This document shows, in pieces, positions 1-48,626 of a stretch of DNA of 48,626 bases. Where the stretch lies: positions 1 through 48,626 of IMG/VR virus record IMGVR_UViG_3300046747_000366, one strand, 5' to 3'. A program made the translations under genes and the position numbers. A model generated the notes under the pieces. It saw only the letters and a list, made by a program, of their open reading frames with translations, did no database searches and was not told the DNA's origin. Positions within the stretch are counted from its first letter, which is position 1, and each line of letters opens with the position of its first letter. The stretch comes from a virus.

Positions 1-646
1 CGGTTGGCCTATGTTTATCAAACCAAGTATTACCAACAACATCCACGCAACCGCCAACCAAGACAATCTCGGCTGCGCCGTTCATGGCATCGTTTATCTT
101 CTCGATCTTGCCAGCAGTAACGACCTTATGGCACTTGAACTGCCCCCAACGACCGTCGAACTCTTTCTTGCTCCAGTCGCGTGGCTCAACTTCGTCTTTC
201 CATACCTTGTACGCGTTGCCTACAAGATCGTTATTGGCATTGCTGTGGAGAATGTTGGCGAAGAGGAATACTAGCCACTGCTCTCCGTTTGCGCGATGCT
301 GAGCCCAGTCACCGCGGATCTTTTGCTCTGCCTTGAGGTGATGGTGGGCAATCTTTCCTAGGCACACGAGGGTGCTACGAACGTCCTTAGCGTTCTTTTT
401 CGCGCGCTCGTAGACTTCTGCAAACGAGAAGCCCATGTGATTGCAATAACTGGCGGTGTAGATGAAGATGTCCCCAAGCGCATCTTTGATCAGCCCAATA
501 CTCTGTTCTTCTACTGCTTCGGCCAGCTCGCCGCACTCCTCGACGATACCGAGTAGCATCTGTCCTGCGGTCTGCCCGGGGAAGTTCTTCTCAGTCCAAA
601 CCTTGTTCTCGCGCTGTAGCTTTACCAACACGTGCTCTTCGCTCAT
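1..646 (-). CDS. MazG-like nucleotide pyrophosphohydrolase (3' end cut off by window edge)
   Basis: The frame opens at an ATG at 646 and stays open to the left edge, so about 215 residues are visible and the C-terminus is missing. Residues 31-60 carry a MazG-type helical motif: EE at 36-37, E40 and E43, followed by DALGD ending at D59. This family hydrolyses NTPs, dNTPs or (p)ppGpp using metal ions held by such Glu/Asp residues. An AGAGGG Shine-Dalgarno lies about 8 nt upstream of the ATG. The first 56 nt overlap the end of the upstream Rad50-like gene, so both are in the same leftward transcript. Phage MazG proteins are thought to adjust nucleotide pools or alarmones. The region after residue 90 has no motif I recognise and may be an extra domain. 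Confidence 0.75.
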   Translation of the reverse strand, partial: MSEEHVLVKLQRENKVWTEKNFPGQTAGQMLLGIVEECGELAEAVEEQSIGLIKDALGDIFIYTASYCNHMGFSFAEVYERAKKNAKDVRSTLVCLGKIAHHHLKAEQKIRGDWAQHRANGEQWLVFLFANILHSNANNDLVGNAYKVWKDEVEPRDWSKKEFDGRWGQFKCHKVVTAGKIEKINDAMNGAAEIVLVGGCVDVVGNTWFDKHRPT

Positions 647-2318
647 GGACAATCCCTCTTTCTACGTTCCAAACGGCTGCGGCTTTCTTCGCAAGGCCTG
701 AGATCAACTCTTTGTTGTGTGTGATTACCACAACACAGGTGGTCTCCGCCAGCTCTACTAAGATCTCCGACACTGCTTCGCGGCCTTCTTCGTCGAGCCA
801 GTCAAAGACCTCATCAAAAAACAGAGTGCCCGCTCTACCGCCTGACGCACCTGCCTCTACCTCTGAGAGCGCGAGAACAAGCGCTATGTCTACGCGACGA
901 CGCTCACCCCCTGACACGGCCCCAAAGTCTTGGCCCTCTTGCCCCTCGAACATGGGCAGCCCGTGCAGCTCTAGAGAGATCGCGTCTTTGACACTGCCCC
1001 CTGACTCTGCGTAGGGCTTTAGTGTGCAGCTGATCTGGTTGTCTTCGAACGTTGATAGCCGCGCTAACCACGCGTTTGCAACAGCCTCGATCCCGCCTAG
1101 TGCACCCGCGAGCATTGTTGCCCGCACCCCTGTCAGAGAGAGCGCTTGTGCTGAGGCCCCAAGTTCGGCCGCCAAGCTGCCTTTCTCTGCCAGTTCCAGC
1201 TCTACGGTAAATAGTTCTTCGAGCGCGTCTCGGAGCGCTCTCTTGAGCCTCCAGCGCTCGCGCTTGGCGCCCTCTAGCACGTCATACCAGGCCTTGAGCT
1301 GCCCTAGGGCCTCCCTAGCCGCCCCCGCCTCCTCCTGGGCCCGCTGGGCGGCTTCCTCGGCAGCTTGCACAGCTAGGCGAGCGTCCGCCAGCGCTTCGCG
1401 CGCCGTATGCTCTGCCTCTTTGGCCTCTTTGAGTTTGCGAGCGGCCGATTTTGTAGCCCGTTCTGGGAGGGGCAAGCCGCACTTCGAGCAGCTGCCGGAC
1501 AGTGCCATCTCGTGCGCTGCCTCGGCTTGCTGCGTGAGTGCTCGACACTTCGCCACAGCCGACACGAGCAGTTCTGACTCGCGACGCAGCTGCGGCGCAA
1601 CCACACGCGTCGCGTTGTTGCGTGCAAGTATCTTGCGCTGGATGATGCACGCCTTCTCGTACGTCGATGCAACAACGGGCTTACCGGCGATCCTTAGGTG
1701 CCGCATGCTTGCCGCTACAGGAGACGCTTTGATCTGTGCGCGCAGGCCGTTGACGCGCTCTTGCAGCACTGCCTGACGTGCTCTTAGTGCCTGCTCAGCT
1801 GACTGCGCCTCTCTCAAGTCTTTGCGGCACGTCTCGTGTGCTTTGTCGAATACGTCGAGACGCAGTGCTGACTCTAGCAGCTGTTTGCGATCAGAGTCCT
1901 TTGCCTTTGAGAAGGCAGCGACGTCAGAAGAACTGAACACGTTGCAGCGAGACCACAGCAAGTGCGACCCCACGCGCTGCTCTAGTGCGTGCTGTGCCTT
2001 CGTGTTGTTCTCGTACTGCGTGTTCTGCAGCGCGTCAGCCTCGGCCCACGTGAGCTTGCCAGAAGCGCTACGACGTGCCCACGCAAGGTCGGTCTCGACT
2101 TTGACGTACCCCTTCTTACTGCGAAACAGCTTGAGGTTCTTACGCCCTGTCTTTTTTCGCAACGGCTGGTTCCACACAGCCACGCTGACAGCCTCTGGCA
2201 AGCTGCTTTTTCCCGATCCGTTGCGTCCTGTTACTAGAACGATCCCACGCTCGGGGAACACTAGCTCAGTGTGCTTGTGCCGAGTGAAACCCTCGAGCGT
2301 TAGGGATCTAAGGTGCAC
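591..2318 (-). CDS. Rad50/SbcC-like ATPase, T4 gp46-type recombination subunit
   Basis: This 575-residue SMC-like ATPase has Walker A GRNGSGKS at 31-38 and a Q-loop region near 125-150. Two coiled-coil stretches flank a zinc hook (C277-x2-C280). The C-terminal half has signature SGGER at 469-473, Walker B LFFDE with D502/E503, and a switch histidine at 534. It should pair with the Mre11-like nuclease encoded two genes upstream, forming the end-processing complex that starts recombination-dependent replication. The length is close to T4 gp46 (about 560) and far shorter than bacterial SbcC, so the coiled coils are short. The start is a GTG at 2318 with an AGGAA element 9 nt upstream, and it overlaps the previous gene by 11 nt. 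Confidence 0.92.
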   Translation of the reverse strand: MHLRSLTLEGFTRHKHTELVFPERGIVLVTGRNGSGKSSLPEAVSVAVWNQPLRKKTGRKNLKLFRSKKGYVKVETDLAWARRSASGKLTWAEADALQNTQYENNTKAQHALEQRVGSHLLWSRCNVFSSSDVAAFSKAKDSDRKQLLESALRLDVFDKAHETCRKDLREAQSAEQALRARQAVLQERVNGLRAQIKASPVAASMRHLRIAGKPVVASTYEKACIIQRKILARNNATRVVAPQLRRESELLVSAVAKCRALTQQAEAAHEMALSGSCSKCGLPLPERATKSAARKLKEAKEAEHTAREALADARLAVQAAEEAAQRAQEEAGAAREALGQLKAWYDVLEGAKRERWRLKRALRDALEELFTVELELAEKGSLAAELGASAQALSLTGVRATMLAGALGGIEAVANAWLARLSTFEDNQISCTLKPYAESGGSVKDAISLELHGLPMFEGQEGQDFGAVSGGERRRVDIALVLALSEVEAGASGGRAGTLFFDEVFDWLDEEGREAVSEILVELAETTCVVVITHNKELISGLAKKAAAVWNVERGIVHERRARVGKATAREQGLD

Positions 2319-2922
2319 TGATGTATTTCCTGATGTGGGACAGTTGCGCCTTTACGTTCTCACATACTGAGAGCACTGTTTTGAAATGAGTGGCTGTCGT
2401 GCCGTGTGCCGACTTTGCATCGGCAAACGACGCATGGGCCCACAACACTGCCGCACGAGGCTGCCAGCTACCAATGCGCGCTTGCTCCTCCCACCAGTCG
2501 TCGATCATCAATGGGTTGTCATCGATGAACACATTACCGTGCACAATGCTCTTACGAGTAGTCTGCACGATCGTACGCTTAGTAAATCCATGGCGCATCA
2601 GCCACGCGGAGCGCTCATGCGCCCAGCGGGAAGTGTGTGCCGGAGAGGTAACTGCGATCACTTCGCCTATCTCCCTAAGCTGCGTAAGGCGCTCGGCAGT
2701 GCCTGGATACGCTGGCATCGACTCTACCCAACCAGGAGTCGCTTCGATACGCTCCCACGCCCGCTCTTCTTCCTCTTTGCTGAGGCTTTTGAACAAGTGG
2801 TGGAACGCGACTGTGCGGCAGCTCATCTCATCATTGAGAAGCGCGGCTAGCTCAGGGCAGAGCGGTTTGATGTGCTCAGCAAAGTTTGAGAGCACTCCAT
2901 CGCAGTCAATCAAGATCCGCAT
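2308..2922 (-). CDS. 5'(3')-deoxyribonucleotidase, HAD superfamily (NT5C-like)
   Basis: The 204-residue protein begins with the HAD nucleophile motif DxDGV (D6, D8). A TSP motif appears near residue 93, as in HAD motif II. A basic stretch and the acidic motif FIDDNP (about residues 132-137) complete the active site. This matches the NT5C/YorS-type phage nucleotidases that dephosphorylate dNMPs. With the MazG-like gene and the modification-associated gene at 10452 it suggests control of nucleotide pools, possibly removal of an unwanted host nucleotide. The ATG lies inside the end of the exonuclease gene (13-nt overlap), typical of translational coupling. Confidence 0.78.
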   Translation of the reverse strand: MRILIDCDGVLSNFAEHIKPLCPELAALLNDEMSCRTVAFHHLFKSLSKEEEERAWERIEATPGWVESMPAYPGTAERLTQLREIGEVIAVTSPAHTSRWAHERSAWLMRHGFTKRTIVQTTRKSIVHGNVFIDDNPLMIDDWWEEQARIGSWQPRAAVLWAHASFADAKSAHGTTATHFKTVLSVCENVKAQLSHIRKYISAP

Positions 2923-3503
2923 GGGATACCGTCATAGCGCCTAGCTGCTTGGCAAACACGCCGTTGGAACTGTAGAGCAGCCAGCGACTGGAGAATGTCA
3001 GCGAGCGCCCTGTGCGCCCTCTCAGGCTTCTGCATTGGCCCGTACCACAGTTTGTGTGTCTCAATCATACCGGACGTGTCGAGTACTCGGTAGTGCAAGT
3101 GCTTTAGCGCCTTTGGCGTGTAACGACGCATGAAGCGCACGTCGAACTGCCCGATGCCGTTTCCGAACAGCATAATCCTGCCGGGCTGCGGGCTGATGCT
3201 CTGGAAGTACTTGAGCAACTCGATGTCAAGATCAGCCGCGGCAAATGTGACTCCGGCGCGGCGCTCTTTATCGATCAAGTCGAACAGCCCACTGACCCTG
3301 TGCATCTCAGTCACTGCCGGATGTGGTGTTGTGTTGGAGCGCTCCGTCAGGAACCACTCCGCGCGCGACTGCTCCTCAAGTGTTTGCGCGTCGACGTGGA
3401 TAACGGCGCACTCAAGGATCGTATCCGTCTGCTCGTATAGGCCCTCAGTCTCGAAGTCGAGTCCTACGAGCAATGGGGGCAACTCTTGTTGATCTTGGTC
3501 CAT
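2910..3503 (-). CDS. DEDDh 3'-5' exonuclease, oligoribonuclease/DnaQ-like
   Basis: This 197-residue protein has a complete DEDDh set. Exo I is LDFETEG (D16, E18), Exo II is GNGIGQFD with D121, and Exo III is HRALADI (H164, D169). The HRALxDI form is characteristic of Orn-type oligoribonucleases, although the overall length equals that of a small DnaQ-like exonuclease too. It may finish degradation of short RNA or DNA fragments to mononucleotides. A strong GGAGG lies 4 nt before the ATG at 3503. The 8-nt gap to the Mre11-like gene and the overlap with the nucleotidase place it within the recombination operon. Confidence 0.85.
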   Translation of the reverse strand: MDQDQQELPPLLVGLDFETEGLYEQTDTILECAVIHVDAQTLEEQSRAEWFLTERSNTTPHPAVTEMHRVSGLFDLIDKERRAGVTFAAADLDIELLKYFQSISPQPGRIMLFGNGIGQFDVRFMRRYTPKALKHLHYRVLDTSGMIETHKLWYGPMQKPERAHRALADILQSLAALQFQRRVCQAARRYDGIPCGS

Positions 3504-3511
3504 CTTTCCTC

Positions 3512-4594
3512 CTACCTGTCTAAGTAGCGCTTGATATGCGTGGCTACTTTCTTGCGCTCTACGCCTTCCGCAAGCGGCATCTTTTTTACGTATGCCGCTA
3601 CAGCCTTGTCCCTCTCGTCGTGACTGCTGGCAGCCTTTGCGGCTGCGTGTGTGAGCTGCTTTGCCGACTCTCTGTTGGGTAGTATGCGGCTGTTGACGAT
3701 GTGCAGGCGCTCAGAGTGTTCTGCCAGCCAAGCACGCGCTACAGCAAGCTCTGAGGGCTCAGCAGTGACGTGCAAGTTGACATGCTCTCCGTACTCGCTG
3801 ATCTCCTCCTCGATGTCAACGCCCCACGTTGTTGTGAGGAAGCGGGGGCCAGGCACTTCGACAACCCTTAGAGCAGTTTCGCTGAGCAGCACAACTCTAC
3901 CGTATGCCAGCCCGAGGTTACCAAACCCCGTGGGCACTAACGCGCCTACTTGTACGATCGTTGACCCAAGCTTTCGCCAGATCTGATGCTCGTGCCAGTT
4001 GCCAACCACGAATCGCTCTATGCCATAGCGCTTCATTATCTTGAAGAGACGGATAGCCGAGATTGAGTCTGGGGAGTCTTGAAGCCAAGACGGTGTGCGT
4101 TCATCGCTGACTCCGAAGTGCGCAAATACTGTGTGCACAGCGCCTTCGTGCTCAGCGATCGCTTTTGCAAGCCAGTGCTGTACGGGCTCAGGCCGGAACG
4201 GAACGAACAGTAACTCTCCAAGCCTCGTGACCTCCTCATGCACAAGCACCGCCCCATCGCGGCGCGTAGTGTGACCCCAAAGTGGCCCTAGGGCGTGGTC
4301 TCCTGTGTCCATACTGTACTGATCGTGGTTTCCAACTAAAAGGTGCACATCACCTTTGAATGTCTTGAGCACATCGATTAGGGCTGCCTGCACCTGAGGT
4401 GGTGGATCAGATACGTCGAACACATCTCCTGTCACTACAAGCTGTGTTGCGGCCTCACTGTGCGCAGCGGTAATAGCGCACGCCACAGCGTCAAGCACTA
4501 CCTGGCAGCGCTCGTTGATACCAGACTTGCGTGCGCCTCCGAACACTCGGAAGTTGTGCACGTGCAAGTCTGAGATAACAGCGATCTTAGTCAT
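3512..4594 (-). CDS. Mre11/SbcD-like metallophosphoesterase, T4 gp47-type nuclease subunit
   Basis: The calcineurin-type phosphodiesterase motifs are all present in order; numbering is from the GTG at 4597. They are DLHVH (D10, H12), GDVFD at 57-61, GNHD at 89-92, a histidine at 160 in FAHFG, and GNWHEH at 199-204. These bind the two metal ions used for dsDNA exonuclease and ssDNA endonuclease activity. The partner is the Rad50-like ATPase at 591-2318; two small genes lie between them. I prefer the ATG at 4594 over the GTG at 4597 because the GAGG element then has a 6-nt spacing. The start overlaps the recA-like stop codon. Confidence 0.92.
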   Translation of the reverse strand: MTKIAVISDLHVHNFRVFGGARKSGINERCQVVLDAVACAITAAHSEAATQLVVTGDVFDVSDPPPQVQAALIDVLKTFKGDVHLLVGNHDQYSMDTGDHALGPLWGHTTRRDGAVLVHEEVTRLGELLFVPFRPEPVQHWLAKAIAEHEGAVHTVFAHFGVSDERTPSWLQDSPDSISAIRLFKIMKRYGIERFVVGNWHEHQIWRKLGSTIVQVGALVPTGFGNLGLAYGRVVLLSETALRVVEVPGPRFLTTTWGVDIEEEISEYGEHVNLHVTAEPSELAVARAWLAEHSERLHIVNSRILPNRESAKQLTHAAAKAASSHDERDKAVAAYVKKMPLAEGVERKKVATHIKRYLDR

Positions 4595-5666
4595 CACTGT
4601 CCTCAGACACTTCTCGCGACTGTTTGCGCCCGTCTAGGGCTGCCGCTGCGTCGTTCTTGTCGTTGTATGCCCAACCAAGCTCTATGAGAGCGTCCTCGTA
4701 CTGAGAGGCTAGCGATGGGGTCTCTCCGTTCTCACGACGTGGCTTGATGACTCCCATGCGCTTGGCATGTGCCACTGTAGTCCAGCGATCGTTATACCCA
4801 GTAGCGTAGTCGAATCTGACCTTGGCCTTCGTGAACGGGCGCTGTAGCCTGTTCTTGACGCAGACTAGCGTAGTGACTTTTGCGATGTGCTGATCGTGAG
4901 CGTCCTTGATTGCCTTACCGCCAAAGAACTGCAGACGAAGCGACGTGTAGAACTTAGGGGCATTGCCACCCGGGGTAATGATCTCAGGGCCCCCATAGCC
5001 GCCTCCGCCAATCTTAGTGCGCGTCTGGTTGATGATGGCGAAGTGCGTACGGTGCTTGTGCAGCGTGCGCGGCATCTCCCGCAGCTCGTCACTCAGCAGC
5101 TGTGCTTCCCCTCGGTAGTGGGCCTCTCCAATGGCGAGGGATACGCCTGACTTGGTCTTGAGAGCTGCAAGTGTGTCGAGTGCTACGAGGAACGGACCAA
5201 ACTTCGGGTTATGCGCGCGAGCCGCAGTGATTACTAGATCGAGTGCTTCTTCGAGGTGTTTTGGATAAGCGAGCAACAGCGACTTCGTGTTGATGCCTGC
5301 GACCTCTGCTCGCTCCTCGTCAAACGCGTGCTCTGCATCTAGCAGCATCGACACGCCGCCATTACGCTGGTTCGTGCCAAGCGCACAATAAATGAGCGCA
5401 GTCTTCCCAGATCCTTCTGCGCCAAATGTTTCGCTGATCCTACCTACAGGGAAACCGCCGCGGCCGATAACGTACTTATCCACTACGTCAATCCCCGTAG
5501 GGATGTACTCGCGGATCTGCGCCATCGCCTTCTTCTCACGCGTCAGAGTCGTTACGACACTGGGTGTGAACTTCTTCTGCAGCACAGCAAGCACGACGCT
5601 GCTAGGAGTAGCGGCCTCTGGCTTGCTGGCCTTCTTTTTCTTCGTTGCTTTTTTCTTGGCGGCCAC
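4587..5666 (-). CDS. RecA/UvsX-like recombinase
   Basis: This 359-residue RecA-fold ATPase has Walker A GAEGSGKT at 82-89, Walker B ending in D164 (LVALD), an INQTR loop-1 segment near 212-216, and a TPGGNAPKFYTSLRL segment near 231-245 that matches bacterial RecA loop 2 and the following strand. It should form the strand-exchange filament used with SSB and gp46/47. The N-terminus is a lysine-rich leader (KKKATKKKKASK) not seen in typical RecA. The C-terminus ends in a short acidic tail (SEDSDD), as in RecA proteins that self-regulate. The start is GTG with AGGGGA 6 nt upstream. Confidence 0.93.
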   Translation of the reverse strand: MAAKKKATKKKKASKPEAATPSSVVLAVLQKKFTPSVVTTLTREKKAMAQIREYIPTGIDVVDKYVIGRGGFPVGRISETFGAEGSGKTALIYCALGTNQRNGGVSMLLDAEHAFDEERAEVAGINTKSLLLAYPKHLEEALDLVITAARAHNPKFGPFLVALDTLAALKTKSGVSLAIGEAHYRGEAQLLSDELREMPRTLHKHRTHFAIINQTRTKIGGGGYGGPEIITPGGNAPKFYTSLRLQFFGGKAIKDAHDQHIAKVTTLVCVKNRLQRPFTKAKVRFDYATGYNDRWTTVAHAKRMGVIKPRRENGETPSLASQYEDALIELGWAYNDKNDAAAALDGRKQSREVSEDSDD

Positions 5667-5683
5667 GGCGGTTCCCCTAACTC

Positions 5684-6553
5684 TCAGAAGTCGATCTCTT
5701 CGTCGTCATCGTCCTCAACGCGCGCTTTCTTTTTCTTCTTGCGCGCAGGGGGCTCGTCGTCGTCCTCATCGTCTTCGATAAGGTCATCGTCGCCTAGCGA
5801 CTCATCATCCTCATCGTCGTCGAGAGCTGACTTGCCGCGGCGCTTGTCTCGGTTCTCTCGGGGGTCTTCTCCGCGCAGGCGCGCATCGATATCCTCGTCA
5901 GACTCGAGGTTGACTTTGAGTGGCTCAAGGTTGTTGATCCACTCTGCCATCACTTCGTGGTCTTCGTGCAGCGGCGTAGTGTCGCGACTGGCAGATGGCT
6001 TGTACTTCGTGCCCGTGCGCCCCGCGCCAGTCTTGATGATCGTAATGTCACATCCCTTCTTGGGATGCGTGAAGTCGACACCGTCTACCTTTCGGAAGTC
6101 AGTGAGCTTCTTCGCGACTCCCGGGCTCAGCTCGTACTCCTTCGGCCCAGCCTCTTCGTCGTTGCGGTCGATTGCCCAGATCTTGACCTTGACCTGCGCC
6201 TGTATACGCTCGGCCTTTGCCATGTCGGTAGGGTCGCCACTCTCTTGCAGTGTCTTGATCTTGCGGCAAATCTTGCACTTGCGCTTTCCCTTGGTCTGCA
6301 GGAATGGGCAGATGATCGCTACTGCCTGGCCGTTGACGTCGACGAAGTGCTTATAGAACTTCAGTTTCCAGGACTCTCCTGGGCGCGCCGGTAGGACGCG
6401 TATGACGTTCTTGCCAGGGCCGATCTTGCCGTAGTTGCCGCGAGAGGATAACTCAGCCTCGTCCTTCTCTGCTTGCTCGGTCGTGTACTCGTCGAAGCGC
6501 AGCTTTGTCTTCGTACGACCGGTGTCTAGATCTTTCTTCTTTTTCTTGAGCAT
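5684..6553 (-). CDS. gp32-like single-stranded DNA-binding protein
   Basis: The 289-residue protein has the gp32 plan: a basic N-terminal arm, an OB-fold core and an acidic tail. The zinc site is H69-x12-C82-x10-C93-x2-C96, almost the same spacing as T4 gp32 (His, then Cys after 12, then C-x2-C). The last third is low complexity with several Asp/Glu runs, one KKKKK block, and the ending DDDDEEIDF, which resembles the protein-interaction tip of SSB tails. It would coat ssDNA and recruit the polymerase, helicase and recombinase. The position between RecA and PolA fits. The start is ATG 6553 with AAAGG about 10 nt upstream. Confidence 0.88.
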   Translation of the reverse strand: MLKKKKKDLDTGRTKTKLRFDEYTTEQAEKDEAELSSRGNYGKIGPGKNVIRVLPARPGESWKLKFYKHFVDVNGQAVAIICPFLQTKGKRKCKICRKIKTLQESGDPTDMAKAERIQAQVKVKIWAIDRNDEEAGPKEYELSPGVAKKLTDFRKVDGVDFTHPKKGCDITIIKTGAGRTGTKYKPSASRDTTPLHEDHEVMAEWINNLEPLKVNLESDEDIDARLRGEDPRENRDKRRGKSALDDDEDDESLGDDDLIEDDEDDDEPPARKKKKKARVEDDDDEEIDF

Positions 6554-6606
6554 TTTCTCAGTGCCTTTCGCCAGTGGCCATGCGGGGCCGGGGGCGGGGG
6601 TTGGTG

Positions 6607-7101
6607 TCAGTCATCATCCTCGTCTGTGTCGACCTCCTCATCGTCTTCGAAACCTGTGAGCGGCGAGCCTGTGGGGCCGTCGAACTCTTGCCGTACGTGA
6701 GCGCCCAGAGAAACGAGCATGTCTTTCTTCGCGACCATTGCCGCCGACGCTCCCCCGGCCTGCGCCTTGCGGTACTCTGCCTCAGCGTACTTCTCTAGGG
6801 CGCGCTGATACTCTTTGGTGAGCACGACAGCACGCTTGATCACCTCCTCGCCTGGCTTCTTGTAGTTGAGACCAAGACGCAGTATCTCGTTATCTAGAAA
6901 CGCCTCAGCCTGCTCAGCAAACACGAGGTCTCGGTGCCCCTTTGCCAAGATCGCGTCCCGCAACGCTTGTGCGTAGACTTGGTTGAGCGTTGCCAGGTAC
7001 GCCGGTACACGCGTGTACTCTTGCTTGATGTTGGCTGGGTCTATCTCGTAGTCCTTCAGCACATCGTTGCTGTCGTCTAGATCGTCTTTTTTCTTTACCA
7101 T
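6607..7101 (-). CDS. Unknown protein with acidic tail, between polA and SSB genes
   Basis: I do not recognise this 164-residue protein. It is predicted mostly helical, has a basic/acidic N-terminus (KKKDDLDD) and ends in an acidic tail (DDEEVDTDEDDD). Near the C-terminus it has the segment KKDMLVSLGAHVRQEF, which looks like a helical recognition segment. An AGGAGG is spaced 7 nt from the ATG. The position between the DNA polymerase and the SSB/RecA genes, and the shared acidic tail, suggest a replication or recombination accessory role. A UvsY-like mediator is one candidate, but nothing in the sequence proves it. Confidence 0.7.
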   Translation of the reverse strand: MVKKKDDLDDSNDVLKDYEIDPANIKQEYTRVPAYLATLNQVYAQALRDAILAKGHRDLVFAEQAEAFLDNEILRLGLNYKKPGEEVIKRAVVLTKEYQRALEKYAEAEYRKAQAGGASAAMVAKKDMLVSLGAHVRQEFDGPTGSPLTGFEDDEEVDTDEDDD

Positions 7102-7127
7102 CGTATCGCCTCCTCTTGGCCCTTACA

Positions 7128-9713
7128 TCAGGCAGCAACTTTGTAATCTTCCATCGATCCCCAAGCTGGCCCCCTTTTGGCGTCAGTCTTGAGGGGAACA
7201 CCTTTGCTGTCATGACTGCGCATGATCGCGTCCACAGCGCTACACGTGTCTCGCGTGTACGCCTTGTGCACGTTGAGGATAACTGAGTCGTGCACGACTG
7301 AGACAAGCTCAGCGGGAATGCAGTTGTCATCAATCCACTGCACGATCGGCGACAGAGACGCGGTCATAAACTCTGCTGCAGTCCCTTGCACAGGGCCGTT
7401 CCCTGCAGCGTTTTGCGCGTGTGCTCTACGGCCGTCGTCTCGGTCTGCGATGTCCCACAGAGGCCGCTCACGAGCGTAGTCCCCCGCCCACCACGTGCGC
7501 GACACTCCCGTACGAGCAGCCTCACGCTTGAGTCCCTCCATGTACGCGTCTAGCACGTTATAGCGGCCCCAGATTAGTTTGTTGATCTTGTGAACTACTG
7601 ACTCGTGCACACCGAACTCTGCAGCTAGGCCGCGGTCAGTCTTGCCGTACAGCTTTCCGAAGATCGTGGTTTTGATCTGCGAGCGATACGGGTCTCGCTC
7701 GTCCTTTGTCATGTCATCCCATTTTGCACGAGGGATCTTCCAGACAACCTCACAACAGACTGTCGCACCGTTCATGTGGATGTCGATGCCATTGCGGAAG
7801 TCTTCGATCATTGCCTTGTCACCGCTGAGCATGGCGGCGATGCGTAACTCTAGCTGCGAGAAGTCAAGCTCTAACAGCTCCCAGTCTTGGTGGGACGCGA
7901 CAAAGCAGTTGCGCGCCATCGTGCCGAGCACTGACCCCTTTGCACGGGGAATATTCTGAAGGTTCGGCTCTTGCGAGCTGAGGCGGCCAGTCTCGGCTCC
8001 GTCGAGCAGGAACGAGGCGTGCACTCTGCCGTCATCACAGAGCCTGCGCATGATGCCCATGGCGTAGGTGCTGTTGAACTTTGCTAGCTTGCGATTCTCT
8101 AGCAGTAAGCTCACGTACGGGTGCTTTGTCTTGAGGTGCTCTAACGCTGCCTCGTCTGTGCTGCGAGCGCCACTAGGCGTCGTGAACTTGCATGGCAGCC
8201 CCAGCTCATCGTAAAGGAACTTGCTGAGCTGTATGGGACTGGCTGGGTTGATGTCTGTGTACTGGCGCATCTTGGCGGACAGATCGTCTAAGCCTTTTAG
8301 GCAATACGCACTGAGGTTGTTGATCGCCTGACGGTCTACGGGAATTCCCCAGTGCTCAATGCGGCGCACTGCCTTGCTGGCGTCCCGCACAACGAGGTTC
8401 CAAACACGGCTGATCGTTGGGTGCGCAAGCAGCCGTGGCGCGTCTTGCAGGAAGACTGCCTCAGTGCTCCACACATCTCGCGCGTTGTAACGGTAGCGAG
8501 TCTTAGGATCGAGATACCCAAACATGTAAGCCTCAGGCTCAATGCCTAGGCGTAAGTCCTTGAGCACTCTCTCAGGCACGTCAAGCTTGGGCGGTGCAGG
8601 GGGTGGGCGCTTCTTGCCCGTCTTCGTCAACTCTCCAAGAGGGAACGCTAGTCTGTTTAGCTCTTTCTTGATCGCAGCGTTTTTAGCGGCTGCTTCTTTC
8701 TTGTGCCCACCCATGCCGACTGTCTCAGCCAAGATCTCCAACTTGGCGAGCGCCATGGGCTCTAGCAGCTTGCGCCCTAACCGAGTGTCGTAGTGCACTT
8801 CAGGGGCTACGCCGAACGTCAGCACGCATGAGCGATCGTCATACTTGCCATTCTGCGTAACAGCCGATGCTCTGACCAAGTACTTCTTGAGCTGTGCGCG
8901 GCACTCGCCATTGCGCAACGCCTCTTCAGTCCACGTGTAGGACTTATCAGCGCCAACACCCTTGAACGTAGCTGCAGTGATCTTGAAGTCAGCGTTGTGC
9001 ATGCGTCCGTACGTCTCGACGTCATACGTTACATGCGGGCACTTGCTGAGACGCTTGATCGCCTTTTTAGAGTCCTCTGGGGTCTCTACTAGACATGTCA
9101 TCGAGTCAGTGAACCAAGGCTCTGGGTTGAGCTTTAGGGCCCACGCAATGTCTTCTTCTAGGGCAGCTCGGTGGAACCGGTTGTCGAACAGGCCCGGTCG
9201 CAAGCCTGGCAGCACGAACACAGGTACTGGCCCAAACTCTCCGTTAGCCCAACCGTAGGCACGTCGCACGTGCGCCGAGCTTATACGCCGGCCAAGCACA
9301 GAGAACGCAGCCTCGCTGCCAAAGCAGATGATCCTCTTGGGAGCGGCCCTGTGGTAGCTACGAGCTGTGTACGGGCGGCAAGCGTTGATGTGCTGGTCAG
9401 TTACCTTCTTGATCCCCGTCGCGCATTTGACTGCGTACTCATACGACACAGGGCCGTTGTACTGTGCTGCCAAGATCTGCCGCACACGCTGGCCAAGCTG
9501 CGAGTAGAACGGCTTGCCCGAGATGTCCTCGAGCTTTGAGGGACGCTCTGCCACGACAAACAACCCGCCCGCGCGTATCTCTGGCGCTAGGCACACGTTA
9601 CGCACGCCACTATGCAGCTTGCAGCGCGTACAGTCAGCGTCTCGCTTTTGGGGCTCAGTCTCGTCTACTACCGCAGGCGGCAATCCCTGCGGGTATAGCT
9701 TTAGCAGCTTCAT
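7128..9713 (-). CDS. DNA polymerase I family (family A) with N-terminal UDG-like Fe-S domain
   Basis: The 861-residue protein has three parts. Residues about 25-195 match family-4 uracil-DNA glycosylase, with cluster cysteines C28, C31, C97 and C112. The catalytic motifs have drifted: GEAPG is AERPS at 55-59, the Asn before VKC is Tyr93, and HPS is LPG at 168-170. Residues 225-430 are a 3'-5' exonuclease with D231/E233, N288/D292 and Y409/D413, so probably active. The polymerase has motif A DFSQLELR (D617), motif B R677...K681...FGKLYG, and motif C VHDS (D809, S810), where Ser replaces the usual Glu. No 5'-nuclease domain is present. This is the replicative polymerase. Its Shine-Dalgarno AGAGGG lies inside a long inverted repeat. 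Confidence 0.95.
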   Translation of the reverse strand: MKLLKLYPQGLPPAVVDETEPQKRDADCTRCKLHSGVRNVCLAPEIRAGGLFVVAERPSKLEDISGKPFYSQLGQRVRQILAAQYNGPVSYEYAVKCATGIKKVTDQHINACRPYTARSYHRAAPKRIICFGSEAAFSVLGRRISSAHVRRAYGWANGEFGPVPVFVLPGLRPGLFDNRFHRAALEEDIAWALKLNPEPWFTDSMTCLVETPEDSKKAIKRLSKCPHVTYDVETYGRMHNADFKITAATFKGVGADKSYTWTEEALRNGECRAQLKKYLVRASAVTQNGKYDDRSCVLTFGVAPEVHYDTRLGRKLLEPMALAKLEILAETVGMGGHKKEAAAKNAAIKKELNRLAFPLGELTKTGKKRPPPAPPKLDVPERVLKDLRLGIEPEAYMFGYLDPKTRYRYNARDVWSTEAVFLQDAPRLLAHPTISRVWNLVVRDASKAVRRIEHWGIPVDRQAINNLSAYCLKGLDDLSAKMRQYTDINPASPIQLSKFLYDELGLPCKFTTPSGARSTDEAALEHLKTKHPYVSLLLENRKLAKFNSTYAMGIMRRLCDDGRVHASFLLDGAETGRLSSQEPNLQNIPRAKGSVLGTMARNCFVASHQDWELLELDFSQLELRIAAMLSGDKAMIEDFRNGIDIHMNGATVCCEVVWKIPRAKWDDMTKDERDPYRSQIKTTIFGKLYGKTDRGLAAEFGVHESVVHKINKLIWGRYNVLDAYMEGLKREAARTGVSRTWWAGDYARERPLWDIADRDDGRRAHAQNAAGNGPVQGTAAEFMTASLSPIVQWIDDNCIPAELVSVVHDSVILNVHKAYTRDTCSAVDAIMRSHDSKGVPLKTDAKRGPAWGSMEDYKVAA

Positions 9714-9718
9714 CGTTA

Positions 9719-9803
9719 CCCTCTAAGAGACGCTAGATCTGGCTGAGGGTTCGGAGCCTCACGTGCCATGAACACGCTGCTAGATCTAGCGCCTCTTAGA
9801 AGG
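9719..9803 (-). promoter_or_regulatory. 22-bp stem-loop burying the polA ribosome-binding site
   Basis: The arms are 9719-9740 and 9782-9803 with a 41-nt loop. In the DNA the arms differ at two positions. In the minus-strand mRNA both differences become G-U pairs, so the RNA stem is unbroken over 22 bp. The arm next to polA contains the AGAGGG Shine-Dalgarno, 6 nt from the ATG at 9713. The structure would therefore mask translation of the polymerase unless opened. The loop contains a smaller GGCT/AGCC dyad. It could also serve as an RNA-processing site or a DNA-level origin element. Confidence 0.6.
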
Positions 9804-9819
9804 GCCCTACGCGTAGGGC
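9804..9819. repeat. Perfect 16-bp palindrome between the acidic protein gene and polA
   Basis: GCCCTACGCGTAGGGC is a perfect palindrome 8 nt after the stop of the 9827-10387 gene and directly next to the outer arm of the polA stem-loop. As RNA it forms a compact GC-rich hairpin. No T-run follows, so it is not a classical intrinsic terminator. Confidence 0.6.
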
Positions 9820-9826
9820 GCCTTGC

Positions 9827-10387
9827 TCACTTCATGCTTTTGAGGATGATCTTCTCTGCGTCTGCCACGCGTGCTTCGAGGTCGATCGAAGCCAGCGGCT
9901 TCAACTTGTCCTTGAGAGCGAGAGATGCCTTGAGAAGGGCCTTGCCCGAGAACCCGCGCTTGATGAGGATGGTGAGGATCTCTCGGAGAGACTTGGCCGT
10001 CTTCAGCTCGCTGTCGACTTTGAGCTTGGTAGGCTCGGCGGCGCCCTTCTTCTTGGGCTTCTCATCCTCGTCGTCTTCGTCATCCTCCTCCTCTTCCTCG
10101 TCGTCATCTTCGTCTTCGTCGCTGTCCTCGTCAGCGTCTTCTTCCTCTTCGTCATCCTCCTCTTCCTCGTCGTCATCTTCGTCTTCGTCGACTGCCTTTT
10201 TGCCCTTGGCCGGCTTGGCAGTCTTCTCTGCCTTCGAAGGCTTGCCCTTGGCAGCCTTATCCCCTGGGATCTTTGCTGCGAACGCCAAAGCGGTCTCGAC
10301 CGTAGGTGACGCGAACGTGAGAGTGAGTACTACGCCTTCTGAGGCTTCCCCGCCTGTGATCGAGAAGCCTGTTTTTTCTGTCGCCAT
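9827..10387 (-). CDS. Unknown protein with long central acidic block
   Basis: I do not recognise this protein of about 186 residues. It has a compact N-terminal segment of about 45 residues, a Lys/Ala-rich linker, about 50 almost purely Asp/Glu residues, a short KKK patch, and a helical basic C-terminus rich in leucine and lysine. The central block is encoded by an internal direct repeat. I chose the ATG at 10387 because GGAG is 9 nt away; the ATG two codons earlier sits only 3 nt from it. It lies immediately upstream of polA in the same transcript, separated by the palindrome and stem-loop. The acidic block could mimic nucleic acid or dock replication proteins; that is inference. Confidence 0.7.
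   Translation of the reverse strand: MATEKTGFSITGGEASEGVVLTLTFASPTVETALAFAAKIPGDKAAKGKPSKAEKTAKPAKGKKAVDEDEDDDEEEEDDEEEEDADEDSDEDEDDDEEEEEDDEDDEDEKPKKKGAAEPTKLKVDSELKTAKSLREILTILIKRGFSGKALLKASLALKDKLKPLASIDLEARVADAEKIILKSMK
10078..10190. repeat. Imperfect 41-44 bp direct repeat encoding Asp/Glu runs
   Basis: Copies at 10078-10121 and 10150-10190 are identical except that the first has one extra CTC triplet. Both lie inside the acidic block of the unknown protein and are in frame, so unequal exchange would change tail length by whole residues. Trinucleotide slippage of GAG/GAC codons is the likely origin. Confidence 0.75.
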
Positions 10388-10451
10388 ATACATTTGCTCC
10401 GTTTTTCAAAAACTGCTTTGCGGTTGTTGTCTTACGCAGTAGCTGCCCGCT

Positions 10452-10805
10452 TTACAGGCGCTTACCGGGGATCGCCTCGCGTCGACGCGTCGCGATAACG
10501 AGTAGGACGAGATACCCCATGAGATCTTCAACTGTCTGCTTGAGTGACTCATCTGGCAGTGCGTGCCCTCGCATGAGCCTAGACAACTTATCGTCCAGGC
10601 GCACCTTGAGCTGTTCGACCGTGTCAGCTTTCGAGAACACGCGCATAGGTTTTAGCGCTGAATCCCCGTACGCCGCGTTCTTTGTGAGGAGAAGCTGTTT
10701 CAAGCCCTCACACACCTCTACGATTTCTCGCTGAGACTGCGTCAAAGGAGGCATAGTCGCGTCCTCTCGACCGTCTTTCACGACCTGCTTTTTCCTAGCT
10801 GCCAT
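10452..10805 (-). CDS. Nucleotide-modification-associated domain 1-like protein (DUF1599/Nmad1)
   Basis: The 117-residue protein has the order KNAAYGDS (residues about 42-49), RVFSKAD (about 55-61), VRLDDKLSRL (about 68-77) and a final EDLMGYLVLL (about 93-102). I recognise this as the Nmad1 (DUF1599) pattern, a small all-alpha domain related to MazG-type NTP pyrophosphatases. It is often found near phage DNA-modification genes. The length equals the usual domain length. GGAGG lies 9 nt before the ATG. Its substrate is unknown; a modified or unwanted nucleotide is plausible given the nearby MazG and nucleotidase genes. Confidence 0.75.
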   Translation of the reverse strand: MAARKKQVVKDGREDATMPPLTQSQREIVEVCEGLKQLLLTKNAAYGDSALKPMRVFSKADTVEQLKVRLDDKLSRLMRGHALPDESLKQTVEDLMGYLVLLVIATRRREAIPGKRL

Positions 10806-10818
10806 TAGATCCTACCTC

Positions 10819-11190
10819 CTACTCTGCAGAAGGCAGAGCCTGCAGACGCTTATACAGGCAGTCCCGCAGCACGTCCACTGCCAGTGGGGACGCTGGGACT
10901 GCCTTGCCGCGCTTTCTAGCGCCATCAAACGCCACACGCGGCTCATCAGTGCTAATGCTGAAAACAGAAGCCTTGAGTGCCTTGCCAAACACGCGCTTGA
11001 GCTCTTTTTCGAGCTTCCTGTCGGTAGCCCATTTGCCTTTCTCTTTAGGCGCAAGGTGCGCTTTGAGCGAAGCTTTCTCAGCCTTCTTGATGCGCTTTGA
11101 AACCTCCCCCGCGTCTCCTGGCGCAAGACCCTTGGCAGCCGCCTTCTCGAGTGATTTGATCGCCTTCTTTGCGTCTTTCTTCTTACCCAT
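10819..11190 (-). CDS. Unknown small basic protein
   Basis: This protein of about 123 residues is strongly basic over its first 75 residues (many Lys/Ala helices) and has a short mixed C-terminal region ending in YKRLQALPSAE. I find no known motif. The ATG at 11190 is chosen because AAGGAGG precedes it by 5 nt; an upstream in-frame start at 11211 would lie on the wrong side of that site. It sits between the primase and the Nmad1-like gene in the replication transcript. A nucleic-acid-binding role is possible from charge alone. Confidence 0.65.
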   Translation of the reverse strand: MGKKKDAKKAIKSLEKAAAKGLAPGDAGEVSKRIKKAEKASLKAHLAPKEKGKWATDRKLEKELKRVFGKALKASVFSISTDEPRVAFDGARKRGKAVPASPLAVDVLRDCLYKRLQALPSAE

Positions 11191-11207
11191 GTTGCCTCCT
11201 TTTGGCT

Positions 11208-12101
11208 TCACAGTCTGATCGGAGTCCTCGCCCCGATAGAAACGCGTGCGGCTATTCTGACGAGCTTTGGTGGCACTGTAGCGGGATCTTCTCCAGCCGG
11301 TAGCCTAATGCTGCCTGATGGCACACCCTCGAAGCGCAGTAGGCAAGCCAGCATGTGCCCCTCCTCCCACGCGTCTCCATCAAGGCACACGCACACAGGG
11401 CGCTTTGCCCTCTTGAGCGCTGCGATCTGCTTGTGGCTCGGCTTCCCGAGACACGCCACAACGTGGGGCCAGTAGGGAAACGCATCAAACGAGCCCTCTA
11501 CAGTGAGCACAGGCCTGTCAGTCTTTACGTTGATCGCGTTGTGGTTGAGAAAGTATGTGCCTTTCGCCATATCTGCCGGGTACAAGTACGGCATCGACGC
11601 AACACCCTTTGCGTTGGGTTTCGGCTTACTCCAAAGCCGTGCGATCCACCCTAGCCACACAGACTCGTTGCGGGGGTCTAGGAACGGCACAATGATACGC
11701 CCGGACCAGAAGCCCTCATCGCAAGCGTGTATGCCTATCCTAGCCACGATTCGATCATCCACACCGCGAGAAGCAAGGTAGCGAAGAGCAGGGCGGAAAG
11801 TATGAGATCTGTTTCCGGCAAGCTGCACAAACTCTCGAGGTGGCTGGAACTCTTTCGGGGCGTCCTCGTCTTCTTCAAACTCATCAAACGACTCCTCACC
11901 TACACTCCTCAGCCTGCCGCGCAGCTCACACCGGTAGCACTTCCACCTGCCAGTCTCCAGGCGGATCACTAGGGACAGCTTCTTATCCCTGTGCCCATCG
12001 TCTTCGCAGAACGGGCAAGACAGGCGAGCCGTCTTGCTAGACGTCTTTGCCTCAGAGAACATCGCTTCGACACGATCGTTATTCTCCTTCCAGTCGCTCA
12101 C
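11208..12101 (-). CDS. DNA primase, zinc-binding plus TOPRIM domains
   Basis: The N-terminus has a zinc ribbon CPFC...CYRC (C32, C35, C58, C61, counted from an upstream GTG at 12110). The centre has a TOPRIM domain with EGSFD (E205, D209) and DGD (D244, D246). This is the DnaG-like core that makes RNA primers. The protein is about 297 residues, much shorter than bacterial DnaG and lacking a clear helicase-interaction domain. It directly follows the replicative helicase gene. I favour the GTG at 12101, which gives a 4-nt GTGA overlap with the helicase stop and AGGA 10 nt upstream; the GTG at 12110 is also possible. Confidence 0.88.
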   Translation of the reverse strand: MSDWKENNDRVEAMFSEAKTSSKTARLSCPFCEDDGHRDKKLSLVIRLETGRWKCYRCELRGRLRSVGEESFDEFEEDEDAPKEFQPPREFVQLAGNRSHTFRPALRYLASRGVDDRIVARIGIHACDEGFWSGRIIVPFLDPRNESVWLGWIARLWSKPKPNAKGVASMPYLYPADMAKGTYFLNHNAINVKTDRPVLTVEGSFDAFPYWPHVVACLGKPSHKQIAALKRAKRPVCVCLDGDAWEEGHMLACLLRFEGVPSGSIRLPAGEDPATVPPKLVRIAARVSIGARTPIRL

Positions 12102-13369
12102 AGCACACACATCCTACCGCGTGCCCAGTCGTGCGGTATTGGGCCAACGATATCGCCAGACACACCGTACCGGTTTTTGTCTATACCGTAGATCAGTGCG
12201 TCTTCCTCTTTAGTGATGGGTATGACTAGATCTGCGACGTCGATTTTACGGCTAGAGTCTCGCACGTCGTGCATTGTCAAGCGCTTGCGTTGATCTCTAC
12301 CCTTCATCAAGGCCTGAGACGCTGTAAACGACCACTTACCCTCCTCAGCCGAATACGTGCGCAGCTCCTCCGCCTGCGCCCCCTGGATGACATATTCGTT
12401 GTCTTTTGAGTTCTTCGGCCCACGCAGCTTGTCCACGTAGTCTACGATCACGATGTCTGCCGGGAAGCCCTCGAGGTCTTCGCACTGCTTTACCCACCGA
12501 ATGATGTCTTGTGCAGTGGTTCCCTTGGGTGAGAAGTACTGGCAGATAAACGTGCCAAGAAGTGGGTGCATTTTTGCGAGCTTGCGCCGCACGGCTTTGA
12601 ACTTTCCGGCAGCGATCGTGTCGATAAACTCACCGGTTAGGTTTGCCTTTACGCGAGATGCGATCTCAGTCTCTGGTAGCTCGAGAGTTGCGTAGCAAAC
12701 GAACATGCCGTGCGCCCAGTTGCACGCACCGATGTGTGACAACATCTGGCTCTTTCCGCCGCCTTGCTCAGCAATGAACAATGTTAGCGTGCCTCTCGGA
12801 GGTCCCCCTCTGAGTACTGCGTCGATCTCCGCAATGCCTAGTGGCATCCTGTGCACACGCCGCAAACGATCTATCTCAGCAAACGACTCGCTACCACCTA
12901 TGCGCAGGCCTACTGACAAGTCTGACTCGCCTAGCTTGTCTGTGAACTCGATCTTATCTCGTATGGAAGAAAAATCGCCGCGGCGTGCGTACTCGTCCAT
13001 CGAGTCTTTGACGATCTCCGACTGCAGCCGCCGCTTGATGACTTGTGACAACTCGTTCGAGACATCACGCCAGTCGGCTGGCTCAGTCTCACACAGCAAA
13101 TCGAGCACGCTGTTGATCTGCGCTTTCTTGACCTTCCCGGATTCGTTGAGCGACCTCAAGCGTTGTAGCGTGATGCTGACATCGCTGGGGCCTCTCCCCG
13201 TCTCCTTGTGCAGCGTGCGCGCTACTTTCACGAGCAGCTTTACGGTTTCGTCAGCTACACTGTCAGGATCTATAGCGTGCCCGATAAGCCCCACAAACTT
13301 CGTTGACGTCGCACACAGTAGCCCCACTTGCCTCTCGAACATTGGGTCGAGATCATAGGAATCTGACAC
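12098..13369 (-). CDS. Replicative DNA helicase, DnaB family
   Basis: The 423-residue protein has an N-terminal helical domain and a RecA-like motor. Walker A is EQGGGKS at 201-207, Walker B is DIVIVD ending at D310, and the SQALMKGRD-type segment near 355-365 fits the DnaB H4/sensor region. It should unwind the fork as a hexamer and act with the primase, whose gene overlaps its stop codon. The start is GTG at 13369, 3 nt after the stop of the preceding gene, with GGGG as a weak Shine-Dalgarno, so translational coupling is likely. No separate helicase-loader gene was recognised, unless the neighbouring unknown gene fills that role. Confidence 0.9.
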   Translation of the reverse strand: MSDSYDLDPMFERQVGLLCATSTKFVGLIGHAIDPDSVADETVKLLVKVARTLHKETGRGPSDVSITLQRLRSLNESGKVKKAQINSVLDLLCETEPADWRDVSNELSQVIKRRLQSEIVKDSMDEYARRGDFSSIRDKIEFTDKLGESDLSVGLRIGGSESFAEIDRLRRVHRMPLGIAEIDAVLRGGPPRGTLTLFIAEQGGGKSQMLSHIGACNWAHGMFVCYATLELPETEIASRVKANLTGEFIDTIAAGKFKAVRRKLAKMHPLLGTFICQYFSPKGTTAQDIIRWVKQCEDLEGFPADIVIVDYVDKLRGPKNSKDNEYVIQGAQAEELRTYSAEEGKWSFTASQALMKGRDQRKRLTMHDVRDSSRKIDVADLVIPITKEEDALIYGIDKNRYGVSGDIVGPIPHDWARGRMCVL

Positions 13370-13372
13370 TGG

Positions 13373-14095
13373 CTAACCCCACAGATAGTCACCGTCGATT
13401 ATTGCTTGATCGATTACTGCTTGCCGCTCATCGGCTTCAACCTGAGCAGCTCTCGCAAGGCGCGCAAACTCTCGCTCTGGCAAACGCTCTGCAACGATCT
13501 TCTTCACTAGCGCTGCTGTAAGCCCTGTTCGCGCTGCTAAGCACAGAGCCGCCCGCATGCTCTCCCACAAAGCGATCAGCTCTTTGTGGGCGCTCGAAAA
13601 CACCAAACGAGCGCCAGACTCTACTCCGCCGCTGTGCCAGCCGAGGTACTTATTTTTCTCAGCAAACCGCTTTTTCCCGTACACCCAACCTGTAGCGGGT
13701 CGCGTATCTCGGAACCGCTTCGGGCCGTATACCCGCCACTCACGCACGCTCCACGCGCACCACACATGCGGCTGCGTCTGCAGCTCGTACAGCGCCTTAG
13801 CAGCCCCCGTCAAGGCTGTGCGGGCCCGAGGCGGCATCTTGGCCACGTCTGATGCCCCCAGGGGCCGCAAGCGCGCTCGTAGCGAGCCACGGGGGTAGTA
13901 GTGGCGACAGCAGGACTCGTAGGCCTGAGCGCACAGCAGCACGTCCTGCTCGAGGTCGCCCAGGAGACGTGGGGGAGCAGGGATGCGCGCAGGCCGGATG
14001 AGCCGCGCGCTAGGGTAGTGGGGTATGAGCGCGTGATAACGCAAGAGGGTCTCGGTCCACGTGTCGCGACCGGACCCCTGAAGGATCTTTCCCAT
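13373..14095 (-). CDS. Unknown basic protein upstream of the helicase gene
   Basis: I do not recognise this 240-residue protein. It is rich in Arg and Trp/Tyr, with a central aromatic-basic stretch (WSVREWRVYGPKRF, then GWVYGKKRF, near residues 114-150) and a helical Arg/Glu C-terminus. The aromatic-basic pattern could bind nucleic acid. The gene is translationally adjacent to the DnaB-like helicase, so a helicase-loading role is conceivable but unproved. The ATG at 14095 has GAGG 4 nt upstream, at the edge of a 29-bp stem-loop like the one that precedes polA. Confidence 0.65.
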   Translation of the reverse strand: MGKILQGSGRDTWTETLLRYHALIPHYPSARLIRPARIPAPPRLLGDLEQDVLLCAQAYESCCRHYYPRGSLRARLRPLGASDVAKMPPRARTALTGAAKALYELQTQPHVWCAWSVREWRVYGPKRFRDTRPATGWVYGKKRFAEKNKYLGWHSGGVESGARLVFSSAHKELIALWESMRAALCLAARTGLTAALVKKIVAERLPEREFARLARAAQVEADERQAVIDQAIIDGDYLWG

Positions 14096-14101
14096 TGCGC
14101 C

Positions 14102-14202
14102 TCAAGCTCTGTAAGTACTCGATCGACCGGTGAGCAACGACACACGCAGCGAGCAGCACACTTGTTGGAGGCGCCAGCCGACCGAGTACTTACAGAGTTT
14201 GA
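14102..14202 (-). promoter_or_regulatory. 29-bp stem-loop at the start of the 13373-14095 gene
   Basis: The arms are 14102-14130 and 14174-14202 with a 43-nt loop; the core 15 bp (14107-14121 with 14183-14197) is perfect. Of four differences between the arms, three become G-U pairs in the minus-strand RNA and one is a C-A mismatch. The outer arm touches the GAGG Shine-Dalgarno (14100-14103) of the downstream gene. The layout is the same as in front of polA. Confidence 0.6.
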
Positions 14203-14207
14203 AACGC

Positions 14208-14228
14208 ATAGGGGCTCCTTACCCCTAT
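14208..14228 (-). terminator. GC-rich hairpin after the 60-residue gene; weak terminator candidate
   Basis: ATAGGGG at 14208-14214 pairs with CCCCTAT at 14222-14228, giving a 7-bp stem with a 7-nt loop, 4 nt after a TAA stop. Only a short T-run (GCGTTTC) follows in the minus direction, so termination would be partial at best. It could instead protect or process the mRNA. Confidence 0.4.
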
Positions 14229-14232
14229 TGGC

Positions 14233-14415
14233 TTACGCATGCTGTTGTGCATTTACAGCTAGCGCCTGCTTACTCGCGGCAATGAGGCGATTGAGGGAGC
14301 GGGTAGCGTAGTCAACCAAGTCTGTCTGCGCTTCGCGCGTCGCAGGAGCTGCTAGCTTATTTTGTAGCTCTCGCTCGATGCGCGACAGCTCCTCTAGTGT
14401 GATCATGTTTCCCAT
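14233..14415 (-). CDS. Unknown 60-residue helical protein
   Basis: This small protein has two helical segments (residues about 5-22 and 28-57) rich in Glu, Leu and Ala and no cysteines. I do not recognise it. AGGAGG lies 8 nt before the ATG at 14415, a much better site than most neighbours. The first 59 nt overlap the 3' end of the UvsW-like helicase gene in another frame. It is followed by a hairpin and the long stem-loop. Confidence 0.6.
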   Translation of the reverse strand: MGNMITLEELSRIERELQNKLAAPATREAQTDLVDYATRSLNRLIAASKQALAVNAQQHA

Positions 14416-15832
14416 TTGCTGTGCCTCCTCTCTGAGAGCTACGAATAAAGACTGGGTAGTTTTCCGTCGCGTACGCCGCTAACCGCTGCCTCGTGTGCTT
14501 CTCCATCCACTTGCACGAGGGGTGTATGCCGTTGCAGCCACACCCAAGATCTTGGAAATCGTAGACCTCAAACTCGTCCTTCACCACTGACCCGTCCGCG
14601 GCGTGTCTCCGTGTACCGCGGCCCGTATTCTGTAATACCATGATCGCTGACTTACCGCCACTAGCTATTCCGACCGATCGAAGTGCTGGAATATCCACGC
14701 CTTCTTGAAAGATGACGTTGCACACGAGCACATCAGTCTCCCCCTGCACGAGGCGCTCGATTGCGGCAGCACGCATCGGCGTAGCCTTTTCGCCCCAAGA
14801 AAACTCTACGCTCTGCCCGCGCGCACGAATCAGCTTCTCTAGCGATTTCCCGTGCTCAATGGCTTTCACGAAGAGAAGCGTCGGTTTCTTTGCCTGCAGC
14901 ACGCGCTCAACTACCTCGTAGTTTCGCTGATCGCTCCTGATGATGCAGTCTTTGTATACCCCGTCCCAGGTACGAGCTGCAGACGGGCGGTGCCGCACTG
15001 TGGTCATTGTGATGTGCGGCTTTGCGATCCACCCTATCTTCCACAAGTCCTCTGCCGACACTCTGTGAATGATAGGTCCGACAGCTGCAATAGCGTAGAT
15101 CGACTTCTGGTCTCCGCGAGCAAGCGGCGTCCCCGAGAAGCCGTAACGGAAGTACGCATTAGGGCATGCCTGTATGCACGCCCAGAAAGTGTCAGCCGGC
15201 GAAACATGCACTTCGTCGATTGACAACCCCTGCACTGAGCTGAGAAACGCGATAGCAACACGATCTCTACCTCTAAGAGCTGCGTGCACACTCTGGAACA
15301 TTGCGACAGTGACGCGGCGAGAGATGTCCCGCACGCCGTCTCCCCATATGCCGATCTGCTCTCCAGTACGCAGCATGAAGCGTGCTGCTACTTGATTGAG
15401 CAAGTCTTTCTTGTGCACGAGGACCAGCCACTTACACGGGTACAGCTCTGTCAGAGCAATAATGATCTCTGTCTTTCCTGATCCCGTAGCGTGGTGGAAG
15501 ATGCCTCGGGTAAGACGCCTAGCGACGTCTAGGCCGTCGCCCTGGTGAGCCCGCAGCCAGTCAGTCAGCGCATGCGGGTCTGGCTTGCAGGGCACTCTAC
15601 GGCGATCTACTAAGTCGACACGCTGCGCCGCCTTCCTCGCGCGCTTGGCGACACTCGGGGCAAGGCCGGCGGGAAACGTTCCAGTGAGATCGCTAAACAG
15701 GTGCGTGCGACCCCCGTGCATGCGGGCTTTGAAGCTCTTGTCCTTGAATGACAAGATACTGTCTAGCCACTTGCGCTCTGAGGGGGTCGCACGCACTAAG
15801 CGAGCGTGCACGTTTCCTAGCTCTATCAGCAC
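14357..15832 (-). CDS. Superfamily 2 DNA helicase, UvsW/RadD-like
   Basis: The 491-residue protein has SF2 motifs in order: I ATGSGKTE (K120), Ia-type LVLVHKKDLL near 136-145, II DEVH at 206-209, III GFSGTP at 231-236, and VI QNTGRGTRR at 401-409. A small cysteine cluster (GCGCN...C) lies near residue 440. Phage helicases of this type remodel R-loops, D-loops and reversed forks, as T4 UvsW does, and switch origin use late in infection. An N-terminal region of about 100 residues before the motor resembles the DNA-binding part of UvsW only in position. The start is GTG at 15832 with GAGAG 7 nt upstream. Confidence 0.87.
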   Translation of the reverse strand: MLIELGNVHARLVRATPSERKWLDSILSFKDKSFKARMHGGRTHLFSDLTGTFPAGLAPSVAKRARKAAQRVDLVDRRRVPCKPDPHALTDWLRAHQGDGLDVARRLTRGIFHHATGSGKTEIIIALTELYPCKWLVLVHKKDLLNQVAARFMLRTGEQIGIWGDGVRDISRRVTVAMFQSVHAALRGRDRVAIAFLSSVQGLSIDEVHVSPADTFWACIQACPNAYFRYGFSGTPLARGDQKSIYAIAAVGPIIHRVSAEDLWKIGWIAKPHITMTTVRHRPSAARTWDGVYKDCIIRSDQRNYEVVERVLQAKKPTLLFVKAIEHGKSLEKLIRARGQSVEFSWGEKATPMRAAAIERLVQGETDVLVCNVIFQEGVDIPALRSVGIASGGKSAIMVLQNTGRGTRRHAADGSVVKDEFEVYDFQDLGCGCNGIHPSCKWMEKHTRQRLAAYATENYPVFIRSSQRGGTANGKHDHTRGAVAHRARATK

Positions 15833-15873
15833 CTACGTACTCTCTTCCTGGTCACGCAGTGCGCAGAGCTTCC

Positions 15874-16257
15874 CTACTCTGCAGCGTTCTCGTCGTCTTC
15901 GTCGCTGAAATCAGCTGAGAAGTTATCTTCGTGCTCCTCTTCGGGAGCCTCGTCAACCTCGATCTCGGGGGCAACCTTCTTGGCCTTGCTCTTCTTTTTC
16001 TTGGCAGTCTTCTCAGCAGAGTCCGCCGAGGCTTTCTTTTTCTTCTTGGCCGGTTTCTCAGTAGCCTCGGCAGCGGCTTTTTTCTTTTTCTTGGCAGGCT
16101 TCTCAGCGCTCTTCTTGACCTTGCCCTTCTTCGCTGCCTTCTCCTTCTTCGGCTTGCTCTTCTTGGGCGGCTTCTGAAGGGTCTTTCGAGTTGTACTTGT
16201 CGAGAGCACCGAGGCGGTTCTTGCCGCGCTCGATAACGTACTCTGCTGCCTCAACAA
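15874..16257 (-). CDS. Lysine-rich histone H1-like C-terminal part (second frame of a frameshifted gene)
   Basis: The frame encodes about 65 residues of KKKKK/PAKK/AEK repeats like eukaryotic or bacterial H1-type tails, then an acidic end rich in E and D. Its nominal start (TTG 16257) has no ribosome-binding site, and the first 23 residues are Ser/Thr/Ala sequence without family character, as expected for an out-of-frame reading. The gene at 16103-16351, one base off, supplies a sensible N-terminus. The simplest view is one protein of about 155 residues joined by a +1 shift near 16180-16210. The likely role is DNA compaction or chromatin-like binding. Confidence 0.6.
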   Translation of the reverse strand: MLRQQSTLSSAARTASVLSTSTTRKTLQKPPKKSKPKKEKAAKKGKVKKSAEKPAKKKKKAAAEATEKPAKKKKKASADSAEKTAKKKKSKAKKVAPEIEVDEAPEEEHEDNFSADFSDEDDENAAE

Positions 16258-16351
16258 CAGTTTCTGGAGCGTTCTTCTTCCCCTTGCGAATCTTGATCAC
16301 GCGCTTCAAGTTCGCGATTGCCTCGTCGCTCAGTGTGATTTTGTTACTCAT
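16103..16351 (-). CDS. N-terminal part of the lysine-rich histone-like protein (first frame)
   Basis: The ATG at 16351 begins a convincing 55-residue basic helical domain (ITLSDEAIANLKRVIKIRKG and onward to about residue 54). After that point this frame reads GAA-GAA-rich Gln/Glu sequence, which is the neighbour frame's AAG-AAG run shifted by one base. It stops at 16103. The codon usage of the lysine-rich reading (AAG, GCC) is the natural one downstream. So this frame alone gives an 82-residue product with an acidic tail, while a +1 shift gives the long lysine-rich form. The start overlaps the HTH gene stop by 4 nt. Confidence 0.6.
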   Translation of the reverse strand: MSNKITLSDEAIANLKRVIKIRKGKKNAPETVVEAAEYVIERGKNRLGALDKYNSKDPSEAAQEEQAEEGEGSEEGQGQEER

Positions 16352-16650
16352 AGCTTCTTTTCCTTCTTCCTGCTGGCCAGCTCGGCTTCTGTGACGAAGC
16401 CGAAGATTACTGCTTGTCTCTCGCCGATGTGCGCCACAAGAGACGAGACTTTGATGTACCTACAGCGTGTGACGATCAAGCTCTCTACTAGACCGTCTGC
16501 CGCCCACTTGGCAACTGTCTGCGATGTACAGTACCCAGAGTCCACGATCTGCGTTGCAGGTATATACCCGCTAGCACGCATCCGCGAAGCCTGATCTGAG
16601 AGATCTACGGTGTCAACAGGATTCTTTTGCTTGGATTGCTTAGGAGGCAT
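16348..16650 (-). CDS. Small helix-turn-helix DNA-binding protein
   Basis: The 100-residue protein contains a winged-HTH-like segment of the MerR/excisionase type: YIPATQIVDSGYCTSQTVAKW followed by an aspartate-glycine turn and IVTRCRYIKV as the wing, at residues about 29-70. Such proteins bind DNA as regulators or accessory factors. The ATG at 16650 has AAGGA about 5 nt upstream and overlaps the ParB-like gene by 11 nt; the longer reading would need a TTG at 16668. Being in the first-transcribed part of the leftward operon with a sigma factor, it may be a regulator. Confidence 0.65.
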   Translation of the reverse strand: MPPKQSKQKNPVDTVDLSDQASRMRASGYIPATQIVDSGYCTSQTVAKWAADGLVESLIVTRCRYIKVSSLVAHIGERQAVIFGFVTEAELASRKKEKKL

Positions 16651-17353
16651 CTTCGTCCTTTCCGACAATCGTCAGGAGCCCCCTGGCGAGATCTCCACCC
16701 TTGCCAGCGGCCTTCTTGAGCGCGCGGCGTGCGAACTTGTAATCGTCGCGGTTCGTAAAGGAAATCTCGAGCACAAACGGCTTATCGTTCGTCGCCCCCT
16801 CGTCCTCTCCCATGGCCGCCGTGCTGCCTAAGTCCTCTAGCACGTCGTCAGCCCCATCAGAGGCCTCCTGCGTCAGCGCCTCTAGCTCAGCCACAGAGAG
16901 CCCTGTGGGGATAGAGATCTGCTCTAGCGTCCACTGCGTCTCCTCGAGCACCTGCCGTGCCACGTTGCCCGCAGCCGCTAAGTCGATGTCGCCCCGCAAC
17001 CTGTTCATGCCGATGCCGGCCAGCTTGGCCAGTGCGGAGGAGTGCTTGCTCGCGAGCGCAGGCAGCGTGTCGATCTTCTCGTCCAGCGCTGCCCAATAAC
17101 GGTGATGGCCGTCGTCGATTCGATACTTGCCGCGCTTGCCAGGCTCAGCATGCACTAGGATCGTCTGCAGAACGCCAGACTTCATGAACGCTTTGAGAGA
17201 CAGGAAATCGCTCTCGCCCATGACGTTGGGGTTGTCGCCGAGATCTCTATCGTAAGTGGGGATGAGATCAGCGATGTTGATGCGCAGGAACTCGGGCTCC
17301 TCTACGGGCGGCGGGGCGGCGCGAGGCGCTACTACTTTTTTCTTTGATCCCAT
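16640..17353 (-). CDS. ParB-like nuclease-domain protein
   Basis: The 237-residue protein has a ParB/Srx-type N-terminal domain. IADLIPTYDRDLGDNPNV (residues about 27-44) resembles the first strand and loop, and RIDDGHHRYWAAL at 78-90 is the signature loop, with DGHHR in place of GERR. A helical segment near 128-160 could be the HTH part. The C-terminus is acidic, then basic. ParB-like domains bind CTP and DNA; in phages they act in partition, regulation or DNA modification. No parA or parS is visible here. GGAG lies 10 nt before the ATG, and only one base separates the frame from the sigma gene stop. Confidence 0.78.
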   Translation of the reverse strand: MGSKKKVVAPRAAPPPVEEPEFLRINIADLIPTYDRDLGDNPNVMGESDFLSLKAFMKSGVLQTILVHAEPGKRGKYRIDDGHHRYWAALDEKIDTLPALASKHSSALAKLAGIGMNRLRGDIDLAAAGNVARQVLEETQWTLEQISIPTGLSVAELEALTQEASDGADDVLEDLGSTAAMGEDEGATNDKPFVLEISFTNRDDYKFARRALKKAAGKGGDLARGLLTIVGKDEDAS

Positions 17354-17354
17354 T

Positions 17355-17993
17355 TTACTCTTGCTCCTTCCAAAGCCTGTACAGCTCGGGGTCGTTTTCC
17401 AAGATTTCTTTGATTCTCGCGAAGTACCTATACACCGACCTCACAGGTACTGCGTGCTCTTTCGATACATCGGCAGGGCGATAGTCCTGCGATAGCATAG
17501 CGAGAGCAAACTCCAGCCCTTCCTCGCTGCCAAGCAGCGCCAGCACTCGATCTCGAATAGCCTGAGCGCGCTGCTTTTGCGTTAGCAGCTCGTACGAATC
17601 TAGCGACGCAGCTAGCATCTTCTCAAGTAATGCGGGCTCTCTCCGGCTGAGCGACTGAGGCACGCTACGGCTATGAACGTAGCCGCCCCATGTGTCAGGG
17701 GCATCATGAAGGCTCGCGCGCTGTGTGCCCAGTAGGTTATCCTCGTGCCCCCGTGACGTCGAGACTGGCGAGGACATGCGCTTGGTGGCCATGCTCGCAG
17801 AGATGACGGCAGTGCGCCACGCATAGCGTATGAACGGTCCCCGGTTGTGGTCGTAGGTTTTTAGAGCGGTGAGCTGTGCGCAGTATGCTTCTTGCTTTAG
17901 ATCCTCCGCCTCTACATACCAGCACTTCGCCTTGTAGCGACGCGCTACGATGCTGGAGTTCTTGGCGATCAGCCTGTGATGCTGCTCTTGCAT
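17355..17993 (-). CDS. Sigma-70 family RNA polymerase sigma factor
   Basis: The 212-residue protein shows sigma region 2 at residues about 8-75: ARRYKAKCWYVEAEDLKQEAY, then ALKTYDHNRGPFIRYAWRTAV. A region 4 HTH lies near 165-198 (YRPADVSKEHAVPVRSVYRYFARIKEIL in two pieces). It should direct host RNA polymerase to phage promoters, most likely the late block. I chose the ATG at 17993, which directly follows the upstream TGA in a TGAGATG junction; longer readings run into the preceding gene. No region 1 or strong region 3 is visible. It is the second gene of the leftward transcript, so it would be made early. Confidence 0.8.
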   Translation of the reverse strand: MQEQHHRLIAKNSSIVARRYKAKCWYVEAEDLKQEAYCAQLTALKTYDHNRGPFIRYAWRTAVISASMATKRMSSPVSTSRGHEDNLLGTQRASLHDAPDTWGGYVHSRSVPQSLSRREPALLEKMLAASLDSYELLTQKQRAQAIRDRVLALLGSEEGLEFALAMLSQDYRPADVSKEHAVPVRSVYRYFARIKEILENDPELYRLWKEQE

Positions 17994-17994
17994 C

Positions 17995-18879
17995 TCACAC
18001 GTCCATCTCTGCCATGATGGCGCGTGCAATCTTCCCGTCCATGCTCTCGGCCTGCTCGCGCAGGACATCGAGATTCGCGCCGAGAAGTGCCTCGTACTGA
18101 CGTACCTTCTTGGTCAGCTCTTCGACAATCGTCTTTCGTGTAGCAAGTGCTCGCGCGCCGAGCTTATCCTCGTTACTGCGGTCGAGTGCCTCTTGGATAC
18201 GCGTGAGCTCTGTCTCTACGTCGCTCTGCAGCGCAGCGAGAATCGCGCCGACTGCCTTATCCGTGCGCATCGCTGGCACCTCATACACAGTCACGCGCTT
18301 GTTCACGCTCTCTAATACTGCAGTGAGCGTGCGCCACGCTGCCGCGTACACGTTCGGCACGAAGTAGATCCCCCCTGTTTGCCTCAGAGCGATGCCTGCG
18401 TAGTTGTATGCCTGCGCGATTAGCCACTGCGAGACATCGACCGGATCAAGCTCATCGCGAGACTTCTGCAACGCCTTCCAGACCTCTTTGCGCTTCTCGG
18501 CGCGCATGACACCAACGGGGTCTGCCTCCTCTGGCATCCAGAGCAGCAACGTGTCGTCAGTGTCGAGCCAGCATTTTGCGAGCGTGTTGATTTTTGGGTC
18601 ACGGCCCTCGGCGTGCTCGCCCTTCACTAGCTGCACTACAGCGTACCCGCCGCCTTTGAGCGGCGAGACACTGTGCTCAGGCCACACAGCCTCTAAGGCG
18701 CGCTTGAGCGCCGCCCTGTCGCTTGGCTCGGCTGGCAGCTCGTCGTGGCTGAGCCCTGCCGCCCCCCACGCCTCTGAGAGCGCCTCTAAAGGCGTAGTGC
18801 CCCCCAGCGTCCACCACGTAATAAGGCCAGCTGCCTGGCTTGCCTCGACCGCAATAATGCCTTCGTGAGTCGTGCTCAT
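17995..18879 (-). CDS. Unknown phage protein with GGIYFVP motif and coiled-coil C-terminus
   Basis: The 294-residue protein is the first gene of the leftward block. The N-terminal half has a compact alpha/beta look (GGGYAVVQLV near 76-85, TLLLWMPEEAD near 110-120). GGIYFVPN near residue 178 is a motif I associate with a widespread but uncharacterised family of large-phage proteins. The last 110 residues are a predicted coiled coil. The ATG at 18879 has AGGAG at 10-nt spacing; an upstream in-frame start at 19020 would put 47 residues of low-quality sequence in the control region. The function is unknown; first position suggests an early role. Confidence 0.72.
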   Translation of the reverse strand: MSTTHEGIIAVEASQAAGLITWWTLGGTTPLEALSEAWGAAGLSHDELPAEPSDRAALKRALEAVWPEHSVSPLKGGGYAVVQLVKGEHAEGRDPKINTLAKCWLDTDDTLLLWMPEEADPVGVMRAEKRKEVWKALQKSRDELDPVDVSQWLIAQAYNYAGIALRQTGGIYFVPNVYAAAWRTLTAVLESVNKRVTVYEVPAMRTDKAVGAILAALQSDVETELTRIQEALDRSNEDKLGARALATRKTIVEELTKKVRQYEALLGANLDVLREQAESMDGKIARAIMAEMDV

Positions 18880-18941
18880 GGTTTTTGATCTCCTATTTGC
18901 AGTGTGCTTGCTGCTATTTACAGGCCTAACATAACTGCAGT

Positions 18942-18962
18942 GGCAAGTCAACTTGGCTTGCC
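18942..18962. promoter_or_regulatory. 21-bp near-perfect palindrome, operator candidate
   Basis: GGCAAG-T-CAA-C-TTG-G-CTTGCC is symmetric around 18952 except for one mismatched pair. It lies 63 bp upstream of the first leftward gene and covers the TTGAC sequence of that strand. The symmetry and position fit a dimeric repressor or activator site. Confidence 0.5.
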
Positions 18963-19049
18963 TGGCGCTGTCTCCGCTGTTGAGCGCTATTTTCACTGAT
19001 TCATCACTTTTCGTTGGCATCGTCGATCCGACTGCGTTAGTTTCGTCTT

Positions 19050-19067
19050 GTCAGCAAACGAGCTGAC
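19050..19067. repeat. GTCAGC/GCTGAC dyad in the control region
   Basis: GTCAGC at 19050-19055 and GCTGAC at 19062-19067 flank a 6-nt AAACGA loop. It could be an RNA hairpin in an early leader or a protein site. No T-run follows. Confidence 0.4.
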
Positions 19068-19218
19068 CAAAACAAAGCGAGGCAGCTCAAAACACAACTC
19101 AATCAAGTCGCCACTCTCACGAGGGCACACAGCGCAAAACACTGTGTACACGGCTCCGGCCGCTAGACTTGATCGCACGACAGCTCATTGACAATCGAAG
19201 TACCAAAAAGCAGTCGAG

Positions 19219-19235
19219 CCAACTAGTAGAGTTGG
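19219..19235. promoter_or_regulatory. 17-bp dyad CCAACT-N5-AGTTGG, operator candidate
   Basis: The arms CCAACT (19219-19224) and AGTTGG (19230-19235) are perfect inverted copies 26 bp downstream of the TTGACA at 19188. This position would overlap the start region of a rightward promoter. It also begins a larger structure with the GGCGCCTG/CAGGCGCC pair. Confidence 0.45.
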
Positions 19236-19323
19236 CGCCTGCTGTGAGTCGCACAGGCAAAGTCAGCACGCCAGATTGTACAGGCGCCTTTTACTGGCTT
19301 GTGCAGCTCACAGGAGGAAACAC

Positions 19324-19542
19324 ATGCAAGCAACAGTTGACGCGTTACAGCGTTACAAAAACGGGTACCTTTGCTCGCTCGAAAGCGACGGCGCAGAGCA
19401 GGACGTAAAGGACATGATCGAAGGCTGGGAAGAGGCCAAGCACTTACTAGGAGAGGCAAGGGCTCTCGAGGCGTACTGGGCTTGGCAAAAAACTCTGCCA
19501 GAAGGAGATCGCAGTGATTGCGATCCAGACGGGGGAATCTAG
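19324..19542 (+). CDS. Unknown 72-residue protein, first gene of the rightward early block
   Basis: The protein is helical and acidic with several Trp residues (EGWEEAKHLL, EAYWAWQKTL). I do not recognise it. CAGGAGGAAACAC immediately precedes the ATG, an excellent Shine-Dalgarno, which fixes the start against a longer reading from 19276. As the first gene after the control region it is probably strongly expressed early. The C-terminal end is acidic (DPDGGI). Confidence 0.65.
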   Translation: MQATVDALQRYKNGYLCSLESDGAEQDVKDMIEGWEEAKHLLGEARALEAYWAWQKTLPEGDRSDCDPDGGI

Positions 19543-19546
19543 CCCA

Positions 19547-19759
19547 ATGACACGAGGATCTTGGCAGCACGAGTTTCCAGCCGATCGAGCAGCCGACATG
19601 GACGATGCAGCCGTCAAAATACTCACACGCAATATGCGAGCAGGACGTAAGCTTGACTCAGCAGTAGTGCGAGTCGCTAGCCGTGCCACTACAGAGCCCC
19701 AGTTTGTCGACGCAGACGACGCGTTTTTACGCTCGATCTGTAAAGAGAGCGAGCCATGA
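19547..19759 (+). CDS. Unknown 70-residue early protein
   Basis: The protein contains KILTRNMRAGRKLDSAVVRV at residues about 24-43, which could be a basic helix pair. I do not recognise the family. Two starts are possible. The ATG at 19547 is 4 nt after the preceding stop with GGGGGA upstream; a GTG at 19514 has a very good GAAGGAG 7 nt away but overlaps the previous gene by 29 nt. The stop overlaps the next gene by 4 nt (ATGA). Confidence 0.55.
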   Translation: MTRGSWQHEFPADRAADMDDAAVKILTRNMRAGRKLDSAVVRVASRATTEPQFVDADDAFLRSICKESEP

Positions 19760-19920
19760 GACAAAGTGACTACACTGCGCGAACGTGTGCCTGCGGCAAC
19801 GTCGTCAAAGTCAATAAGCTTGGCTACACGATCGAGCGCATCAAAGAGTGGTTCAAGCCGGGTATGTGCGGAGACTGCATTACAGGGTCTCCAGAGCGGT
19901 TTCGCCACGATAATAAGTAG
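19756..19920 (+). CDS. 54-residue zinc-ribbon protein
   Basis: The reading from ATG 19756 gives 54 residues with CAC near the N-terminus (C11, C13) and CGDC at 38-41, a likely zinc site. The start overlaps the preceding stop by 4 nt, which supports it being real. Small zinc ribbons of this kind are common early phage proteins that bind nucleic acid or host factors. The specific function is unknown. Confidence 0.55.
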   Translation: MRQSDYTARTCACGNVVKVNKLGYTIERIKEWFKPGMCGDCITGSPERFRHDNK

Positions 19921-19932
19921 CGCCAGTGCGCG

Positions 19933-19967
19933 CCGCAAGATCTCGACACAGAGTCGAGCGCTTGCGG
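19933..19967 (+). other. Strong stem-loop between early genes
   Basis: CCGCAAG (19933-19939) pairs with CTTGCGG (19961-19967), and CTCGAC (19942-19947) pairs with GTCGAG (19953-19958), around a 5-nt loop with one 2x2 internal loop. It lies in the 87-nt gap after the zinc-ribbon gene. No T-run follows, so an RNA-processing or stability element is as likely as a terminator. Confidence 0.5.
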
Positions 19968-20007
19968 GGCCTACTAGCCCAGAGCAACACACTAGGAGAA
20001 ACGCACC

Positions 20008-20592
20008 ATGAGCAAGAACAAGAACGCCTCGAAGAACGTTGTCAGCAAACCTGCACCCAAGCTTCCCACGACACCTCCCAAGAGCGCCAGCGTCACGCCG
20101 ATCAAGAAGAACGAGCTGGTTGAAGACTTGGACCGCGTCGAAGACGAGGATGACGAACTCGAGAACGAGCTTGATCTCGAGGACGGTGAGGAGCCAAAGC
20201 CAGGCAAGAAGCACACGTCGCAGAAGATCCGGTACTGCGCGCGCGTCAACGGGCTGCGCGCTCGCTGCGAACGGCAGATGGGCGAGGCGTCTCAGACCCC
20301 AGTACTGCACGCGGCAGCGGCAAAAGCCGTTAGCGCCCTCAGGGAGTTTTTCGCAGCCGCCGACGCGCTGCCCGACGGATGGCAGCGAGCGCGCGTCGCG
20401 GGTGGCGGAAAGCAGTTCTCGATGGGTACGATCGTCAAGTTCACTGACGCCGCGCGTACCAAGTACGCTGACCTCCTCGAGCCCGACGAGATGGACGACA
20501 TGACAGTCGTCAAGACGGTGGGAAACAAGACAGTCGTGCGCACTGGGGCCGGCAAGCAGTTCTTCCCCACGATGCACCTCGCCCGCGCCTAG
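20008..20592 (+). CDS. Unknown protein with Lys-rich arm and acidic linker
   Basis: The 194-residue protein starts with a Lys/Pro-rich arm (residues 1-34) and continues with an acidic stretch (about 36-62). It then has a folded C-terminal domain of about 120 residues. That domain contains helices near 75-130 and a probable beta-rich end (GTIVKFTDAARTKY, MTVVKTVGNKTVVRTGAG), reminiscent of an SH3-like barrel. AGGAG lies 9 nt before the ATG. The Lys-arm/acid pattern is shared with the replication proteins on the other strand. I do not recognise the family. Confidence 0.65.
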   Translation: MSKNKNASKNVVSKPAPKLPTTPPKSASVTPIKKNELVEDLDRVEDEDDELENELDLEDGEEPKPGKKHTSQKIRYCARVNGLRARCERQMGEASQTPVLHAAAAKAVSALREFFAAADALPDGWQRARVAGGGKQFSMGTIVKFTDAARTKYADLLEPDEMDDMTVVKTVGNKTVVRTGAGKQFFPTMHLARA

Positions 20593-20651
20593 CCTCTCGG
20601 CACCTGCTTACTGCGTGCGAGTGTTGCTCGCTGGCAGTTGGGAGGTACTGA

Positions 20652-20927
20652 ATGAGCAAGAAAAAAGTAGTTGCACTACCAAAAGAAGAGTTCTCGCGTG
20701 TTCGCGCAATGATCACTGACGCTGGCTCGCACTGCGAGGACATCGACAGAGACGCTAGCGACGGCACACTGCGAATGATCAGCGCCGCCGATTTGCGTGC
20801 CTTGCAGCGCGACTTGTCGCTGCTCGTTCTGTGGGCGTCCAAAGCGCAAGTTGGCTTGTACAGCGCGATCAGGAGCGCTGAGGCAAACGAGCGAGTTGCT
20901 GCAGCCACTGAGTCATCCGATGGCTGA
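20652..20927 (+). CDS. Unknown 91-residue helical protein
   Basis: The protein is predicted helical, with DLRALQRDLSLLVLWASKAQ near 47-66 as an amphipathic helix. I do not recognise it. GGGAGG lies 6-7 nt before the ATG. The last 8 nt overlap the next gene, and the nucleotides across its stop (CCGATGGCTGAGG) recur at the next gene boundary, showing that this junction was duplicated together with the following gene. Confidence 0.6.
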   Translation: MSKKKVVALPKEEFSRVRAMITDAGSHCEDIDRDASDGTLRMISAADLRALQRDLSLLVLWASKAQVGLYSAIRSAEANERVAAATESSDG

Positions 20928-21192
20928 GGGCACACAGCCGGGCTTCCGCCTGTTTGTGCATTTGAGCCAAGCCGCTACCAGGGCCTCATTCAAGGCAGGC
21001 GCTCTCTGGGTTATCAGGGAGTTTGACCCGCACAGGCACGTCTCCTGGGAAGACGTCAATAAGCATGCTGAGAGCTGCGCTGCTAACATGCTGCGCGACA
21101 TGTCTCGAGACGGGTTGCTCGCACACAAAGCAGCGCTCGAAAACGAGCTGATTTCTGTGGCTCGCCTACTCGCTGGGCCGTCCGATGGCTGA
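20920..21192 (+). CDS. Unknown 90-residue protein, copy 1 of a tandem duplication
   Basis: It starts MAEGTQPGF and ends with an MSRDGLLAHKAALENELISV helix followed by ARLLAG. The next gene has the same start and the same C-terminal helix, so the two are tandem paralogues. Copy 1 has an extra middle part of about 30 residues (about 26-56). The ATG at 20920 overlaps the previous stop by 8 nt. The function is unknown; the conserved C-terminal helix probably mediates dimerisation or binding. Confidence 0.6.
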   Translation: MAEGTQPGFRLFVHLSQAATRASFKAGALWVIREFDPHRHVSWEDVNKHAESCAANMLRDMSRDGLLAHKAALENELISVARLLAGPSDG

Positions 21193-21361
21193 GGACACAC
21201 AGCCTGGCTTTTGCCTGCGCGAGTATCTGAGCAAAGCCGAAATCGAGCGCAAGTTGGCGGCGCTCTCTAAAATGTCTCGAGACGAGCTGCTAGCGCACAA
21301 AGAAGCCCTAGAAAACGAGTTGATCTCGGTGGCACGTCTACTCAATGGGCTAGAGCCATGA
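21185..21361 (+). CDS. Unknown 58-residue protein, copy 2 of a tandem duplication
   Basis: The reading from ATG 21185 gives MAEDTQPGF, a short middle, and MSRDELLAHKEALENELISV, which is 17 of 20 identical to the end of the preceding gene. It overlaps the preceding stop by 8 nt and the next start by 4 nt (ATGA). It is shorter in the middle than copy 1, so a deletion or insertion followed the duplication. The function is unknown. Confidence 0.6.
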   Translation: MAEDTQPGFCLREYLSKAEIERKLAALSKMSRDELLAHKEALENELISVARLLNGLEP

Positions 21362-21537
21362 GCGGCTACACGCACTGTCTGTGTCGCGACTGCTTCGAGG
21401 TAGTCGTGTCGGCAGATCAACAAAAACCAGAGCTGTGCAGCCAGTGCGAGGAATACGGCTGCGATGGGCAGTCAGAGTGCTTAGCACCCAACGCCTACGG
21501 CATGAGCGAGGAGGCTGACGATGTCGCCGTCTCTTGA
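21358..21537 (+). CDS. 59-residue cysteine-rich zinc-finger-like protein
   Basis: The reading from ATG 21358 has C-x-C-x2-C near residues 7-12, then C-x2-C (27-30) and two further cysteines, consistent with one or two small zinc sites. It overlaps its neighbours on both sides, by 4 nt upstream and 17 nt downstream. No closer family is recognised. Confidence 0.55.
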   Translation: MSGYTHCLCRDCFEVVVSADQQKPELCSQCEEYGCDGQSECLAPNAYGMSEEADDVAVS

Positions 21538-21817
21538 AAACATGGCAGAGCAACGTGCAGAACGCCTTGAGAGAACTCCACGCTACCGAGCACTTCTTCC
21601 AGGAGAAGAGCTGCACTCTGCGTTGATCTTTCGCTGTGTACACTGTCACAAGCTACGTGGCTTTAATGAGGGCTGCGACACTGGTCACGAACTCCTTGAG
21701 CACCCAGAAGAAGACACGTACCTACGTCAGGTATGTGACTACTGCTGGGCCTCGATCACTCAACCGTTTGAGGCTGCCTACAACAGATACTTCCAGAGAG
21801 GAAAGACCGATGGGTAA
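21521..21817 (+). CDS. 98-residue zinc-binding early protein
   Basis: Residues 39-42 (CVHC) and 72-75 (CDYC), with C52 and H56 between them, make a likely zinc-binding domain. GAGGAGG lies 6 nt before the ATG at 21521, a strong site. It belongs to the run of overlapping small early genes. The function is unknown; zinc-containing small proteins in this position often target host transcription or replication, but that is inference. Confidence 0.6.
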   Translation: MSPSLENMAEQRAERLERTPRYRALLPGEELHSALIFRCVHCHKLRGFNEGCDTGHELLEHPEEDTYLRQVCDYCWASITQPFEAAYNRYFQRGKTDG

Positions 21818-22076
21818 GAAATACACCAAGTTCGTCACTGAAACTGGTAGCACTGTCGAGATCGACGAAGACATTGAGCTGACAGAGCGGCTGACTGGGC
21901 AGGTGATTGTCGCAAGCAGAGCCACACCAGACCTCGCCGTAGTCATCCCAGCGAGACTCGTCGGCGCCTCCTACGACGTGCAAGCCCTGCGCTGCGAGCA
22001 CGAGTACGCTCGGCGACAGCACGCGCCACACAGGGGCCTCTCGGGGCCTGTTAGGCGGGTGTACTATGGCCAGTAA
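21810..22076 (+). CDS. Unknown 88-residue protein
   Basis: The N-terminal 55 residues alternate hydrophobic and polar residues (KFVTETGSTVEIDEDIELTE, then GQVIVASR and LAVVIPARLVG), suggesting a small beta barrel. The C-terminus is basic with many Arg/His. The ATG at 21810 is preceded by GAGAGGA; a longer reading from 21636 has no comparable site. It overlaps the neighbouring genes by 8-11 nt. I do not recognise it. Confidence 0.58.
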   Translation: MGKKYTKFVTETGSTVEIDEDIELTERLTGQVIVASRATPDLAVVIPARLVGASYDVQALRCEHEYARRQHAPHRGLSGPVRRVYYGQ

Positions 22077-22374
22077 AGAGGCCCCTGCCCTAGTCGTAGT
22101 CCTCCCAGGGCTCCGCACTAGTATCGAGAGTTGCTCTGCCTTCATGCGCCGCAAGATCGAAGACGCGGCGCTAGACTTCCTCGCACACGAAGAACTGCGC
22201 ACCTCCTTAGTATTACTCCCGCCGCGCTGCGTAGCTAGCGAGGTTGCCGAACACGTGTACGATCTGTTTGGCCTAATCTACACCGAGGAGGAAGTAGGTC
22301 TGTGCCTGCAGAATAGCGAAAACTTCAGAAGCGTCGGACCTGCGCTACCTACACGCTTTGAGCTAGTGCTATGA
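22066..22374 (+). CDS. Unknown 102-residue protein
   Basis: The protein begins with a hydrophobic strand (APALVVVLPGL), has central helices (ALDFLAHEELRTSLVLLPP) and a segment GLIYTEEEVGLCL. It contains no known motif. It overlaps the previous gene by 11 nt and the next by 4 nt (ATGA), so it is translationally coupled in the small-gene operon. Confidence 0.58.
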   Translation: MASKEAPALVVVLPGLRTSIESCSAFMRRKIEDAALDFLAHEELRTSLVLLPPRCVASEVAEHVYDLFGLIYTEEEVGLCLQNSENFRSVGPALPTRFELVL

Positions 22375-22610
22375 GCGATCCTAAGAGCGAAGCAATCGAT
22401 GAGGTAGTTGAGTCGTGGCTATCGCTATTTCCAGGCACTAGAAAAACGTACTGCCAAGATCTACAAAATCTAAGTGCGAAAGGATCTCCAACTCGTAGAT
22501 TCGCTGACGCGTTGGTAGCTCTATCAAAGATTCACGATGCTGAGAACACAACTCACCCCTCACCCAGCTCAGTAGAGTTGCTGAGCAGTGATCAAAAAAG
22601 TAAGTTGTGA
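22371..22610 (+). CDS. 79-residue protein resembling a recombinase core-binding (SAM-like) domain
   Basis: The N-terminal 45 residues (WLSLFPGTRKTYCQDLQNL at about 16-34, then TRRFADALVALSKIH) look like the helical DNA-core-binding domain of tyrosine recombinases, where a similar TRxTYxxDL helix is typical. There is no catalytic domain, so it cannot be an active integrase. It may be a stand-alone DNA-binding fragment or a chance resemblance. It is the last gene before a palindrome-rich gap. Confidence 0.5.
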   Translation: MSDPKSEAIDEVVESWLSLFPGTRKTYCQDLQNLSAKGSPTRRFADALVALSKIHDAENTTHPSPSSVELLSSDQKSKL

Positions 22611-22628
22611 GCCGCCGAAGGCGGCAAC

Positions 22629-22672
22629 GAGCGAAGCGAGTAGTCTAGAGCTCTAACTTGCTCGCTTCGCTC
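22629..22672. terminator. 12-bp inverted repeat GAGCGAAGCGAG, possible terminator
   Basis: GAGCGAAGCGAG at 22629-22640 and CTCGCTTCGCTC at 22661-22672 are perfect inverted copies with a 20-nt loop that itself holds a palindrome (TAGAGCTCTA). A pyrimidine-rich stretch (CTTCTTTTCTCTC) follows about 6 nt later. This fits the end of the first small-gene operon, though a clean T-run is missing. Confidence 0.45.
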
Positions 22673-22743
22673 GCGTGCTTCTTTTCTCTCTCAACTCGCT
22701 TACGCTCGTCTAAGAGGAAGCACACAGACCATGACCCCCAAAA

Positions 22744-22796
22744 ACTACTTACGTAGTGCAAAGGCCCCCGTTGGGTTTTTTCCTCGCTACGTAGCG
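22744..22796. promoter_or_regulatory. Pair of TACGTA-centred palindromes, operator candidates
   Basis: ACTAC-TTAC-GTAGT (22744-22757) and the perfect 12-mer CGCTACGTAGCG (22785-22796) share a TACGTAG core whose centres are about 38 bp apart. Two related palindromes in an intergenic gap suggest paired binding of a dimeric regulator to DNA in front of the 22960 operon. Confidence 0.4.
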
Positions 22797-22959
22797 CCGC
22801 GGTCTCATGCGGTTTAGCACGTGTGTCAAGGATCCGCAAATCGCCTATTTTATAAGCATCTCGGTTTTTCGTTTTCTCGTCGAGCCTACAAAACAAGCAG
22901 GATCCGAGGCAGCAAAAAAGTTAGACACTCGCAAAGGCCTATAAACAAGAGGGATCAGC

Positions 22960-23169
22960 ATGGCCAGAGTACAAGTGTGGAAGGCGGGTGAGCCGGTAAA
23001 TGAGGAGAGTACGTCGCTAAGAGACGCTATGCGATTTGTAGATCGAGAGAACTACGTCACCATTCGACTCGAAAACGCAGAGCACAGAATCAACATCACG
23101 TTCTCTGCAGACGAGATCGAGCACATCAAAGCGCTCACTTCCTTTACGATGGAAGGAACTGCAGAATGA
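22960..23169 (+). CDS. Unknown 69-residue protein
   Basis: The protein is a mixed alpha/beta sequence: MARVQVWKAGEPV, then a helix, then YVTIRLENAEHRINITF. It contains no motif. It starts a new overlapping gene set after the gap, with GAGGGA about 6 nt before the ATG, and overlaps the next gene by 4 nt (ATGA). Confidence 0.55.
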   Translation: MARVQVWKAGEPVNEESTSLRDAMRFVDRENYVTIRLENAEHRINITFSADEIEHIKALTSFTMEGTAE

Positions 23170-23420
23170 AAGCGCTACTAACAGTGCACTACGCTGACCC
23201 AGAGTGGCACTACTTCACGCACTGGTTGGACACGCAGGGCTCGACACACTATATCGAGATCGCAAAGGACGAAAAGCACCGAAACATCAAGCGCATCACA
23301 ATCTCTCACCCGCGCAGGCTCAGCGACCAGAAGAGGTGGTACGAGTTCTGTGGAATCGACTACACCACAATCGAACAAGCTCTCACATCGAAGCAGAAAG
23401 ACGCGCAACCACATGTCTGA
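23166..23420 (+). CDS. Unknown 84-residue protein
   Basis: The protein is rich in His, Trp and Tyr (YADPEWHYFTHWLD near 9-22) and in basic residues after position 38. I do not recognise it. It overlaps the previous stop by 4 nt and the next start by 8 nt, consistent with coupled translation. Confidence 0.55.
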   Translation: MKALLTVHYADPEWHYFTHWLDTQGSTHYIEIAKDEKHRNIKRITISHPRRLSDQKRWYEFCGIDYTTIEQALTSKQKDAQPHV

Positions 23421-23751
23421 TCAAGAACAGCCGAAAATCCCGCCGCACCTCGACGCAATGAGCGCCATCCTCACAATCGCGATCATTGCTGGAAGGTGCT
23501 ACACAAAGATGGACCTAGCCTCTGTGCCTGCAGATGCCGTGAACGTGTTTCTTCAAACATTCGACTCGGCTAACACGAAAATAGGAGATTTGTGGGGTGC
23601 GTATACGCACTTGCGACGCATGACAGTTGGTGAGGTGCTCGAAGTATCACCAGAGTTCGCGACGGCTGTCACGCAAAACGTTCTCGAGTACGGGCAGCTA
23701 CTCGCCAAGATCGACAGCTTGCGGCCGAGCAGCGATAACGAGTGCCCGTAA
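23413..23751 (+). CDS. Unknown 112-residue helical protein
   Basis: The start ATG at 23413 overlaps the preceding gene by 8 nt. The protein has a hydrophobic segment SAILTIAIIAG near residues 17-27, too short for a sure membrane helix, and a helical C-terminus. It contains no known motif. It closes the small-gene set in front of the MoxR operon. Confidence 0.55.
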   Translation: MSDQEQPKIPPHLDAMSAILTIAIIAGRCYTKMDLASVPADAVNVFLQTFDSANTKIGDLWGAYTHLRRMTVGEVLEVSPEFATAVTQNVLEYGQLLAKIDSLRPSSDNECP

Positions 23752-23811
23752 AGCGCCCCTCTCACGCGTAAGACGACACACGAGCAAGCACACTTTTTGG
23801 AGAGCAAAACA

Positions 23812-25062
23812 ATGGCTGACATGACGAGCGCAAAACAAGAACTTCACTTCAACGCGCACGACATGCGGGCAGTGATCAAGGCGGCCATCTTCACTCCCAC
23901 CAAAGACGGCTGGGGCCTCCCTCTACTGTTCTGGGGGATGCCAGGCGTAGCAAAGACGGCACTGATCAATGGCGTGTGCCGAGAGTACGGCATCTTCTGT
24001 CAGACACTCTCCCCCGGAGAGATGGGCGAGGCAGCGTTCGGCGCCACCCCTTGCGCTATGACGATCAAAGACAAAGTATTCATGGGTTACCCGCCACCTG
24101 CGTGGCTCTCTGACGTAGAGGCAGAGCCAGGGGGGCGCGCCCTCGTGTTCATTGACGAACTCAACACTGCCATGGGGAGCGCACGTCCCGCGCTACTCGG
24201 TATGCTCGACAGGCGCATTGCAGGCACACGCTTCAGCAAGGCTGTGCGTGTGCTTGGCGCCAGCAACCCCGTAGAACTATCTGCAGAGGGACAAGAGATC
24301 CCGTGTCCTGTCGCCAACCGTCTCGGGCACATTACATGGGCTCCCCCCACGCAGGCCGCCTGGGAGGACTGGCTCATGGGCGTCGATACGCTCGACGAAG
24401 CGCCGATCGAGCTGAAAAGCGCCGAACTCGAAGAGACGCGCGTGCTAGCCGAGTGGGGTGCTGCATTCTCGAACGCGCGCGCGGCAGTCATCGGCTACCA
24501 GCAGTTCAAGAAGCAGCTGTACAACTTACCCGACGCGAACAGCCCCCAGCTGTTCAAAGCGTGGGAGTCCCCCCGCACCTACTACCTCATGGCTCTCGCC
24601 AAAGCGTCTGCCGCCGTGCACAGGCTCTCCACACAGGACGGCTTGGCACTGCAGGCTGCTTTCGTCGGCGCGTCGCCAGTCGCGGAACTCATACAGTGGG
24701 AGGCGCAGAACAACCTGCCGAAGGCCGAAGACATCCTCGATCAAAAGGTCAAGTTCGAACACGACGCACGACGCATGGGTATTACTCGCGTCGTGCTCAA
24801 CGCGGCGACTGCGATCGTCTGCGACAAGAACACAGAGAACCGTGTTCAGCGAACAGCCGTGTTGTGGGAGCTGCTAGCGCAGATCATGGAGACTGCGGGG
24901 CAGGACTTTGTCATCAAGCCAGCCGCAATGCTCAGCAAAGCGCCAAAGGCACAAGACAAGCAAAACCGAACTGTCGATCTATTCGACCTCAAAGAGGCGC
25001 GCACTGTCACAGTGCCTCTTCGTGACATCCTCATCGCGAGCGGCCACGACAGGAAGCGGTGA
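23812..25062 (+). CDS. MoxR-family AAA+ ATPase
   Basis: The 416-residue protein has Walker A GMPGVAKT at 42-49 and Walker B LVFIDE at 111-116, followed by an LLGMLDRRIAG helix and a GASNP sensor-1 segment near 152. This is the MoxR/RavA-type AAA+ module, which acts as a chaperone-like machine on partners with VWA domains. Exactly such a partner follows, with a 4-nt overlap. GGAG lies 10 nt before the ATG at 23812, making that a better start than the upstream TTG. The C-terminal 170 residues are helical. Possible roles are remodelling of a host or phage complex. Confidence 0.87.
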   Translation: MADMTSAKQELHFNAHDMRAVIKAAIFTPTKDGWGLPLLFWGMPGVAKTALINGVCREYGIFCQTLSPGEMGEAAFGATPCAMTIKDKVFMGYPPPAWLSDVEAEPGGRALVFIDELNTAMGSARPALLGMLDRRIAGTRFSKAVRVLGASNPVELSAEGQEIPCPVANRLGHITWAPPTQAAWEDWLMGVDTLDEAPIELKSAELEETRVLAEWGAAFSNARAAVIGYQQFKKQLYNLPDANSPQLFKAWESPRTYYLMALAKASAAVHRLSTQDGLALQAAFVGASPVAELIQWEAQNNLPKAEDILDQKVKFEHDARRMGITRVVLNAATAIVCDKNTENRVQRTAVLWELLAQIMETAGQDFVIKPAAMLSKAPKAQDKQNRTVDLFDLKEARTVTVPLRDILIASGHDRKR

Positions 25063-26303
25063 GCCCCGTGGAGCTAGACGCAAAAACGAAAAAGGCGTGC
25101 AACGATAAACTTGCCATCGCCAGAGCAACGATCGCGAACAAGTACCCGTTCATGACCGACATGGTGTACGCGCTTATCCCGCACCCAACAGATCGTCTAC
25201 CGAAAGGCATCGGTACTGGGGTGACTCGCCTCGGGGTCTTGCTGTTCGACCCGCAAGTGATCCTCGCGTGGACTACTGAGGACGTGGTTACAGGCTACTT
25301 GCACGAGGCAGAGCACATCATCCGTCGCCACCACCAGTTGGCAGACGCACTCGGCATCGAGCCATCAGAGCGCGAGCTGATGAACTACGCGGAGGATATG
25401 GAACTTGGGGACGATTTGCAGGCGATGGGCTGCAAGATGCTACCGACAGATTTCCTCCCGTCAACGTTCGGTCTGCCCAATGGCAAAACCGCACCGTGGT
25501 ACTTTGCAGAGCTAAAAAAACTGCAAGCGGCGGGAGGGCCCTCCCCAAAGGGCCCGTGCTGCTGTGGTTCAGGCGCGGGCAACTCCCTCCCTGGCGAGGC
25601 AGAGTTCGACGTGCCTCAGCTCGAGGAGGCAGTGCAGTCTGTGGCCGTAGAGGCTGCTGTAGCAGCCACAGCGGCTGCCGTGCGGGCGGCTGGGCATGGG
25701 CGCGTCCCAGCAGGCCTCCGCCTGTGGGCAGACGTCGAGCAGCGCCCCGCGACTGTCGCCTGGGACAGGCAGCTGGGAGTAGCGGCACGTTCGGCCGTGC
25801 TGTGGGCCAAGGGGCATTCGCACAGCACTTACGCGCAGCCCTCGCGTCGCCAGGGGGGCCTAGGCTGGGGCATGGGCGCCCCTATCCTCCCCTCGTATCG
25901 CAAAATGACCCCCCACATGGCGTTCGTGATGGATACGAGCGGGAGCATGATGGGTGACACAACGATACAATCGTGCCTCTCAGAAGTTCCCGCGTTGCTC
26001 AAAAAGTGCGGCGGTCAGCTCACCTTCGTCTCAGCCGATGCTGCTGTATTTGCGAGCGGTAAGATCAGACGCGTCTCTGGTGCGCAGGCGCTACTTGGCG
26101 GAGGAGGTGGAACCAACTTCTGCCCCGCCTTTGCGCACCTCAAGGCGCTCAAGAGTCGCCCCTCTGTCGTCGTGTACGCTACTGACGGCTACGGCACTTA
26201 CCCAGACCTCGTCGACGTCAGGTGGTGCAAGATCATCTGGTTGATGACAACTAAGTTTCGCCCAGCGTACGGCACCATCATCGAACTACCTCACGCCCAG
26301 TAA
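25059..26303 (+). CDS. VWA-domain protein with HExxH-like metallopeptidase N-terminus (DUF2201-like)
   Basis: Residues 82-86 are HEAEH, an HExxH-type zinc motif, followed by NYAEDMELGDDL at 109-120, as in the DUF2201 N-terminal family, where an N-x-A-x-D motif follows. A Gly/Pro/Cys linker (PCCCGSG near 166) and an Ala-rich helix lead to a C-terminal VWA domain. Its MIDAS is complete: DTSGS at 292-296, T352 in GGGGTN, and D376 in ATDG. The start is GTG at 25059 in a GTGA overlap with the MoxR gene. VWA/metallopeptidase plus MoxR pairs are known in bacteria; the substrate here is unknown. Confidence 0.83.
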   Translation: MSPVELDAKTKKACNDKLAIARATIANKYPFMTDMVYALIPHPTDRLPKGIGTGVTRLGVLLFDPQVILAWTTEDVVTGYLHEAEHIIRRHHQLADALGIEPSERELMNYAEDMELGDDLQAMGCKMLPTDFLPSTFGLPNGKTAPWYFAELKKLQAAGGPSPKGPCCCGSGAGNSLPGEAEFDVPQLEEAVQSVAVEAAVAATAAAVRAAGHGRVPAGLRLWADVEQRPATVAWDRQLGVAARSAVLWAKGHSHSTYAQPSRRQGGLGWGMGAPILPSYRKMTPHMAFVMDTSGSMMGDTTIQSCLSEVPALLKKCGGQLTFVSADAAVFASGKIRRVSGAQALLGGGGGTNFCPAFAHLKALKSRPSVVVYATDGYGTYPDLVDVRWCKIIWLMTTKFRPAYGTIIELPHAQ

Positions 26304-26314
26304 AGCGAGCCACT

Positions 26315-27133
26315 ATGCGCAAGACTCCTCCGAAGGATGCCATGAAAAAGTTCGAGCAGCTTACGCTAGGTCTCGATGCCGTGTTTACGCCTGCGTCGAA
26401 GCCACCGATGAAGGCGAAGAGGTTTGTTCTCTCTGGCAACGATCTAGTGCGAGTAGAGAACTGCCCAGCGTCTCGCGTGTTCGTAGCAGAGCAAGAAGCG
26501 AAACACCCGGGCATGTGGTTCGGGGTCTTCATGCATCTCTTCCTTGAGAAGTGCGTGATGCAAGGGAGACCCGCTGCGCTCGCTTGGATCAAGGCCAAGA
26601 ATCCGCGCTTGGCTGGCACGTGCGAGCGGCTAGACGTGTCTGTGCTGCCAAAGTTCGGGCTGGCGGAACAGAAGTTCGGGATCAACGTACGTCGCAAGCG
26701 CTCTGACGCACTCGACTACGACATGATGGAGCCCACGGACCACGTGTCAGCTCGGCTAGATCTCATGTTCGAGCGGAAAGGCGTGTGGCACCACTGGGAC
26801 TACAAGACTGGCAACCACGACATGGGGGTAAACTCCTACAACGATCTAGCACTACTGACGTGCTCAGTCGCCGTCGCGCTGTTCCACGGTGTTAGCAAAG
26901 TGATGCAGTCGATTGCTACGATCGACTCGAAGGCCGGAAAGCTTATGCCAGAGGGGCGCCTTGTGCGTAAGGCAGAGTTGCTAGCTCACTACGAGCGACT
27001 GCAGTACGCAGTAGCGTTGACAAACGAAACACGCGCCGACTTCTACGAAGACAAGATCGTGCCCGAGACACGCCCTAGTAAGGAAGCGTGTTATGGGTGC
27101 CGCGCGCGCGGCGGATGCAAGGACGCAATCTAG
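26315..27133 (+). CDS. PD-(D/E)XK nuclease with Cas4/AddB-type iron-sulphur cysteines
   Basis: The 272-residue protein has the RecB-like nuclease motifs: H74 in FMHLFLE, D149 in RLDLMF, and DYK (D162, K164) followed by TGN. It also has one cysteine before the nuclease core (C50) and three at the C-terminus, C259-x2-C262-x5-C268. That is the one-plus-three pattern that holds a 4Fe-4S cluster in Cas4, AddB and Dna2. It should be a 5'-3' or end-resecting exonuclease. No Cas1/Cas2 or CRISPR array is nearby, so a recombination or host-DNA degradation role is more likely. An alternative start is the ATG at 26342. Confidence 0.83.
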   Translation: MRKTPPKDAMKKFEQLTLGLDAVFTPASKPPMKAKRFVLSGNDLVRVENCPASRVFVAEQEAKHPGMWFGVFMHLFLEKCVMQGRPAALAWIKAKNPRLAGTCERLDVSVLPKFGLAEQKFGINVRRKRSDALDYDMMEPTDHVSARLDLMFERKGVWHHWDYKTGNHDMGVNSYNDLALLTCSVAVALFHGVSKVMQSIATIDSKAGKLMPEGRLVRKAELLAHYERLQYAVALTNETRADFYEDKIVPETRPSKEACYGCRARGGCKDAI

Positions 27134-27378
27134 TGCCTAAAAAAAGCATAGAGTGGGAAAAGGTCACTGAGGTCGACCGAGGAAAGCCGTACGTAGATCA
27201 CCGCTCTAGGGACGGCCACTGGATCATTGCTGAGGGCCTCGATGAGAAGGCGCGCAAGGCCGGACGGCCGTATGCTTTGTTACACCTCGAAGATACTAAA
27301 ATAGGCAGGCCGTGGACGCGCGTAAATGCGTTCTCATCTTTGCGAGAGGCGCAGAGATGCGCAGAGGAGCTGACATGA
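27133..27378 (+). CDS. Unknown 81-residue protein
   Basis: The GTG at 27133 overlaps the nuclease stop by one base and has AAGGA 9 nt upstream. The product is basic with alternating hydrophobic and polar segments (HWIIAEGLDEKARK, YALLHLED). I do not recognise it. The stop overlaps the next gene by 4 nt. Confidence 0.5.
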   Translation: MPKKSIEWEKVTEVDRGKPYVDHRSRDGHWIIAEGLDEKARKAGRPYALLHLEDTKIGRPWTRVNAFSSLREAQRCAEELT

Positions 27379-27773
27379 CGAAAGAAGAGCTAAGGGCGTA
27401 CTTGAGTGCGCAGACAAAGATCGCAGACGACCACGCAAAGCAGATACGAGCCGCGCTAGTCAGTGTAGTCTCGTACATTGACAGCGTGCGAGATGGGCTG
27501 AAGAAGCACAGTGCTGCGTACTTGACGCTTAGGGCGACAGAGTGCCCGGGGCTACCGCCGGTCACCGGATATGATCAGACACTTGAAGGCCTCGGAAACA
27601 TGCGCGTGTGTGTTCTAGGGTCTATCGCCCACTACGACGACGCACTAGCCGGCATCGAAAAGATGCGCACAATGGCCCTAGAGTCAGCTGAAGCTATCTT
27701 AGCTGCACAAGGTGAGGCACGAAACGCCTTTATCGAAGACTTCGCACGCAGGGCAACCGGCCCAAAAAACTGA
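27375..27773 (+). CDS. Unknown 132-residue helical protein
   Basis: The protein is nearly all helical (long Ala/Lys/Glu segments from 2-45 and 85-125) and shows no motif. The ATG at 27375 overlaps the previous stop in an ATGA junction; a longer upstream reading has no ribosome-binding site. It sits between two nuclease genes. Confidence 0.55.
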   Translation: MTKEELRAYLSAQTKIADDHAKQIRAALVSVVSYIDSVRDGLKKHSAAYLTLRATECPGLPPVTGYDQTLEGLGNMRVCVLGSIAHYDDALAGIEKMRTMALESAEAILAAQGEARNAFIEDFARRATGPKN

Positions 27774-27793
27774 TCTCATGCTACGGTCGCGCC

Positions 27794-28207
27794 ATGGCCG
27801 TCAAAAAGACAAAGCAGCACTACCAGAAGCAGGGCAAGCGCTCGCGCGACAAAGGCAAGAGGTACGAGCGCGACTGCGCTAAAGCGCTGCTGAGACTCTA
27901 CCCCGAGTGTCGGCGCCTATTCGGCCAGGCACGTAAGGGACACGACGCGCCAGATCTAGGCAACACCCCGTTCTGGGTCGAGTGCGGCTATGGCAGCACA
28001 ACAGTAGTGCGCGCAAAACTCTTGCAGGGGCTCAAGGACACGGCGTTGTGCGAGGACCCTAGGTACAGGAATAAGCCAGTGCTGGCTATGACGTGTACTC
28101 AGAAGGGTGAGCACATCGTCAGCATGGAACGATCGCAGTTTATCGAACTGCTAGAAAAAATGAATGAGATGGAGGCCCAGTTATGGGAGTTGATCGAGCG
28201 CGGGTGA
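27794..28207 (+). CDS. Resolvase-like PD-(D/E)XK nuclease, degenerate Lys position
   Basis: The 137-residue protein begins with a basic helix KRSRDKGKRYERDCAKALL that matches Holliday-junction-resolvase-like nucleases (E25). It continues with APDLG (D54) and FWVECG (E63). The canonical lysine of the E-x-K motif is Gly65 here, so the usual catalytic site is incomplete; a basic residue further on (K75) might replace it. A clear Shine-Dalgarno is absent upstream of the ATG. The role could be branched-DNA binding or cleavage during replication. Two neighbouring DNA-processing genes support that context. Confidence 0.6.
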   Translation: MAVKKTKQHYQKQGKRSRDKGKRYERDCAKALLRLYPECRRLFGQARKGHDAPDLGNTPFWVECGYGSTTVVRAKLLQGLKDTALCEDPRYRNKPVLAMTCTQKGEHIVSMERSQFIELLEKMNEMEAQLWELIERG

Positions 28208-29205
28208 TATCTGACGTTGAGACAGCGCTACTTGTAGCGCGCAAAGTCACCGGAGTGGACGACGTTTCCCTTCAAGAGAAAATGAGATCTATAGTCGTAG
28301 AAGCGGCACACGAAATGTGGGGAAGCTCCAACATGCAAGTACGCATCAAAGAGCACAACTCAGATCAAGTAGAGTTGTGCATCGAAAAGATCTCACACCG
28401 AGACGGCGACAAGAGGCTACTGCGCCTCGAGAAGACGTCTAAGTTTGCCGTGTTGATTGCAGCACTAGAGAGGCTACTAGCTCTGCTCACCGCAGAACGA
28501 GTCGAGCCGATGGGCCTCACGATGGCGCAGCTCAAGAGCGCACGCGCTGATTTTAGACCGTATCCAGATCCACTTGACGCACTCGCAGCAAACCCAGGCA
28601 CGGTCAGGCGCTTAGACCCCAACGGACCCAAAGTGCTTTGTGGCGGCAACGAAACTGACACAGACCTCCGAAAAAGAGCGCGCGCCACCGACGCGCTCAA
28701 AGAGTTTGTGAATGATCAAAGCACCACACCGAGCGACTTACACCCAAAGAACGCTACGCAGGCAGTCGCTTTCTTGAGAAAGATAGCGCTCATGGTTACT
28801 GATTCTTCTTGGGCCAGTGCGTTCAACGTCATAGACGACGCAATGCTCGCGGGCAGCACCCCGATGCAGTGGGAGAAAGAGGTTGAGTTTGAGTGGGTCG
28901 ATTGGGATGAGACTGGCAAGAAGAAGCCCACCACCTACCGAGTGAAGAAGCGTGCGGCTGAGGCGCTGATCTACATCGAAGAATCTACAGGGTGCGTGTA
29001 TTGGGCAGTTCGAGAGACTGACCCTAACGGCGAAGCTGCTTTGCCCGATCTGCGCATTGATACACTCGACGTCTGGGCGAGGGGCCAGCTACGAGTGAGC
29101 CCGCAAAGCACGACTACAGTTGACGATCTCATGCCACACGCCGAAGAGCGCTGTTGGCAGCTCATACGCATGATCAACGATAACTACGACGCGCTACACG
29201 CTTGA
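28183..29205 (+). CDS. Unknown 340-residue protein
   Basis: The protein has a helical N-terminus, a basic middle and a C-terminal alpha/beta part (VEFEWVDWDETGKKKPTTYRV in two pieces near 231-252, then ALIYIEESTGCVYWAV). I do not recognise it. GGAGG is 7 nt before the ATG at 28183, and the gene overlaps the nuclease by 25 nt. It lies directly before DNA ligase, 7 nt away, so it is probably coexpressed with it. Confidence 0.65.
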   Translation: MGVDRARVISDVETALLVARKVTGVDDVSLQEKMRSIVVEAAHEMWGSSNMQVRIKEHNSDQVELCIEKISHRDGDKRLLRLEKTSKFAVLIAALERLLALLTAERVEPMGLTMAQLKSARADFRPYPDPLDALAANPGTVRRLDPNGPKVLCGGNETDTDLRKRARATDALKEFVNDQSTTPSDLHPKNATQAVAFLRKIALMVTDSSWASAFNVIDDAMLAGSTPMQWEKEVEFEWVDWDETGKKKPTTYRVKKRAAEALIYIEESTGCVYWAVRETDPNGEAALPDLRIDTLDVWARGQLRVSPQSTTTVDDLMPHAEERCWQLIRMINDNYDALHA

Positions 29206-29212
29206 GGAAGCC

Positions 29213-31174
29213 ATGCCAGCACTACCTCCGACGCTTGAAGAGCTAGAAGCCGAGATAGCCTACCACCGGGCTTTGTACGAAGCTGGGGAGGCTGAGATAA
29301 GCGATGCTGCGTTCGACAAACTCATCGACGGATTGGCAAAACGCGCCCCAAAGTCGAAAGTTCTGAAGCAGGTTGGCTCAGCAGTAACGAGTAAAAAGGT
29401 ACAACACGTAGTGCCTATGCTTTCTCTCGACAAGACCAAGGCGATCGAGAAGGTGTTGGAGTGGGCAAAGAGCACCGGCAGCAATTTCTTTGCCGTCATG
29501 CCCAAGTACGATGGCGTGTCTATGGCTGTGTCGTATGCCGACGGGCGGCTAGTGCGCGCTGTGACGAGGGGGGATGGACGAGAGGGCGACGACGTCACAG
29601 CGCTGGCGCGCAACTTCCTCGCCCCTACTGTCGACAACGGCGCAGCATTTGAGTTCCGGGGCGAGGTGCTCTTCTCAAAAGAGGTCTGGGAGCGCGTCAA
29701 AGGCACGTTCGAAGAGCGCGCGAACGGCAGGCCAGTCAACGCGCGTAACGCCGCTGCTGGCTCGCTACTGCGCAAGACACTTACGCCTGAGGCACGCGAG
29801 CTGTGCTTCGTCCCTCATGATGTGATCTACCCAGAGCAAATGCACGGCTATTTCACAGACGCATTGCTAGCGAATGGCTCTGATCGAATGGGCACTGATT
29901 TCTGGCTCGCTACACCCGAGCAGCTAGAAGAACGGTTGGCACTGGCGCAGAAGCAAGTGCTCGACACAGCGTTCCCGTTTGAGACTGACGGGCTTGTTGT
30001 GAAAGTGGCCGACTACAACAAACGAACAAAGCTCGGGGCAACGTCACACCACCCAAAGTGGGCGCTTGCTCTGAAGCACGATGACGAAGAGCGTGAGACA
30101 CTACTCAAGGGAGTACAGTGGCAAGTGTCCCGCACCGGCACCATCACGCCAGTGGCGATCGTCAAGCCTGTGCTGCTCTCAGGAGTCACAGTGTCTCGCG
30201 CCACGCTGCACCACGCCGGCAACGTCAAACGCCTGAAGCTGTACACAGACGATCGAGTAGTGATGACGCGCCGAGGAGGAGTGATACCCCATATCGAGAG
30301 GGTCTCACGGCAGAGCCGCTTGCCAGCGCTAGCCACTCGTATCTGGATTCCCAAGATGTGCCCTTGCTGCGGAGCAGAAACAGAGATGCGCGATGACTTC
30401 CTCTTCTGCACGAAACCGGAAGAATGCCCAGACGTGCAGCGAGAGAAGCTGCTGTACTGGTGCAAGCAAACTGACATGATGGGGTTTGGCGAGCAAGTGA
30501 TCGCAGAGCTGTATAATGACGGTTGCGTCATGCAGCCCTCAGAGCTGTACACGCTCGACGAACACTACATGCAGGTCATCTTCGGCAAGAACCTAGGACC
30601 AAAGCTTGTCGCCGAAGCAGCTGCGAAATCAGAACTCACAAACGCACAGATACTAGTAGGGCTTGGTATCGACTTGATCGGGCGCACACAAGCCGAGCGG
30701 CTATTTGAAGTATTCGAAGACTTCGACCAACTCATCGAGGCAAAAGATGGGTGGTGTGCGCCAGTCCCTGGCATGGGTGTAGAGCGCTGGGAGGCCATAC
30801 ACGGAGGCCTGACCGAAAACGAGAACATACTTCGTAGTCTGCTAAAAGTTCTAACGATCAAGAATCCTAACCGTAGCTCTGTAACGACTGGCCCATTCGC
30901 TGGGAAAGCTGTCGTGTTCACTGGCCGCATGACAGACCTCGAGCGCCCTCACGCACAAGAGCAAGTGCGCGCGCTCGGCGGCACAACACCGACATCGCTC
31001 ACCAAGACTACCGATTACCTCGTCGTCGGTTCTCAGGCGAGCCCCGAGCAGCTACACAAGCGCAACAAAGCAGCCGAGTACAACACCAAGGGGGGCAGCA
31101 TCAAAGTGATCGAAGAAGAGACCTTCCTCGAAATGCTGGCGAAGGCTATGGATGCGAACCCTCAGGCGCTGTAG
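29213..31174 (+). CDS. ligA: NAD+-dependent DNA ligase
   Basis: The 653-residue protein has the full bacterial LigA architecture: domain Ia (NMN-binding helices, 8-40), adenylation motif PKYDG with Lys98, TRGDG near 118-122, the OB-fold, a Cys4 zinc finger (CPCCG...C...C near 383-407), helix-hairpin-helix repeats near 480-530, and a C-terminal BRCT domain near 560-640. It seals nicks using NAD+. The adenylation motif is KYDG instead of the common KLDG. GAGGAAGCC precedes the ATG. Its length is close to the family norm (about 670). It completes the phage's own replication set. Confidence 0.93.
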   Translation: MPALPPTLEELEAEIAYHRALYEAGEAEISDAAFDKLIDGLAKRAPKSKVLKQVGSAVTSKKVQHVVPMLSLDKTKAIEKVLEWAKSTGSNFFAVMPKYDGVSMAVSYADGRLVRAVTRGDGREGDDVTALARNFLAPTVDNGAAFEFRGEVLFSKEVWERVKGTFEERANGRPVNARNAAAGSLLRKTLTPEARELCFVPHDVIYPEQMHGYFTDALLANGSDRMGTDFWLATPEQLEERLALAQKQVLDTAFPFETDGLVVKVADYNKRTKLGATSHHPKWALALKHDDEERETLLKGVQWQVSRTGTITPVAIVKPVLLSGVTVSRATLHHAGNVKRLKLYTDDRVVMTRRGGVIPHIERVSRQSRLPALATRIWIPKMCPCCGAETEMRDDFLFCTKPEECPDVQREKLLYWCKQTDMMGFGEQVIAELYNDGCVMQPSELYTLDEHYMQVIFGKNLGPKLVAEAAAKSELTNAQILVGLGIDLIGRTQAERLFEVFEDFDQLIEAKDGWCAPVPGMGVERWEAIHGGLTENENILRSLLKVLTIKNPNRSSVTTGPFAGKAVVFTGRMTDLERPHAQEQVRALGGTTPTSLTKTTDYLVVGSQASPEQLHKRNKAAEYNTKGGSIKVIEEETFLEMLAKAMDANPQAL

Positions 31175-31203
31175 TAGGATGGGCGCTTGTAGGAGGCCCC
31201 CAA

Positions 31204-31686
31204 GTGAACCAAGACACAACGCTAGACCAGCAAGATCCCCCGTGGCTCAAGGTCATCATGGCCGAACTGGGTGTGACTGAGACTCCCGGCACAGCCGCCA
31301 CGCCTCGTATCCTCGAGTACTTCAAATGGTGCCCGTCGCTGCCTGTCGGCATGGCGACGACCGACGAGACGTCGTGGTGTTCGGCGCTGATCAACTTCGG
31401 TCTTGGCACGTGCAAGCTCAAGCACACTGGCTCAGCAGCCGCACGATCGTGGGAGCGACATGGACGAGCTCTGCCTAGGTTTGTGCGTGGGGGCATCGTA
31501 GTGCTCAGCCGTGGGCCTGACCCAAAACACGGGCACGTGGGTATCAGTCTCAACTACGGCAAGCAAATCACACTACTCGGCGGCAACCAGACGGCCAAGG
31601 GTTGCGTCTCCATTGAGAGCTACCCCCTGTGGCGCGTCGTCGCCATGCGCTGGCCGTCTGACTACACGTACCCTTTCCCCGCGTAA
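31204..31686 (+). CDS. Endolysin candidate, TIGR02594-type NlpC/P60/CHAP-like peptidase
   Basis: The 160-residue protein has an N-terminal ELGVTETPG segment, a DETSWCSALIN motif with Cys59, a GSAAARSW helix, and GHVGIS with His111, in the order seen in the TIGR02594 family of putative phage peptidoglycan hydrolases. LGGNQ follows near residue 126. There is no signal peptide, so release would depend on a holin. The start is GTG with GGAGG 7 nt upstream. It is on the plus strand, whereas the membrane lysis genes are on the minus strand 0.6 kb away. Confidence 0.78.
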   Translation: MNQDTTLDQQDPPWLKVIMAELGVTETPGTAATPRILEYFKWCPSLPVGMATTDETSWCSALINFGLGTCKLKHTGSAAARSWERHGRALPRFVRGGIVVLSRGPDPKHGHVGISLNYGKQITLLGGNQTAKGCVSIESYPLWRVVAMRWPSDYTYPFPA

Positions 31687-31718
31687 TGCGCACGGGACGC
31701 GCGTAAGGCACTCTGTAC

Positions 31719-32252
31719 ATGGACCAGAAATGCCCAGTGTGCGGCGTCCCTATGCTGTGGGACGAGTCCTTCAACGCGGCAGCGTTACTGACAGACATCA
31801 AGCCAACGATCGGCACGGACTACAGCCACGTTACTAATCTTGCATCTCAGTCGATGCTGAAGGAGCGTGGCTCTACTAAGATCGCAAAACACGTAACCGG
31901 CAGCATCCCGTGCAACCAGCGCCGCGGGTACTTCTTGGCCAGGACACTAGGCCTAGTGCAAGTGCCACACAGCAACTACTGGCACGGGCTGTTGAGTCGC
32001 GCGGCAAGCGAGTCGCCTCACGTGGCTCCGATCGTGTTCTTGGACGACAAGCCAAAGACTAGTGAGGTTACATTCAAGATGTTCGTCACTGCCAAGAGTG
32101 CGGAGATCATGCGGGAAGTGCCTACAGGAGCCACGTGTTTCTCTGGGGATGAAGTTATCGTGAAGGCTCTTATCAATCAAGAGATGTCAGATGACTTCAA
32201 AGCAGCTGTGCAGCACGAGGATGTGCGGCTCATGCTCTTTGGGGTCGGCTAG
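31719..32252 (+). CDS. Unknown 177-residue protein with zinc-finger N-terminus
   Basis: A CPVC motif at residues 5-8 begins the protein. The C-terminal 70 residues (APIVFLDDKPKTSEVTFKMF and onwards) look alpha/beta. I do not recognise the family. It is the last gene of the rightward block, with weak AAGG upstream of the ATG. The following 85 bp contain no gene or clear terminator before the convergent minus-strand operon. Confidence 0.6.
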   Translation: MDQKCPVCGVPMLWDESFNAAALLTDIKPTIGTDYSHVTNLASQSMLKERGSTKIAKHVTGSIPCNQRRGYFLARTLGLVQVPHSNYWHGLLSRAASESPHVAPIVFLDDKPKTSEVTFKMFVTAKSAEIMREVPTGATCFSGDEVIVKALINQEMSDDFKAAVQHEDVRLMLFGVG

Positions 32253-32337
32253 CTACACCACGCTACAGCTGCTGTGCTTAGTGCGCCCCAGCCTAAGATC
32301 AGCGCAAGCGCGAGCATTGCCAGTAGCTCTATTAGCA

Positions 32338-32937
32338 TCACAGCCCCGCTGAGAGGCCCCACGCGCCTCCTACGATCACGGCCACGACTGCTGCCCCAAT
32401 ACTCGCCCACAGCCAGCGCGAGCGCTCTAGGCGCTGCTGCACTGTCGCGTTCTGCAGCCGCAGCTCTGCCTCCCGAGCTGCCGCCCCGTCCAAGCCCTCC
32501 TCGAGCGCATCGACTTGCAGCTGCAGCGACTTCTCAATGCCACTGCGCAACTCTAGCCGCTCTTCGAGCAGTGTGATCTTGTGTGCCTGCTGAGAGCTGA
32601 GGGTATTGACCGCACCTAGTAGCGTGTGCTCTTGCGCCAGCTGCTGTGCCGTCGCCAGAGGCCACCACACGCCTCGCTCCCCTCGTAGCTGTAACGGTTC
32701 TCCCCCTGGCAACTGTGACGAGGAATCGGCAGGGGCCTGCACTTTTTCTGGGGCCGCTTGGCCCCTAGCCAGGCAGGGGCTCAGCACGAGGCTACAGAGT
32801 AGCGCCAAACATGCCCAGAGAAGGCCTTTGGGGGCTCTTAGAGGCCCGAGAACGCTGGCACGGCTAGCAGGGTAGCTCTGAGGGCCCTCAGAGGCGCCTG
32901 TGAGCTTGCCGGCGCTTACAGTATCTCTGTATTTCAT
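32338..32937 (-). CDS. Spanin-like membrane protein with signal-anchor, coiled coil and C-terminal membrane segment
   Basis: The 199-residue protein has a hydrophobic signal at about 38-59 (LLWACLALLCSLVLSPCLA, two cysteines near a lipobox-like end), a long coiled-coil periplasmic part (about 95-174), and a second hydrophobic segment at 175-197. Unimolecular spanins have such a topology. The lipobox is imperfect (LSPC rather than an A/G before Cys), so a plain signal peptide is possible. The ATG at 32937 overlaps the preceding stop (AAATGA), which identifies the start. It ends the late operon next to another candidate, giving a possible spanin pair or alternative. Confidence 0.55.
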   Translation of the reverse strand: MKYRDTVSAGKLTGASEGPQSYPASRASVLGPLRAPKGLLWACLALLCSLVLSPCLARGQAAPEKVQAPADSSSQLPGGEPLQLRGERGVWWPLATAQQLAQEHTLLGAVNTLSSQQAHKITLLEERLELRSGIEKSLQLQVDALEEGLDGAAAREAELRLQNATVQQRLERSRWLWASIGAAVVAVIVGGAWGLSAGL

Positions 32938-33320
32938 TTGCCTAACCCCGCCTCTCTGAGTGCCGCCCGTATCTGCGCGTCTGAGAGCTTTTCCCACGGC
33001 TCGCCAGTCATGGCCTCAGCGATCACCTTGTGCTGCTCGACGATGCGCTGATTGACGTTGAGGATCTCGTTCGCCTTGCCCGCGTCTACGCGCTCGATGT
33101 CGGCTTGGATCTTTGTCTGCTTGATGACTTCGACCTTGGCGCGCTGCACAGAGATAGCGTCACCGATCGTGCTCACTTTGTTCGTACTACGTCGCAACAC
33201 TGCCGCGGCTGTAGCGCCGCCAATGATGAGCGCTACGATCGCGAGAAGGTGCCTACGAATGAACGCTGCTATCAGGCTCAGCTTCTCTTTTGTCGGCTGT
33301 AGGAAGGACTGAATCGTCAT
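32934..33320 (-). CDS. Membrane protein with N-terminal anchor and helical periplasmic domain (i-spanin-like)
   Basis: This 128-residue protein has one membrane helix at about 24-43 (HLLAIVALIIGGATAAAV) and then a helical soluble domain of 80 residues. That is the layout of a Rz-type inner-membrane spanin. It overlaps the holin-like gene by 68 nt, as lysis genes often do. No embedded lipoprotein frame was identified. Membrane context strongly suggests lysis; exact class is inferred from topology only. Confidence 0.55.
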   Translation of the reverse strand: MTIQSFLQPTKEKLSLIAAFIRRHLLAIVALIIGGATAAAVLRRSTNKVSTIGDAISVQRAKVEVIKQTKIQADIERVDAGKANEILNVNQRIVEQHKVIAEAMTGEPWEKLSDAQIRAALREAGLGK

Positions 33321-33720
33321 CGACGGTACCCATGGATAGAGGTGGGACGGAACTTCCTGGGAGTTCTAGCACGATGCCGTACTCCTTCGCCTTACCTTTC
33401 AGGATAACCCACAAGAACAGCGACACTGCTCCGCACCCCATGAATGCGCAGACAGACGAGCCGACACCCCAGCCGAGCTTCATTGGGTCCGTCCAGCACT
33501 TGCCGATGAACCAGCCTACAGCGATCGGATGTAGCGGGAGGCTCTCTCGTCCCCACCAGAAGAAGAACCGCGCCAGCTTCCCCGCAGCGTCTTTGCTGTA
33601 GGGTGCGTAAGCGTTCTCTTTCGTGAAGACGCGTAGGCTAAAAAACTGTCCCGCGACCATTAGGATCAACGACACAGAGGCTAGCGGCCAGAACTTGATT
33701 AGGTACGCAGCGTATTCCAT
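33253..33720 (-). CDS. Holin-like membrane protein
   Basis: The 155-residue protein has hydrophobic segments at about 7-31 (a first membrane helix) and about 85-108 (AFMGCGAVSLFLWVI). A weaker stretch lies at 60-72, and the tail is acidic and polar. This size and topology fit a class II or III holin, but holins have no defining motif. It lies with a spanin-like gene, so a hole-forming role in lysis is plausible. It starts one base from the next gene's stop. Confidence 0.45.
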   Translation of the reverse strand: MEYAAYLIKFWPLASVSLILMVAGQFFSLRVFTKENAYAPYSKDAAGKLARFFFWWGRESLPLHPIAVGWFIGKCWTDPMKLGWGVGSSVCAFMGCGAVSLFLWVILKGKAKEYGIVLELPGSSVPPLSMGTVDDDSVLPTADKREAEPDSSVHS

Positions 33721-34197
33721 CTATCTCATCCTTGGTCGATCGTGCCAGGGAGTTCTAAGCGACTCGTAAAAGGCATCCTGCAGTAGCTCCCCGTGCCGCA
33801 CGAGGTTCTCGAACTCTTCCTCATAGAAGTCGGCAGCTGCTTTGCGCAGCCGTGGGTCACTCTCGCGCTCAGAGGCACGCAGCCGCACGTCGTTCTTGAC
33901 GAGTATGTAGACCGTAGAGCGGATCTCTTCTAGCTTCTTCGTGAGGTCTGCGCATTGCAGCCTTTGTGCTTCCTGCTGCTCTAGTAGCCGTGGATGAGCG
34001 CGATCGCTGAGGTTGTGCTCTATGAGTTCTTGGTCAGTGCTCATACCGCTGTATGCAGAGTAAACAAACGCCCAGATGACGCCTACAGCGGAGCCGATCG
34101 TTACTACACCCTTGAGGACGTCCCCCCACTTGAGGACCTCCTTGTACTTTGGGCGAGTTGTCGGCCTATCACTGTCAGTCACAGCGCCTTGTACCAC
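33721..34197 (-). CDS. Membrane-anchored coiled-coil protein of the lysis cluster
   Basis: The 158-residue protein has a short cytoplasmic start, one membrane helix at about 29-49 (VVTIGSAVGVIWAFVYSAY), and a Glu/Arg-rich helical domain. The apparent GTG start (34197) lies inside a CCACTG-N-CAGTGG dyad and has no ribosome-binding site. A GTG five codons later (34182) has AAGG nearby, so that start may be the true one. The role is unknown; it could assist lysis or be a membrane anti-holin-like factor. Confidence 0.5.
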   Translation of the reverse strand: MVQGAVTDSDRPTTRPKYKEVLKWGDVLKGVVTIGSAVGVIWAFVYSAYSGMSTDQELIEHNLSDRAHPRLLEQQEAQRLQCADLTKKLEEIRSTVYILVKNDVRLRASERESDPRLRKAAADFYEEEFENLVRHGELLQDAFYESLRTPWHDRPRMR

Positions 34198-34218
34198 TGG
34201 CAGTGGTTGGGAGTCTAG

Positions 34219-34383
34219 CTAGTCTGGGTACGTCAAGTCTGTAGAGTAGCAAACTGGGCAGATCGCATAGTTTGTTGCGTCTGCCCCACACGCGTTACAC
34301 GTACGAGGAGTAATGCCGTGCGAGTCTGGCGAGCGCCGAGGGGGCTCACGCGGTTCTTGGTTTTCTGTGAGGTCGTCTGGCAT
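34219..34383 (-). CDS. 54-residue zinc-ribbon protein
   Basis: The ATG at 34383 starts a short polar N-terminus and a C-terminal CNAC...CPVC zinc ribbon (two C-x2-C pairs). Longer readings begin inside the tail-spike stop region. Such ribbons are common in phage late and lysis areas but have no defined job. It is in the gap between tail spike and lysis genes. Confidence 0.5.
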   Translation of the reverse strand: MPDDLTENQEPREPPRRSPDSHGITPRTCNACGADATNYAICPVCYSTDLTYPD

Positions 34384-34396
34384 GGGGTAATCTCTT

Positions 34397-36061
34397 TTAT
34401 GGCACTTGGCCGAAGCCGGCACCGGTTCTTAGCTCAAGTGCTGAGCCGCCAAAGCCGCCAGAAGCGTAGGTCGCGTCGATGTTTGCAAACGTATTGGAAC
34501 GCGGCGCTGAGATCGCAGCCGTCGTTGGATCGAAAGCGTTTGTGGTGGCTGTACCGTTCAGCAGGAACTGCGTCGTGCCGGTCGTGAGCTTGCATTGCGA
34601 CACGGCCGTCCCGACGATGCCTACTTTGCTATTGCCACGCACGTCGAAGGCGGCACCGGCATTGCCGTTGCCACATACGTTAGAGGCAGAGATAACGCAT
34701 TGCGCTCCGTCGGTTAGTACCACACACGTAGCACCTCCAAAGTTCTCGAAAAACACATCGCGGAGCCGCAGTAACGACAAGCGGTTCATGAAAATCTGCG
34801 CGCCTTCGCAGATTACCCCGTTGCGTAAGTCAAAGACAGCGCCACCAGAGTTGGCGTTGTTGGCCAACCCGCCAGTTTGCAGCCCGGCAGCCCACACCAT
34901 AAAGGGAGATGGCCCGTCTATGAACATAGCACCGTTCAAGCTCCAACAGTTGTTGAGGTTGATCGGCCCAGAACCGTACCGCACGTTGCCTAGTTTGCAG
35001 TTTTGTAAACACAGCTTAGCGCCACCGAAGAGGCTTTGCTGCCCTGTGAACTCAAAGCCCTGCACGAGTACAGAAATGAGCTGCCCTGTACGCACGGAGT
35101 CTGCCCATATGTTGCAAGTTGCAGCGACAACAGGCAAAACGTAAGTCTCAATGCTCGCCCCAAACGTCGTATCACCAGTAGTGATCGACGTACCACCGTT
35201 TACTACATCGATGTCAGCCCACGGAGACAACTTGGCTTGACCTCCGCCGAGATCAAGATCGACGAATGCCCAGCGGTTATTAGTGACATCGCGAACCAGC
35301 CGGTTACGCTCTGTCGCCGGAACCCAAGTCGACGTTACCTTGCTCGTCGTACCAGGTGCAGTGACTGCCTGGTAATCTGCTTTTCCTGAGACCGAACCAG
35401 AGAACGCCGGAGTTGGCAGCACAGCTCTAATGTTCACGATCACATCTGGTGCAGTCGTGTAGCGGCCGAAAAAGCCGTCTGTCGACAACAGACTAACAAC
35501 GTCCACCGTTTTAGAAACCGTGTGATGAACAGACGATCCAGCACCGGACCAACGTCGCCATAGTTCGGCGTATGTCTGTAAGGGCGCTTCTGGCTTTCCG
35601 CTGTTGTCATCGCTTCCGATCGATGAGTCGATCCGCCAAGCTGTTTGGCCGAGCCAAACCCCTCTATTGGGCTGTAGCCTACGCACCCAGCGGCCAACAC
35701 CGCTCATCGTCGCCCAAACAAGCTGAGGGTGCAACGGCAGTGCCGAGTCTTTCAGAAGATCCGCGTCGTCTAAGTAGCAGGCAATGCGCACACGCGATCT
35801 GTCGTCAATCTTTGCGTCGTCGATTGTGGCTAGTGCTGATGGCGTAGCTACAGCAAGATCTAGCGCTCGGCGCTGCCACACAGTGGGAGAGACCCCAATG
35901 AGGTCGTATAGCTCCTTCGTGTCTAGCTGGTAGCACACGCCAGTAAGATCAGGTGCCGCGACTGAGAGCGCACTACGTGCCGCTGAGTTCGCTACTTGCC
36001 AGCGAGCAGCAACGTGTATGCCGTTCGTCGTCGACTGATCTCTGTGCTGTACCTGTGCCAT
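34397..36061 (-). CDS. Tail spike/fibre protein with beta-helix-like C-terminus
   Basis: The 554-residue protein has an N-terminal part that probably attaches to the baseplate or fibre. Its C-terminal region has repeated short beta-strand sequence with many N, G and C positions (LCLQNCKLGNVRYG, INLNNCWSLNGAMF, CVISASNVCGNGNAG), typical of a right-handed parallel beta-helix. Such proteins bind or cleave host surface polysaccharide. I see no signature of a specific catalytic family. It directly follows the 24-repeat protein by 6 nt and is probably a receptor-binding component. Confidence 0.68.
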   Translation of the reverse strand: MAQVQHRDQSTTNGIHVAARWQVANSAARSALSVAAPDLTGVCYQLDTKELYDLIGVSPTVWQRRALDLAVATPSALATIDDAKIDDRSRVRIACYLDDADLLKDSALPLHPQLVWATMSGVGRWVRRLQPNRGVWLGQTAWRIDSSIGSDDNSGKPEAPLQTYAELWRRWSGAGSSVHHTVSKTVDVVSLLSTDGFFGRYTTAPDVIVNIRAVLPTPAFSGSVSGKADYQAVTAPGTTSKVTSTWVPATERNRLVRDVTNNRWAFVDLDLGGGQAKLSPWADIDVVNGGTSITTGDTTFGASIETYVLPVVAATCNIWADSVRTGQLISVLVQGFEFTGQQSLFGGAKLCLQNCKLGNVRYGSGPINLNNCWSLNGAMFIDGPSPFMVWAAGLQTGGLANNANSGGAVFDLRNGVICEGAQIFMNRLSLLRLRDVFFENFGGATCVVLTDGAQCVISASNVCGNGNAGAAFDVRGNSKVGIVGTAVSQCKLTTGTTQFLLNGTATTNAFDPTTAAISAPRSNTFANIDATYASGGFGGSALELRTGAGFGQVP

Positions 36062-36067
36062 GCTGCT

Positions 36068-38188
36068 TTACCCCGAGGTGAGGATGTCGCCGTCATTGTT
36101 GACAAGCACATCGCCTGAGCCATTGACGATCTGAGGAGCAATGATGATTGGCTCTACTGGCAGTACAGGCGCCGAATAGGCCAGGACTTTGAAGTAACTG
36201 TACGGCACTACCTCGATCTTCTCTGAGCCCGAGAGCAGGTAGACAGTGTAGCGGTAGGTACCAATAGCGCGCCGAGCCCAGAACGTAGAGCTGAGATCAA
36301 ACTCAGCCACGTTACTGTCGAGATCTGGGCGCTTGGTAGCTGTCATTGTAAACTGGGTGCTAGTCGCTGTCTTCGATATCGTCAGGATCAGCGCAAGAGT
36401 GTCGCCGTACAGCCGTACCTTCGCACCGTCTGAGTAAACAACCTCGTATGTCAGTAGCGCAGGCTGGCCCTTTGACAGGCGTAGCTCTGTGCTAGCTCGA
36501 GGTACAACAAAGGCGCCTCTATTACCGGGGCGCTCTATCACCGCCGTGCGCCGCACTACGACAGGCGCGACAGTAGTGACTCCTCCTCTGACTGCGGGAA
36601 TGCCAAAAGCAGCAATGCTGCTGATGCCCTCGGGGCGCAAGAACCCGTCGAACGCGTGAGGCGTACCGAATGCCTCAGCGCTCTCGATGCCTGCGAGTAG
36701 CGCGACGCGCATGTCAGCGCGCACGACTGGCTGCCCAAAGGCCTCAGCACTAGGTATCCCGGGCGGGATCTTGAAGTCGCCGAATACCGGCGCCCCAAAA
36801 ACTTCAGCACTCGCAATACCCAGCGGAGCAATGACAGCTTTAGCGATGACAGAAGCTACGCCAAACGCTTCAGCAGTAACGATAGCGGTCGGCGCAACAG
36901 TGCCCCCCGCATTCGCCACTGCAGCCGCCCCAAAGGCTTCCGCACTAGCAATACCTGCGACAGTGAGCCCCTGGCCTAGCGCAGTCGTTCCGAACTGCTC
37001 AGCCGTAGCAATGCCGCTAGCTGTGATCGCCTGCCCTGACGTAACAGCTGCAGTGCCAAACGTCTCGGCAGTCGCTATCCCTGGCACAGCTACAGAGCCA
37101 GGCTGCGTGGCAGCCGCGGTGCCAAACACTTCTGCTGTAGCGATCCCGCTTACCGCAATGCCGAGTGCTACTGAGGGAGCCCCAAAAGCCTCAGCAGTCG
37201 CTATGCCAATGGGGGAGATCTGCAGCCCAGACGAAACAGCTGGCGCCCCGAACGCCTCTCCACTAGCAATGCCAGAGAGCGCGACAATACTCGCAAGCGT
37301 GTTAGCGCCAAACGCTTCAGCAGTCGCGATGCCAGAAGGTGCAACAACAAAGTTCGCGACAATGGCGAGCGTTCCGAACGCCTCAGCCGTCGCTATCCCC
37401 GCGGGAGCGATAGCCCCTGCAGACCCAACAGCTGCAGTACCGAATGCTTCCCCTGTAGCGATACCAGTAGGAGCGACAGTAGCCGCGGCGATCAAAGCAG
37501 CTGTGCCGAACGCTTCCGCGCTCGCTATCCCTGAGAGCGTGAGCGTCTGACCTGAGGTAAGAGAGTGAGACCCAAAAGCCTCGGCACTCACAATACCCGT
37601 AGGAGCTACGGTAGCTGCCGCAATAACCGAGGCAACACCGAAAGCTTCAGCTGTGCCAATACCTGTCGTGGCGATCGCTGCCGCAGCAATAAGGCTAGCT
37701 GTCCCGAAAGCTTCTGCTGTAGCAAGCCCGCTGGGCGCTACGATCAACGTTGCCGCAACGACGGCAGTGCCGAAAGCTTCGGCGGTTGCGATGCCGGACG
37801 GTGCCACGTTAGCGGCTGCTGTCAGCGCAGCAGTACCAAACGCCTCAGCGGTCGCTATCCCATTAGGTGCGACTACTAGAGTTGCAGCAACTATTGCAGT
37901 ACCAAACGCTTCAGCAGTCGCGATGCCTGACGCAGCAATATTGGCGGCTGCGATCAGAGCGGCAGTACCGAAAGCCTCTGCTGTGGCAATACTTGACGGC
38001 GCAACAATCGCTGCAGAAACTACGGCCGCAGTACCAAAGGCTTCTGCACTCGCGATAGCAGTGGGTGCAACAGTAGCCGCAGCTGTTACAGAGGCAGTAC
38101 CGAAAGCCTCACCTGTAGCGATCCCGCTTGGTGCAACGTTAGTAGCCCCAGCGCCGCTAAGGTTTTGCAGTATGAGGTACGCGAACAT
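36068..38188 (-). CDS. Repeat-rich structural protein with 24 GIATAEAFG repeats
   Basis: The 706-residue protein has a short start, 24 tandem repeats of about 20-23 residues with core G-I-A-T/S-A-E-A-F-G (residues about 22-545), and a folded C-terminal domain of about 160 residues that looks beta-rich. Similar EAFG repeats occur in phage tail proteins, where they probably form an extended beta or solenoid rod. Repeat units diverge more toward the C-terminal end. It overlaps the preceding gene in a TGATG junction. It may be a fibre shaft or a link to the adjacent tail spike. Confidence 0.75.
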   Translation of the reverse strand: MFAYLILQNLSGAGATNVAPSGIATGEAFGTASVTAAATVAPTAIASAEAFGTAAVVSAAIVAPSSIATAEAFGTAALIAAANIAASGIATAEAFGTAIVAATLVVAPNGIATAEAFGTAALTAAANVAPSGIATAEAFGTAVVAATLIVAPSGLATAEAFGTASLIAAAAIATTGIGTAEAFGVASVIAAATVAPTGIVSAEAFGSHSLTSGQTLTLSGIASAEAFGTAALIAAATVAPTGIATGEAFGTAAVGSAGAIAPAGIATAEAFGTLAIVANFVVAPSGIATAEAFGANTLASIVALSGIASGEAFGAPAVSSGLQISPIGIATAEAFGAPSVALGIAVSGIATAEVFGTAAATQPGSVAVPGIATAETFGTAAVTSGQAITASGIATAEQFGTTALGQGLTVAGIASAEAFGAAAVANAGGTVAPTAIVTAEAFGVASVIAKAVIAPLGIASAEVFGAPVFGDFKIPPGIPSAEAFGQPVVRADMRVALLAGIESAEAFGTPHAFDGFLRPEGISSIAAFGIPAVRGGVTTVAPVVVRRTAVIERPGNRGAFVVPRASTELRLSKGQPALLTYEVVYSDGAKVRLYGDTLALILTISKTATSTQFTMTATKRPDLDSNVAEFDLSSTFWARRAIGTYRYTVYLLSGSEKIEVVPYSYFKVLAYSAPVLPVEPIIIAPQIVNGSGDVLVNNDGDILTSG
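36550..38125 (-). repeat. Array of about 24 imperfect coding repeats of roughly 66 bp
   Basis: The array encodes the EAFG repeats of the adjacent structural protein. Unit length varies in steps of one codon, and sequence identity is highest around 37350-38125. Unequal recombination would change rod length. The repeats keep long open frames on both strands, which explains antisense readings. Confidence 0.8.
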
Positions 38189-38448
38189 CAGCGCACCGAC
38201 TTTGCTAGCCGTCGCATGTCTCGCGCCTGCCTACGGATGAAACGTAGGGCCCACAAGTACGCTCGGTGCTTGAACAGGCCGAGAGAGAGCACGTGCTGCT
38301 CTTCCTGTACTGGCGTGCGCATGACGATACCCAGCGCTTTGCCATTAGGAGACAGCTCTGCGTAGAACTCTACGCCACGACAGTGAGACGCAGCCCAGCG
38401 TACGAGTGCCGCAGCCTTGTCAGAGCTAAGCTCAAGATCTCCCCTCAT
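38188..38448 (-). CDS. Unknown 86-residue protein
   Basis: This small protein is mixed alpha/beta with a basic helical C-terminus (HRAYLWALRFIRRQARDMRRL). It sits between the glycine-rich protein and the repeat protein with 4-nt and 1-nt junctions. I do not recognise it. A role in fibre assembly is possible from position. Confidence 0.55.
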   Translation of the reverse strand: MRGDLELSSDKAAALVRWAASHCRGVEFYAELSPNGKALGIVMRTPVQEEQHVLSLGLFKHRAYLWALRFIRRQARDMRRLAKSVR

Positions 38449-39413
38449 CCGCGTACCTGTTGCAGGCGCACGCGCCCACCGCCACCGACGTTCCCCGGAG
38501 CCACAGTGTGCACTGTGCCGTTACCTCCTCCTCCGCCACCTCCTCCGGGAAAGCCCCCAGCACCACCCGTGCCCCCCGCACCGGTAGTCAAATGGAACGC
38601 GCCACCACCTCCGCCCGTGCCGCACATAAAACCCGAGGTAGGTGTCGTCCCGTTAGATCCGTTAGCTCCTGCAGTGCCTGTGCCACCCGCAGCTCCTCCA
38701 CCTTCCCACGTGCCGTCAGTAGCTGATCCAACGCCTCCGCCTGCAGCTGCGTTATCTGTCACCACGTAGCAGCCAGCACCGCCGCCACCTGGGCCGAAAT
38801 AAGATCTACCGCCGAGGCCACCAACATCGAAGCGCGAGCCAATATCCTGACTTGCGCCACCGCCGCAGCCTCCCCAGATCGACGGGTTAGTCGGAGTGCC
38901 TTCTTGTACACCTGTGCCACCACCGTAACACCCCACAGTGTTCGTAGTGTTGACGACACTGTTCGTAGGCTGCCCACCTACGGCGATCGACCCGCCTGGA
39001 CCGCCAACACCGAGCAGCCCACCGCCGCCACCACCGTTGCCCGCTGTAGAGCCATCGCCTCCTCCGCCTCCTCCACAAGCAGACCAACCAGCGAATGACG
39101 ACGCGCCGCCAGCACCTCCCGTACCAGCCCCGTTGACTCCGGCAATGCCTCCCGCGCCAACTGTTGCAGACAGCGAGAACACTGCCCCGAACACGTCCTC
39201 AGTCAGCATTAGCTCGTAGAAGCGCGCTCCAGATCCTCCACCAGACCCGCCAGTAAAGTTGTTGGCTGCGTCAGTGCTTGCGCCCCCGCCTCCCCCGCCT
39301 CCAATAGCACAAAGGTGTGTCACAACAGAACGGCGAGCACGCGCGATCGACCCGCTGGACGATACAGCAGTTGTCCGCGACTTCGACCGGTATGCTGATC
39401 TGGAAAACGGCAT
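38445..39413 (-). CDS. Glycine-rich tail adhesin, copy 2
   Basis: The 322-residue protein has a basic N-terminus and then long runs of Gly in short motifs separated by variable loops, like polyglycine-sandwich adhesins of T4-like phages (S16 gp38 type). The N-terminal pattern MPFSRSAYRSK and the GARFYELMLTED segment have clear counterparts in the next gene, so the pair are tandem paralogues. Such proteins recognise host receptors through loops between the glycine stretches. The copy identities differ most in loop regions, as expected for host range. Confidence 0.65.
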   Translation of the reverse strand: MPFSRSAYRSKSRTTAVSSSGSIARARRSVVTHLCAIGGGGGGGASTDAANNFTGGSGGGSGARFYELMLTEDVFGAVFSLSATVGAGGIAGVNGAGTGGAGGASSFAGWSACGGGGGGDGSTAGNGGGGGGLLGVGGPGGSIAVGGQPTNSVVNTTNTVGCYGGGTGVQEGTPTNPSIWGGCGGGASQDIGSRFDVGGLGGRSYFGPGGGGAGCYVVTDNAAAGGGVGSATDGTWEGGGAAGGTGTAGANGSNGTTPTSGFMCGTGGGGGAFHLTTGAGGTGGAGGFPGGGGGGGGNGTVHTVAPGNVGGGGRVRLQQVRG

Positions 39414-39416
39414 GGT

Positions 39417-40406
39417 TTACCCCACCGACACCACACGCACTTCGCCACGGCCAGACGCGCCACCAGCGCCGCCTACAGACGTACCGCCTCCGCCTCCGCC
39501 ACCGCCACCTCCGGGTACACCGCCAGCACCGCCAGCTCCTCCTGTCGTCGAAGAGGAGGAGCCGCCACCGCCACCGCCAGCGCCGGAGCGCATGCGGGAG
39601 CCGTTAGCGCCTGCAGTACCAGGATTCGATCCGGCAGAACCAGCGGCACCTCCGTTGCCGTTCATTACACCGTCTGTGCGTGGTCCAGAGTACCCACCCA
39701 CACCGCCAGCTGCTTGAGTGTTGCCTGTCGGCAAGCCACCGCCACCGCCACCTCCCCCGCCTCCCCAATGAGAGACCCCGCCTGCAAAGCCTACACCGCC
39801 TGCTGTAGTGACTGCGCCCCCTGCTCCGCCGCCCCAAAAAGCGCCTTTGCCTGCCGCAGCCGTACCGCACCCACCACCGCCAGCGCCGTCTGCGTGCTGG
39901 TTTGTCGCGTTGACGGGCATACCGCCAGACACGGCTGCAGTCGTGGCTTGATCACCCGGGCCCATAAGGCCCCCGCCTCCGGCCCCGCTACGCGCAGTCG
40001 ATGAGCCTATCCCACCGAGGCCCCCGCCCCCTGGGTAGGCGGCAAAAAAGAAACCCCCGGCGGTGCCGAATGACGAAAGGTTTCCTACAGCGCCGTCGTT
40101 ACCGTTTGCAGAGCTGCCCCCCGTGCCTCCGGCAACACTCGCCCCGACAACACACGGCTGTGTTGCGCCAACTGCGCAGATGTCTTCAGAGAGGACCCAG
40201 ATGTGAATGCGTGCGCCACCACCGCCCCCCGAGCCGCCCTGACGAACGCTCGCTGCAGCCCCGCCACGACCACCGCCACCTGGGCCACCTGACGCTGTAA
40301 TGATGATCAGCGACTGAACGTAAGACGCGCGGCGCGTCCAGTTGACTGTACCAGACGTGGCGATCAGCTCATGACGCTTGCGGTACTTTTGCCCCTGGAA
40401 TGGCAT
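39417..40406 (-). CDS. Glycine-rich tail adhesin, copy 1
   Basis: The 329-residue protein starts MPFQGQKYRKR and has the segment GARIHIWVLSED near 69-80, parallel to the other copy, then Gly-rich runs with variable loops. It is one base from the preceding structural gene and three bases from copy 2. It likely forms part of the receptor-binding tip. Function is inferred from composition and context; no enzymatic motif is visible. Confidence 0.65.
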   Translation of the reverse strand: MPFQGQKYRKRHELIATSGTVNWTRRASYVQSLIIITASGGPGGGGRGGAAASVRQGGSGGGGGARIHIWVLSEDICAVGATQPCVVGASVAGGTGGSSANGNDGAVGNLSSFGTAGGFFFAAYPGGGGLGGIGSSTARSGAGGGGLMGPGDQATTAAVSGGMPVNATNQHADGAGGGGCGTAAAGKGAFWGGGAGGAVTTAGGVGFAGGVSHWGGGGGGGGGGLPTGNTQAAGGVGGYSGPRTDGVMNGNGGAAGSAGSNPGTAGANGSRMRSGAGGGGGGSSSSTTGGAGGAGGVPGGGGGGGGGGTSVGGAGGASGRGEVRVVSVG

Positions 40407-40847
40407 TTAGACGCTCGTCTCAGTCCAAACAGCAGACCCCGTGCCTCCAGTGCCCTCCCAGATTCCAGAGATAAGCCCTGTGTATGGCGTAGCCTCCATT
40501 TCCCACGTCTCACCCGCAGCAATGACAAAGCCGCTAGCTGTCGTAGTGGTCGCGCTGGCTGCATACCGACAATGCAAATCAGTATCCGCGTTGTTGTGGA
40601 TCTTGAGATGCTTACGTGCCGTGTTAGATGAGACGATCGTACCGGCAGTAGCAGACCACGCGACGCTGCCGTCTGTCGCAGTCGCACAGCCACCCATGAA
40701 AACAGGGAGTGGGTGAGTGCCATCTACGTCGTGAGCGCCGGCTGCGTCATACTGCAAGAGTACACGAGGGTACTTGACGCCGCTGATATCTTTGGCGGCA
40801 GATAGATCCCCACCTGTGCCTACGTTTAGCTGGATATTGTCTGCCAT
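40407..40847 (-). CDS. Phage structural protein of the MADN-GTGG family
   Basis: The 146-residue protein begins MADNIQLNVGTGGDLSAA and continues with DISGVKYPRVLL and a DVDGTHPLPV segment, which is the pattern of a widespread but uncharacterised phage tail/structural family. The remainder is beta-rich with repeated T/A/S. GAGGATCT precedes the ATG. It probably forms a small component of fibre or baseplate attachment in front of the adhesins. Confidence 0.65.
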   Translation of the reverse strand: MADNIQLNVGTGGDLSAAKDISGVKYPRVLLQYDAAGAHDVDGTHPLPVFMGGCATATDGSVAWSATAGTIVSSNTARKHLKIHNNADTDLHCRYAASATTTTASGFVIAAGETWEMEATPYTGLISGIWEGTGGTGSAVWTETSV

Positions 40848-40887
40848 AGATCCTCGTGCAGGCGGCCGTCAGGTGGGTAGGCAGAGA

Positions 40888-41301
40888 CTAGAGTTTGAAG
40901 ATCTTGTTAGCGCCGTTGTCCCACGTTATCGTGATGTCGCCACCACCTGGGGTAACTGGGAGCCCTGTGGCAGTATCGATCAACGCGATCAGCCACGACG
41001 TAGACGGGGTGCCACTGTCGAGGTAAATGACGATGTACTGGATCGCTGCGCCAGCAGCGACCGCCGTGAACGTAACATCTGCAGCGTCAGCTACGCCAGC
41101 CGTCTGAGTCTTGGACGCGAAGTTGGCAGAAGTCGCGACGACAGCGCCGCCAGACGTGACGTCGGTTAGCTCGTCGTGCGTCGCCATGTTTGGCGTGTAC
41201 GTAGACGATCGAACGAGAGCCGCTTTGATGTTGCCCGTACCCCAGGCAATGGCGCCCTCAAGGAACTTCTGGCGGCCGATGTCGTAAAGAGCGTTTGCCA
41301 T
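40888..41301 (-). CDS. Phage structural protein of the MANALYDxGRQ family
   Basis: The 137-residue protein begins MANALYDIGRQKFLEG and has WGTGNIKAALVRSSTY at 20-35, the typical start of a common phage virion-associated family. The remainder is predicted beta-rich. The 103-bp gap upstream (41302-41404) holds only a small CGAG-GAAAT-CTCG dyad and no clear promoter. It probably belongs to the tail fibre or baseplate region. Confidence 0.65.
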   Translation of the reverse strand: MANALYDIGRQKFLEGAIAWGTGNIKAALVRSSTYTPNMATHDELTDVTSGGAVVATSANFASKTQTAGVADAADVTFTAVAAGAAIQYIVIYLDSGTPSTSWLIALIDTATGLPVTPGGGDITITWDNGANKIFKL

Positions 41302-41404
41302 GCGTGTTCGTCCTTTTCAGCGAGGAAATCTCGGAGGACCGTATCACACGCAGGCAAACAGCGAAACTAGGTAGGCGAAAAAGAGGTGGGGAGAGGTGCG
41401 CGAG

Positions 41405-42907
41405 CTAAACAGCGGCCTCCATCAGAAGCACCTCCACCGTCTGGATATTCACAGCGCTGCCAACCCCGACCACGAGAGTTGTACCGGGCTTCCAAATCGC
41501 CTGCAGCGTGCACTCGAAACTAGTCACACCGACGTTCGCCGGAGCCGACAAGATGCTGTAGTCGATTGGGGCAAACGCCTCCTCTCCGGCGTAGTAAAGG
41601 CTAACGCCAAGGTTTGTGCCTGACGTCGGAGCCATGTTTACGAGGATCTTTAGCTTGACCGTAGTAAAACAATCAGGGATGTGCGACGCGGTCAAGTTCA
41701 GCAGCTTTGTAGGCGCTGGCGTCGTGTCATAGATCAATCTGTTAGACTTCTGGTTGTCGTTGAAGAACCGGTAAACACCGTTCCTTCCATGCATAGAGAC
41801 CCAACCGAAGTTGCCAGCAGACGCGCCATTGTCAGGATCTCTACGCATTACAGCCACGCAAGGGGCAACACCTGCGATTACTGTGTACCCAGCCCATGCT
41901 CCGGGAGGCGTGATCGATAAGGAGTTGTAACCATCGCGCGGTGGAACGCTACTGATGCAGAAGATCCCTGAAACGTCGTACTGACTAACGTACCCAGACG
42001 GAGCGAGCCCATACCATGGGGTCATGTACGCGTAGAGCCAACTACCCGCCGCAACAACTGAGCCAGGACACACGAAGTCAAGAAACGAGATCGGCGACTG
42101 GGCTGAGACTCTTGGGAGCATGCGCATCATGAGCCCCCCTGTGTTACCTCCCGAGGAGTCCTGACTTGTGATCGCCTCAGTCACGTTTAGTTGCTCGACG
42201 ATAGGTTGGATAAGCCCGGGGGTCGAGCGCACGAGTATCTGGGAGATCGGCTGACTGTCCCAGTTTTGTCTACGGCCAGCAGGCATACGCTTCTCTGCTG
42301 TCGGGCGTAGGTCAACCGCTGTCGCTATAACAGATCCGTTGAACGCTACTGATACCAAGTATAGCGGTATGTAATCAGCTGCCGGCGCCGGAGCAGTGGC
42401 TGCGTCTACGGTTCCGATCTGCCACGACAATGCGAGTTTCCACTCTTTGAGCTTTGCAACGTTTACTGATTCGAACTGCCCAGTGAACGAGTTCATGATA
42501 TCGCGAGGCTCGCTGACTGTCGTGACCTCTGTGACCTGAGCTCGCAAAATACACCACGTAAAATCGACTCCGCCTGGCACCGGTATATCGATGTTGGTTG
42601 GCGTCTTCATCAACCCGATACGATAGGTCGAGTCGTTAGCCCCGGGCACTGGGGCTAAGGAGGCGCTGTCCTGGCACGCAAACCCGGCTAACACCTGCAG
42701 CGTGTTAGCGTCTACAACAGAGAGCTGCAGGCCTCCGACGAGGGTCTCAGGGTACGTAGCTGCGAACTCAGATCCACCGATGCCGTGCTGAGTAGCATGG
42801 TAGTATTTACGATAGTCAGCTTCAGTGCGTTGCTCTAACGCCTGCAGGAGCATGATGTCAGTGCTCAGCGGGCGCTCTCGAACGTTGATCAGAACTTTAT
42901 CTGCCAT
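41405..42907 (-). CDS. Tail fibre/baseplate-associated structural protein
   Basis: The 500-residue protein starts MADKVLINVRERPLSTDIMLL, with a helical segment at 15-50, then beta-rich regions and a C-terminal beta-sandwich-like domain (TTVKLKILVNMAPTSGTNLG near 412-431). I do not recognise a precise family. Position directly after the baseplate J and I-like genes suggests a fibre base or trunk protein. Confidence 0.6.
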   Translation of the reverse strand: MADKVLINVRERPLSTDIMLLQALEQRTEADYRKYYHATQHGIGGSEFAATYPETLVGGLQLSVVDANTLQVLAGFACQDSASLAPVPGANDSTYRIGLMKTPTNIDIPVPGGVDFTWCILRAQVTEVTTVSEPRDIMNSFTGQFESVNVAKLKEWKLALSWQIGTVDAATAPAPAADYIPLYLVSVAFNGSVIATAVDLRPTAEKRMPAGRRQNWDSQPISQILVRSTPGLIQPIVEQLNVTEAITSQDSSGGNTGGLMMRMLPRVSAQSPISFLDFVCPGSVVAAGSWLYAYMTPWYGLAPSGYVSQYDVSGIFCISSVPPRDGYNSLSITPPGAWAGYTVIAGVAPCVAVMRRDPDNGASAGNFGWVSMHGRNGVYRFFNDNQKSNRLIYDTTPAPTKLLNLTASHIPDCFTTVKLKILVNMAPTSGTNLGVSLYYAGEEAFAPIDYSILSAPANVGVTSFECTLQAIWKPGTTLVVGVGSAVNIQTVEVLLMEAAV

Positions 42908-42917
42908 GACATCCTCT

Positions 42918-43991
42918 TCACCAGGGGTGATACCAGTCCATAATCGCGGCTACGCCTGCAAGCTTGATCGTCTGTAGTTTTCTATACATCGCCGTTACGA
43001 CCACTTGGTTGGTTGGGCTTAGCGGGAAAGTCACATCTATCACAAGTATGAATGCCCCGCTCTTCTCGTATTCGTCAAGCCACCGATTCCTAAACGGGTT
43101 AGGGTCCCTAGGGTCGTCGTAAACAAACGTGTTGTGATCGTACCTAATGCTAGCAGGAGGTGTTACTTGGTACGTCGGAGTGCCAACGTTTGGGCTCGGC
43201 GCATCCCAGCATGTTTGGTAGGCAACGTCGAAAGTTTCGACGAGCTCAAAGTCGATCCCGTAGGGAGACAGGAAGTTGTCAGCCGCGCGTATGATCGCGT
43301 CTGGCGTGACAGTGTCTGGAACTGACCTAATACGTATGCGGTAGAGATCGTCCCCCTCTGCAGTGTCTCGGAGCATGTTGCGGTTAGCCCCATGACCGTC
43401 TAGCCACGCAGCCTCGCCGCCAGTAGCGTCTGCGATCTGGCGTACTGTGATGGAGCCATCACCATACGGGGGCGTCTGCAGCATCGCGTCTATAGTGTCG
43501 ATCTCTCCTGGCAACACCTCACCACCGAGGCTAGTACGCTGCCCCGTGACGTTGTACTCATAGCCTCTAGCGATCGCTTGTGCGTTGACAGTAATGGGGC
43601 CTAGCGCACTACCTGTAAACACAGCGTCAGTGAGCGTCTCAAACTGGCGAGCGCCTTTCGATGTCGAGACGACAGTGCCAGCGCGCACCGTCACAGACCC
43701 AGCAGCACCTGTAGGTCTCAAAAACTGCACTGCGACAGTCGCAAACGCGCCGCCAGTCGCAAATATGATGTTGAGCCCACACTCGTTGCGCTGACACATC
43801 AACGACAGGCGCGCACCTACAGCAGCCATCGCCTTGAAGATCTCGTACCCACCCGTGTCTGTCTGCTTCTTCGGGTACATGTACTCGAACGGAAACGATC
43901 GATCTAGCAGGGCTAAAAAGTACGCAGCATTCTTCAGCCCAACGTCACACGTTAGGAGCAGTGTACTCTCTGTGAAGTCGTCAGTGTCCAT
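42918..43991 (-). CDS. Baseplate/tail protein in gpI position
   Basis: This 357-residue protein follows the J-like gene, where many myoviruses encode tail protein I or another wedge component. The N-terminal half is alpha/beta and includes many Thr/Val strands; the C-terminal half has VTPDAIIRAADNFL and GIDFELVETFDV near 236-262, somewhat like the C-terminal domain of J-like proteins. The exact family is unsure. The two stop/start junctions are 6 and 10 nt. Confidence 0.6.
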   Translation of the reverse strand: MDTDDFTESTLLLTCDVGLKNAAYFLALLDRSFPFEYMYPKKQTDTGGYEIFKAMAAVGARLSLMCQRNECGLNIIFATGGAFATVAVQFLRPTGAAGSVTVRAGTVVSTSKGARQFETLTDAVFTGSALGPITVNAQAIARGYEYNVTGQRTSLGGEVLPGEIDTIDAMLQTPPYGDGSITVRQIADATGGEAAWLDGHGANRNMLRDTAEGDDLYRIRIRSVPDTVTPDAIIRAADNFLSPYGIDFELVETFDVAYQTCWDAPSPNVGTPTYQVTPPASIRYDHNTFVYDDPRDPNPFRNRWLDEYEKSGAFILVIDVTFPLSPTNQVVVTAMYRKLQTIKLAGVAAIMDWYHPW

Positions 43992-43997
43992 GAGGAG

Positions 43998-45188
43998 CTA
44001 GACCGTATCCGGGTTAGTGGAGCCCTGCAGCGCTCTGTCTGGCTGGAGCGTCGAAGCGCGTACAAACGCCAGAGACGTGCGTAACACCTGCCCGTTAGCG
44101 GCTGCTACGTTACCGACCGGGCTCAAGATCTCTGTACCCATAACTACGAGCCCTGGGACACCCTTGAGAGATGTTAGTGCGTCGTCAATCGAGAAGTCGC
44201 CGCCGGGCTTGAGGCTGTTGACATAAGAGACAATCGCAGCTCTCGCACGTAGCGCAGTGTCCTCAATGTCAGCGTCAGCCGTAAAGTTCAGCGCGAGCAG
44301 CACTGACAGCAAGATCACTTGGGCGACATACACATTGACGTGTATCCCTGCACCACGTGTGTCACTCAGAGAGGCGTACACGAGATCTGCTAGCACTTGC
44401 GATTGTACCTGGTACGAGGCGTCTACAGTGTTGATCAAGACGTCTGTGAACGCGTCTGAGATGACAAGCTCTACTGACTTGCTCGGGCGCCCCAAGACAT
44501 CGACCGTCTCGAACGCGGCTGCTTTGCGCACACCAGGGTAGGAGATCGCCTTCAGCTCTAGCGCAGACATAGTACCGGCGCGCTGCGTCTCGTAGAAGTT
44601 ACGAGCGCGTATGCGCAAATCCTCATCCTCCTCCTCATCGTCTGCCGCAGCAGTCGCGAGGGGATTCGTCACACGCATCCCAGCGGGGGCGTTCGTGATT
44701 GGGTCTAGTATGCTCGTGATCGTTCCTACGCCTGCTTGCTGCGACTTGCCAGCAAGCGAGCTTTTCACAGACACTGTGTAGGGGCCCGAGGTGCCGCTCG
44801 TAACCGGGAACGTAGACGTCGTGACGTATTGCTTACCGTCCGTCGCTGACAGCTTCAAGTTCGCCGGGATCGTGTACCCAACTAGAGCCAGCGTTGGACT
44901 AGAGATCTGCACTGAGCCAAGAGACACAGATGCGGGCTTACGCAGCGTGTTGTACTTGTCAAACGCGTAGCGGGTGAGTTTGTCGCCCCGGCACGCGTCT
45001 AGAATCTGAGACGCGCAAATGATCGTGTTATGTGCGACCACTTCATCGCCAACCGCAACCATGCCAGCCGTAATGGCGTTGTAGTCTGTGCCCTGGCGCT
45101 CGATGGTGGCGCGTGTCAGTCGCGGGTTTGCAGCGAGCATCGCATCGCGAGCCACTCTGAAAAGATCGTCATGTGTAGGGGCATCCAT
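43998..45188 (-). CDS. Baseplate J-like wedge protein
   Basis: The 396-residue protein has the J pattern. A helical and acidic segment DDEEEDEDLRIRARNFYETQ (about 195-214) is followed by GTMSALELKAISYPGVRKAAAF. The repeated alternating strands and the conserved C-terminal domain with SIDDALTSLKGVPGLV (about 337-352) fit the gp47/J family. It forms the rim of the baseplate wedge. It lies 12 nt after the gp25-like gene, the usual neighbour. Confidence 0.83.
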   Translation of the reverse strand: MDAPTHDDLFRVARDAMLAANPRLTRATIERQGTDYNAITAGMVAVGDEVVAHNTIICASQILDACRGDKLTRYAFDKYNTLRKPASVSLGSVQISSPTLALVGYTIPANLKLSATDGKQYVTTSTFPVTSGTSGPYTVSVKSSLAGKSQQAGVGTITSILDPITNAPAGMRVTNPLATAAADDEEEDEDLRIRARNFYETQRAGTMSALELKAISYPGVRKAAAFETVDVLGRPSKSVELVISDAFTDVLINTVDASYQVQSQVLADLVYASLSDTRGAGIHVNVYVAQVILLSVLLALNFTADADIEDTALRARAAIVSYVNSLKPGGDFSIDDALTSLKGVPGLVVMGTEILSPVGNVAAANGQVLRTSLAFVRASTLQPDRALQGSTNPDTV

Positions 45189-45200
45189 CTACATCGCTCC

Positions 45201-45992
45201 TTAGATCGTAACCTGTTTCACAGGTTCTTCGATAGAGAGCGGCTGCCCGCTCGACATGATAGCGCTAACGATGATCGTCAGTATGTTTCCGGCAGCTAGC
45301 TGCAGCCGAACACGCACAGAGGTTAGCTCAGGCTCCTGCATCACTTGCCGCTCTATCTCTGACTGCAGCGATAGGAGATCGCTATTTACGAGCAGCTCCT
45401 TTACTCGTAGCCCTACCCCGTACTGCGGCATATGCACGAAGCCCCCGACAGAAGTGAACAAGCGACGGCGCACAAGCTTCCTTAGCAGAGCAACGCCGGT
45501 CTCCTTCCTGAAGTCGCCAGAGGAGTCAATCGACAGCGTGCCGCGATCTGGGTCTGACGCGATGTCGTAGTCTTGTGTCTTCGCGTACGGGTCCTCTGCC
45601 GGAGCGTGGCATCCCCAGAACAGCGCAAACTTTGGATCGACGATGTTGTCGAACGGAGAGTCGTTCTCCTTCAGCGTTAGGCAACTGACCTTGTGCGACA
45701 CCCCTATCGCGTCGACAGTTTGCATAGTGTACACATCCCACACTGTGCGCAGCGAATCAACAGGGCGCGTGCTCAGCACAGTGAGCGTGCGAGAAGCATC
45801 CTCTAGCGCCACAGTCCAGTTTAGGGCGTTGCTCGCGTCTCCAGCCTGCAGGAGGCGCCCGTTACGGGGAGTCGTAGTCAGGTGCACCCTGACAATGCGA
45901 GGCGCCACAGCGTACGCGTAGGCGACACTGAGGGGCCCGTCAGGCCCCGCGTACCAGGGGGCTAGCCCCGTGGGGTCGAAAGCGACAGTCAT
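45201..45992 (-). CDS. Baseplate wedge protein, gp25/W-like
   Basis: The 263-residue protein has an N-terminal beta-rich extension of about 145 residues, and a C-terminal gp25-type domain with LLRKLVRRRLFTSVGGF then MPQYGVGLRVKELL and an EIERQVMQEPELTSVRVRL end. The latter domain begins sheath polymerisation at the baseplate in T4 (gp25) and P2 (W). The ATG at 45992 overlaps the spike gene stop by 4 nt; a longer upstream reading crosses that gene. The N-terminal extension is unusual for the family (often about 130 aa). Confidence 0.8.
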   Translation of the reverse strand: MTVAFDPTGLAPWYAGPDGPLSVAYAYAVAPRIVRVHLTTTPRNGRLLQAGDASNALNWTVALEDASRTLTVLSTRPVDSLRTVWDVYTMQTVDAIGVSHKVSCLTLKENDSPFDNIVDPKFALFWGCHAPAEDPYAKTQDYDIASDPDRGTLSIDSSGDFRKETGVALLRKLVRRRLFTSVGGFVHMPQYGVGLRVKELLVNSDLLSLQSEIERQVMQEPELTSVRVRLQLAAGNILTIIVSAIMSSGQPLSIEEPVKQVTI

Positions 45993-46726
45993 ACGCCCAG
46001 CACCTTCTTCGCCCCTACAGTCAGCGCAGTCTTCGCGCCAGCCTTGCCCAGCACAGTCAGCGCCATCTCGTACACAGGCACCCAAGGCGCCCCGAGTGGC
46101 ACTCCCTCAGGGTAGTTCTTATCGGCCACTGTTGGCACGCCTCCAATCGCGTTCCATAGCTTTTGGATCTCGAAGTCAACCTTGTGCGCCTGCGCTAGTT
46201 CATGCGCGTTAGCTTTGTCGCCCAAGTACACCTTGCCGCCTGTCTTGACGATCACGTCTCCGCGAGCAGTAGTGATTGACACATCGCCAGTGCCGCGGGA
46301 CTCGATCTGCACCTCGCCAGCACCGTCGACGATGACTTGTAGCTTCTGCCCTTTCTCTACCTTGATCACGACGTTGGCCGTGGGCTCGTCACCCTCACCC
46401 ACCTCTACAGGGGGGTTGTCACTGGCGTCCCAGCGCCGTGCAATGACCCAGGGGGCGTTACCTGTGTCACCGTGGGGGATCGCTACAAGCACTGTGTCAC
46501 CGACCTTTGCAGGGAAGTGTGCCCCGAAATCTGCCCCGGCGTACGCCTGCCCCAGGTACGCAGTGAAGGTGGAGCCTGTGGGCATCGGCTGGATGTCGGC
46601 AAACTGCCCGTGTGCTGGGTCGTGGCCAAGCTCTGTAATGACCCCCTCAGTGAGCCACACGCGTGGGTCAATCCCGGGGCGCGAGGCAATCTCAGAGAGT
46701 GCAGACGCGTCGAATCTGCGGCTCAT
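45989..46726 (-). CDS. Baseplate spike protein, gpV/gp45-like
   Basis: The 245-residue protein has an OB-fold-like N-terminal half (GVITELGHDP, VGDTVLVAIPHGD near 75-87, APWVIARRW near 91-99), then a repetitive beta-strand section (VEKGQKLQVIVDGAGEVQIE, TGDVSITTARGDVIVKTGG) as in spike beta-helices of gpV and gp5, and a C-terminal Ala-rich part. It would form the membrane-piercing spike. The gene overlaps the hub gene by 4 nt. Confidence 0.78.
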   Translation of the reverse strand: MSRRFDASALSEIASRPGIDPRVWLTEGVITELGHDPAHGQFADIQPMPTGSTFTAYLGQAYAGADFGAHFPAKVGDTVLVAIPHGDTGNAPWVIARRWDASDNPPVEVGEGDEPTANVVIKVEKGQKLQVIVDGAGEVQIESRGTGDVSITTARGDVIVKTGGKVYLGDKANAHELAQAHKVDFEIQKLWNAIGGVPTVADKNYPEGVPLGAPWVPVYEMALTVLGKAGAKTALTVGAKKVLGV

Positions 46727-48465
46727 ACTGGGATCCTCTTGATGGGGTGATTCTTTGGCATGTACGTATCGTCCGACTTGAACCGTACTTCGATGTAGTT
46801 TTGAAAGTCGAAGTCGATCTTTACACCCGATTGTGCGTTCCAGTCAAAGTTCACTGAAGACGCTCTGAAGTAGCGTTGCAGTGACTGCACAGTGCCACGC
46901 GCAGTGGAGACGATGACATGCGCCAGGTTTTTGTCCCCTAAGACCTTTGCGATCTCGTCTACGCGCTGCGCAAACGGCTTCCTCAAGTGGTCCGTATAAT
47001 CAGAGACAAGAGGGGATGTATTTCGAAGAGTCCTTGTGTCGACAGCAATCTCGACCGCATCACCCGGGCGTATGCGTAGAAGATCTGGGTCCGCGTTGTC
47101 ACCGCCGAAGGAGGAAAGGTTCTGAGTGACAATGTTTCCGCCGATCTCACCCCTACCAATCTCTTCGTAGATTGCGCGAGCAATCTCCTGCAGGCGATCC
47201 TTGTCGCGAACTCCCGGGACTGGTATCTCGAGAACCTCTTCATGCGGAGCCTCTTTGCCGGTAGATGCCTTTGTGCGAGCTGCTTTCTTGTCCTCAACAG
47301 GAGGCCACCAGGCGACTAGTTGCTTCTTGTCTCCACGCTCTGCAGACGAGGGATCGTGCCCAATGGCGCGAACAACCCGGGGGCGCTGATAGCCAGAGAA
47401 GTTACGTTCAAGCTCAAAATCCACAATGTCTCGGCCGTATACGAGTCTGCGCACGCTGAGAGGATTGATCCTCTCCCCGCTCGGCTTGTCTATAGTACGC
47501 TGCGCACCGCCAAGGAACGGGGTGCTAGCGCTCGGGTCAATACCTGCGTTCTGCTGCTTGTAGAGGTTCCGAACTGGTCGGAGCATGATGCTTGTGCCGT
47601 TGAGCAGCGGTATCGCCCCGACGAAGTAGCAGAACTGTACGATCAGGTCCCAGAACGAGATTTTGGCAAGCGGAGAGTTTGTCTGCGCTTGCGACTTCTT
47701 CCCCTTTGCACCTTTTTTGTGCCTGGGGATCACTGACCTGTCACCGACAGACGGGATACCCTTGGGCCATTCGCTTGGGCTGATCGTCACCGAAAAGCGG
47801 CTTTGCGCGTACAAAGGGTGGAATCCGAGTATCTGTGCCACAAGCTCGTCGATAGGCTGATCAAGCTTCAACTGGCTAATGATCGTAGTAGACGCCTTTG
47901 GGTCGGTACTAATGGGGGTGTCTAGTAGTGCTCCGCGCAGATCTCGCCCAGACATTGAGATAGTACTCTTGTCTCCTTTGTGTGAGGCTTTCCACTTGTC
48001 GATCATGGCGACGATGAGCAGCGTGTCAGGAGCCCCGTTGCCGCCCGTAGAGTTGCGAGTGTCTAAGACGCTCTCACGTGCTTTCCCAGCAACGGCGGGG
48101 CTCTGTACACCCCGCGCAAACGCAACAGCGTCGATCGTGCCCAAGTGAATCTCAATAGCCGCAGCTCGAACAGTGCGTGGGTCTATTGGGAGATCGTTGA
48201 AGTTTAGCTCTAGAGAGAACGTCCCAGCCTGCCTGTACCCTGGCAACGTAACGTGCGCCGACAGCGGTACGAGGTTCATGACAAAGCTCTCTTTGCCCTT
48301 TGAAACGAGCGACGGCTTTGCGGCTACAGCGCCCTTTGAGGGCCGTCCAGCACGCGTCAGCATGTCGTCAACGCTGACAGCTGCCACGAGCTGGTCTGGA
48401 GGTAACAGCGCCTCGTCAAACTTGATCGTGATATGCGCGACGCAGCTAGGGATGAATACTGACAC
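46723..48465 (-). CDS. Tail hub protein, gpD/gp27-like
   Basis: The 580-residue protein lies between LysM and spike genes, the normal place for the hub. N-terminal beta-rich segments and RPGDAVEIAVDTRT near 461-474, together with SFWDLIVQFCYFVGAIPLLN (about 274-293), fit the late-control gpD/gp27 fold. There is an internal lysine-rich loop (HKKGAKGKKSQ near 253-263). It connects the spike to the tail tube. The start is GTG with GAGGAG about 9 nt upstream. Confidence 0.75.
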   Translation of the reverse strand: MSVFIPSCVAHITIKFDEALLPPDQLVAAVSVDDMLTRAGRPSKGAVAAKPSLVSKGKESFVMNLVPLSAHVTLPGYRQAGTFSLELNFNDLPIDPRTVRAAAIEIHLGTIDAVAFARGVQSPAVAGKARESVLDTRNSTGGNGAPDTLLIVAMIDKWKASHKGDKSTISMSGRDLRGALLDTPISTDPKASTTIISQLKLDQPIDELVAQILGFHPLYAQSRFSVTISPSEWPKGIPSVGDRSVIPRHKKGAKGKKSQAQTNSPLAKISFWDLIVQFCYFVGAIPLLNGTSIMLRPVRNLYKQQNAGIDPSASTPFLGGAQRTIDKPSGERINPLSVRRLVYGRDIVDFELERNFSGYQRPRVVRAIGHDPSSAERGDKKQLVAWWPPVEDKKAARTKASTGKEAPHEEVLEIPVPGVRDKDRLQEIARAIYEEIGRGEIGGNIVTQNLSSFGGDNADPDLLRIRPGDAVEIAVDTRTLRNTSPLVSDYTDHLRKPFAQRVDEIAKVLGDKNLAHVIVSTARGTVQSLQRYFRASSVNFDWNAQSGVKIDFDFQNYIEVRFKSDDTYMPKNHPIKRIPV

Positions 48466-48468
48466 GGC

Positions 48469-48626
48469 TCAGCACTCCTCTACTGCTGAGTTTGTCGGGA
48501 TCAAAATAACCTGCCCCGCTACCAAGTCAGTGCTCGTGAGGTTGTTGAACGCGAACAGCTTACGCCAATCATTGGGGCTACCGTATGCGGCTTGGCTGAT
48601 CGTGCGCAAGTCTTCCCCGCGGCGCA
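48469..48626 (-). CDS. LysM-like tail protein (5' part beyond window edge)
   Basis: Only the C-terminal 51 residues are visible, ending at 48469. They match a LysM domain: GEDLRTISQAAYG, DWRKLFAFNNL, then GQVILIP at the end. Small LysM proteins (gp53 or X-like) bind tail tube or baseplate proteins in myoviruses. The start is beyond the right edge. Confidence 0.75.
   Translation of the reverse strand, partial: RRGEDLRTISQAAYGSPNDWRKLFAFNNLTSTDLVAGQVILIPTNSAVEEC

Follow-up and report, generated by a model that had tools for sequence, protein, structure and literature searches.

The sequence is an IMG/VR virus record of 48,626 bases, and the whole record is the window referred to below. The replication cluster is on the minus strand and reads, in the order of transcription, as a sigma-like protein, a helicase, a 60-aa open reading frame (ORF), a 240-aa protein (g240), DnaB, primase, a 130-aa ORF, a small protein of the phrog_1485 family, an acidic protein, PolA, a 164-aa protein (g6607), SSB, a RecA-like protein, an SbcD-like protein, a small exonuclease, a nucleotidase-like protein, and an SbcC-like protein. 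The two gaps studied are those upstream of g240 and upstream of PolA. The polA gene (7128-9713, minus strand) is of the DNA polymerase I family (phrog_17, E = 1e-88) and lies downstream of one long stem; the gene of the acidic protein (9827-10393, minus strand) lies upstream of this element, and its stop precedes it. The g240 gene (13373-14095, minus strand) is located directly before the gene for the DnaB-like replicative helicase (12098-13369, minus strand), which has no stem ahead of its start. A sigma-70-region-2-like protein is encoded at 17355-18068. The g240 product is homologous to the C-terminal part of proteins of about 500-550 aa, encoded next to dnaB, in four related loci (L097, L103, L129, and L131). 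Its AlphaFold2 model has a pLDDT of 85.6, and a fold search with the product gave no match with E below 0.3. Judged by gene position only, it is probably a replication initiator or helicase loader.

Long stems ahead of polA and g240

The stem before polA was confirmed where the sequence-only reading had placed it, at 9719-9803 on the minus strand, with 22 bp that include two G-U pairs and no A-C (5' arm 9803-9782, 41-nt loop 9781-9741, and 3' arm 9740-9719). The stem before g240 is also present, but its extent had been understated as 29 bp at 14102-14202; it covers 14096-14208 on the minus strand and has 35 positions, comprising 29 Watson-Crick pairs, 5 G-U pairs, and 1 A-C (5' arm 14208-14174, 43-nt loop 14173-14131, and 3' arm 14130-14096). 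No other inverted repeat within 150 nt in the window is as long as these two. RNA folding gave -62.1 kcal/mol (z = -5.2) for the polA element and -75.6 kcal/mol (z = -7.7) for the g240 element, and 0 of 200 shuffles equaled either value. The two stems have no sequence or loop in common, and a MITE or other repeat family was therefore rejected. A search of both window elements against Rfam gave no match. Departures from Watson-Crick pairing inside the two stems are G-U rather than A-C by 7 to 1, a count that by itself is weak.

Both Shine-Dalgarno (SD) motifs lie within the 3' arms, AGAGGG at 9719-9724 for polA and TTGAGG at 14100-14105 for g240 (both minus strand). The burial of the polA motif had been described correctly; that of g240, thought to be touched at the edge of its stem, is wholly inside the 35-position stem. 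The start codons, ATG at 9713-9711 and at 14095-14093, are unpaired (probability 1.00 each), and positions -13 to -5 have a mean unpaired probability of 0.12 in both elements, which supports the burial of the ribosome-binding site (RBS).

Each gap also holds a short hairpin, the GC-rich GCCCTACGCGTAGGGC at 9804-9819 (minus strand; 7 nt past the upstream stop) and ATAGGGG...CCCCTAT at 14208-14228 (minus strand; 4 nt past the upstream TAA). Short hairpin and long stem had been taken as a matching module. Both hairpins exist, but alone they are not beyond chance, since about 5 of 100 (polA) and 14 of 100 (g240) composition-matched shuffles were equally good. No terminator-like signal (a short GC stem with a U tract) was found at either window element.

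Recurrence by gene in related viruses

No close relatives were found among annotated phage records (INPHARED), nor in viral contigs searched with the stem sequence itself, nor in single-protein searches with PolA, DnaB, and g240, whereas alignment-based searches succeeded. An alignment of PolA and distant homologues recovered IMG/VR relatives at 59, 57, 54, 54, 40, and 35% identity, and a second PolA alignment added about 75 that were 28-46% identical. The relatives are uncultured viruses with a common gene order, and a few loci are near copies (L089/L090). The 80 top loci from a search of genome contigs resembled PolA in its C-terminal part alone, at about 30-34%; they are apparently bacterial PolA and give no host clue.

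Long stems of 19-42 bp, with loops of 6-82 nt, precede the starts of polA, recA, and g240 in the relatives, so the earlier link to replication genes was borne out beyond the window. In the polA slot, long stems are found in L008, L088, L089, L090, and L091, shorter ones in L010/L011, and a tRNA-like fold in place of the stem in L009. Stems occupy the recA slot in L008, L010, L088, L090, and L091. The g240 slot has long stems in the window, L009, L103, L129, and L131 and shorter ones in L010 and L089; in L102 some 40 nt separate the end of the stem from the likely start, and in L097 a stem of 42 positions lies 31 nt before a possible start. Across 82 loci (1.29 Mb; ORFs with an SD-like motif, score 33 or more), RBS-overlapping stems were counted at 17 of 1306 SD-bearing ORFs and at 0 of 1306 dinucleotide shuffles, for which the best score was 29.1. 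With the same scoring and with start candidates taken from homology, stems were assigned to g240 in 11/33 cases, polA in 8/79, recA in 5/58, and SbcD in 1/60, and none to DnaB (0/50), primase (0/54), SSB (0/70), the helicase (0/31), g6607 (0/53), or SbcC (0/44). Chance or terminators could account for some of the g240 matches, namely L132/L133 (U-rich tail), L155, and L141 (distant from the start). On the PolA tree, the polA element maps to one clade of 11 rows (support 100) and is present in 9 of them. Elements from L008, L089, L090, L092, and L102 had no Rfam match even at E <= 2.

The general pattern is a buried SD and a free start codon. The SD is buried as well in the recA elements of L008 and L090/L091, the g240 element of L009, and the polA elements of L089-L091; it is mostly free in the polA elements of L008, L009, and L010 and not buried in that of L088, so burial is not universal.

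Two junctions carry folds that score as tRNA, at 9910-9984 of L009 (47.1 bits against an Rfam cutoff of 29), ending 16 nt before the polA ATG, and at 5101-5178 of L012 (46.4 bits, same cutoff), ahead of a 110-aa gene after SSB. Acceptor, D, and T arms are present in both, and so is an encoded CCA; neither has a valid anticodon, the anticodon loop being abnormal rather than the 7 nt of a regular cloverleaf. The L009 polA case is the only one above the cutoff whose slot is occupied by a long stem in near relatives. A T-arm with a 7-bp acceptor lies 3 nt before recA in L092/L093, and a T-arm-like hairpin is present at L102 recA and inside the L008 recA stem; the cases in the recA slot have the T-arm signature only, with no Rfam match. 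The T-arm plus acceptor signature occurred 7 times in sense and 0 times in antisense orientation in the 1.29 Mb.

Covariation, which the sequence-only reading had proposed as a check, was scored on 7 elements of L008, L010, L088, L089, L090, and L091 that align in register on the SD GGAGG; the window stems are outside this subset because their sequences cannot be aligned with it. In the alignment, 95% of cells are paired, and both sides show changes in 10 of the 17 pairs. Covariation scored 0.546 compared to 0.230 in shuffles, with 0 of 500 shuffles reaching the observed value. Sliding the register by 1-3 columns reduced covariation to about 0. The covariation is strong but not blind, since the stems themselves supplied the register and some of the rows come from paralogues in a single genome. 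The second G of GGAGG is opposite a G in all seven aligned elements. Non-Watson-Crick departures, read on the sense strand with strand-symmetric scoring, were G-U in 41 and A-C in 20 cases (p = 0.005); a first count of 42 to 9 was set aside because its registers came from a G-U-tolerant score. The G-U excess is what a role of the RNA itself would predict. Together with the covariation, it upholds the proposal that RNA pairing, and not DNA symmetry, is kept, and regulation at the RNA level is well supported.

Possible roles of the stems

The directly supported observations are the structure, the position, the RBS burial, the RNA-level selection, the gene specificity, and the tRNA-like fold at L009 polA. 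The stems are tentatively read as RBS-blocking junctions in a polycistronic mRNA that are opened by endonuclease cutting; we infer that cutting occurs, which enzymes do it, and that the result is activation. On this view, the stems act in cis at the junctions between genes of a long replication mRNA; they would bury the SD with the start codon just outside, and read-through transcripts would be poorly translated, in relatives also for recA. Stems this stable should keep the 30S subunit off the SD, for which a stem of -11 kcal/mol discussed previously was used as comparison (PMC11228461). Synthesis of the replication proteins is thus probably kept low until the mRNA has been cleaved or has refolded. 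Host RNase III may cut the duplex, and such a cut would detach the upstream message and expose the downstream SD; RNase III is known to open the RBSs of lambda cIII and adhE (PMC5371410). A long, nearly perfect duplex for which any sequence will do suits a double-strand-specific endonuclease such as host RNase III, and the lengths of 22 and 35 positions in the window and 19-42 in relatives provide about two turns or more. The lack of common sequence between the window stems makes a reader of the duplex, or no reader, likelier than a sequence-specific binder. No phage-encoded RNase III was found in 11 records, and the host enzyme is therefore assumed. The tRNA-like junctions of a few relatives might be cut by tRNA-maturation enzymes, so that the module would act as mRNA punctuation; a tRNA-like fold where near relatives hold a stem suggests that the slot needs an endonuclease target. 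Conservation of the outer stem sequence is limited to L088-L091, L008, and L010 recA; in L088-L091 it hints at a specific binder and counts against cutting. The mostly free SDs of the L008, L009, and L010 polA elements and the single above-cutoff tRNA-like fold in a stem slot weigh against it too.

Unlikely, although it comes next, is a temporal gate as in T4 e, soc, 49, and I-TevI, in which early read-through RNA would be silent and a later promoter in the 5' arm or loop would give a short, translated mRNA that lacks the 5' arm. The T4 hairpins likewise bury the SD in a helix of the phage mRNA, and for e and I-TevI the unblocked message comes from a late promoter that lies within or beside the 5' strand (PMC3014915). 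The logic of RBS burial is alike, and the phage has the sigma-70-region-2-like protein, but the T4 hairpins of e and I-TevI gate late or homing genes and here replication genes are gated. The two window elements have no common sequence, no sigma-70-like promoter was found in 9000-16000 (the motif of the phage's own sigma may differ), loops of merely 6-8 nt in L008 polA and L090 recA leave no room for one, and the tRNA-like fold of the L009 polA slot would not serve such a gate.

A translational operator is slightly less probable still. The polymerase, RecA, or the g240 product would bind the stem and repress its own synthesis, as T4 gp43 and gp32 do (PMC3014915); as in T4, replication genes would be under the control of RNA structure near the RBS, and the polA and recA elements of L090 and L091 have the same outer stem and the G-G mismatch at the SD. 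A protein of the T4 kind reads a short conserved hairpin or pseudoknot, whereas the stems here are variable and far longer than the 16-18-nt T4 operator hairpins. The window stems are without common sequence or loop, loops differ between relatives, and no conserved loop or binding sequence was found among relatives of the regulated gene.

A conformational switch without cutting is about as improbable as an operator. The short hairpin would exclude the outer arm of the long stem, and a ribosome at the upstream stop would set the state of the SD. The 15-bp hairpin of L088 polA does use a strand of the long stem, with 0 of 100 shuffles as good, and for the hairpins of L008 polA and L088 recA 3-4 of 100 were as good. 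In most elements, including those of the window, the hairpin is at chance level or barely overlaps the stem arm; the shuffles support a competing short hairpin in L088 and L008 and do not support it as a general component. A function at the DNA level (origin, cruciform, recombination site, or mobile-element end) is very improbable, for although the stems are also DNA inverted repeats and the phage encodes SbcCD-like proteins, the G-U bias in sense RNA, the coding-strand placement adjoining start codons, the gene specificity, the sense-only T-arm signature, and the copies without common sequence all speak against it.

In the tentatively favored reading of blocking junctions opened by cutting, the elements resemble the RNase III-activated leaders of lambda cIII and E. 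coli adhE, where the RBS is occluded in a stem that must be opened for translation. Unlike those leaders, the elements belong to several replication genes of one operon in a clade of phages, their sequences are interchangeable, one polA slot has a tRNA-like form, and cleavage is here proposed. In mitochondria, tRNAs punctuate polycistronic RNA as cut sites. The tRNA folds between ORFs are similar to this, but the cases here are few, the anticodon loops are abnormal, and most junctions are long stems. The absence of any described element of this form, as first suggested, holds for the family, which has no Rfam match, but not for the class, since RBS-occluding leaders are known (PMC5371410, PMC3014915). 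The mechanism class is thus known, and the gene set and the tRNA-like swap appear new. Of the first reading, RNA selection, RBS burial, and the replication link were supported; the recA slot, the tRNA-like forms, and the broader family of g240 had escaped it.

It is conceivable, though rather doubtful, that one operon punctuation system uses RNase III stems and tRNA mimics without an anticodon interchangeably as cut sites at the same junctions and gates the synthesis of initiator, polymerase, and recombinase together. The stems in general would amount to a clade-wide post-transcriptional control of the phage replication module, exerted through variable structure and not conserved sequence, and as such it would escape sequence searches. 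With its tRNA-like fold, one polA slot would offer a natural experiment on the requirements of the slot.

Insertions and N-terminal domain of replication proteins

In-frame insertions were found in the DNA polymerase I family protein (PolA) of L010 (10001-13429) and the RecA of L008 (4499-6409), two loci of uncultured-virus relatives sharing the replication module, and both were matched by the intein splicing domain PF14890 with scores under Pfam's cutoff. DnaB (L092, L100) and RecA (L013, L014) show breaks of ~0.7-1 kb resembling these insertions, which suggests that inteins are numerous in this replication module. Residues 51-187 of L010 PolA were assigned by Pfam to a uracil-DNA-glycosylase-superfamily domain (PF03167), and Cys residues are conserved at the N-terminus of the window PolA (7128-9713, minus strand). 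PolA of this group, likely including that of the window, carries this domain at its N-terminus.

Other hairpins and a tRNA-like sequence

A further inverted repeat in the window (22627-22674; arms of about 14-16 bp) sits between plus-strand ORFs, with no start codon directly after it, and is perhaps a terminator. A HIRAN-domain gene is also preceded by a stem in two relatives (L088, 3516-3552; L092, 8247-8334). Directly behind polA in L143, the T-arm/acceptor signature detected a tRNA-like sequence (3019-3117) that looks like tRNA-Tyr.

Sigma-like protein

The phage also encodes, in the window, a sigma-70 region 2-like protein (17355-18068; PF04542), and may use it to redirect the RNA polymerase of the host.
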